This document shows, piece after piece, positions 1-37,160 of a DNA stretch of 37,160 nt. This DNA is from Clostridiales bacterium (GTDB taxonomy: Bacteria; Bacillota; Clostridia; Christensenellales; Aristaeellaceae). A model generated the notes under the pieces. That model saw only the letters and a list, made by a program, of their open reading frames with translations, searched no databases and was not told where the DNA came from. The stretch covers positions 1-37,160 of the forward strand of contig SVHD01000024.1 in NCBI GenBank assembly GCA_015056015.1, read 5' to 3'. The stretch's first letter is position 1. Every line of letters begins with the position of its first letter. A program made the position numbers and the translations under genes.

Positions 1-522
<522 letters not shown>

Positions 523-558
523 GGTTTAATCCCCCTATGATAATATGGCAGACGGCAA

Positions 559-1734
559 TCAGCCGCCGAAAAGGCTTCTGAAGAATGCGCCAACGCCGCT
601 GGCGGCGCGCTCATTGGAAGCAGTATCGATAATCAGATCCAGAAGACCCAGGGCACTGGAATAGGCAGGGCTGGAAAGCTTCACCGCCTTGCGGGGCAAT
701 TCCCGTACGGGCTTATCCAGCTTGGCAGCCAGGAAATCCCGTCCGCCCCGGTTGATGGCCAGGCCGCCGCCGGTCAGATACACGGGCGACCAGTTGCTCA
801 TTTTCACGCCGGATTCCTTGATGGCGTCCCGCACCGCTTCGCAGATTTCTTCCGCACGGGGCTCCAGAATTCCTTCTACCTTTTCCCGTTCGAAATTCTT
901 GGGATTGCCATCCTTGTCCGCGCCTTCAAAGGTAGCCGGTCCGGCAGAAAGGCCATATACATAGGCCCGCTTGATCTGCTCGGCCACCGGCAGGGTCACT
1001 TCCAGGCCATAGGCCAGATCGGCCGCAATATGGCCGCCGCCCATGGGGATGGTTTTCAGATACGTAACCGCATCGCCCTCAACCGCCATGACTTCGGTAT
1101 TGAGATAGCCCATATCCACCAGAACCGCCGTGCGATCCCTTTCTTCATCGGGCACGAACAGCATGGCCTGGCCGGTGGGGGTGGAGAAGCAGCCGCTCAC
1201 CGTGATGCCGATACTGCGGAAACGTTCCGTCACATCTTCCAGGAAAAACTGATCGGCAATCACGAAGGATACCATAGCCCGCAGCTCATAGCCGTGCATG
1301 CCCATGGGTTCCAGGGTCTTTTTGCCGTCATCCACAATAAACCAGGCCGGGCTGCGATGAATCACGCTGCCCCGCACATCCCCCAGTTCATTGGTGGCGC
1401 GATTGAATAATTCGTTGATATCCTTTTCCGTCACCCGGGGATCCGCGCCCTGCAGTTCTACTTTTACTTCAACCGTGCGCACCTGGGAAAAATCCCCGGG
1501 CACGCCCACATTGATTTCCCGAATGCGGGTATGGGATTGCTCCTCCGCTTCATGCACCGCATGGCTAATGGCCTCATTGAGCAGATCGGGCGCATTCCAA
1601 TGCCCTTCCATGTAGCCGTCATAGGTGGCGATTCCCGCCCCAATAATATCGCAGCGCTGCCGTCCGCTGGTCTCTGCGACCAGCGCCACAATCTTGCTTG
1701 TGCCAAAATCCATCGCGGCAACTGTTGTTTTCAT
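559..1734 (-). CDS. ftsA: Cell division protein FtsA
   Basis: FtsA is an actin-like ATPase that ties FtsZ filaments to the inner face of the membrane and recruits later division proteins. The 391-residue product opens with an actin-fold phosphate-1 loop DFGTSK (residues 9-14), has a second glycine-rich nucleotide loop near MGGGHIAAD and a third at LTGGGLAINRGG. It ends in a short amphipathic stretch (AFFRSLFGG) that fits the membrane-targeting helix. It is close to the shorter forms of the family. It lies directly upstream of ftsZ and is separated from ftsQ by about 190 bases that carry their own promoter, so ftsA-ftsZ can be expressed apart from the upstream dcw genes. Confidence 0.95.
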   Translation of the reverse strand: MKTTVAAMDFGTSKIVALVAETSGRQRCDIIGAGIATYDGYMEGHWNAPDLLNEAISHAVHEAEEQSHTRIREINVGVPGDFSQVRTVEVKVELQGADPRVTEKDINELFNRATNELGDVRGSVIHRSPAWFIVDDGKKTLEPMGMHGYELRAMVSFVIADQFFLEDVTERFRSIGITVSGCFSTPTGQAMLFVPDEERDRTAVLVDMGYLNTEVMAVEGDAVTYLKTIPMGGGHIAADLAYGLEVTLPVAEQIKRAYVYGLSAGPATFEGADKDGNPKNFEREKVEGILEPRAEEICEAVRDAIKESGVKMSNWSPVYLTGGGLAINRGGRDFLAAKLDKPVRELPRKAVKLSSPAYSSALGLLDLIIDTASNERAASGVGAFFRSLFGG

Positions 1735-1825
1735 CCGTCCATCATCCCCTGTTCGTCAGGCCAGGCCGTCTTTGACGGTACAGCCAGAAAAAGCCGAAAG
1801 CGCAATCATTCTATTCGGTCACTTT

Positions 1826-1854
1826 ATTGTAACTGTTTTGTGATAATTTGGCAA
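1826..1854 (-). promoter_or_regulatory. Sigma-A-type promoter for ftsA-ftsZ
   Basis: On the minus strand TTGCCA (1849-1854) is followed by a 17-base spacer and TACAAT (1826-1831), about 92 bases before the ftsA ATG. The gap between ftsQ and ftsA (1735-1923) is AT-rich, unlike the tight junctions in most of the cluster. A small hairpin (arms CCGTC/GACGG, 1766-1778) lies in the resulting leader. The assignment rests on sequence match only. Confidence 0.65.
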
Positions 1855-1923
1855 GTGAAAAACGAGGAAAAGCCGGATTTTTTTGAAATATTTTTCGCAA
1901 TTTTCCCTTTTCTTTTCCTTTTT

Positions 1924-2724
1924 TTACAACTCCGAGGGGGTATACGTGGCCACGGCAGGCACCGAGGCCTCAATCACCCCGCCATACTTGCCCATTTCCC
2001 TGAGCTTGTTCACCACGGCGCGCACTGTGCCAATTTTTGCCCGCAGTTCACTGGTATCCCCCAGATGGGCTGTGTAGCTATCCGTAGTGATCAGGTATAG
2101 GCTGTCCGGATTGGAAAGATTCAATTCAGATACCTGATCGGAAAATCCCTGCAGTTCAATTTCTTCCATCAGCAGCTCGTAGGCCTCCATCTGTTCCTTT
2201 GTGCCGGGAACAATAATGCTGCCCACCCTTACTTCCTTGGCCTGGAACCCGGTTACATTCACCAGATCCCCATCCGGCAGCGTGGCGCCGATTCTCTCCA
2301 GCACCATGCCCTCATCATCCAGCAGATAAGTAACCCCCATTACCTGCACATTGGCCCGGGCCACCCGTTCCTTCACATAGATGGCCACGCTGCCCGGGAA
2401 GGCCTTTTCCATTTTTTCAAAAATCAGATAGCGATTGGCATTGATGCCGGCGGCAATCTTTTCCTCATCCAGGGCAAAATAGCTTACGCCCCCGTCCAGG
2501 CCCGCCGCCGTAACCACCTCATCCCAGGTAATATCGCGATTGCCAACCACGGCGATATGCCTTACCTGCAGAATGCTTTCATTGAGCAATACCGCCACCG
2601 CGCAAATCAGAATCAGCGTGAGAATGACCGTGCGCACCCCCGCCCGTTTCCGGGGTGGGGGTGACGGCGGCGTGGGGATATTTCCTTCCCAGTATGAATT
2701 TTCAGGCGGATACATCTGCGCCAT
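1924..2724 (-). CDS. ftsQ: Cell division protein FtsQ/DivIB
   Basis: FtsQ/DivIB is a bitopic membrane protein of the divisome that holds FtsL and DivIC/FtsB together and controls septal wall synthesis. The 266-residue product has a proline- and arginine-rich cytoplasmic N terminus, one membrane segment at about residues 32-50 (LTLILICAVAVLLNESIL), then a POTRA-like domain starting QVRHIAVVGNRDITWDEV, followed by the beta domain. The start has GGAGG six bases upstream. It lies 12 bases after murA. The low-conservation family is assigned from topology, POTRA sequence and position between murA and ftsA. Confidence 0.88.
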   Translation of the reverse strand: MAQMYPPENSYWEGNIPTPPSPPPRKRAGVRTVILTLILICAVAVLLNESILQVRHIAVVGNRDITWDEVVTAAGLDGGVSYFALDEEKIAAGINANRYLIFEKMEKAFPGSVAIYVKERVARANVQVMGVTYLLDDEGMVLERIGATLPDGDLVNVTGFQAKEVRVGSIIVPGTKEQMEAYELLMEEIELQGFSDQVSELNLSNPDSLYLITTDSYTAHLGDTSELRAKIGTVRAVVNKLREMGKYGGVIEASVPAVATYTPSEL

Positions 2725-2736
2725 ATTGTGCCTCCG

Positions 2737-3993
2737 TTATACATCAATTCTATCGATTTTCGCCCCCAGGGCGGATAAGGTATCTTCCAGATGGGCATAC
2801 CCCCGGTCAATGAGAGCGATATTTTCCACAATCGTTTCGCCCTGGGCGCAGAGCCCGGCCAGCACCAGCGCTGCCCCGCCCCGCAAATCCCGGGCCATCA
2901 CCCGCATTCCGTGCATTGCATCCACGCCCTGCACCACCGCCATCCGGCCGTTGACCCGGATATTTGCGCCCATGCGGCATAAATCCGCCACATGGCTCAG
3001 TCGGTTTTCAAATACGTTTTCAATAATCACCGATGTTCCCCGGGCCACGCAGCATGCTGCCAGCATCTGGGCCTGCATATCGGTGGGAAAGCCGGGATGG
3101 GGCTGGGTCTGCAATTGGGAAATGGCATGCAGCCTTTCCGGCGCCTCCAGCGTCAGCCGGTTTCCGCTTTCCCGGATCCGGCAGCCCATTTCCTGCAGTT
3201 TATCAATCACCGGCACCAGATCCCAGGGATGTACGTTGCTAAGCTCCATCTTCCCGCCGTTCATGGCCCCGGCGCACAGCAGCGTACCCGCCACAATCCG
3301 ATCAGGAATAGGCGCATAGGAAATGCCGTGCAGCTTTTCCACGCCCTCGATTTCGATGATTTGGGTGCCCGCGCCCCGGATTTTGCCGCCCATCCGGTTG
3401 ATAAATCGCTGCAGATCCTCAATTTCCGGTTCTTTTGCCGCATTGTGAATGGTGGTGATTCCCGGCAGAAGCACCGCTGCCATCATCACATTTTCCGTAG
3501 CCCCTACGCTGGGATAATCAAAATAGACGTCCCCGGCGTGCATATCTCTGCCATCGCAGTAAAGCACGCCGCCTGCATCCACAATTCTGACCCCCAGGGC
3601 CCTGAGCCCCTTCAAATGCAGATCAATGGGCCGGATGCCGATTTCGCAGCCCCCGGGATAGGTCACCGTGGCCCGGCGCAATTTTCCCAGAATAGGGCCC
3701 AGCAGAAAAATGGAAGAGCGGATCTGCTTGGATAATTCATCCGGCATTTCCCACTGATGTAAGCGGCCGTTGCGAATCAGCATTTCCCCGTTTTGCCAGA
3801 TCGTTTCGCAGCCCAGCTTCCCCAGGATTTCCGCCATCGCGTGCACATCCCGGATATCCGGGCAATCCCGGATGATCACATCCCCTTCCGGCAGAATGGC
3901 CGCCGCCAGAATGGGCAATACGGCGTTCTTGGCCGCATCCACCCGGATGCTCCCTTCTATTCTTTCGCCGCCAAGCACTCGGAATCCTTCCAC
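2737..3993 (-). CDS. murA: UDP-N-acetylglucosamine 1-carboxyvinyltransferase MurA
   Basis: MurA transfers enolpyruvate from PEP to UDP-GlcNAc, the first committed step of peptidoglycan synthesis, in the cytoplasm. The 418-residue length is typical. The N terminus has the substrate-contacting AAKNAVLPILAAAIL (K22, N23), and the catalytic cysteine is C116 in TYPGGCEIGIRPIDLHL; because it is Cys rather than Asp, the enzyme is predicted to be sensitive to fosfomycin. The start is GTG, supported by GGAAGGTG seven bases upstream. It sits between ftsW and ftsQ; the usual murG between ftsW and murA is absent. Confidence 0.95.
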   Translation of the reverse strand: MEGFRVLGGERIEGSIRVDAAKNAVLPILAAAILPEGDVIIRDCPDIRDVHAMAEILGKLGCETIWQNGEMLIRNGRLHQWEMPDELSKQIRSSIFLLGPILGKLRRATVTYPGGCEIGIRPIDLHLKGLRALGVRIVDAGGVLYCDGRDMHAGDVYFDYPSVGATENVMMAAVLLPGITTIHNAAKEPEIEDLQRFINRMGGKIRGAGTQIIEIEGVEKLHGISYAPIPDRIVAGTLLCAGAMNGGKMELSNVHPWDLVPVIDKLQEMGCRIRESGNRLTLEAPERLHAISQLQTQPHPGFPTDMQAQMLAACCVARGTSVIIENVFENRLSHVADLCRMGANIRVNGRMAVVQGVDAMHGMRVMARDLRGGAALVLAGLCAQGETIVENIALIDRGYAHLEDTLSALGAKIDRIDV

Positions 3994-4054
3994 AAGGCTT
4001 CACCTTCCTTCTTCTCCCACCCTATGCAGGAGAAAAAAATCGGTGAAAGCCCCC

Positions 4055-5188
4055 TTATACCAGGTTTCGGTTTCCGTACCGGCTGATATTGAGCACAATG
4101 CCTACCGCCGCCATGGTGATGGAAAGGGATGTGCCCCCGGCGCTGAAAAACGGAAGCGGCAAGCCGGTGGTCGGCAGTATTCCCACCACCACCCCCATAT
4201 TGATAAAAGCCTGCACGGAAATCAGCCCCGTAATTCCTGCCGCAAGCAGGCAGCCGAATTTATCATCGCAAGTCATGGCGATGCGCAGCCCCGCCATCAA
4301 AAAGGCAATGAACAGAAAAATCACCACCAGGCAGCCCAGCAAACCAAAATCCTCTCCCACGATGGCGAAAATAAAATCGCTTTCCGGGTAAGGAAGATAG
4401 GCGTATTTCTGTCTGCCCTGACCAAGGCCCATGCCAAATAAGCCGCCGGAGCCAAAGGCGATCAGGGACTGGGAAAGCTGATACCCTTCATCGCTCATTT
4501 TGGCGAATGGATCCATAAAGGAAAGCAGGCGCTCCCTTCTGTATTCCTCGCTCCAGGCGTAATACGCCCCCACAATCAGCCCGCCGATTCCCAGGGCCAG
4601 CATATGCCGCCATTTAGCCCCGGCCAGCATCACCATCAGCACGCTCACAATGATGATGGTGCCGGCAGTGGAAAGGTTCGGCTGCTCCAGAATCAAAAGA
4701 AACATAACGCCCGGCACGATCAGCACCGGCAGAATCCCCGAAAAAAATTTCTGGATTTTTCTGCCTCGTACCGTCAGCGTCATGGCCATAAAAAGCACCG
4801 CCGCATATTTGGCCATTTCCCCCGGCTGAAAGGAAAGGCCGCCAATGGAAAGCCAGCGCCGGGAGCCGTTGATATATACGCCGACGCCGGGAATCACCAC
4901 CAACAGCAACAAAATGAAACTGAGCACTATCCCTCCTACCACTACCTTCCGCCTGCGCCAGAACTGATAAGGAATCCGGGAGGTAAAAAACATGGCGATA
5001 GCCCCCACCGCCACCCCAAAGAGCTGCTTTTTTACTTCCGATAATGGGTCTCCCCCGTCCTGGGCCTTATAGTAGGTGGCGCTGAAGAGGGTAAGCAGGC
5101 CCAGCATCAAAAGCAAAATCATGATGGTGAGCAATGATTTATCCACCGGTTTATGCCGGGGACGGGAATGCACAGCGGGCGAAATCAT
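4055..5188 (-). CDS. ftsW: Peptidoglycan polymerase FtsW/SpoVE (SEDS family)
   Basis: SEDS proteins polymerise lipid II into glycan strands together with a class B PBP, here probably the SpoVD-like protein of the same cluster. The 377-residue polytopic protein has about ten hydrophobic segments and the family signature GVYINGSRRWLSIG followed by FQPGEMAKYAAVLFMA. The conserved C-terminal region GILPTTGLPLPFFSAGGTS is also present. FtsW and SpoVE cannot be told apart from sequence alone. It is separated from murD by 97 bases that include a terminator-like hairpin. Its ribosome binding site (AGGA, six bases before ATG) is modest. Confidence 0.93.
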   Translation of the reverse strand: MISPAVHSRPRHKPVDKSLLTIMILLLMLGLLTLFSATYYKAQDGGDPLSEVKKQLFGVAVGAIAMFFTSRIPYQFWRRRKVVVGGIVLSFILLLLVVIPGVGVYINGSRRWLSIGGLSFQPGEMAKYAAVLFMAMTLTVRGRKIQKFFSGILPVLIVPGVMFLLILEQPNLSTAGTIIIVSVLMVMLAGAKWRHMLALGIGGLIVGAYYAWSEEYRRERLLSFMDPFAKMSDEGYQLSQSLIAFGSGGLFGMGLGQGRQKYAYLPYPESDFIFAIVGEDFGLLGCLVVIFLFIAFLMAGLRIAMTCDDKFGCLLAAGITGLISVQAFINMGVVVGILPTTGLPLPFFSAGGTSLSITMAAVGIVLNISRYGNRNLV

Positions 5189-5240
5189 CGGTTTTCCTGC
5201 CTTTCCGTTTCCGTTTTTTTCGCTTCTGTGCCCCTAAAAT

Positions 5241-5271
5241 ACAAAGGGCGCATGAATCATGCGCCTTTTGT
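5241..5271 (-). terminator. Terminator-like hairpin between murD and ftsW
   Basis: The minus strand has ACAAA-GGCGCATG, loop ATT, CATGCGCC-TTTGT, an 8-base perfect core stem plus 5 outer pairs, followed by ATTTT. It begins 15 bases after the murD stop. It could terminate a fraction of transcripts, attenuate the cluster or protect mRNA ends. No clear promoter follows it before ftsW. Confidence 0.55.
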
Positions 5272-5285
5272 ATGCCGTATCCGAA

Positions 5286-6707
5286 TTATAACTGATTGAC
5301 AATCTCCTTGAAAATTCTGCCCCGCTGCTCATAATCGCTGAACATATCAAAGGATGCACAGGCGGGAGAAAGCAATACGTTTCCGCCATTTTCCATCAGT
5401 TCCCTGCAAAGCAGAATGGCTTCCTTGAAGGTTTCCGCCCGGTGGATATTTTTGTATCCCGCATCCTTCAGTGCCCCTTCAATCTGATTGGCTGTTTCGC
5501 CGATCACCACACAATGGGCAATCAAGGGGGTTTTGATGATTTCTTCTGCCAGCGGCACGAAGGAAACATGCTTATCCGATCCGCCCAGAATCAGGGCCGT
5601 GGGCAATTTCATGGATTGCACAGCCTTGATGGTGGAATCCACATTGGTGCCCTTGCTGTCATTGATATAGCGGATGCCATCCTTTTCCCGGACGAATTCA
5701 ATCCGGTGCTCCACGCCCTGGAAGGTACGCAGGGTATGGCGGATCACAGGGGCGGGCACGCCCCGGGAATAGGCAATGGCCGCGGCGGCCAGGGCATTTT
5801 CCTGATTATGGGGGCCGGGAATATAGATTTCATCCATTTTGCAGATGATCTTTTCTTCATTTCCAAGCCGGATTACCATCTGGCCATCCCGGATAAAGGC
5901 GCCCTGAGGCACTTCATGCAGCCGGGAAAAATAAAGCACCCTGGCCTTCAGCCCCTTCGCCATCTTCCGGCAGTATTCATCTTCGTAATTGAGTACGGCG
6001 AAATCATCTTCCGTCTGGGCGTCAAAGATATGGCGCTTGAGCCCGGCATAGACCTCCATGGTGCCATGGCGCACCAGATGATCCTCCGTCACATTCAGCA
6101 CGGCCGCCGTCAGGGGATGGAATGTATCGGTGGTTTCCAGCTGGAAGGAGGATACCTCTACCACCACTGCATCGTCATATTTGCTTTCCATGGCAGTGGC
6201 GGATAAAGGATAGCCGATATTCCCCGCCACATGGCTGATTTTTCCCGCCTGCTCAAAAATAGCGCCCAGCAGGGAAACCGTGGTGGTTTTTCCGTTGGTG
6301 CCGGTTACCGCCACCATGCTGCCCCTTGTGAGGCGGGAAGCGATTTCCAGTTCACCGGAAACCGCCACGCCCATTTCCTTTGCAGTCTTGACGATGGGCG
6401 CATCAATGGGCACGCCGGGGCTGATGATCAGCAGATCCTTATCTTTCAGCGCATCCAGCCCGTTTTCCCCCAGGCGGAATTCGATGGGAAGCGCTTTGAG
6501 CACATCCAGCTTATCCCCGAAATTTTCCATGGGCTTCATATCGTTGACGGTCACAATCGCCTTTTCCCGGCAAAGCAGCTGGGCCAGGGCAATGCCGCTT
6601 CTGGCCATGCCCACAATCAGCACGCGCTGCCCTTCCCAGGGATTCACTTTTCCTTCCTGAGAGGAATTTTTCCTTCCGCTTGCACCAAAGAAAACGGGTT
6701 CACGCAT
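5286..6707 (-). CDS. murD: UDP-N-acetylmuramoylalanine--D-glutamate ligase MurD
   Basis: MurD adds D-glutamate to UDP-MurNAc-L-alanine in the cytoplasm using ATP. The product has the N-terminal Rossmann-like start GQRVLIVGMARSGIAL, the Mur-ligase P-loop VTGTNGKTTTVSLLG, central EVSSFQLE and the C-terminal domain with YINDSKGTN and LSPACASFDMF. Two starts are possible. The ATG at 6707 has AAGGAG nine bases upstream. A GTG at 6645-6647 (20 codons in) has AGGAAGG five bases upstream and gives an N terminus that fits the family better. I list the longer form. It follows mraY by 37 bases. Confidence 0.95.
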   Translation of the reverse strand: MREPVFFGASGRKNSSQEGKVNPWEGQRVLIVGMARSGIALAQLLCREKAIVTVNDMKPMENFGDKLDVLKALPIEFRLGENGLDALKDKDLLIISPGVPIDAPIVKTAKEMGVAVSGELEIASRLTRGSMVAVTGTNGKTTTVSLLGAIFEQAGKISHVAGNIGYPLSATAMESKYDDAVVVEVSSFQLETTDTFHPLTAAVLNVTEDHLVRHGTMEVYAGLKRHIFDAQTEDDFAVLNYEDEYCRKMAKGLKARVLYFSRLHEVPQGAFIRDGQMVIRLGNEEKIICKMDEIYIPGPHNQENALAAAAIAYSRGVPAPVIRHTLRTFQGVEHRIEFVREKDGIRYINDSKGTNVDSTIKAVQSMKLPTALILGGSDKHVSFVPLAEEIIKTPLIAHCVVIGETANQIEGALKDAGYKNIHRAETFKEAILLCRELMENGGNVLLSPACASFDMFSDYEQRGRIFKEIVNQL

Positions 6708-6744
6708 GCCTGTTCACTCCTTTTCAGATCAAATTCCGTATGTT

Positions 6745-7785
6745 TCAATAAAATGCAGTCAGAGAAAGCACCGCAATCAGGGAAAGGATCAGCGTCACGC
6801 CCGCATACATCAGCACGATCTGATTTTCCTTCATGCCGCAAAGCTCAAAATGATGATGGATGGGGGTCATCTTGAAGATACGCTTGCCCTGGCCATACTT
6901 TTTCTTGGTGATTTTGAAATAGGTGGTCTGCATCATCACGGAAACAGAGCTCATAATGCAGGTAAAGCAGATGGGAATCAGCACAAATTCCAGCTTCAGC
7001 AGCATGGCCACGCCCACCATCACGCCGCCGATAAACATGCTGCCCGTATCCCCCATGAAGATTTTGGCAGGATGCCGGTTAAAGCGCAGGAAGCCGATGC
7101 AGGCGCCCACCAGCGCGAAGCAGGCAATGGCGATCACATAGCCGTTTACGGCAAGATCATTGGCCCCGTTGGCCGCCATGAAGGAAGCAATCACGCCAAA
7201 GGCTGCCATGCCAACAACGGTAACGGAGGAAAGAATACCGTCCACCCCATCCTGCAGATTGGCGCTGTTGGTCATGAACATCACCAGCACCGTCATAATG
7301 GGAATATAGAAGACGCCCAGATTCCAGGTGTGATTGGTGAAGGGCAGAATTACATCGCTGCCCACCTTGAAATAACAGTAGACAGAGAAGGCCAGGCCCA
7401 CAAACAATTGCCCGATGAGCTTCTGCTTGGGCTTGAGCCCTTCATGATCCTTTTTCACATCCTTAATGAAATCATCGGCAAAGCCCACGGCCATGGAGCC
7501 CAGCACCACAAACAAAAGGGGCCAGAGCGCATTGGAAAAGCCAAAGTTCCATCCCTTGCGCACGCCGGTAATGACCGCCACCAGCAGCAGAGAAATAATC
7601 GTCGCCCCGGCAATCACGATGCCGCCCATATTGGGGGTGCCCTGCTTGGCCTTATGGGCCTGGGGCCCCAGATCATAGATGGTCTGGCCAAACTTGAGCT
7701 TTTTGAGATAAGGCAGGAATTTGGGCATCACCAGCAGCATGATGGAAAGGGCAATGCCGGCCGCGATCGCGCACTGTGTAAACAT
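6745..7785 (-). CDS. mraY: Phospho-N-acetylmuramoyl-pentapeptide transferase MraY
   Basis: MraY makes lipid I by moving phospho-MurNAc-pentapeptide onto undecaprenyl phosphate at the inner membrane face. The 346-residue protein has about ten membrane segments and the hallmark cytoplasmic motifs: the aspartate pair ADDFIKDVKK, NSANLQDGVDG and the histidine cluster TPIHHHFELCG. The start has AGGGAGAG upstream. It directly follows murE with a 42-base gap; murF, normally between them, is not there. Confidence 0.97.
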   Translation of the reverse strand: MFTQCAIAAGIALSIMLLVMPKFLPYLKKLKFGQTIYDLGPQAHKAKQGTPNMGGIVIAGATIISLLLVAVITGVRKGWNFGFSNALWPLLFVVLGSMAVGFADDFIKDVKKDHEGLKPKQKLIGQLFVGLAFSVYCYFKVGSDVILPFTNHTWNLGVFYIPIMTVLVMFMTNSANLQDGVDGILSSVTVVGMAAFGVIASFMAANGANDLAVNGYVIAIACFALVGACIGFLRFNRHPAKIFMGDTGSMFIGGVMVGVAMLLKLEFVLIPICFTCIMSSVSVMMQTTYFKITKKKYGQGKRIFKMTPIHHHFELCGMKENQIVLMYAGVTLILSLIAVLSLTAFY

Positions 7786-7827
7786 GGTATCTCTCCCTCT
7801 TGCGTGGTTCGTTTTCCGTTTTGCCGA

Positions 7828-9282
7828 TTATTGATCCAGTTCCTCCAGCAATTCCCGTACGACCACTTTTTCGTCGAAGGGGTGCTTTACCCCCATGATT
7901 TCCTGGTAGGTTTCATGTCCCTTGCCAGCAAGCACAATAATATCACCATCCTGCCCGATTTGCAAGGCATGGCGGATGGCTTCCCGTCGATTTTCGATCA
8001 CGATATATTGCCCGCCGGTGGGTTTGATGCCCGCTTCCACTGCTTTAAGAATCTCAAAGGGATCCTCGGTGCGGGGATTATCGCTGGTCAGGATGGAATA
8101 ATCCGCCATCCTGCCGCTGATTTCGCCCATAACGGGCCGCTTGAGGGCGTCCCGATCCCCGCCGCAGCCAAAGACGGAAATCACCCGGCCTTTGGCAAAT
8201 TCCCGCACGGCGGAAAGAATGTTTTCCAGGGCGTCCGGAGAATGGGAATAATCCAGCAGCACCTTGTAGGGCGTATGGGTATCAAGGATTTCCGCCCGGC
8301 CGGGAACGGATTTTACCTTGGCCAGCGCGGCGGTAATCACTTCGGGATTCACCCCGATATTCAGGCAGACCGCTGCTGCCGCCAATGCGTTATACACATT
8401 GAACATTCCCGTCAGCTTCAGTTCTGCCGGGTATTCGTGGGTATTAAAGAGCTTCATGGTAAAATGCACGCCGTTTTCGGTAATTTCAATATTCCGGGCA
8501 AACAAATCGGCGTTATTGCAAATGCCGTAGGTGGTACGGGGCACGGTAATATCCCGCAGGATTTCCGCGCTGGTTTCATCATCCACGTTGATGGCGGCAT
8601 TATCCAGCCAGCAGGGGGCAAAGAAGGTTTTTTTGCAGGCAAAATATTTTTCCATGGTGCCAAAGAGATCCAGATGATCCTGGGAAAGATTGGTATAGCA
8701 CCCGGATTCAAAATGCACGCCCAAAAGCCGGTTCATATGCAAAGCATGGGCGGATACCTCCATGCTTACCGCATGAACCCCTGCATCCCGCATCTGGCGG
8801 AGGAGCTTGAAAAATTCGATGGGTTCGGGGGTGGTGAAATGGGATTCCAGGTATTCATCCCCGATCATATTGCCGGTGGTGCCAATCAGGCCCACCTTGT
8901 AGCCCGCTTCCTCCAGAATTGCCTTGATCAGGAAGCTGGTGGTGGTTTTGCCCTTGGTGCCCGTTACGCCGAGCAGCTTCATTTCCCGGTCGGGATGGCC
9001 GTAAAATTCCGCCGCCATCAGGGACATGGCCGTGCGCACATTTTCCACCTGCACCTGGGGCACGTCAATGGGCAGAAAATGGGTAACCACCAGGGCTGCC
9101 GCGCCGTTTTCAATGGCCTTGGGGGCAAAATCATGGGCGTCAAAGCGCGCGCCGGGGATGCAGAAGAAAAGCCCTTTTTCGCTCTTTTTCCGGCTATCCA
9201 TCACCAGATCCAGAATTTCGCATTCGCCCCTGATTTCCTTCACTTCTTGGGCCGCGGCCTTGGCCAGCACCGATAACAGCAT
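7828..9282 (-). CDS. murE: UDP-N-acetylmuramoyl-tripeptide synthetase MurE (mDAP-adding type)
   Basis: MurE attaches the third stem-peptide residue to UDP-MurNAc-L-Ala-D-Glu. The product has the N-terminal MDSRKKSEKGLFFCIPG region, the P-loop LGVTGTKGKTTTSFLI, a carbamylated-lysine region and the C-terminal SDNPRTEDP. DNPR is the motif of meso-diaminopimelate-adding enzymes (lysine enzymes differ), so the wall is predicted to be mDAP type. A GTG at 9300 overlaps the spoVD stop by four bases. The ATG at 9282 has GGAG eight bases upstream and matches the family N terminus, so I use it (484 residues). Translation is probably coupled to spoVD. Confidence 0.95.
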   Translation of the reverse strand: MLLSVLAKAAAQEVKEIRGECEILDLVMDSRKKSEKGLFFCIPGARFDAHDFAPKAIENGAAALVVTHFLPIDVPQVQVENVRTAMSLMAAEFYGHPDREMKLLGVTGTKGKTTTSFLIKAILEEAGYKVGLIGTTGNMIGDEYLESHFTTPEPIEFFKLLRQMRDAGVHAVSMEVSAHALHMNRLLGVHFESGCYTNLSQDHLDLFGTMEKYFACKKTFFAPCWLDNAAINVDDETSAEILRDITVPRTTYGICNNADLFARNIEITENGVHFTMKLFNTHEYPAELKLTGMFNVYNALAAAAVCLNIGVNPEVITAALAKVKSVPGRAEILDTHTPYKVLLDYSHSPDALENILSAVREFAKGRVISVFGCGGDRDALKRPVMGEISGRMADYSILTSDNPRTEDPFEILKAVEAGIKPTGGQYIVIENRREAIRHALQIGQDGDIIVLAGKGHETYQEIMGVKHPFDEKVVVRELLEELDQ

Positions 9283-9296
9283 TTCTTTCACTCCGT

Positions 9297-11414
9297 TCAC
9301 TGTGGTAATTCAAAGGTTACCTTGATTGTATCGCCCAATGCGGCAAAATTTCCCGCTGCGGGCTCCTGGCGAGCGGCCAGGCCGCTGCCCGAAATTTCCA
9401 TTTCAAATCCCCGCGCCCGCAGCTGCCTTCCCGCTTCCACCATGGAAAGGCCGCTCACATCCGGTACGCAGAGCAGATCCACCGCTTTGGGCGGCGCATC
9501 CTCATAGGTATAGAGCATCACGCAATCGCCTGTTTGCATGGTCGCCCCCGCAAAAGGCGCCTGCGCTGAAACCATATCGCTGATCCCATCCGTTTCAGCC
9601 ATCAATCCCGCTTCCGCCAGCATTTTTTTGGCTTCCTTCACGGAAAGCCCCGTCACATCAGGAACGCAGGCATTTTCCTTTTCTTCCCCATTTCTTTTAT
9701 CAATCCCCAGATAGGGCAGAATATCCGCAAGAATCTGCCTTGCAAAGGGGGCAGCCGTGGTGCTGCCGTAATCCACGGGAACAATGGCCTCATGCACCGT
9801 CACCAGCACCGCTATCTGCGGATTTTCCATAGGCGCAAAGCCGATGAAGGATCCGATATGGACGTCGGATACCACTTTGCCGTTTTTGTATACTTGGGCG
9901 GTGCCGGTTTTTCCGCCGATGGAATAGCCCTCCACTGCGGCATTTTTTCCGCCGCCCTGATCCACCACATTCTGCAGAAGGGCGCGCATCACCCGGCTGG
10001 TTTCTTCACTGATGGGCTGGGAAACCACCTGGGGCAGGGTACGGTCAATCACCGCGCCCGTTTCATCCAGCACTTCCTTCACAATGAAGGGGCGCATCAA
10101 TCGCCCGCCGTTTACCACTGCGCTGGCCGCGCAGATAAGCTGAAGGGGCGTTACCGCCACGCTCTGCCCGAAGCCGATGCGGGCCAGATCCACATCCTTC
10201 ACATACCGGCTGTTGATCAGGATTCCCGCGCTCTCCCCCGGCAGATCGATGCCTGTCTGCCGGCCCAGGCCAAATGCATGCAGATACTGATAATAGGTAT
10301 CCACGCCCATCCTGAGGGCCAGATTCACAAAGGCGGGGTTACAGCTGTTGGAAAGGGCTTCCGATAAATTCTGATGCCCGTGGCTCACCTTCCAGCAGCG
10401 GATTCTGTCCCCCGATACGGTGATGCTGCCGCTGCAGTTGAAGGTATCGGAAAGGGCTGCATAACCGCTGTCCAGCGCCGCAGCGCAGGTGAGGATTTTG
10501 AAGGTGGATCCCGGCTCATATACATCCGTAATGGCGGTCAGGCGCATCAGATCATTGAGTAGCGCCACGTCATTCCGGGGCGGATCATTGGGATCGTAAT
10601 CCGGCTTCATGCAAAAGGCCAGAATGGCCCCCGTATTCACATCCATCACGATGCACTGCACTGCGGCGGCGTTATTGACCGCCAGGCATTCCCGCATGGC
10701 CTTTTCCACCACGCCCTGAATGGCGGCGTCCACCGTCAACCGCAGCGTATTGCCCGTTTTCGGGGCCACATAGGCCGTTTTGCCGTCAGGCAGCATCCGG
10801 GCCCTGATATCCACTTCCGTGCGCAAAGAGCCTGCCTGGCCCTGCAGCAGCGCCTCATACCGGCTTTCCAGCCCGGATTGCCCCACGGAATCCACATTGG
10901 TCAGGCCCAATACCTGAGAAAGGAAAGCCCCCTTGGTATAAAACCGCCGGGTATCCTCTTCAAAGGCCACGCCCCGCAGCAGCTTGCCCATTTCCTCGCT
11001 GCCGCTTTTCAGCGCCCGGATCCGATCTACCGTTTCCCGCGGCACCTGGCGCTTTAAAATGACGGATGCCAGCTTCTTATTTTCCAGCTTTTCCGTCATC
11101 TTGTCAATATCTGATTCCAAAATCGGGCCCAGCACCTGGGCAAAGGCCCGTTCATCCGATATCGCCTGGGGATTGGCCGTAACAATATAGGCTGTGGCCG
11201 ACAGGGCCAGCGTTTCCCCATTTGTATCCTGAATGCTGCCGCGCCGGGCGATCACCACGCCCTCCCGCGTCCATTGCTGCACGCCGCGGGCGGTTAACAC
11301 TTCCCCCTGAAACAAGGTTAAGCTGCCGATGCGCACGCCTACCACCAGGAATAAAAGCGTGAGCACCGCCAGCATCGTCAGCATCCGTTTGCGAATTTTT
11401 AGTTCTGCTCGCAT
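9297..11414 (-). CDS. spoVD: Class B penicillin-binding protein SpoVD/PBP2 with two PASTA domains
   Basis: This is a D,D-transpeptidase that crosslinks peptidoglycan outside the membrane, paired with the SEDS protein of the cluster. The 705-residue product has a short basic cytoplasmic tail, one membrane anchor (about residues 12-30), an N-terminal dimerisation module (VIARRGSIQDTNG) and the transpeptidase motifs SxxK (PGSTFKIL), SxN (LSNSCNPAF) and KTG (GGKTGTAQVY). Two PASTA repeats follow, beginning CVPDVTGLSVKEAKKML and CVPDVSGLSMVEAGRQL. The position could equally be called pbpB (vegetative) or spoVD (spore cortex). The start has GGGGGG upstream. Confidence 0.93.
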   Translation of the reverse strand: MRAELKIRKRMLTMLAVLTLLFLVVGVRIGSLTLFQGEVLTARGVQQWTREGVVIARRGSIQDTNGETLALSATAYIVTANPQAISDERAFAQVLGPILESDIDKMTEKLENKKLASVILKRQVPRETVDRIRALKSGSEEMGKLLRGVAFEEDTRRFYTKGAFLSQVLGLTNVDSVGQSGLESRYEALLQGQAGSLRTEVDIRARMLPDGKTAYVAPKTGNTLRLTVDAAIQGVVEKAMRECLAVNNAAAVQCIVMDVNTGAILAFCMKPDYDPNDPPRNDVALLNDLMRLTAITDVYEPGSTFKILTCAAALDSGYAALSDTFNCSGSITVSGDRIRCWKVSHGHQNLSEALSNSCNPAFVNLALRMGVDTYYQYLHAFGLGRQTGIDLPGESAGILINSRYVKDVDLARIGFGQSVAVTPLQLICAASAVVNGGRLMRPFIVKEVLDETGAVIDRTLPQVVSQPISEETSRVMRALLQNVVDQGGGKNAAVEGYSIGGKTGTAQVYKNGKVVSDVHIGSFIGFAPMENPQIAVLVTVHEAIVPVDYGSTTAAPFARQILADILPYLGIDKRNGEEKENACVPDVTGLSVKEAKKMLAEAGLMAETDGISDMVSAQAPFAGATMQTGDCVMLYTYEDAPPKAVDLLCVPDVSGLSMVEAGRQLRARGFEMEISGSGLAARQEPAAGNFAALGDTIKVTFELPQ

Positions 11415-11444
11415 GGTTTTCCCCCCATGGGCAGATCCGATGAT

Positions 11445-11975
11445 TTACCGGCTGCCCGTAATCATTCCATGCTCAACAGAAAAGGGGGAATTTCCCGTCA
11501 AGCTCTCCGTCTGAATATCCGGCCGGGTATCCGGCGCCATCACCTGTATTGCTTCTACGCCGGTAGCGGCCACCATGCCCAGATCCTGGGCTGCGGCATA
11601 GCAAATCCGGGAGGAATCCCGGGCTTCCATCACTTCCAGCGTCAGTTGGCTGTTATCAATAATCGTTTGTGCAATGCTGCCTTCCATGGCGCTGATATTC
11701 TTGGAAAGTTCCGCCCGCTGGCAGGCCCGATCCAGCACCATAATGCCAAAGGCCAGGAAAACAGCGCAAAGGAAAATGATGCCCACATTGGCAGGAACCG
11801 TGGCGCTGCGCCGGGGCAGCCGCTGCGTTTCGGCAGCATAATAGGGCTGCCGCTGGCCATCATAGCCCGCTTCTGCATCCGGTACATGCACATGGCTGCG
11901 CACATTCATGCGCATGCCCGGCATGGCCTGCACGCCGGCCATGGCGTACTGCATCGTTTTTCCTTTCTGCATCAT
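11445..11975 (-). CDS. ftsL: FtsL-like divisome protein
   Basis: FtsL is a small bitopic protein that forms a periplasm-side coiled coil with DivIC/FtsB and activates the septal synthase. The predicted 176-residue product has an unusually long cytoplasmic tail of about 62 residues rich in Met, Arg and Tyr, one membrane segment (NVGIIFLCAVFLAFGIMVLD) and a coiled-coil-like stretch (QRAELSKNISAMEGSIAQT) ending in a loose tail. The frame is open further upstream into mraZ, but the ATG at 11973-11975 has GAGGG seven bases upstream and clears the mraZ stop by 22 bases. The call rests on topology and position between mraZ and spoVD. Confidence 0.78.
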   Translation of the reverse strand: MMQKGKTMQYAMAGVQAMPGMRMNVRSHVHVPDAEAGYDGQRQPYYAAETQRLPRRSATVPANVGIIFLCAVFLAFGIMVLDRACQRAELSKNISAMEGSIAQTIIDNSQLTLEVMEARDSSRICYAAAQDLGMVAATGVEAIQVMAPDTRPDIQTESLTGNSPFSVEHGMITGSR

Positions 11976-11997
11976 TCTATTCCCTCGTTTCCCATTA

Positions 11998-12573
11998 TTA
12001 GAACGTTTGGCCTTTCTGCATTTCTGCAATCATGGCCAGGGGATCGGCAAATTCTTCGTCAAAATCCAGATCCTGCTGCCGGCTGTCGGCGGCGGGCACA
12101 ATGCGGATATGGGTGGTGGCGCCGTTCACGTCCACATCCCTGGTATCCCCCAGCCGCCAGGCGCGGATTTTCTGGGGAAGCAGCAGACGGCCCTGGGCGT
12201 CCGCTTCGCAATCCACATAGCTGTATTTGCTGAATTGATCCAGCAGCCGCTGGGCACGGGCATTGATTTTTACCAGCGCAATCAATTCGTCTCTTCTTTC
12301 CAGCCAGCCTTCGATGGTGTAAAGGGCCACGGCCTTGAAATCAGGGGTAGGCGCCACGGCGAACTGATCACCCAGCGGTTCGCGGAAAGCGGCGGGAATG
12401 ATCATACGGCCTTTGGCGTCGATGCCGTGGGTGTAGCTGCCTACAAATCCCAGGAAGGGCGGCTTGTGATGATCGTTATGATCGCCGTGATCAGCGGTGT
12501 TCATGGCGTCAGAAGGATACAGAGCATCCTCGGGCTTTTCTGCGTTCAGGCCCGCTTTTTTCTCATTCGCCAT
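11998..12573 (-). CDS. mraZ: Transcriptional regulator MraZ with N-terminal extension
   Basis: MraZ is an AbrB-like DNA-binding ring protein that binds repeats upstream of its own gene and represses the dcw cluster. Two SpoVT/AbrB-type halves are visible: FVGSYTHGIDAKGRMIIPAAFRE (written here only to show the DAKGR core at about 52-56) and the second DAQGRLLLPQKIR. The first 41 residues precede the usual family start and include a His/Asp cluster DHGDHNDHH (28-36). The C-terminal tail DLDFDEEFADPLAMIAEMQ is acidic. I chose ATG 12573 (GGTGAG just upstream) over a TTG five codons earlier. It is the first gene of the cluster. Confidence 0.92.
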   Translation of the reverse strand: MANEKKAGLNAEKPEDALYPSDAMNTADHGDHNDHHKPPFLGFVGSYTHGIDAKGRMIIPAAFREPLGDQFAVAPTPDFKAVALYTIEGWLERRDELIALVKINARAQRLLDQFSKYSYVDCEADAQGRLLLPQKIRAWRLGDTRDVDVNGATTHIRIVPAADSRQQDLDFDEEFADPLAMIAEMQKGQTF

Positions 12574-12575
12574 GT

Positions 12576-12626
12576 TCTCACCACACAATCCGCCATTTTT
12601 TCACCACTTTTTGGGCTGCTTCACCA
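12576..12626 (-). promoter_or_regulatory. Candidate MraZ-binding repeats in the mraZ leader
   Basis: Between the -10 box and the mraZ start the minus strand repeats TGGTG, TGGTG, TGGCG, TGGTG with start-to-start steps of about 20, 11 and 12 bases, each preceded by an A-rich run (AAAATGGTG, AAAGTGGTG, AAAATGGCG). Phased direct repeats of GTGG/TGGG-type cores are how MraZ operators look in other bacteria, so autoregulation is likely. Confidence 0.55.
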
Positions 12627-12655
12627 TTTTAAGGCACTTTTTAGGGCTTTGTCAA
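12626..12655 (-). promoter_or_regulatory. Sigma-A promoter of mraZ and the dcw cluster
   Basis: TTGACA (12650-12655) is a perfect -35 box and TAAAAT (12626-12631) a good -10 box, with an 18-base spacer (17 if TTAAAA is taken). The predicted start of transcription is near 12619, giving a leader of about 45 bases. Confidence 0.75.
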
Positions 12656-12971
12656 GCAGGCGAACAAAAGGTGTTTTCCTCTTTGGGAAACATTTTCGTC
12701 ATACTTTCGTCATTTGTTCGACGCAAAGAGAAAATACGTTCGTATTTTCGACAAAAAAATTGAGAGAACACGTTTTCGCATTCTCTCATTTCTTGTTTCT
12801 TTTGATCAAATTATTTCATTGTTTTTGAATTGATTAAACAAAAATTTAAAACATTTTTCGTTGCACCCTTTTGGGAATTTGTAATATAAATTTCATCTTC
12901 TTGATCCTGCCGTTCCCATTTTGTTCGTTCTCTCCACATCTTGGGGCGGCATGCCACGGCAGCAACAAAAT
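12656..12971. other. AT-rich intergenic region with several palindromes
   Basis: No supported gene lies here. It holds an 8-base inverted repeat CGAACAAA/TTTGTTCG with arms at 12661-12668 and 12713-12720; an 11-base-period direct repeat of TTTCGTCAT (about 12694-12714); a perfect 20-base palindrome at 12730-12749; a terminator-like hairpin at 12753-12788; and a pair of crossing complementary segments at 12907-12971. Base composition is much more AT-rich than the coding DNA on either side. Confidence 0.6.
12753..12788 (-). terminator. Intrinsic terminator-like hairpin upstream of mraZ
   Basis: On the minus strand TGAGAGAA pairs with TTCTCTCA (8 perfect pairs), with an inner CGAAAACG mini-stem, followed directly by ATTTTTTTG. 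It would stop read-through toward mraZ, or end a short RNA made from the AT-rich region. Confidence 0.55.
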
Positions 12972-12989
12972 AGCGGCCTTTCAGCCGCT
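12972..12989 (-). terminator. Terminator of the zinc-ribbon/phosphoesterase operon (possibly bidirectional)
   Basis: Arms AGCGGC and GCCGCT with a 6-base loop begin six bases after the phosphoesterase stop codon. On the minus strand ATTTTGTTG follows; on the plus strand TTTTTGC follows, so it may act in both directions. Confidence 0.7.
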
Positions 12990-12995
12990 TTTTGC

Positions 12996-13730
12996 TTATT
13001 TTTCTTCCATCCCGCTCCCTTGAGTGGGATCAGACGCCACCGAAGGGCTCGGCAGATGATATAACCGGAAGCCCAGGCCATCACAGGAAACACAGTGATA
13101 TCGCACACCGCTGTATACGCCGGTTACCGCGCCCCGGAGCGAGGCGCCATGAAGATGGCCATAGACCACGTCATCCACTTCATACCGGGCAAGCAATTGG
13201 GAAAGCCGGGTTTCCTCTCCCCTGTCTCCCAGCGGCGGATAATGGCACATCACCACAATCCGGTCGGCTCCCAGTTTTTTTGCCCGTTCCAGAGACATTT
13301 CCATCCGCAGCAATTCCCGGGCGTAGATTTTTTCATCCTCCGCCGCCTGGGAAGCCGGCAGCGTCCATCCCCGGGTGCCGCAAAAAGCGGTATCCCCCAG
13401 GCGCATGGCGTCATTCTGCACGGCATACATTCCCTGGGGCAGAATTTCCCGCAGCCGGGAAATACCGCACCACCAGTAATCATGATTGCCCCGCAAAAGA
13501 ATTTTCTTTCCGGGCAGCCGGCCGATGGCCTCAAGATCCGGCAGTGCATCCTCCACCTGCATAGCCCAGCTGATATCCCCAGGAATCAGCACCACATCCT
13601 CTTGCGTAACCCTTTCGCACCAATCCTTTGATATCCGTGCAAAATGGCCCTCCCAGTGAGCGCCGAATACTTCCATGGGTTTATTATCGCCGCCAGGCAG
13701 ATGTAAATCCCCAATTGCGTAGATATCCAC
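12996..13730 (-). CDS. Metallophosphoesterase, calcineurin-like fold
   Basis: This is a predicted cytoplasmic phosphohydrolase with a two-metal centre; the substrate is unknown. All five calcineurin-fold motifs are visible in order: DxH (AIGDLHL), GD (LIPGDISWAM), GNHD (LRGNHDYWW), a histidine in VVMCHYPPL and GHLH (VYGHLHGAS). The 244-residue size fits the clostridial COG1768-type family. The open frame continues upstream into the neighbouring gene, but the GTG at 13728-13730 gives the family N terminus VDIYAIGDLHL and lies one base after the zinc-ribbon stop, so translation is probably coupled. There is no signal peptide. Confidence 0.88.
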   Translation of the reverse strand: MDIYAIGDLHLPGGDNKPMEVFGAHWEGHFARISKDWCERVTQEDVVLIPGDISWAMQVEDALPDLEAIGRLPGKKILLRGNHDYWWCGISRLREILPQGMYAVQNDAMRLGDTAFCGTRGWTLPASQAAEDEKIYARELLRMEMSLERAKKLGADRIVVMCHYPPLGDRGEETRLSQLLARYEVDDVVYGHLHGASLRGAVTGVYSGVRYHCVSCDGLGFRLYHLPSPSVASDPTQGSGMEEK

Positions 13731-13731
13731 T

Positions 13732-14127
13732 TTATTCGTCTTCGTCCTCGTCGTCTTCGGCTTCTTCCTCGCCCATTTCGTCCAGAGAAAGATCGCTCTC
13801 AATTTCGTCATATTCCCGTTCAGGGATATCCTCGTCAATTTCAGGAATGATTTCATCCATGGAGCTGACAGGATCGATGCCCAGGGAGGATTCGCCTACC
13901 CGGCCTTCGTTTTCATCATCATGACGATCGTTGTTGCTGTTCATTTCCTTCAGGCAGAAAAGGCACACATCCTTGCCGGGCAGGGCAGGGGCTTCATTGC
14001 AGACGGTGCACATTTCGATTTCATCGTGCTGCCGTTCACCCTTCATTTCCCGCTTGCAGATTTTGCAGTAGTCTTCATCTTCCTGAATATAATTCAATTC
14101 GCACCGCGGACATTTCACCAGTTTCAT
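13732..14127 (-). CDS. Zinc-ribbon protein with acidic C-terminal tail
   Basis: I do not recognise a named function. The 131-residue product has two four-cysteine clusters, C6/C9/C21/C24 and C40/C43/C55/C58, each fit to hold one zinc ion. The last 60 residues are highly acidic and end in a run of Asp and Glu. The start has GAGGAGG nine bases upstream. It is translationally linked to the metallophosphoesterase that follows and divergent from the CAP-domain gene. Such zinc-ribbon plus acidic-tail proteins may contact nucleic-acid-binding partners, but that is inference. Confidence 0.8.
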   Translation of the reverse strand: MKLVKCPRCELNYIQEDEDYCKICKREMKGERQHDEIEMCTVCNEAPALPGKDVCLFCLKEMNSNNDRHDDENEGRVGESSLGIDPVSSMDEIIPEIDEDIPEREYDEIESDLSLDEMGEEEAEDDEDEDE

Positions 14128-14146
14128 TTTTTTTCCTCCTCATATT

Positions 14147-14172
14147 CTCTGCCATCAATTCCCTTGGCAGAG
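14147..14172 (-). promoter_or_regulatory. Hairpin in the leader of the zinc-ribbon gene
   Basis: CTCTGCCA (arm) and TGGCAGAG (arm) form eight perfect pairs around a 10-base loop, ending just upstream of the GAGGAGG ribosome binding site of the zinc-ribbon gene. It has no U tract and could modulate translation or mRNA stability. Confidence 0.45.
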
Positions 14173-14186
14173 ACGTGGCAATTTAT

Positions 14187-14215
14187 TTGATCTTTTTTTC
14201 TGTTTGTATTACGAT
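14187..14215 (+). promoter_or_regulatory. Candidate promoter of the CAP-domain gene
   Basis: TTGATC (14187-14192), 17-base spacer, TACGAT (14210-14215): four of six matches in each box. The -10 lies inside the left arm of the palindrome at 14209-14231. Match is moderate. Confidence 0.45.
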
Positions 14216-14231
14216 CTATTCGCGATCGTAA
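14209..14231. promoter_or_regulatory. Palindromic operator-like site
   Basis: TTACGATC, seven bases, GATCGTAA: perfect 8-base arms overlapping the predicted -10 and transcription start of the plus-strand gene, in a divergent intergenic region. The layout fits a dimeric repressor site controlling one or both directions. Confidence 0.5.
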
Positions 14232-14258
14232 AACACTTGAAACAAAAGGAGTTATCAC

Positions 14259-14936
14259 ATGAAACACACGCTTTGTATCTTTACGGTTTCCATGCTTTTG
14301 CTTGCTTCGGCGCCCGCTCTGGCGGATCATACGCCCGAATCCCAGTTCGGTTTCAGCGGCTGGCCCTATCGGCAGCAGAATCCCGCCTGCACCCAGGAAA
14401 CCGAGGCTTATCCCTCGCTCTCCCCTGCGCACACGCCCGTCATTCAGGCAACCCTGACGCCCACCGCGCAGCCCAGTCAGCAGCCCGCTGCCACCGCCAC
14501 GCACCGGCCCCAGAATACGCCGACCGCAAGCACGGGTGATTATACTACAATATCGCTCTCTGCGCAAGAGCAAAAAGCATGGAATTTGCTCAATAATGAC
14601 CGAATGGCCCATGGTTTGCCTGTTCTTTCTCTGGACAAAGAACTTTCCCGCATCGCCCGGATCAAATCCTGCGATATGAAAGAGAATCGCTACTTTGCCC
14701 ACGAATCCCCCACTTACGGCAATGCCTCCGCCATGCTGACCCATTTTGGCTATTCCTTCAGCGGCGTCGGGGAAAATATCGCCCATCACGCCACCGTGGA
14801 AAAATCCCAGGCCGCCTTCATGAGCAGCCAGGGCCATCGCGCCAATATCCTTGGCAGCCAGTGGACCAAAGTGGGGATCGGCGTCTGCTACGATGACCAG
14901 GGCTTTGTCTACGTTACCCAGCTTTTTGCCCGTTAA
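14259..14936 (+). CDS. Secreted CAP/SCP-domain protein (YkwD-like)
   Basis: CAP-domain proteins are extracellular; in spore formers some sit in the spore coat, but their biochemical role is unclear. The 225-residue product has a signal peptide (residues 1-22, cleavage near APALA-DH), a low-complexity Pro/Thr/Ala/Gln linker (about 45-95) and a CAP domain from about 103 to the end. Family motifs include LLNNDRMAHGLPVLSLD, HESPTYGNASAML, GVGENIAH and GHRANILGSQWTKVGIGV. AAAGGAG lies seven bases before the ATG. It is the only confident plus-strand gene of the window, with its own promoter and terminator. Confidence 0.9.
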   Translation: MKHTLCIFTVSMLLLASAPALADHTPESQFGFSGWPYRQQNPACTQETEAYPSLSPAHTPVIQATLTPTAQPSQQPAATATHRPQNTPTASTGDYTTISLSAQEQKAWNLLNNDRMAHGLPVLSLDKELSRIARIKSCDMKENRYFAHESPTYGNASAMLTHFGYSFSGVGENIAHHATVEKSQAAFMSSQGHRANILGSQWTKVGIGVCYDDQGFVYVTQLFAR

Positions 14937-14952
14937 TCCATCTTTTTGAAAG

Positions 14953-14987
14953 GGCCGCCGCATCATCCCGATGCAGCGGCCTTTTTT
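14953..14987 (+). terminator. Intrinsic terminator of the CAP-domain gene
   Basis: GGCCGC and GCATC pair with GATGC and GCGGCC (11 pairs with one internal mismatch, 5-base loop), followed by TTTTTT. It starts 16 bases after the CAP stop and ends against the convergent small gene. Confidence 0.85.
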
Positions 14988-15246
14988 ATCGTTTCAGAAT
15001 ATGATGCAGCGCTGCCCGCGATTGCAGCGGTCGATATGTATTCCCGGCATTTTTTGCCCGTATCACGCAGGGCGCATTTATAGGCCCCTCTACGGCATTG
15101 CTCACCTGCATATCTCCCATTGCCTCCGCCGCCCGCATCACGCTCTCCAGGGCTGCCTGGCCGCTTAAATGCCGGGGCAGGGCAGGCAGCAGCGCAGCCT
15201 CCTCAATTTTCATTGCCGGGCGTATAATTTCCTTCATTTTGGCCAT
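14986..15246 (-). CDS. Possible small protein, unknown function
   Basis: I recognise no family. The 86-residue frame starts MAKMKEIIRPAMKIEEAALL with GGTGG five bases upstream of the ATG (a GTG three codons earlier is the other option). It is alanine- and arginine-rich, with no membrane segment or signal peptide. Its stop lies against the convergent CAP terminator and its start about 70 bases beyond the terminator of the beta-helix gene, so it fills exactly the gap between two transcription units. That placement and the ribosome binding site argue for a real gene; lack of any recognised motif argues for caution. Confidence 0.5.
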   Translation of the reverse strand: MAKMKEIIRPAMKIEEAALLPALPRHLSGQAALESVMRAAEAMGDMQVSNAVEGPINAPCVIRAKNAGNTYRPLQSRAALHHILKR

Positions 15247-15312
15247 ATTCTCCACCTCGCTTTTCCATCGGTTACTGCATTCTATGCCGATGAAAAGAAT
15301 CGGTGCGGAAAA

Positions 15313-15351
15313 GAAAAAGGCCGAAGGGGAAGCTCTTTCCTCCTCTTCGGC
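15313..15351 (-). terminator. Intrinsic terminator of the beta-helix gene
   Basis: GCCGAAG and CTTCGGC form the base of the stem (15320-15351) with GGAA/TTCC pairing near the tip, then CTTTTTCTTTT on the minus strand. It begins 16 bases after the stop codon. Confidence 0.8.
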
Positions 15352-15367
15352 TTTTCTGTTATTCAGT

Positions 15368-17200
15368 TTATGCTTTCAGCCATGCAATCACATCATCCAC
15401 CTGGGATTGCACATTTTCCATCAGACAGACGCCCCGTTTTTCCTCTCCCTTGACGAAAAGAATACCGGTATCATCTTCATTCAATTGCCAGGTGAAATCC
15501 ACCATTTTGCCTTCCTGATCCTTCTTCAGCCGCTTCTGCCAGTAAGGGAAGGTGGTGTACAGATTTTCATCTGCCGCCTGAATATAACCGGGTTCAGAGA
15601 ATTTCCCGTAAACATTGCCTTCCGCCGCATTGACCATCCGGCACTGCCGGATAGCACAGGGCGAATCGGAAAATACATTCTCATACAGATCGTTATCCAG
15701 GCCGGTGCAGCCCTTGCCGTCGGTATAGCGCTGCTGACCGGTCTCACCAAAGTGCAGGCACTTATTATCGCAATCCAGAATGATGTTCCGCTGGACCTTT
15801 ACCTGCTCACAGGCGATGGTAAAGAAGCCCATGCCGCCCCGCTCCATGCCATGCTCTTCATCCCGGCAGAAGCCTTTTACATCCACGATCACATTGTTGG
15901 TCACTTCAATATCATCCCGGGAGCATTCAATGGTGATGGCGCCATAGCGGCGGGTAAAGGTATGCAGCACCACATTTTCCCTCACCGCCATATTCATATG
16001 ACTGGCGTCCAGCCACATGCCGCAGCCGTGGGGCGTATTGATGATCCGGTTGCGAAGAATCATGCTGTCCCGGGTATGATGCACCTTCAGGGACGCCGCT
16101 TCCATGGAATCTTCGTTTTCCTGCCAGCAGCAGCCGTCAAAAAGGTTATCGGCGATGTAATAATTATCCTGACGCTGCTCGATATAATCAATATCCTCAG
16201 ATTGGCCGCAGGTGCCTACCAGCGCCGCAAAGCCGCATTCCAGGAATTTGCAGCCTGTCACATACATATAGCCCTTGGTGGCATTGCTCATGCGGGCAGG
16301 GGCCTGAAAACCGATATCCATGCCGGTGCCGTTGACCTGGCGTACGGTGCAGTTTTCGATGATCCAGTGATTGCCGCACTGGGTGGAAAGGGCGCCCCGC
16401 TGGGGCGGCGGGAAGCCGGTGCCGGCCTTTTCAAAGATCAGATTCTTGATGTGCATATAGGCCAGATATTTTTCATCCGGCGCAAAGCATTGTTCCCGGG
16501 CAGTGAATTCAATCTTGTGATCGGCAGGATTGCTGTCATCAAAGAGTCGGATATGGATATGAATGCCATCATCCTCCACATAGAAGGAGCCGGGGATTTT
16601 GCCCATTTCATAATACACTGCCACCTGGGTCAGCCGTTTGCCATCGCAGAAAAGCATGCCGCGCTTCTGAATGACGATCTTTCTTTCTTCCAATTTCTTG
16701 GTATGGAACATTTTCGCAAAATCCCGGAAGAACCAGGGGGTCAGGCCGCCGTTGACCATGCCGAAAGGATTGCTGCCATCAAAGCAATTCCGGGGCAGCC
16801 GCATGGCATAAAGCCTGGCATTGGGATCCTCAAATGCATTGGAGCGATCCATAAATTGCGAGCGCTTCCACCCCTCGGACTGGGTATATTCCCCGGTATA
16901 TACTTCCGCGCCGGTAATGATTGCTTCTTCCCCGGGCACGCCTTCAAAACAAATCATCCGATCCGCGCTTTCTCCGCCGATGGTGGGCCGCACGGTTTCG
17001 TGATATTCTCCGCCGTGAATCCAGATTTTCGTGCCGGGCCGGGCCGCATCCGCAGCCGCCTGAATGGTATTGAAGGGATGCGTCTTGCTGCCGTCACCGC
17101 CAGGGGCGGCGTCCGCCCTCACATAGAGCTCACGCTGATAATCGGTGGTATCCTCCCAGTGGGGAAAAGGCCTTCCGTCGGGCAAAAATTCCTGTCGCAT
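15368..17200 (-). CDS. Right-handed parallel beta-helix protein (pectate-lyase-like fold)
   Basis: The 610-residue product starts MRQEFLPDGRPFPHW and has the DUF1565-type entry VRADAAPGGDGSKTHPFNTIQAAADAARPGTKIWI (key features: GDGS, PFNTIQAA, PGT). It is followed by rungs of short beta-strands with Asn/Asp turns such as IENCTVRQVNGTGMD, VTNNVIVDVKG and VQRNIILDCDN. Such proteins bind or cleave polysaccharides. No signal peptide is visible, so it may act in the cytoplasm on imported oligosaccharides. The ATG at 17200 has GGAGG seven bases upstream; the frame is open another 32 codons upstream without support. It lies downstream of the lpl transporter but has its own promoter. Confidence 0.85.
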   Translation of the reverse strand: MRQEFLPDGRPFPHWEDTTDYQRELYVRADAAPGGDGSKTHPFNTIQAAADAARPGTKIWIHGGEYHETVRPTIGGESADRMICFEGVPGEEAIITGAEVYTGEYTQSEGWKRSQFMDRSNAFEDPNARLYAMRLPRNCFDGSNPFGMVNGGLTPWFFRDFAKMFHTKKLEERKIVIQKRGMLFCDGKRLTQVAVYYEMGKIPGSFYVEDDGIHIHIRLFDDSNPADHKIEFTAREQCFAPDEKYLAYMHIKNLIFEKAGTGFPPPQRGALSTQCGNHWIIENCTVRQVNGTGMDIGFQAPARMSNATKGYMYVTGCKFLECGFAALVGTCGQSEDIDYIEQRQDNYYIADNLFDGCCWQENEDSMEAASLKVHHTRDSMILRNRIINTPHGCGMWLDASHMNMAVRENVVLHTFTRRYGAITIECSRDDIEVTNNVIVDVKGFCRDEEHGMERGGMGFFTIACEQVKVQRNIILDCDNKCLHFGETGQQRYTDGKGCTGLDNDLYENVFSDSPCAIRQCRMVNAAEGNVYGKFSEPGYIQAADENLYTTFPYWQKRLKKDQEGKMVDFTWQLNEDDTGILFVKGEEKRGVCLMENVQSQVDDVIAWLKA

Positions 17201-17272
17201 TGAATATCCTCCCATCAAAAGCTTTAATTGCCGGTTCATCATTGTCATTCCGGATGGATTGATTATGCTTCT

Positions 17273-17301
17273 ATTATCACCCGGGAAAAATCGCAAGTCA
17301 A
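17273..17301 (-). promoter_or_regulatory. Sigma-A promoter of the beta-helix gene
   Basis: TTGACT (17296-17301), 17-base spacer, GATAAT (17273-17278) with a TG just before the -10. Predicted start near 17266, leader about 66 bases. It lies after the terminator of the transporter operon, so the gene is independently transcribed. Confidence 0.75.
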
Positions 17302-17303
17302 CG

Positions 17304-17353
17304 ATAAATTTCTATAAGTTTTGGGGCTTACATGATAAAAAACTATAAATTTC
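17304..17353. repeat. Direct repeats upstream of the beta-helix promoter
   Basis: ATAAATTTC occurs at 17304-17312 and 17345-17353, spaced 41 bases (about four helical turns), directly upstream of the -35 box. Possibly activator sites; the motif is AT-rich, so chance is possible. Confidence 0.35.
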
Positions 17354-17382
17354 GCAGGAAATTTTATCATTTCCCTTTGATC

Positions 17383-17422
17383 AAAAAAGGAATCCCTCCA
17401 GTCCGGAGAGATTCCTTTTTTT
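17383..17422 (-). terminator. Intrinsic terminator of the lpl transporter operon
   Basis: GGAATC-CTCC pairs with GGAG-GATTCC around a 5-base loop, followed by TTTTTT on the minus strand and preceded by AAAAAAA, so it is also U-tailed on the plus strand. It starts about 30 bases after the second permease stop. Confidence 0.88.
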
Positions 17423-17449
17423 CGCGCCGATGAAACAGCGCTGCATTTT

Positions 17450-18367
17450 TCAGCCCTTAACGGAACCAACCATAACGCCCTTGACGAAGAATTTCTGCAC
17501 GAAGGGATAGATAATCATCATGGGCACAGAACTGATCACGATCAGGGAGTATTTGAGCAATTCGGCGCGCTGCTGGGCAATGGCTTCAGCTTCCATATCG
17601 CTGGTCATGTTTTCAATATTACCAACAATCAGCAGTTCGCGCATGATATTCTGCAGGGGCAGCTTATCCTTATCCTGCAGATAGATCATGGAATCGAAAT
17701 AGGAATTCCAGCGGGCCACGCCGTAATACAGGGCGATAACCGCAAGCACAGCGCCGGAGAGGGGCAGCACCATCTGCACCAGATAGCGCCATTCTCCGCA
17801 GCCGTCAATCTGGGCCGATTCATGCAATTCCTGGGGAATCTGCGTTCTGAAATACGTACGCATAACCGTCATATTGTAAATGCTCAGCGCAGAGGGCAGC
17901 AGGAATGCCCACATGGAATTGAGCAGGCCCATATTCTTGATGCAGATATAGGTAGGGATCAGGCCGCCGCCAAAATACATGGTAATCAGGCACAGCGTCA
18001 TGCAGAATTTGCCGAAGGGGAAATCCTGGGCCAGGCCGTAAGCGCACAGGATGGTTACGATCATGGCAAGAGCGGTACCTACCGCGGTATAGAGTACCGC
18101 ATTGCCGATGCTGCCCCAGGTGAAGGGATAGGCAAATACAGAAGTATAACCATCCCAGGAAATCTTTTTAGGAATCAGGGACAGGCTGAGCACATTGCCC
18201 GCACTGACGGAGGACATGAGCACATACAGCAACGGATAGATGATGACCACAAAGAAGATGGCCAGAATGATCATATCAACGATAATGAAAGCCCAGTCCG
18301 ATTTGCCATACCAGAGGAATTTATTTTCCTTATGCTTTTTTTGCACCAATTTTTTCGTCGCGTCCAT
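17450..18367 (-). CDS. Carbohydrate ABC transporter permease, YtcP/LplC type
   Basis: This is the second membrane subunit of an oligosaccharide importer. The 305-residue protein has six predicted membrane segments and the cytoplasmic EAA-type loop near LHESAQIDGCGEWRYLVQMVLPLSG, where the ATPase docks. The C terminus KFFVKGVMVGSVKG is typical of YtcP-like permeases. The ATG at 18367 has GAGGTG upstream and lies 10 bases after the stop of the first permease. No ATPase gene is in the operon; Lpl-type systems usually share a genome-encoded MsmX-like ATPase. Confidence 0.9.
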   Translation of the reverse strand: MDATKKLVQKKHKENKFLWYGKSDWAFIIVDMIILAIFFVVIIYPLLYVLMSSVSAGNVLSLSLIPKKISWDGYTSVFAYPFTWGSIGNAVLYTAVGTALAMIVTILCAYGLAQDFPFGKFCMTLCLITMYFGGGLIPTYICIKNMGLLNSMWAFLLPSALSIYNMTVMRTYFRTQIPQELHESAQIDGCGEWRYLVQMVLPLSGAVLAVIALYYGVARWNSYFDSMIYLQDKDKLPLQNIMRELLIVGNIENMTSDMEAEAIAQQRAELLKYSLIVISSVPMMIIYPFVQKFFVKGVMVGSVKG

Positions 18368-18377
18368 TTTTCTCACC

Positions 18378-19319
18378 TCACCAAATCGAATTGCTGGTCA
18401 GCTTCTTGGAAAGCCAGTTGACGCTTACCAGCATGATCACGTTGATCAAAGAGGTAAACAGACCAACGGCGGAGGAATAGGCAAACTGGGGAGAACCGGA
18501 ATTCAGCGAAATATTATAGGAATAGGAAGCAATAACTTCCGATACTTCTTTGTTCAGGGAGTTCTGCAAAAGGATAACCTTTTCAAAACCCACAGAGAGC
18601 AGGCTGCCGCAGCGCATGATCAGCAGGATCATGAAGGTGGGCAGGATGGAAGGAATATCCACGTGCCAGATGCGCTTGACAATGCCCGCGCCGTCCACGA
18701 TGGCGGCTTCATGCAATTCAGGGGATACGCCGGCCAGGGCGGCGATATAGATGATGGAGTTATAGCCCAACTGCTGCCATACGCCGGACCAGACATACAG
18801 GGAATAGAAATATTCCTTCTGGGCCATGAAGTTGATGGGCTCTACCCCAAAAACGCCCAGAATGATATTGAAAAGACCATTGCGGGGGTTGGTGAACTGC
18901 AGCACCATGGAGCAGAGAACAACGATGGAAATGAAGTGAGGAATGTAGCTGGCATTCTGAACGGCCTTGACGAACCGGCGGAAGGGCAGGTGGGTCAGCA
19001 TCAGCGCCAGGATCAGAGACAGCGGGAAGGTAGCCAGGGAATACAGGTTGATCGCCAGGGTATTCCAAACGATTTGCCCGAATTTCCGGTAGGTAAAGAA
19101 TTTTTCAAAGTATTTCAGGCCCGCCCAGCTGGCCTGTTCCATGGGCTGGGTGATGCGGTAATTCTTGAAAGCAATCTGAATGCCGTACATGGGATAGTAT
19201 TTGAAGATAATCAAAATAGCCATGGGGATAATCAGCATCAGATAAAACGCGCCGTAACGGGCGAGATGCTTTTTCCAGTTCAAGGGCTTTTTATTGCCCG
19301 GAAGCGTACGTGCAGTCAT
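18378..19319 (-). CDS. Carbohydrate ABC transporter permease, LplB type
   Basis: This is the first membrane subunit of the importer. The 313-residue protein has an N-terminal basic tail, six predicted membrane segments and the EAA loop LHEAAIVDGAGIVKRIWHVD. The opening LMLIIPMAILIIFKYYPMYG and FKNYRITQ are typical of the LplB polysaccharide subfamily. It follows the binding-protein gene after 112 bases that carry a strong hairpin. The ribosome binding site is AAGGAA at a slightly long distance. Confidence 0.92.
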   Translation of the reverse strand: MTARTLPGNKKPLNWKKHLARYGAFYLMLIIPMAILIIFKYYPMYGIQIAFKNYRITQPMEQASWAGLKYFEKFFTYRKFGQIVWNTLAINLYSLATFPLSLILALMLTHLPFRRFVKAVQNASYIPHFISIVVLCSMVLQFTNPRNGLFNIILGVFGVEPINFMAQKEYFYSLYVWSGVWQQLGYNSIIYIAALAGVSPELHEAAIVDGAGIVKRIWHVDIPSILPTFMILLIMRCGSLLSVGFEKVILLQNSLNKEVSEVIASYSYNISLNSGSPQFAYSSAVGLFTSLINVIMLVSVNWLSKKLTSNSIW

Positions 19320-19366
19320 GTCGCTTTCGTTCCTTTCTGCAAAAAAATCGGGGAATAATTCGGATG

Positions 19367-19398
19367 GGGCAAACCCCGGTGTTACCCGGGGTTTGCCC
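19367..19398 (-). promoter_or_regulatory. Long perfect hairpin between binding-protein and permease genes
   Basis: GGGCAAACCCCGG and CCGGGGTTTGCCC form 13 perfect pairs around a 6-base loop. No U tract follows on the minus strand, so it looks less like a terminator than an mRNA 3'-end stabiliser that keeps the binding-protein message more abundant than the permease message. Confidence 0.7.
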
Positions 19399-19431
19399 TA
19401 AAAAGTTTGAGCAACTATGCCCAGTAATCAA

Positions 19432-21053
19432 TTATTCAAAGCCGTAATATTCTTTGTAGATTTCAAGCAGATCTTCCAGACCGTCGGCTTCGATGGTGGC
19501 CTTGAAATCAGCCCAAGCAGCGTCATCATTGATATCACGGATGCCCATGATGAATTCAACCAGAGCAGTGGTGATATCGTCGGTGATCAGACTCTGCAGC
19601 TGACTCTTTTCAGCGGCCAGGTCCATATCGTCGCACCAGGTCATCATGGGCCAGCCAACATCCTTACCATACTGATAGTACAGAGCGCCAGCAGACATCT
19701 GATGCAGGTCATCGCCAGTGGCGGCCACGCAGTAAACCAGATCACGGTTGATCCAGGAGGAGCCGATCCAGTCGCGGTTCCAGAAGGTGTTCTGTTCTTC
19801 TGCGTCGTTGTACTTAACCACAGCACGGTCAGCGCCGTCCATGGACTTCACGCCATCTTCCCAAGCCCAGTCTTCACCTTCGAAGCCCTTATGCCACATG
19901 GTTTTGATAACATCTTCCATGAAGAAGGTATCCAGCCAACGGATGGCCAGTTCGGGATTTTCGCAAGCAGTAGTAACCATCACGCGGTTGCTGATCTTTT
20001 CGGTGGGATTGGCGGGAACAACCTTTTCGCCGGTGTAGACATTATCCAGAGGAGCCAGAGCGGTGTAATCGGTGAAATGCACAGCATTTTCAACGCCGCC
20101 CTGAGCGGTCAGCATACGGAAATGATAGGGAGCGGGGATGCAGCCCACAACGACCTTGTCCTTGGTGGTGGTGGTGAAGGAGCGCATGTCAACCAGAGAC
20201 TGGGTGAAAGCTTCGCTGGTGATGTAGCCGGCATTGTAGAATTCATTAATCTTCTTCAGACCAGCGCGCATTTCATCAGAGAATACGTCAGTCTTGATTT
20301 CGCCGTCTTCCACATAGAAGAAGCGCACAGCCAGCGTTCCGGAAGGAACGAAACAATAAGCACCCAGCAGGTAGAGCATGGGGTTACCACCGTCATGACC
20401 GTAGTTCTGCTGACCGGTGATGACGATTTCGTCGTTGGGGTCGCCGTTGCCGTTCATATCGTTTTCTTTGAAGTATTTGCACATCGCTTCAAATTCATCG
20501 ATGGTGTCGGGGTTTTCGGCGCCGGTAGCGGCCTTATAGGCTTCCAGCCATTCGGTGTACACCCACATCTTGGCTACGGTAGCCTGATATTCGTTGTATT
20601 CCACCTTCGGGATGGCGTAGATATGGCCATCGGGAGCGGTGATTTCCTTGCGGACATTAGGATAGGCGTCCAGCAGGGCCTTGAGATAGACGCTGTGTTC
20701 GTCGATCAGTTCATCCAGGGGGATGATGACGCCGTCAGCGGCCAGGGTAAGCAAATCGCCGGTCTTCATGTAGATGTCGGGATAATCGCCGCTGGCGATG
20801 GAGGTGTTGAAGATGGTCTGCTGATCGGCATTGGGCACTTCGATCCATTCGATGTGCACGCCGGTCTTTTCTTCAAACCACTTGGTCATGGGCAGTTCAG
20901 GGAAGTTGACGCAGTTAGAGAAAGAGGACGCCCAAACGGTCAGGGTTTCGTCGCCATTGGCGATGGGCCATTCACCATGGGGGTCAGTTCAGCCATGGCG
21001 CTGGTGCACAGCAGCATGATCAGAACCAAAACAAGAGATACCAAACGCTTCAT
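19432..21053 (-). CDS. Extracellular sugar-binding protein, LplA type, with a frameshift
   Basis: This is the solute-binding protein of the lpl-type importer. The ATG at 21053 (GGAG upstream) encodes a signal peptide MKRLVSLVLVLIMLLCTSAM ending in an A-x-A cleavage site (AMA-E), but the frame stops after 37 codons. The rest, from about LTVWASSFSNCV through MTKWFEEKTGVHIEW to the C terminus, is in another frame. One extra C in the run of five at 20979-20983 would join them as ELTPHGEWPIANGDETLTVW. The downstream frame is intact for nearly 500 codons, arguing for a recent slip or a sequence error. No lipobox cysteine fits, unusual for a Gram-positive binding protein. Confidence 0.88.
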
Positions 21054-21111
21054 AGTACAGGTCTCCTTTCAATTTTTCCATGCGTTCAATCAACGCATTA
21101 ACATAGTAAAT

Positions 21112-21140
21112 ATATTACACATATTGGGGCATTTTGTCAA
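21112..21140 (-). promoter_or_regulatory. Sigma-A promoter of the lpl transporter operon
   Basis: TTGACA (21135-21140), 17-base spacer, TAATAT (21112-21117) with a TG before the -10. Predicted start near 21105; leader about 52 bases to the binding-protein ATG. Confidence 0.82.
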
Positions 21141-21172
21141 TACAAAACTATTGTACTTGAACAGTTTTTGGG

Positions 21173-21206
21173 ATCGTTTTGTGCTACTTTTCATCGTTTT
21201 GTGCTA
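21173..21206. repeat. Perfect 14-base direct repeat, two copies
   Basis: ATCGTTTTGTGCTA occurs at 21173-21186 and 21193-21206, exactly 20 bases apart (two helical turns), 33 to 66 bases upstream of the -35 box. A partial third copy (ATCGTT) starts at 21210. Spacing and location fit binding of an AraC-type activator or response regulator. Confidence 0.65.
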
Positions 21207-21323
21207 TGAATCGTTCCTTTTAACACAAATTTAATATTTTTTCCTTTGTTCACAACGACGGCGTTATATATATATATATTGGGCTCTATTTTTCCGTTAT
21301 ATACATTTTCGAATTTTCCCGGC

Positions 21324-21353
21324 AAAAAAGAGCAGGTACTCTCCCCTGCTCTT
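21324..21353 (-). terminator. Intrinsic terminator of the GNAT-like gene
   Basis: AAGAGCAGG and CCTGCTCTT form nine perfect pairs around an 8-base loop, followed by TTTT on the minus strand. It begins eight bases after the stop codon. Confidence 0.85.
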
Positions 21354-21360
21354 CTTTGTA

Positions 21361-22470
21361 TTACAGTTCCCGTTCGTATTGCCGGTACACGCGATACAGA
21401 TGCGTGCCCATTTTTTCCGTGTTATTGATGGATGCGGCGTTGGTTTCATCCACGGTGGATCCCTCCACCCATTGAATGCCCAGTTTCTTCGCCTCCAGAT
21501 ACGCCTCATAGAACATGGCGGTATTCACGCCCATATTCTGATATTCCGGCACCACGAATTGCATATTGCAGCGGGCGCCGTAAATCTTATTCTTTCCCAG
21601 CAGGAATTTCAGCCAGCCAAAGGGAAGAATCCGGCCCTTCATTTTTATCAGCAGCTGATTATAATTGGGGAAGGCCACCACCAGCCCGATGGGCCGATTG
21701 CCCGCATAGGCCATCATGGTCATTTCCGGGCGATAATAGCGGCGATAGGCGGAAAATACCTTGGCAATATCCTCGTAGGTGGGAATATTCAATTCCCATT
21801 CCGCCGGGAATGCCTCCCGAATCACCCGGGTCACATCCCCCAGCAGCCGCTGCTCATTTTCCTTGGTAAATTCCAGCTTCTGCACCCGGAATCCAAAGCG
21901 CCGCTTGGCCCGGGGCACGATTTCCTCCACCCGCTGCAGATCAAAGCCATCCATCCGCATGAAATAGGCAAAATGATCCCGATGCTTTTTGAAGCCGCAT
22001 TTTTCAAAATATTCCGCATAATAGGGCGGATTATAGGGATTGAAAATTACCGGCGGGCCATCAAAGCCCTGCACCAGCAGCCCCTTGCTGAAATCATCAA
22101 AATCAGCGGAAGTGGGGCCGATGACCATCTCCATCCCCTCTTCCTTCAGATAAGCGCAGGCGGCGTCCAGCGCCGTGCGGGCATAATCCGGGCGCTGCAT
22201 GCATTCAAACAGACCGATATAGCCGTATTTCTTCCCCAGCCGCTCATTCAGCCGGGTATCCGCCCCTGCCATCACCCGGGCAACGGGCTTATTCTCATCA
22301 TAAACCAGGAAAAATCGCCGGGGATCAGCCGTCTTTTCGCACAGCGATTTCAGCTGCTCGCCAATCAGCGGCGCCACCCAATTAGGATCGTTTTTATATA
22401 AAGCAAAGGGCAGCATCACAAAAGGACGCATGGCCGCGCGGGTCTGGGCCAGAATTTCCACCCGAATCAT
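21361..22470 (-). CDS. GNAT-like N-acetyltransferase family protein
   Basis: The 369-residue product resembles large two-lobed GNAT-like proteins of the YghO kind, whose substrates are unknown. Visible features are an N-terminal FALYKNDPNWVAPL block, GYIGLFECMQ, a central GPTSADFDDFSKGLLVQGFDGPP region (key: GPTS and GFD), a PPYYAEYFEKCGF stretch typical of an acetyl-CoA lobe end, and a final GVNTAMFYEAYLEAKKLG with a C-terminal NTEKMGTHLYRVYRQYE. The start MIRVEIL has AAGGTGG upstream; the frame is open 41 codons further without support. It is a single-gene unit with its own perfect promoter and terminator. Confidence 0.72.
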   Translation of the reverse strand: MIRVEILAQTRAAMRPFVMLPFALYKNDPNWVAPLIGEQLKSLCEKTADPRRFFLVYDENKPVARVMAGADTRLNERLGKKYGYIGLFECMQRPDYARTALDAACAYLKEEGMEMVIGPTSADFDDFSKGLLVQGFDGPPVIFNPYNPPYYAEYFEKCGFKKHRDHFAYFMRMDGFDLQRVEEIVPRAKRRFGFRVQKLEFTKENEQRLLGDVTRVIREAFPAEWELNIPTYEDIAKVFSAYRRYYRPEMTMMAYAGNRPIGLVVAFPNYNQLLIKMKGRILPFGWLKFLLGKNKIYGARCNMQFVVPEYQNMGVNTAMFYEAYLEAKKLGIQWVEGSTVDETNAASINNTEKMGTHLYRVYRQYEREL

Positions 22471-22509
22471 TTTCCCACCTTCTTTTCTGGATATTCTTTC
22501 TGTGAATTC

Positions 22510-22538
22510 ATTATAGCATCGGCCCCTGCATTTGTCAA
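22510..22538 (-). promoter_or_regulatory. Perfect-consensus sigma-A promoter of the GNAT-like gene
   Basis: TTGACA (22533-22538), 17-base spacer, TATAAT (22510-22515): all 12 positions match. Leader about 33 bases. It starts right after the terminator of the nucleotidase gene. Confidence 0.9.
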
Positions 22539-22552
22539 AGAATGAATGGCGC

Positions 22553-22583
22553 AAAAAAATGCCGCCCGTTTCCAGGCGGCATT
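22553..22583 (-). terminator. Intrinsic terminator of the nucleotidase gene
   Basis: AATGCCGCC and GGCGGCATT form nine perfect pairs around an 8-base loop, then TTTTT on the minus strand, about 30 bases after the stop codon. Confidence 0.9.
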
Positions 22584-22612
22584 TCCATTGCATTGCAATG
22601 ATTTGCTTTTTA

Positions 22613-24919
22613 TTATTCGGCCACGGTGTAAACCAGGGTAGCGCCCATGGATTCTTCCAGAGCGGTCAGGGTGCCATCCACAAAGGTCATGGCTTCTTCA
22701 ATGACCACCAGTTCAGCGCCGTTCTGGGTCCAGGTGCCAACCACATCTTCCTGACCGGACTGCTGCATGGTGCAGGTGCCGTCTTCATTGATGATCAGGG
22801 TGATGCTCAGGCCCATCATCGCGGGGTTGATAACCTTTTCGCCCTTGGTGATGGCGGACAGGGTCCAGGTGCCAACCACGTTGGGGGTTTCGGTTTCGGC
22901 AGCGGGTTCTTCAGCAACGGGGGCTTCGGGGATGATGATGATGCGTTCCACGGGATACATTTCCGCATATTCTTCGCCCACAACGCCGTTGAGGGTGCCC
23001 ACGATGTAATCGATCACAACCTGGTAGTCCAGCTTGATTTCGTCCAGCAGCAGGGGATCAGCCATGAACATGTTGGTGCCGTCGCCGCCGCTCTTGAGCA
23101 GGAAGTTATGGCTGGCGATGGTGTAATTCTTTTCCAGATCCAGGGGTTCGCCGTTGACGGTCACGTTCTTGACGCGGTATTCGCCGGTCACGCCGGTGAA
23201 GTTGCCCTTATCGTCGTTGGTGCAGGAAGAGGGGATGTAGCTGTGGATTTCGTAGGGCAGGCCGGCCACGTGCAGGAAGCCGCCGTTCTGATCAGGCACA
23301 TTGCGGGCAGTCCATTCCAGGGCGTCCAGGATGTGCTGGCCGGTGGTTTCCTTCATGCACAGGGAATTGCCGAAGGGATGGCAGGTCATGATCTGTTCCA
23401 GGGTGATATCGCCGGCAGGGATATCAGCGCGGATGCCGCCGCCGTTGACAACGGCAACGTCAGCACCGGTCTGATCCTTGTAAGCATCGGCCACCAGATG
23501 GCCCAGGTTGGTTTCGGTGTTGCGGATCACGCGAGCGCCGGTGGCGGGATCGTAGATGATCAGGGCAACGTCGGTCTTGGCAACCACTTCCGCCAGCTTT
23601 TCATTCAGGGCGGTGGTGGCATTTTCCAGGGCGGTGGCCATGGAAGCGTCATAGGTGAACAGGCCGGTTTCCAGCTTGCCATCAGCAGTAATCTTCAGAT
23701 AGCCGATGTTTTCCAGCTTGGTGCCGCAGGCGGCCATCAGCACGTCCTTGCCTTCCTTGTTCTTGATCACTTCGGCTTCCAGCACGCTGTGGCTGTGGCC
23801 ATCCAGCAGGGCGTCGATGCCGGTGGTGTTCAGGATCAGTTCGGAAGAGGTCCAGGGAGAGCATTCTTCTTCGATGCCCAGGTGAGCCATCACAACCACG
23901 TAGTTGGCGCCTTCAGCCTTGGCAGCGTCAACGGCGGTCTGCACGGCGGCATACAGGGCGGCGCCGGTATCATCTTCGGCGAAGCCGTAGACGTAATTGC
24001 CGTTTTCATCCTGGAAATAGGTGGGGGTGGAGGAGGTGAAGGTCTTGGGGGTGGTAACGCCCACGAAAGCGATCTTCATGCCTTCCACATCCTTGATGAT
24101 GTAGGGGGCAAAGACGGCTTCGCCGTTGTGGGTGAAGTTGGCGCTTACATAGGGGAATTCAGCCTTTTCGGCCAGGCCAAGGAAGATATCCATGCCATAG
24201 TCGAATTCATGGTTGCCCATGGTGGCCACGTCATAACCGGCAGCATTCATCAGATCGATGATGGCTTCGCCCTTGGTCATGGTGCCGATGGGTTCGCCCT
24301 GGATGGAGTCGCCGTTGTCCACCAGCAGCACATTGTAATCATGGGCCAGCTGGGCCTTGACCAGCGCCAGGCCTTCGTAGCCGAAGCCCTGATCGATGCC
24401 GCAGTGCACGTCGCTGGTGAAGAGAACGATGGTATCCTTCTTGCCTTCGTTAGCCTTGGCAGATTCCAGCGCAGCATTGACGGCGTCCAGTTCAGCCTGG
24501 ATGGCGGCAACGGCAGCGGCCTTATCGGCGGCGGCAGTTTCGGCAGCGGTCTTGGCAGCTTCTTTCGCTTCAGCCTTGGCAGCGGCAACGGCAGCTTCCA
24601 GATCGGCAGCAGCAGTTTCAGCAGCAGTCTTGGCGGCGGTGGCAGCGGCTTCTTCCGCTTCAGCCTTGGCGGCGGCTACGGCAGTTTCCTGGGCGGTAGC
24701 GGCTTCCGCGGCAGCGGCTTCAGCAGCAGTCTTGGCGGCGGCAGCAGCAGCTTCCGCATCAGCCTTGGCAGTTTCCAGATCGGCCTTGACAGCGGCGATA
24801 TCCGCGGTCAGGGTTTCATTCTGCTTCTGCAGGTCATTCTTCTGGCCATTGAAAACAACCGCGCAGGCCGCGGAGGCGATCAGGGCCAGCACCAGAATGA
24901 TGCTCAATACCTTTTTCAT
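22613..24919 (-). CDS. Surface 5'-nucleotidase/metallophosphatase with Ala-rich coiled coil
   Basis: This is predicted to dephosphorylate nucleotides outside the cell. The 768-residue product has an N-terminal membrane anchor or signal (KKVLSIILVLALIASAACAV), an alanine/glutamate/lysine-rich helical stretch (about 27-157), a calcineurin-like domain (about 160-400) with FTSDVHCG, VDNGDSIQG, GNHEFDYG, VVMAHLG and DGHSH, then the 5'-nucleotidase C-terminal domain with TNLGHLVADAY, NGGGIRADIPAG and LKSGGDGTNMF. A last domain (about 685-768) contains VVGTWTLSAITKG and a repeat VVGTWTQNGAELVV, like lipocalin-type tails. The ATG at 24919 has AGGAGG nine bases upstream. Confidence 0.9.
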   Translation of the reverse strand: MKKVLSIILVLALIASAACAVVFNGQKNDLQKQNETLTADIAAVKADLETAKADAEAAAAAAKTAAEAAAAEAATAQETAVAAAKAEAEEAAATAAKTAAETAAADLEAAVAAAKAEAKEAAKTAAETAAADKAAAVAAIQAELDAVNAALESAKANEGKKDTIVLFTSDVHCGIDQGFGYEGLALVKAQLAHDYNVLLVDNGDSIQGEPIGTMTKGEAIIDLMNAAGYDVATMGNHEFDYGMDIFLGLAEKAEFPYVSANFTHNGEAVFAPYIIKDVEGMKIAFVGVTTPKTFTSSTPTYFQDENGNYVYGFAEDDTGAALYAAVQTAVDAAKAEGANYVVVMAHLGIEEECSPWTSSELILNTTGIDALLDGHSHSVLEAEVIKNKEGKDVLMAACGTKLENIGYLKITADGKLETGLFTYDASMATALENATTALNEKLAEVVAKTDVALIIYDPATGARVIRNTETNLGHLVADAYKDQTGADVAVVNGGGIRADIPAGDITLEQIMTCHPFGNSLCMKETTGQHILDALEWTARNVPDQNGGFLHVAGLPYEIHSYIPSSCTNDDKGNFTGVTGEYRVKNVTVNGEPLDLEKNYTIASHNFLLKSGGDGTNMFMADPLLLDEIKLDYQVVIDYIVGTLNGVVGEEYAEMYPVERIIIIPEAPVAEEPAAETETPNVVGTWTLSAITKGEKVINPAMMGLSITLIINEDGTCTMQQSGQEDVVGTWTQNGAELVVIEEAMTFVDGTLTALEESMGATLVYTVAE
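24454..24800 (-). repeat. Low-complexity Ala-rich coding repeat
   Basis: Within the nucleotidase gene, units of the type AAKTAAETAAADLEAAVAAAKAEAKE recur imperfectly (no long exact run is shared). The DNA is a patchwork of GCA/GCG/GCC codons. It probably forms a long helix or stalk between membrane and enzyme; repeat number may vary between strains. Confidence 0.7.
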
Positions 24920-24934
24920 GGGTGTCACCCTCCT

Positions 24935-24973
24935 AAAAAAACTATAGCGGGCCTGTCATAATGCAGACCCGCT
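24935..24973 (-). terminator. Terminator-like hairpin at the 5' end of the nucleotidase transcript
   Basis: AGCGGG-T-CTG pairs with CAG-G-CCCGCT (nine pairs plus a T-G wobble, 8-base loop), then ATAG and TTTTTTT. It lies between the predicted -10 box and the ribosome binding site. It could end engB transcripts, attenuate the nucleotidase transcript or protect its 5' end. Confidence 0.6.
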
Positions 24974-24977
24974 GTTT

Positions 24978-25006
24978 ATTATACCAATTTTATCTAACAA
25001 ATGCAA
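24978..25006 (-). promoter_or_regulatory. Sigma-A promoter of the nucleotidase gene
   Basis: TTGCAT (25001-25006), 17-base spacer, TATAAT (24978-24983). The -35 lies just after the engB stop codon. Transcription should begin near 24971, inside the first arm of the hairpin at 24946-24973. Confidence 0.78.
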
Positions 25007-25011
25007 TCCCA

Positions 25012-25599
25012 TTAGCCCTCTTCTGATAAGGCTTTTTCCAGAATTTCCAGCAATTGATCCCGTCCATCCCCATTTTCGGAGGAAAAACAGACCACCTGCC
25101 AGGGCTGCACCTGCAATTGCCGGCAGATAGGGGCCAGATGCTTCATCCGGGCGCCCCGGGAAATCTTATCCGATTTGGTGGCCACCACCAGGAAGGGAAG
25201 ATTCATTCCCCGCAAAAAGGCATTCATCTGCAAATCATCCTGGGTGGGCTCATGCCGGATATCCACCAGATGCAAGGTCAGCTTCAATTGCTCGCTCTGC
25301 CGGAAATAATTCTCCATCATTTCACCCCAGCGGATTTTTTCCTGCTTATCCACCTTGGCAAATCCATAGCCGGGCAAATCCACCAGGTGAAAAGCATCAT
25401 TGAGCAAAAAAAGGTTGATCAGGCGGGTTTTGCCGGGGGTAGCGCTGGTTTTGGCCAGGGCCTTGCGCTGGCAAAGCTTATTAATCAGGGAAGATTTTCC
25501 AACGTTGCTCTTCCCCGCCACCGCAATCTGGGGCAAAAGGGGCTCAGGGGCGGTATAGGCCGCCATGCTGGTGATAAATTCGGCGGATTTGATTTCCAT
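25012..25599 (-). CDS. engB: Ribosome-biogenesis GTPase EngB (YsxC/YihA)
   Basis: EngB helps assemble the large ribosomal subunit. The 195-residue length is typical. G motifs are in order: G1 GKSNVGKSSLINK, G2 threonine in TSATPGKTRLIN, G3 VDLPGYGFAKV, G4 VATKSDKI and G5-like CFSSENGDG. It follows lonA by 24 bases, the conserved order of Bacillus and clostridia, and is probably cotranscribed. Confidence 0.95.
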   Translation of the reverse strand: MEIKSAEFITSMAAYTAPEPLLPQIAVAGKSNVGKSSLINKLCQRKALAKTSATPGKTRLINLFLLNDAFHLVDLPGYGFAKVDKQEKIRWGEMMENYFRQSEQLKLTLHLVDIRHEPTQDDLQMNAFLRGMNLPFLVVATKSDKISRGARMKHLAPICRQLQVQPWQVVCFSSENGDGRDQLLEILEKALSEEG

Positions 25600-25623
25600 G
25601 TTTCTGCTCGCTTTCGTAATCTC

Positions 25624-27969
25624 TTATGCGTCGGCCTTTTCAGGCTTCAGGGCGATGGTCAGCACATCAGCAATGCTTTCGCAGGGAACGATCCGGAACT
25701 GGGAAAGCACATGCGGGGGCACATCCTCCAGATCCTTCTGGTTTTCCTTGGGGATCAGGATGGTTTTGATGCCCGCGCGATAGGCTGCCAGCAGCTTTTC
25801 CTTCACCCCGCCGATGGGCAATACCCGGCCCCGCAGGGTAATTTCCCCGGTCATGGCCACATCCTGATAGACGGGCCGACCGGTAAGCGCGGAAACCAGG
25901 GCGGTTGCCATGGTGACGCCGGCAGAGGGGCCGTCCTTGGGCACGGCGCCTTCGGGCACATGAATATGAATATCCAGATTCTTGTGGAATTCCTTATCCA
26001 GCTTGAATTCTCCGCTGTGGGCGCGCACCCAGGAAAGGGCGGCCCGGGCGGATTCCTTCATCACATCGCCCAATTGGCCGGTCAATTGCACCTGGCCGGT
26101 GCCTTCCATGGTGGCGCATTCCACCGCCAGGGTTTCGCCGCCAACGGTGGTATAAGCAAGGCCGTTGACCACGCCCACCTTGGGCGCCTTTTCCGGCATA
26201 TCCCGAAGATAACGCGCCGCGCCCAGATATTTTTGCACTACCTTGGGATTGACGCTGATCTGATCCTTTTCTTCCTCCAGCATTTCAACGGCGGCCTTGC
26301 GCACCACCCGGGCGATTGTCCGGGACAGGGTGCGCACCCCGGCTTCACGGGTGTAGCCTTCAATGATACTCTTCATGGCAGGATCGGAAATCTTCACAGA
26401 TTTTTTGGGCAGGCCATGCTCTTCCGTCTGCTTGGGCAGCAGATGCTTTTTCGCAATATGCAGCTTTTCTTCTTCCGTATAGCTGGGCACCTCGATAATT
26501 TCCATACGATCCAGCAGGGGGGCAGGAATCGTATCCATGGAATTGGCGGTGGTGATAAACATCACCCGGGAAAGATCGAAGGGCAATTCCAGATAATGAT
26601 CCCGGAAGGCAAAATTCTGCTCCGCATCCAGCACTTCCAGCATGGCGGAGGCAGGATCGCCCCGGAAATCATGGCTCATTTTATCGATTTCGTCAAACAG
26701 GAATACGGGGTTCATGGTGCCCGCCTGCTTGATGCCGGCAATGATCCGGCCGGGGATCGCGCCCACATAGGTACGCCGGTGACCCCGGATTTCCGCTTCA
26801 TCCCGGACGCCGCCCAGACTCATCTGCACGAATTTCCGGCCAACCGCCCGGGCAATGCCCTTGACGATGCTGGTTTTGCCTACGCCGGGAGGGCCAACGA
26901 AGCAAAGAATCGGGCCTTTCATGCTACCGTCCTGGGTATTGATTTCCTTCATCCGGCGAACGGCCAGGTATTCAATCACCCGTTCCTTCACCTTATCCAT
27001 GGCATAATGATCTTCATCCAGCACCCGGCGGGCGCGCTTGAGATCCAGATTATCGGTGGTGAATTTGCCCCAGGGCAGATCCAGAATCCATTCCACATAG
27101 GTGCGGCTCACCCCGATTTCGGGAGTGCCGGGGGCCATGCGGGAAAGACGATCCAGTTCCCGGGAAGCCTTTTCTCTGGCTTCGTCATTGAGGGGCGTTT
27201 CGGCAAGGCGCTTGCGCAGATCCTCCACGTCGGTTGCGTCCTTATCCCCCAGTTCTTCCTGAATGGCTTTGATCTGCTCACGCAGATAATAATCCTTCTG
27301 GTTTTTGTCGATCTGCTTCTTTAAGCGGCTCTGCACCTGTTTTTCGATGGCTGCCAGTTCGGTTTCCCGCACCAGAATACCGCACAGGGTTTCCAGCCGC
27401 TTTTCCACATCGATTTCTTCCAGCACAGCCTGGCGATCCTCCACCCGGGTGAGGACATTGGCGGCAATAATATCCGCCAGCTGATCCGGGCGCTCCACAT
27501 CGCCCACAGAACGCAGGGTTTCCCCGGAAATCCGCATGGACGCCCGGGCGTATTCATCAAATAATTCATGGGTGGTGCGCACCAGCGCTTCAATTTCCGG
27601 CGTTTCGGGCACATCCTGAGGGGGGACGATCACATCCGCTTCCCAATAAGGCTCTTCCTGGGTAACGGCATGCAAAAGCGCCCGGTGCTGGCCTTCCACC
27701 AGCACCCGGATGGAATCGCCCGGAAGATTGAGCACCTGCTTGATCAGCGCCACGGTACCCACCTGGCAAAGATCGGAAACCGCCGGTTCCTCAACATCCC
27801 CATCCTTCTGGGCCACTAAAAATACCAATTGTTCCTCCACCATGGCCTGCTCCAGCGCCGCCACGCTCCGGGGACGACCTACATCAAAATGCAGCACCAT
27901 ATGAGGAAATACCATCAATCCCCGCAGGGGGATCAGCGGCAAATGCATCATTTCTTTCTTTTTCGGCAT
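25624..27969 (-). CDS. lon: ATP-dependent protease LonA
   Basis: Lon degrades damaged and regulatory proteins in the cytoplasm as a hexamer. The 781-residue product has the N-terminal LAN domain (PLIPLRGLMVFPHMVLHFDV), a helical linker, the AAA+ module with Walker A GPPGVGKTSIVKG and Walker B VFLFDEIDKM, the arginine-finger region, and the C-terminal protease domain. That domain has the catalytic serine in KDGPSAGVTMA and the catalytic lysine in GGVKEKLLAAYRAG. The ATG has AGGAG five bases upstream. A separate promoter lies between lonB and lonA. Confidence 0.97.
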   Translation of the reverse strand: MPKKKEMMHLPLIPLRGLMVFPHMVLHFDVGRPRSVAALEQAMVEEQLVFLVAQKDGDVEEPAVSDLCQVGTVALIKQVLNLPGDSIRVLVEGQHRALLHAVTQEEPYWEADVIVPPQDVPETPEIEALVRTTHELFDEYARASMRISGETLRSVGDVERPDQLADIIAANVLTRVEDRQAVLEEIDVEKRLETLCGILVRETELAAIEKQVQSRLKKQIDKNQKDYYLREQIKAIQEELGDKDATDVEDLRKRLAETPLNDEAREKASRELDRLSRMAPGTPEIGVSRTYVEWILDLPWGKFTTDNLDLKRARRVLDEDHYAMDKVKERVIEYLAVRRMKEINTQDGSMKGPILCFVGPPGVGKTSIVKGIARAVGRKFVQMSLGGVRDEAEIRGHRRTYVGAIPGRIIAGIKQAGTMNPVFLFDEIDKMSHDFRGDPASAMLEVLDAEQNFAFRDHYLELPFDLSRVMFITTANSMDTIPAPLLDRMEIIEVPSYTEEEKLHIAKKHLLPKQTEEHGLPKKSVKISDPAMKSIIEGYTREAGVRTLSRTIARVVRKAAVEMLEEEKDQISVNPKVVQKYLGAARYLRDMPEKAPKVGVVNGLAYTTVGGETLAVECATMEGTGQVQLTGQLGDVMKESARAALSWVRAHSGEFKLDKEFHKNLDIHIHVPEGAVPKDGPSAGVTMATALVSALTGRPVYQDVAMTGEITLRGRVLPIGGVKEKLLAAYRAGIKTILIPKENQKDLEDVPPHVLSQFRIVPCESIADVLTIALKPEKADA

Positions 27970-28023
27970 AATAACTCCTGATTTCCATTGGGTTCTCCCG
28001 GCAAAATTTACCGGTGAATATTT

Positions 28024-28052
28024 ATTATATCGGAAAGCGCAAAGAAATGCAA
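28024..28052 (-). promoter_or_regulatory. Sigma-A promoter of lonA-engB
   Basis: TTGCAT (28047-28052), 17-base spacer, TATAAT (28024-28029), eight bases after the lonB stop. Leader about 50 bases. No CIRCE or CtsR-type box was seen next to it. Confidence 0.8.
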
Positions 28053-28059
28053 CCCGGGA

Positions 28060-29733
28060 TTATACGCCGTTGCGGGATGCGGCAGCCGCCAGGGTTGCCT
28101 GGGAAATTCCCGTGTTTTCGTGCTGCTCTTCCCTGATTTCGGCTGGCAAAAGCATCAGATGCATGGCCTGCTCCAAAGAATCTACGGGAATGACCCGAAT
28201 GCCCATTTCTTCAAATCGTTCCAGATAATTTTCTCTTGGAATCAGCACCCGGGTAAGCCCCGCTCTTTTTGCCGCTTCCACCTTCGCCGGCACGCCGCCC
28301 ACCGGCCTTACCTTGCCCTGCACCCCGATTTCCCCCGTAACGGCGCTGCTGCCATCCACAGGCCTTCCGCTCAGGGCGCTGATTGCAACCAGCGCCATGG
28401 CCACCCCGGCAGAGGGCCCGTCCACCGGCACGCCGCCGGGAAAATTGATATGAAGATCGGTCTTTTCATCCGCAAGGCCCAGGCTGCGAAGCAGGGTCAT
28501 CACATTTTCTGCCGATGCATGGGCCGTGGATTTTCTGCGCATGGTATGGCCGCTGCCGCCCATTTCCTCTTCTTCCACAATCCCCGTTATCCGGATGCGC
28601 CCCGTTCCCTGCCGGGCAACGGCCTCAATTTCCATCACTGCGCCCTGATGGCTTCCGTGCACAGCCAGGCCATGAATGGCCCCCACCCGGTTTTCCTGGG
28701 AGGCCATGCCTTCAGGCCTTTCCGCGTAATGCCCGGATTCTGCCACCCATTCCATATCTTTATTGGTAATTTCCCGCCGTCCGTCCAATTGGGCCACGCC
28801 GGAGGCCATCTGCACCATATTCACCGCATCCCGGCCGCATGCGGCATATTTCCCGGCAATTTTTGCCGTTTCTTTTTCCATGGCAAATCCGGCGCGGTTT
28901 GCCGCTTCATGGGCGATGCGGGTGATTTCCTCCGGTTCCAGGGCTCGGAAGAAAATTTCCATACATCGGGAGCGCAGGGCCGGGGATATCTCCTCCGGAC
29001 TGCGGGTGGTGGCCCCCACCAGCCGAAAATCCGCCGGCATCCCCTGCTTAAAAATTTCATGAATATACCTGGGGGTGCCGGTATCATCCGCATTATAGTA
29101 AGCGGATTCAAATTGCACCTTGCGGTCTTCCAGTACCTTGAGCAGTTTATTCATCTGTACCGGATGCAATTCCCCAATTTCATCCAGAAATAATACGCCC
29201 CCGTGGGCCCGGCTTACCGCCCCCATTTTCGGCTGGGGAACGCCCTGAATACCCAGGGGGCCCGCGCCCTGATAAATGGGGTCATGCACGCTGCCAATCA
29301 GCGGATCCGCAATGGCCCGCTCATCAAATCGAACACAGGTGGCGTCCATTTCGATAAAGGGAGCATTTGGCTTAAAGGGCGTTCCCTGGCTTTTTTTCGC
29401 CGCCTCCAGCACCAGCCGGGCAGCACAGGTCTTCCCCACGCCGGGCGGGCCGTAAATAATCACATGCTGGGGATTTTCCCCGCAGAGAATGGCCATCAGG
29501 GATTTGATCCCCTCCTCCTGCCCGATGATATCAGAAAATGCCTGGGGGCGCACATGCTCCGCCAATGGTTCCGAAAGAGAAATTCCACGCATTCTGCGCA
29601 AATTTTCCATTTCCTTGGTGCTTTCCCGTCTGGCAACGGGTTCCCTTCGCTTCTGATTGCGAAGCTGCGTGTAAAAAAATACCCCTGTAATGATGGTCAC
29701 CGTCAATTGAATGAGCAAGAGAAACAAGCTCAA
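28060..29733 (-). CDS. lonB: Membrane-anchored ATP-dependent protease LonB
   Basis: LonB is a Lon-type protease; in Bacillus subtilis it is made in the forespore. The 557-residue product has an N-terminal membrane helix (LFLLLIQLTVTIITGVFFY), no large LAN domain, an AAA+ module with Walker A YGPPGVGKTCAARLV and Walker B GVLFLDEIGELHP, sensor regions (RLVGATTRSPEEI) and a Lon protease domain with serine in VDGPSAGVAMAL and lysine in GGVPAKVEAAKRAG. The start is TTG, supported by AAAGGGGGG seven bases upstream. It precedes lonA and engB in the conserved order. Confidence 0.95.
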   Translation of the reverse strand: MSLFLLLIQLTVTIITGVFFYTQLRNQKRREPVARRESTKEMENLRRMRGISLSEPLAEHVRPQAFSDIIGQEEGIKSLMAILCGENPQHVIIYGPPGVGKTCAARLVLEAAKKSQGTPFKPNAPFIEMDATCVRFDERAIADPLIGSVHDPIYQGAGPLGIQGVPQPKMGAVSRAHGGVLFLDEIGELHPVQMNKLLKVLEDRKVQFESAYYNADDTGTPRYIHEIFKQGMPADFRLVGATTRSPEEISPALRSRCMEIFFRALEPEEITRIAHEAANRAGFAMEKETAKIAGKYAACGRDAVNMVQMASGVAQLDGRREITNKDMEWVAESGHYAERPEGMASQENRVGAIHGLAVHGSHQGAVMEIEAVARQGTGRIRITGIVEEEEMGGSGHTMRRKSTAHASAENVMTLLRSLGLADEKTDLHINFPGGVPVDGPSAGVAMALVAISALSGRPVDGSSAVTGEIGVQGKVRPVGGVPAKVEAAKRAGLTRVLIPRENYLERFEEMGIRVIPVDSLEQAMHLMLLPAEIREEQHENTGISQATLAAAASRNGV

Positions 29734-29761
29734 AAAAATCCCCCCTTTTCTATCCGTTCGT

Positions 29762-29791
29762 TAGGATGTGAAAAGGAGGGAAAGAACATGC
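29762..29791 (-). promoter_or_regulatory. Candidate forespore-sigma (SigF/SigG) promoter of lonB
   Basis: GCATG (29787-29791), 18-base spacer, CATCCTA (29762-29768). This fits the GHATR and CATNNTA boxes of SigG-type promoters. No sigma-A pair is evident in the same gap. The short motifs allow chance matches. Confidence 0.4.
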
Positions 29792-29801
29792 AATCATGTT
29801 C
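29784..29801. promoter_or_regulatory. Perfect palindrome upstream of lonB
   Basis: GAACATG, CAAT, CATGTTC on the plus strand: 7-base perfect arms, overlapping the candidate -35 box and lying 32 bases after the ldcA stop. It could be an operator or a weak terminator for the alr-ldcA operon; the following pyrimidine tract is not a clean U run. Confidence 0.45.
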
Positions 29802-29832
29802 CAGACAAATTCATCCTGAAATGCGATTTTTT

Positions 29833-30762
29833 TCAGTCGACCGCTCTTTCCATAATGCGTACGGTTTGGGCGTCGGCGTCCATTTCGCACATCACGCCCA
29901 GGGGAATGGTCAGCTTGGGGCTGCAATGCCCGGCGCGGATACCCTGCAAAACGGGCTTATCCTTGGGAAATCCGATCTCGGCCAGAATTTCATCCAGGGT
30001 CTGGCCAAAATCCGGATATTCCACGGTGCAATCGGTAAATTCCCCCAGCAGGATCCCCGCGCACTGATCAAAGGCGCCGGCGTGCTTTAAGTTCACCAGC
30101 ATTTCATCCACCCGGTAGGTATGCTCCCCAATATCTTCCAGAAAGAGAATCTTTCCCGCAAAATCCGGAGCATAGGGCGTGCCCAGGCTGTGGGCAATGA
30201 GGGTAAGATTGCCGCCCACAATTTCGCCTTTGGCAATGCCGCCCTGCAGGGTTTTGCGTTCAAAGCCGGGGGGATTGATAATTTCATATCCTTCCCTGCT
30301 CTGAAGCGCCTGCATCAAAGAAGCAAAGGAAATTGCCTGGTTTTCATCATCAATGGAAATATCCCCGTTGGGGCCATGGAAAGTTACCAATCGCCCGTAG
30401 CGATTGAAAGCAGCATGCAGGGCGGTAATATCGCTGAAGCCCAGAAAGATTTTGGGATGCCTGCGGATCATATCATAATCCAGCATGGGCAAAAGCCGGG
30501 CAGAACCATAGCCGCCGCGGATGCAGAAAATGGCGTCCACCGAATCATCGGCAAAAAAGCGATTGATATCCCGGGCACGGATTTCATCCGTTCCTGCCAG
30601 ATGCCCATGCCGGGATACGCAGCTTTCCCCTACCACGATTTTATAGCCCAGCCTTTCCCAGAAGGCCTTGGTTCTGGGCAGAATGATATCATTATTCCGT
30701 GCGCCGGAAGGGGCAATCAGGCCAATGGTCATTCCTTCTTTTAAGGCGCGGGGACGATTCAT
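29833..30762 (-). CDS. ldcA: S66-family LD-carboxypeptidase (LdcA/MccF)
   Basis: S66 peptidases cut the mDAP-D-Ala bond of murein tetrapeptides during wall recycling, or inactivate microcin C-like peptides. The 309-residue product has the nucleophile elbow FLGFSDITALH (S110), the acidic residue in LFLEDIGEHTYR (E209) and the histidine in IRAGHCSPKLTIPLG (H279), a complete Ser-Glu-His set. The N-terminal GLIAPSGA and GGYGSARLLP are typical. There is no signal peptide, so it is cytoplasmic. The ATG has GGAGG seven bases upstream and overlaps the alr stop as ATGA, implying coupled translation. Confidence 0.92.
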   Translation of the reverse strand: MNRPRALKEGMTIGLIAPSGARNNDIILPRTKAFWERLGYKIVVGESCVSRHGHLAGTDEIRARDINRFFADDSVDAIFCIRGGYGSARLLPMLDYDMIRRHPKIFLGFSDITALHAAFNRYGRLVTFHGPNGDISIDDENQAISFASLMQALQSREGYEIINPPGFERKTLQGGIAKGEIVGGNLTLIAHSLGTPYAPDFAGKILFLEDIGEHTYRVDEMLVNLKHAGAFDQCAGILLGEFTDCTVEYPDFGQTLDEILAEIGFPKDKPVLQGIRAGHCSPKLTIPLGVMCEMDADAQTVRIMERAVD

Positions 30763-31898
30763 AAATCTTCCTCCATTTCGGCAGAAACGGCCACGGGCTT
30801 TCCGCCGCGCAGATAGACCCTGGGCACCCGCCGGCCAATCATGCCCAGGCATTCATTGCGGTTCATATCGCCCCAGGCGGCAAATTCCCGCAAATCAATA
30901 TCCCCGCCAAGCAGGGTGACAATATCCCCCTCTTCCGCTTCCGGAATATCAGTGATATCAATCATCATCTGATCCATGCAGACCCTGCCCAGCACCGGCG
31001 CGCGCTTGCCATGCAGGGAAACGAAGCCCTTCTGGGAAAGCAGCCGGGGATAGCCGTCGATATAACCCACCGCCAGGGTGGCAACCCGGGTATCCCGGGC
31101 AAGGGGCGTATCATCATAGCCCACGCCATCGCCCTTGGGCGCCCAGCCGATGCGGGTGATCTTTGCCTTGAACTGCATCACATCTTTGCCTTCGGAAAAG
31201 CGTTCCCAAGCCGGGGGCACATTGCCATACAAAAATGCGCCCACCCGTACAGCGTCCATCTGCCAGTCCGGGAATCGGGTCAGGCCGATGGAATCCACCA
31301 GATGATGCATTCTGGCATGCAGGCCGCCCGCCTCAATTTCTTCCGCTATTTTTACAAACAAGGCATGCTGTTCCCTGCTCTGTTCCCGGCTGCGCAGGGC
31401 CAGATGGCTGTAAATGCCCTCAAAGGAAAGCATGGGCAAATCCTTGATTGCAAGGGCGGAAGCGGCGTCCGTAAAGCCCAGGCGATGCAAGCCCGTATCC
31501 AGCTTTACCTGCACCAGCGCCTCTTTTCCTGTTTGCTGCGCCGCCAGAGAAGCCCGCCTGGCGTCCGCCAGCGTGCCCACCGTCAGGGAAATTCCCTGCC
31601 CAATCAGGGAGGGCAGATAGCTTTCCTCCGCCGGGCTCAGCAAAAGAATGTGGGCGTCCTTTGCGGCGCGCCTTGCGGTCAGCGCTTCTTCCGGCGCAGC
31701 CACGGCAAACCAGCTCGCTCCATTTGCATTCAGCGTTTCCACCGTACGGAAAAGGCCAAGCCCGTAGGCATTGGCCTTCACCACACAAATGAATTCCGTA
31801 TTCTTTTCGCAAAGGGAACGCGCCAGATGGTAATTATGCAGCAGGGCATCCTCATCCACCTCAGCCCATGCACGGGCAATTGCGCGATCAAGCTTCAT
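30759..31898 (-). CDS. alr: Alanine racemase
   Basis: Alanine racemase is a PLP enzyme interconverting L- and D-alanine. The 379-residue product has the PLP lysine K41 in CVVKANAYGLG, HHLVDSIGLTRFPD in the barrel, and the C-terminal domain with the second catalytic tyrosine region GVGYDDTP and the substrate-binding GRVCMDQMMIDIT. The ATG at 31898 has GGGAGG upstream and lies two bases after the stop of the preceding ATPase gene; the frame is open further up without support. Its place after a peptide importer suggests it handles D-alanine from imported peptides, though it may also be the biosynthetic enzyme. Confidence 0.95.
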   Translation of the reverse strand: MKLDRAIARAWAEVDEDALLHNYHLARSLCEKNTEFICVVKANAYGLGLFRTVETLNANGASWFAVAAPEEALTARRAAKDAHILLLSPAEESYLPSLIGQGISLTVGTLADARRASLAAQQTGKEALVQVKLDTGLHRLGFTDAASALAIKDLPMLSFEGIYSHLALRSREQSREQHALFVKIAEEIEAGGLHARMHHLVDSIGLTRFPDWQMDAVRVGAFLYGNVPPAWERFSEGKDVMQFKAKITRIGWAPKGDGVGYDDTPLARDTRVATLAVGYIDGYPRLLSQKGFVSLHGKRAPVLGRVCMDQMMIDITDIPEAEEGDIVTLLGGDIDLREFAAWGDMNRNECLGMIGRRVPRVYLRGGKPVAVSAEMEEDL

Positions 31899-31900
31899 TT

Positions 31901-32842
31901 TTATTCCTCCCGGATTCTTTCCCGATAAGCTTCCAGTTCCTTCTGATTTCCCAGCACGAAATGGCCTTCTTCGATTTCGCACCATTCAGGCTTATCCACG
32001 CTGTAATCATGCACGCTTTCGTCATAAATCATGGGCGGGCCATCCTGGCGGTGATCAGGCGAGGGCATGGGCACGGCGGAAAGCAGCGCCTGGGTATAGG
32101 GATGCAGCGGATGCCGGAAGAGGGTTTCTGTATCCGCCAATTCCACCAGCAGGCCCTTATGAATCACCGCAATGCGATCGCAGATGAAGCGCATCACGGA
32201 AAGATCATGGGAAATGAAGAGATAGGTAAGCCCTCTCTCCCGCTGCAGTTCCGCCAGCAGATTCAGCACCTGGGCACGGATGGAAACATCCAGTGCGGAG
32301 ATGGGTTCATCCGCCACAATGAATTCAGGCTGCATGATCAGCGCCCGGGCAATGCCGATACGCTGACGCTGGCCGCCGGAAAACTCATGGGGAAAACGGC
32401 TGGAAAATTCAGGCAGCAGGCCCACGTCGGAAAGGGCGGCATCCACCCGTTCCTTACGCTGTTCAGCCGTCAGATGCTTTTCAACATTATACAGGCCTTC
32501 GGATACAATGTAGTCCACCTTGGCCCGTTCATTCAGGGAAGCCATGGGATCCTGGAAAATCATCTGGATTTTCCTGGTCACTTCCTGATCCAGCTCTTTG
32601 CTGATTTTTCCGTTGATCTTCTCGCCCTTGAAAATCACTTCGCCGCCCGCCGTTTCATAAATGCGGATGATGGCGCGGCCAATGGTAGTTTTCCCCGAAC
32701 CGGATTCGCCAACCAGGCCAAAGGTTTCCCCCTTGAAAATATCAAAGCTTACGCCGCGAACGGCATAGAAGGGCTTGCGTTTGGGGCCAAAGGCCACCTT
32801 CAAATCCCGCACAGAAAGAAGCGGTTCTCTCATCTCACTCAT
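31901..32842 (-). CDS. Peptide ABC transporter ATPase, DppF/OppF type
   Basis: This is one of two ATPases powering the dipeptide/oligopeptide importer. The 313-residue product has Walker [16 protein letters not shown]-loop [12 protein letters not shown], signature [16 protein letters not shown], Walker [13 protein letters not shown] and the switch histidine in FISHDLSVM. The C-terminal oligopeptide-transporter extension ([12 protein letters not shown]) is present. The ATG overlaps the preceding ATPase stop by four bases. Confidence 0.95.
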
Positions 32843-33876
32843 ACGATTTTATCCCCTTTCTGCAGCCTGCGCAGCACCGCCGGCGGCTCCACCTTGGGGG
32901 CCCGGGGATCCAGCAGCCAGGTACGTGCTTTATGGGTAGGCGTCACTTCAAAGAAGGGCGGCCTTTCTTCAAAATCAATTTTCAATGCGTGAGGATTGCG
33001 GGGAGCAAAGGCGTCGCCCTTGATTTCCAGATACAGATTAGGCGGCGTACCCTTGATGGAGAATAGATCCTCCCCCTTCACGCCCAGCTGGGGCAGCGAG
33101 GAAAGCAGCGCCCAGGTATAGGGATGGCAGGCTTCGTAGAATACTTCCCGGCTGGTGCCGATTTCGATGATATCGCCGGCATACATTACCGCGACCCTAT
33201 CAGCCACATTGGCCACAACCCCCAGGTCATGGGTGATATACACGGTGGTCAAATCATATTTCCGTACCAGATCACGGATCAGATGCAGAATCTGGGCCTG
33301 GATGGTAACGTCCAGCGCGGTGGTCGGCTCGTCACAGATCAGAATCTTGGGCTTGCAGGCGATAGCAATGGCGATAACCACGCGCTGGCGCATGCCGCCG
33401 GAAAATTCATGGGGATACTGCTTGGCACGGCGTTCGGGATCGGTGATGCCCACGTCCACCAGGGTTTCAATCATCCGCTTATGGGCCTCGGCGCCCACCA
33501 GATTCTGATGCAGCTTCAGCGCTTCTTCAATCTGGGCGCCAATGGTTTTGAGCGGGTTCAGGCTGGTCATGGGATCCTGCAGCACCATGGCGATTTCCTT
33601 GCCGCGGATGGTCAGCCATTCCTTTTCCGTCTTATACTGGGCCAGGTCTTTTCCGTTGTAGAAAATGCTGCCGCTGTCAATCCAGCCGTTGGTATCCATC
33701 AGGCCCATGAAGGTCTTGGTCAATACCGATTTACCAGAGCCGGATTCGCCGACGATGGCCAGGGTTTCGCCCCTGTACAGATCCAGAGAAACATCCCGGA
33801 TGGCATGCAGCACCTTTCCGCGCAGGGAGAATTTCACATTCAGGTTCTGAACCGAAAGCACAGGCGTTTTTTCCAT
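32839..33876 (-). CDS. Peptide ABC transporter ATPase, DppD/OppD type
   Basis: This is the partner ATPase of the importer. The 345-residue product has Walker [19 protein letters not shown]-loop [12 protein letters not shown], signature [16 protein letters not shown], Walker [13 protein letters not shown] and the H-loop YITHDLGVV. The C-terminal OppD-type extension includes [12 protein letters not shown]. The cysteine-rich iron-sulfur site found in some DppD proteins is not visible. It lies 15 bases after the DppC-like gene and overlaps the next by four. Confidence 0.95.
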
Positions 33877-33891
33877 GAATGCTTCTCCTCC

Positions 33892-35253
33892 TTACAGATG
33901 ATTCTTGGGATCCGCCGCATCGGCAAAGGCATTACCAACGATATAGAAAGAAATGGTGATGATGGAAAGCACGATGGTGGGGAACAGCAGCTGATAACTG
34001 GAACCGCTGCTAAGCAATTTTCTGCCCACGTTAATCAGGTTACCCAGAGAGGGAATGTTGATGGGCAGACCCAGACCAATATAGGTAATGAATACTTCAC
34101 TGCCGATAGCGCCGGGCACAGAAAGGGCCATGCGCAGGGTAATAACCGATACCAGATAAGGAAGCAAATTGCGGGTAATGATCCGGAAGGTACCGGTACC
34201 CAAGCAGCGGGAAGCCAGATTGTAGTCCCGGTCGCGGATGATTACGATCTGGTTGCGGACAAATCGCGCCATGCCTACCCAGCCGGTCGCGCTCATGGCC
34301 AGAATCAGGGTGGAAATGCCAGGCCGGAGCACATAGGAAACCAGAATCAATACGATGGTGGTGGGGATATTATCAATGACGTTATATACTTCCGTCAGCA
34401 GCCGGTCAAGAGAACGGACATAGCCCCAGAGCACGCCGATGAGAATACCGATGATTGCCTGGCAGAAGGCCACCACAATACCGATCAGCAGGGAGGTACG
34501 GGTGCCGGACCAAACCATGGCCCACAAATCCTGGCCCGCATTATTGGTACCAAAGAGGAAGGGGCGCACATCGGGCAGAAGGCGCAATTCCGCTTCCTTG
34601 ATGGCAATCGCCGTGCCATCCGCTTGCATTTCAATGCTTTCCTTGAGCACAAAAAGCTCATCGCCCTTGTAGGTCAATTCAGCAGGCGTGGTATGCAGGG
34701 AAACATTGAAATTGGATTTGGCCTTATAGGGCGTGTTTTCAAAGTCTTCAGGCAGTTTCAGCTTGGTAGTAAAGTCATTCTTCACATAGCCGACCGTGCC
34801 TTTGTAATCCACCTTGCAGAAATCCGCGCCATATTCCAGCACAGTAAATTCGTTCCGCTTGGGAATAGTTTCAATTACATTGCTGACTGCCGCCCATTTA
34901 TCATCTTCCCAGGGGGTCACGGTCAGCACGACGCCCGCTTCCGCCTTGGCCTGCACATTCGTCAGGCCGGGCCGCACATTCATCATCTGCATACCGGTGA
35001 TGGGATGATTGATAACCAGCTTGGCTTTATACTGGCCGGGCAGCAGCGGCTGAATGCAGGTAAAAACCAGCAGGATAGCCAGCAAAATCAACAAGCCCAT
35101 GGCCACCCGGTTTTTCAGGAAGCAGCGGAAGGTGCTGCCCCAATAGGAATAGTTGGAATAACCGGCCTTTTCTGCCGCCGCGCTATCGTAGGCAGCAAAT
35201 TCAAACATGGAATTTTCCAAAGGCTTGGACACATGATCCTTGATGCCTTTCAT
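33892..35253 (-). CDS. Peptide ABC transporter permease, DppC type, with inserted SH3b-like domain
   Basis: This is the second membrane subunit of the importer. At 453 residues it is about 150 longer than usual. The first membrane helix (51-69) is followed by an extracytoplasmic stretch of about 160 residues before the family motif FLFGTNNAGQDLWAMVWSGT (233-252) and the remaining helices. Within the insert, residues 105-163 read like a bacterial SH3 domain: VIETIPKRNEFTVLEYG, FCKVDYKGTVGYVKNDF. The EAA-type loop ASRCLGTGTFRIITRNLLP and C-terminal GNAFADAADPKNHL are normal. The ATG shares one base with the DppB stop (TGATG). Confidence 0.93.
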   Translation of the reverse strand: MKGIKDHVSKPLENSMFEFAAYDSAAAEKAGYSNYSYWGSTFRCFLKNRVAMGLLILLAILLVFTCIQPLLPGQYKAKLVINHPITGMQMMNVRPGLTNVQAKAEAGVVLTVTPWEDDKWAAVSNVIETIPKRNEFTVLEYGADFCKVDYKGTVGYVKNDFTTKLKLPEDFENTPYKAKSNFNVSLHTTPAELTYKGDELFVLKESIEMQADGTAIAIKEAELRLLPDVRPFLFGTNNAGQDLWAMVWSGTRTSLLIGIVVAFCQAIIGILIGVLWGYVRSLDRLLTEVYNVIDNIPTTIVLILVSYVLRPGISTLILAMSATGWVGMARFVRNQIVIIRDRDYNLASRCLGTGTFRIITRNLLPYLVSVITLRMALSVPGAIGSEVFITYIGLGLPINIPSLGNLINVGRKLLSSGSSYQLLFPTIVLSIITISFYIVGNAFADAADPKNHL

Positions 35254-36194
35254 CAGCGCGCACCCTCCTTCTTCGTCAGGCTGATCCGCGGATCGATCAC
35301 GGCCATCAGCAAATCGCCCAGCAGCATGCCCACAATACCGATGCAGGAATAAATCATTACGATAGCCTGCACCATGGGGTTATCCTGCTTGGTGATAACG
35401 TCAACCAGAAGGCCGCCCATGCCGGGAATGGAATAGAGGGATTCAACATAAATGGAACCACCCACCGTATAGAGCAGGGAGGTAGGGATATACTGAATCA
35501 TGGGAACAAATGCATTGCGGAATACATGGCGCATGGTAATTTTCTTGGTATCCACGCCCTTGGCCCGGGCAAGGCGGACATAATCCTTATTCAGTTCATC
35601 CACCATATACCGGCGCAGCCACATGGCGTAATAGGCGATATTGCCCAGGGACAAAGAGAAAATCGGCAGAATCCAGGTGACCCAGTTATCTCGTTCAAAA
35701 AGCATGCTTACGCCCAATAAGGTGGAACCATAAGACTGAATATAGATATAATATACGGCCGAAGGAACGGCGTTAATCAGCACGATAAAGAGCGTGCCGA
35801 ATTTATCCCAAAATTTATTTTTGCTCCGGGCCATTGCAGCGCCCAGAGGAATACCCAATACCAGAGAGACAGCCATAGCTATCAAGCCCAGGGTCAGGGA
35901 GACCGGGGCCTTATTGGCGACAATTTCAATGATCGGCACATCCTTGCTATAGCGGGCGGATACGCCGAGATCGCCTTTCAGCAAATTCAGAAAGAAATCT
36001 TTGAGCTGCACAAGCATGGGGTCATTCAACCCCAGCTTATCCAGCGTAGCTTCAATGACCGCAGGGGTCAATTTATCAATGTTATCGAAATAACCATCAA
36101 TGGGCATTTGGCGAACCATAACAAAAACCAAGGACAGGATAATCGCCAGCGTAAAAATGGATTGCCCGATACGCTTCAGTAAATACTTAGCCAA
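35253..36194 (-). CDS. Peptide ABC transporter permease, DppB type
   Basis: This is the first membrane subunit of the importer. The 313-residue protein has the usual start (KYLLKRIGQSIFTLAIILSL), about six membrane segments, the FGDLG-equivalent LLKGDLGVSARYSKDVP and the EAA loop VRLARAKGVDTKKITMRHVF. I chose the TTG at 36194, which has AAAGGATG upstream and yields the family N terminus; an in-frame ATG seven codons earlier (36215) abuts a hairpin and has no ribosome binding site. It follows the binding-protein gene after about 90 bases. Confidence 0.92.
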   Translation of the reverse strand: MAKYLLKRIGQSIFTLAIILSLVFVMVRQMPIDGYFDNIDKLTPAVIEATLDKLGLNDPMLVQLKDFFLNLLKGDLGVSARYSKDVPIIEIVANKAPVSLTLGLIAMAVSLVLGIPLGAAMARSKNKFWDKFGTLFIVLINAVPSAVYYIYIQSYGSTLLGVSMLFERDNWVTWILPIFSLSLGNIAYYAMWLRRYMVDELNKDYVRLARAKGVDTKKITMRHVFRNAFVPMIQYIPTSLLYTVGGSIYVESLYSIPGMGGLLVDVITKQDNPMVQAIVMIYSCIGIVGMLLGDLLMAVIDPRISLTKKEGAR

Positions 36195-36219
36195 TTTGTC
36201 AACATCCTTTGACATTCGT

Positions 36220-36251
36220 CTGCGGCAGGCCGGAAAACCGGCCTGCCGCAG
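36220..36251 (-). promoter_or_regulatory. Long perfect hairpin between dppA-like and dppB-like genes
   Basis: CTGCGGCAGGCCGG and CCGGCCTGCCGCAG form 14 perfect GC-rich pairs around a 4-base loop. No U tract follows on the minus strand. It ends only a few bases before the dppB-like start region. Same place and shape as the hairpin at 19367-19398. Confidence 0.75.
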
Positions 36252-36283
36252 CGCAATTGTGGTTACCAGGGCTTCAACAGCAA

Positions 36284-37160
36284 TTATTCAGCGGTCAAAG
36301 CAGCCTTGGCTTCCATATAGGCGTCATAAGCATCGTAGTATTCGTCGGTGTCCATGTAGTCATCCAGCTTCTTCTGGCCCTTATAGCGTTCCTGAGTCAT
36401 GCTGTCAGCAGCGATGGGAGCAGAGAAGGGATCCAGCAGGGAAGCGGTGTAGCCGCCGCTGGCATAACCAATGGGCATCACGAAGCCATGGTTGATCAGG
36501 AAGGCTTCCGCCTTGGCAAAGGCAGCATAGCGGGCAGCGGTGTCATCCACGATGGCCTTGGCAGCATCCACCAGCGCATAGTATTCCTCGATCAGCGCGG
36601 TATCGGTGCAGGCTTCGCCCATGCTGTTGTAGTGGTAATCGTCGGTGCGGAGGAAGGGATCGGTGTAAGTTTCCGGGTCAGTATAGTCGGGACCCCAGTT
36701 GCAATTCTGGATGGCATAATCGCCGGTGCGGCGAGCACCCAGATAATTCTGCGCAGGACCAGCGACCAGCACCACATCGATATAATCGGTGCCCAGCACG
36801 CTTTCCAGCTGCTGTTCCACGAGCTGCGCTTCTTCAGCGGAGTTGTTGCCAGAAGCGCTGGGATGGTAAGTGTCCAGAATGATGATGGGGAATTTGCAGC
36901 CAGCAGCGGTCAGTTCCTTGATGGCGGCTTCCTTATAGGCCAGCGCAGCATCCACATTCATGGTGTCAGCACCCTTGGCGGTGATGGCAGCCAGATCGCC
37001 CATGTTCACATAGTCCAGACCATTGGCATCCACGAAGGCAGGGGGAGTCAGGGTATTATACAGCAGGGCTTCGGGGTTGTCAGGATCGATCAGGGTCTTA
37101 ATCTTGATGCGGTTGAAGGCATTGATGATGGAAAGACGGAAGTTTTCGTTGTTGACAGCG
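36284..37160 (-). CDS. Peptide-binding protein, SBP family 5 (DppA/OppA), C-terminal part
   Basis: This is the extracellular substrate receptor of the importer. The 292 residues present cover the C-terminal half: FRLSIINAFNRIKIKTLI (the region where family 5 proteins have RQAF..AID), LAYKEAAIKELTAAGCKFPI, VEQQLESVLGTDYIDV and the closing lobe. The upstream part, including signal peptide and lipobox, is outside the window. The frame is open to the window edge at 37160. It heads the operon; being a family 5 receptor, its ligand may be a peptide, nickel chelate or muropeptide. Confidence 0.9.
   Translation of the reverse strand, partial: AVNNENFRLSIINAFNRIKIKTLIDPDNPEALLYNTLTPPAFVDANGLDYVNMGDLAAITAKGADTMNVDAALAYKEAAIKELTAAGCKFPIIILDTYHPSASGNNSAEEAQLVEQQLESVLGTDYIDVVLVAGPAQNYLGARRTGDYAIQNCNWGPDYTDPETYTDPFLRTDDYHYNSMGEACTDTALIEEYYALVDAAKAIVDDTAARYAAFAKAEAFLINHGFVMPIGYASGGYTASLLDPFSAPIAADSMTQERYKGQKKLDDYMDTDEYYDAYDAYMEAKAALTAE

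Follow-up and report, generated by a model that had tools for sequence, protein, structure and literature searches.

The permease gene and its operon

The window, by which we mean the whole 37,160-nucleotide stretch of DNA that was analysed, carries on its minus strand an operon for a peptide importer whose OppC-type permease has a long insert. A binding protein, OppB, OppD and OppF are all encoded alongside this permease (Pfam, NCBIfam), together with an alanine racemase and an LD-carboxypeptidase. The features are as follows.

36284-37159, minus strand: solute-binding protein gene, C-terminal part only, running off the window end (SBP_bac_5)
35253-36215, minus strand: OppB-type permease gene (open reading frame, Pfam and NCBIfam)
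33892-35253, minus strand: OppC-type permease gene with insert, 453 aa (open reading frame; OppC_N, BPD_transp_1 and SH3_3; Foldseek matches to OppC/DppC structures)
35044-35109, minus strand: TM1 of the permease, aa 49-70 (helix 49-70 in the model; OppC_N at aa 36-73)
34558-35037, minus strand: whole insert, predicted to be outer, aa 73-232, 160 residues (loop lengths; model pLDDT 91, pTM 0.81)
34762-34959, minus strand: SH3b-like segment of the insert, aa 99-164 (SH3_3, 31.1 bits; nearest chains by profile 2kt8, 2kyb and 2kq8)
34558-34761, minus strand: C-terminal beta extension of the insert, aa 165-232 (modelled strands; without Pfam match)
33895-34557, minus strand: permease core, aa 233-453 (Pfam and model)
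32839-33876, minus strand: OppD-type ATPase gene (Pfam and NCBIfam)
31901-32842, minus strand: OppF-type ATPase gene (Pfam and NCBIfam)
30759-31985, minus strand: alanine racemase gene, alr (TIGR00492, 243.9 bits, cut-off 168)
29833-30852, minus strand: LD-carboxypeptidase gene of the LdcA/S66 family, ldcA (Pfam Peptidase_S66 and S66C)

The true starts of alr and ldcA are likely codon 30 and codon 31 of their respective open reading frames. In the permease, OppC_N scores 30.2 bits at aa 36-73 (cut-off 23.9) and BPD_transp_1 scores 86.9 bits at aa 269-450 (cut-off 26.4). None of the NCBIfam equivalog cut-offs for OppC or DppC is reached, the best match being MMSYN1_0166 with 314 bits against a cut-off of 370. 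Since the scores lie nearer the OppC models (MMSYN1_0166, 314 bits; Opp3C, 226) than DppC (79), OppC-type is the better name; a preliminary description of this DNA had the length of 453 residues right and called the protein DppC-type.

Downstream of ldcA lie two genes for Lon-type proteases (28060-29733 and 25624-27969) and, beyond them, a small GTPase gene (25012-25599); the same order is retained after alr in a related locus, L075. The draft genome of the window holds two alr matches. For ldcA it has, apart from the operon copy, one further match, split into two pieces of a single frame on a different contig. At one contig end stands the N-terminal part of a similar binding protein (L251, G000:C78:11-841), possibly the missing start of the binding protein gene cut by the window. 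Another OppC paralogue in the same genome (L002:1012-2184) has a distinct TM1-TM2 loop of 101 residues, in which no Pfam domain was matched.

A predicted domain fold with an SH3b-like core

The loop between TM1 and TM2 spans 160 residues (aa 73-232) in the window permease, as against 26-30 residues in 38 insert-free relatives, which gives about 133 extra residues. The preliminary description had thus placed the insert correctly between the two helices, while its size of 110-120 residues was too small. In a scan of the whole permease, the Pfam family SH3_3 matches aa 124-161 with an E-value of 7.3e-6 and 26.5 bits, just below the cut-off of 27. The score rises above this cut-off when the insert is scanned alone (aa 73-232, 29 bits) or when aa 99-164 are taken as a separate segment (31.1 bits), and no Pfam family was matched by aa 165-232 alone. 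Among 44 homologous inserts, 39 match SH3_3 and 19 match SH3_4 (E <= 0.01), so the SH3_3 match is not due to chance. These results bear out the SH3b-type domain first proposed at 34765-34941 (aa 105-163).

A profile built from the 44 inserts was compared with all PDB chain sequences, and the top matches were the bacterial SH3b domains 2kt8 (E 1.9e-5), 2kyb (6.5e-5) and 2kq8 (7.1e-5), followed, within the best 60 of 73 matches, by weaker bacterial and eukaryotic SH3 domains. The best of these sequence matches leave the first SH3b strand uncovered, since they begin near aa 122. Elsewhere in the genome, a 1222-residue open frame (G000:C3:27874-28557, L261-L263) shows several weak matches to the insert profile over the SH3b part and is a possible source of such domains.

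The full permease, modelled with AlphaFold2 from a 61-sequence alignment, has a mean pLDDT of 82, and its ten-residue blocks across the insert lie at 80-91, with one at 70. By Foldseek this model matches OppC/DppC structures (best E 2.5e-12; nearest 8j5q_C, 8z21_B and 8wd9_C). Modelled alone (AlphaFold2, 44 sequences), the insert reaches pLDDT 91 and pTM 0.81 and is predicted to form one compact all-beta unit, larger than a single SH3b domain, with thirteen strands at aa 100-224 and structure to about aa 224. In the model of the full permease, the C-terminal extension contains strands at 176-180, 184-187, 200-203, 207-209, 214-217 and 221-224. The whole insert model has no Foldseek match at E <= 0.001 in PDB or BFVD. 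Two of the best 50 of 697 PDB matches bear SH3 titles, namely 1tuc, a circular permutant of the spectrin SH3 domain (probability 0.94, E 1.2, TM-score by target 0.67, 57 columns, 3.1 A), and 2kxd (probability 0.75, E 1.1). We read the model as an SH3b core within a larger beta unit. Taking sequence and model together, the insert is most likely a folded extracytoplasmic domain with an SH3b core.

The match to 1tuc prompted a test for circular permutation by Pfam scans of five segments in native order and five re-ordered ones. The native and re-ordered scores were 31.0 and 31.2, 30.8 and 29.7, 23.5 and 23.5, 37.0 and 33.1, and 28.9 and 28.2 bits; in two of the five re-ordered segments the match reached further toward the profile start (position 5 instead of 13), with a score no higher. 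An internal repeat of the two halves of the insert was considered and is unsupported (hhalign probability 0.2, eight sequences per half).

One reading of such a domain, put forward in the preliminary description, is that it keeps the transporter at the wall by binding peptidoglycan. The nearest solved relatives of the insert include SH3b domains of wall hydrolases, and alr and ldcA in the operon suit this idea. We nevertheless consider it unlikely: the SH3b segment forms part of a larger beta unit without a confident PDB match, no ligand site was identified in the insert, and the co-variation with OppB described below says nothing of wall contact. Docking to the wall found no positive support beyond the SH3b label itself, and the further suggestion that the domain hands over wall peptides is likewise unsupported.

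Membrane side and comparison with known systems

The permease core and the five-gene operon resemble those of the OppBCDF and DppBCDF importers with solved structures from E. coli and M. tuberculosis. However, the five matched OppC/DppC chains have 287-302 residues and no space for a folded domain as large as this, compared with 453 residues in the window permease. The TM1-TM2 regions of E. coli DppBC lie in the periplasm, where a scoop motif of DppB binds DppA and seals the cavity (PMC12136057). By homology to solved OppC/DppC structures, the insert, lying in the TM1-TM2 loop of OppC, is probably outside the membrane, in agreement with the location first suggested.

A folded extracytoplasmic domain in the permease of a type I importer is also found in the maltose transporter, whose MalF P2 may serve as a works-like comparison for the docking of a binding protein. 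MalF P2 sits in another loop and has another fold than the OppC insert.

In B. subtilis, dppB-E adjoin ykfA-D, which include the LD-carboxypeptidase gene ykfA (PMC2954226). The dpp-ykf locus and the window operon thus both place peptide transporter genes beside an LD-carboxypeptidase gene; they differ in that the window has alr in place of the epimerase and NlpC/P60 genes, neither of which was found among twelve scanned window proteins (21361 to 37159). The same source links an SH3b domain to the handling of wall peptides, since SH3b1 of YkfC shapes a pocket for the free N-terminal L-Ala (PMC2954226). This domain lies within an enzyme bearing an NlpC/P60 domain, whereas the OppC insert lies within a permease.

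The YkfC precedent keeps a substrate-handling role for the insert in view, in which the domain would share in substrate choice as part of a stem-peptide site near the entry. The predicted placement of the insert by the entry and the alr linkage would fit such a role. But the YkfC site needs its NlpC/P60 partner domain, which the permease does not have. A conserved Tyr in the GYV motif occurs in SH3b domains generally and is therefore no proof of this role, and specificity in type I importers is usually set by the binding protein. We regard a share in substrate choice as quite unlikely.

Distribution among relatives

The full-length insert form was found in 17 of 29 genomes in a survey of the genus. 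In the family survey, a permease match at E <= 1e-75 was obtained in 87 of 200 genomes, at 96 places; 57 of these permeases have the insert and 38 do not (one, the broken G215, was omitted), counts from which more distant insert-free permeases are left out because they fall below the threshold. The insert is accordingly not shared by all permeases of the lineage, the point that the preliminary description had set for testing. Loop lengths are 152-191 residues in the 57 insert permeases and 26-30 in the 38 others, which share 56-77% core identity with the window permease. The insert profile matched 40 of 120 genomes of the family, 39 of them across the whole insert. Three loci (L085, L087 and L117) each have two adjacent opp operons, one with the insert and one without, which make a natural pair of paralogues; some of the genes run off contig ends.

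With a single-sequence query, a sample of 396 genomes of the order gave five insert permeases besides that of the window, all from the same bacterial family, as well as two partial SH3-type matches within that family. The class sample (391 genomes) returned the window's own insert and no other, and the phylum sample (398 genomes) yielded the genome of the window plus a single partial match, located in a frame of 320 residues. The whole insert was not found outside the family in these samples, which overlap and hold few near kin, so that rare cases may be missed. The named relatives are almost all metagenome-assembled genomes labelled Clostridia, Clostridiales, Christensenellaceae, Oscillospiraceae or similar, and the sites, where stated, are rumen and gut.

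The insert is mostly the mark of a single clade. A tree of the permease core requires three changes for it, though one may be enough, and nine for alr. The insert permease of L225 (49% identity, loop of 152 residues) clusters with insert-free permeases. Three insert-free permeases (L165, L166 and L167) branch from an open fork at the base of the insert clade, and loss of the insert is therefore possible.

alr, ldcA and other neighbours

The commonest gene order at insert loci is binding protein, OppB, OppC, OppD, OppF and alr. In the family survey, an operon was counted as evaluable if alr was seen or if at least 1200 bases followed the last opp gene, which left 10 insert and 9 insert-free operons unjudged. 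On this basis alr is present in 30 of 47 insert operons and 1 of 29 insert-free ones; by genus, a hand tally gives 12 of 18 against 1 of 12. Among the named loci, a set that overlaps the family survey, alr occurs in 39 of 60 evaluable insert operons. The association has one independent contrast on well-supported branches and three on all branches, and for this reason it cannot be called significant.

At seven of the 57 insert loci of the family survey (L074, L076, L079, L080, L081, L084 and L100), OppD and OppF are absent nearby and alr follows OppC immediately, so the ATPases would have to come from elsewhere, if the importer works; at four further insert loci OppD was seen without OppF. The other 17 of the 47 evaluable insert operons are without alr. 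Downstream of such operons lie a transglutaminase-like protein (L183 and L197), a polysaccharide-deacetylase-like protein (L211 and L213) and, once each, asparaginase, spore-permease-like and PNPOx-like proteins; no single substitute for alr was seen in the 17 operons inspected by eye or in the seven proteins of five loci that were scanned.

The LD-carboxypeptidase gene in the window operon is a feature that fits a muropeptide-recycling transporter. Of 73 named insert loci, 10 have ldcA nearby, a count unfiltered for contig ends. The gene also adjoins the insert-free operons L134, L165 and L166; among the three loci at the base of the insert clade two operons have it, and the contig of the third ends too early to tell. 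ldcA therefore does not track the insert and was rejected as a mark of insert operons. The alr-ldcA context first described is borne out in the window operon. Across relatives, the link to alr is strong among insert operons, with very few independent events behind it.

Selection and co-variation

Over 818 overlapping pairs with core dS < 1.2, the median dN/dS is 0.45 for the insert and 0.17 for the core, rough values because many pairs are near saturation. The insert is maintained (median below 1), and it evolves faster than the core.

These data bear on a further possibility, namely that the insert is a lineage-specific elaboration of the loop, of use for stability or assembly and without a separate role, co-inherited with the alr linkage from one ancestor. 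The few tree changes of the insert (three, perhaps one), the one to three contrasts for alr, the faster evolution of the insert and its possible loss at the base of the clade are all compatible with this. On the other hand, a length held at 152-191 residues in 57 permeases and a median dN/dS below 1 speak against passive elaboration, which we judge unlikely.

Distances between inserts follow those between OppB proteins beyond what the OppC core explains (partial r 0.48, p 0.001, n 52). For OppB residues 34-105, its putative outer part, the value is 0.43 (p 0.001, n 52), falling to 0.38 after the rest of OppB is removed and standing at 0.39 after the OppC N-terminus is removed as well. For residues 106-320 it is 0.32, or 0.24 once the outer part is removed. 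The insert gives 0.17 with OppD (p 0.045) and does not track OppF (0.06) or Alr (0.10). As a control, the OppC N-terminus with TM1 was compared with OppB: the outer part of OppB gives 0.145 (p 0.056) and its remainder 0.35 (p 0.001), which shows that correlations of this kind also occur where there is no outer contact. The values for the rest of OppB, for OppD and for the control mean that shared ancestry or rate has been only partly removed.

With the C-terminal part of the binding protein the partial r is 0.06 (p 0.21, n 50). With the full-length protein it is 0.27 (p 0.004, n 29), which drops to 0.09 (p 0.20) once OppB is removed; the outer part of OppB itself gives 0.26 with the full-length binding protein. 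The co-variation points weakly to the outer loop of OppB as the partner of the insert, and it is suggestive, though not proof of contact, of an outer-face network of insert, OppB and binding protein.

Binding proteins and the lipid anchor

By two stricter patterns, a lipobox was found in 0 of 30 binding proteins from insert operons and 0 of 22 from insert-free operons. With a looser, Prosite-like pattern there were 4 matches among the 30 and 3 among the 22, and two of those four fall outside the signal region; a Gram-positive pattern gave none. By eye, most of the operon binding proteins have a type I signal peptide, and in 5 of 22 insert-free operons the binding protein seems to carry an uncleaved N-terminal membrane anchor. 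Lgt is encoded in the window's genome, so the lipoprotein pathway exists there, and one (L249) of six other binding-protein frames of the genome fits the looser pattern. Judged by these patterns, the operon binding protein seems to be without a lipid anchor. The missing anchor was rejected as an explanation specific to the insert, because the same is seen in insert-free operons and in most of the genome's other binding proteins.

Proposed role of the insert

The reading that we prefer, with a probability of about 0.4, is that the insert is an outer-face docking or gating module of an importer for D-Ala-containing wall peptides, where it would lie beside the outer loop of OppB and a binding protein that is apparently not lipidated. 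In one bacterial family, the TM1-TM2 loop of OppC would have gained an SH3b-cored domain. This domain would neighbour the outer TM1-TM2 region of OppB (the corresponding region of E. coli DppB reaches into the binding protein) and may help to position or retain a binding protein that seemingly has no lipid anchor. The importer would take up D-Ala-containing wall peptides, a cargo suggested by the gene context of alr and ldcA; D-Ala could then be released, by the LD-carboxypeptidase in operons that have one, for racemisation by the linked Alr.

A bolder form of this docking model is speculative, and we think it improbable. Here the insert and the outer loop of OppB would together make a receiving site of the wall-peptide importer that positions the binding protein or a released stem peptide, and an SH3b fold, possibly with permuted strand order, would form part of the entrance of an ABC importer.

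Significance

Among the titles and opening lines of abstracts listed by literature searches, which cover part of the field, we found no description of an SH3b domain in an ABC permease, and nothing on OppC or Christensenellales with alanine racemase. The parts are known; no OppC-type permease with an SH3b-cored domain in its TM1-TM2 loop came up in these searches. It is poorly established in Gram-positive-type bacteria which transporters import free wall peptides; for B. subtilis, a 2010 paper speaks of an unidentified permease (PMC2954226). A conserved operon that joins a peptide importer to alr, and sometimes to ldcA, is a candidate for such an importer, and the insert offers a removable part for asking how a binding protein free of an anchor would be held at its permease.
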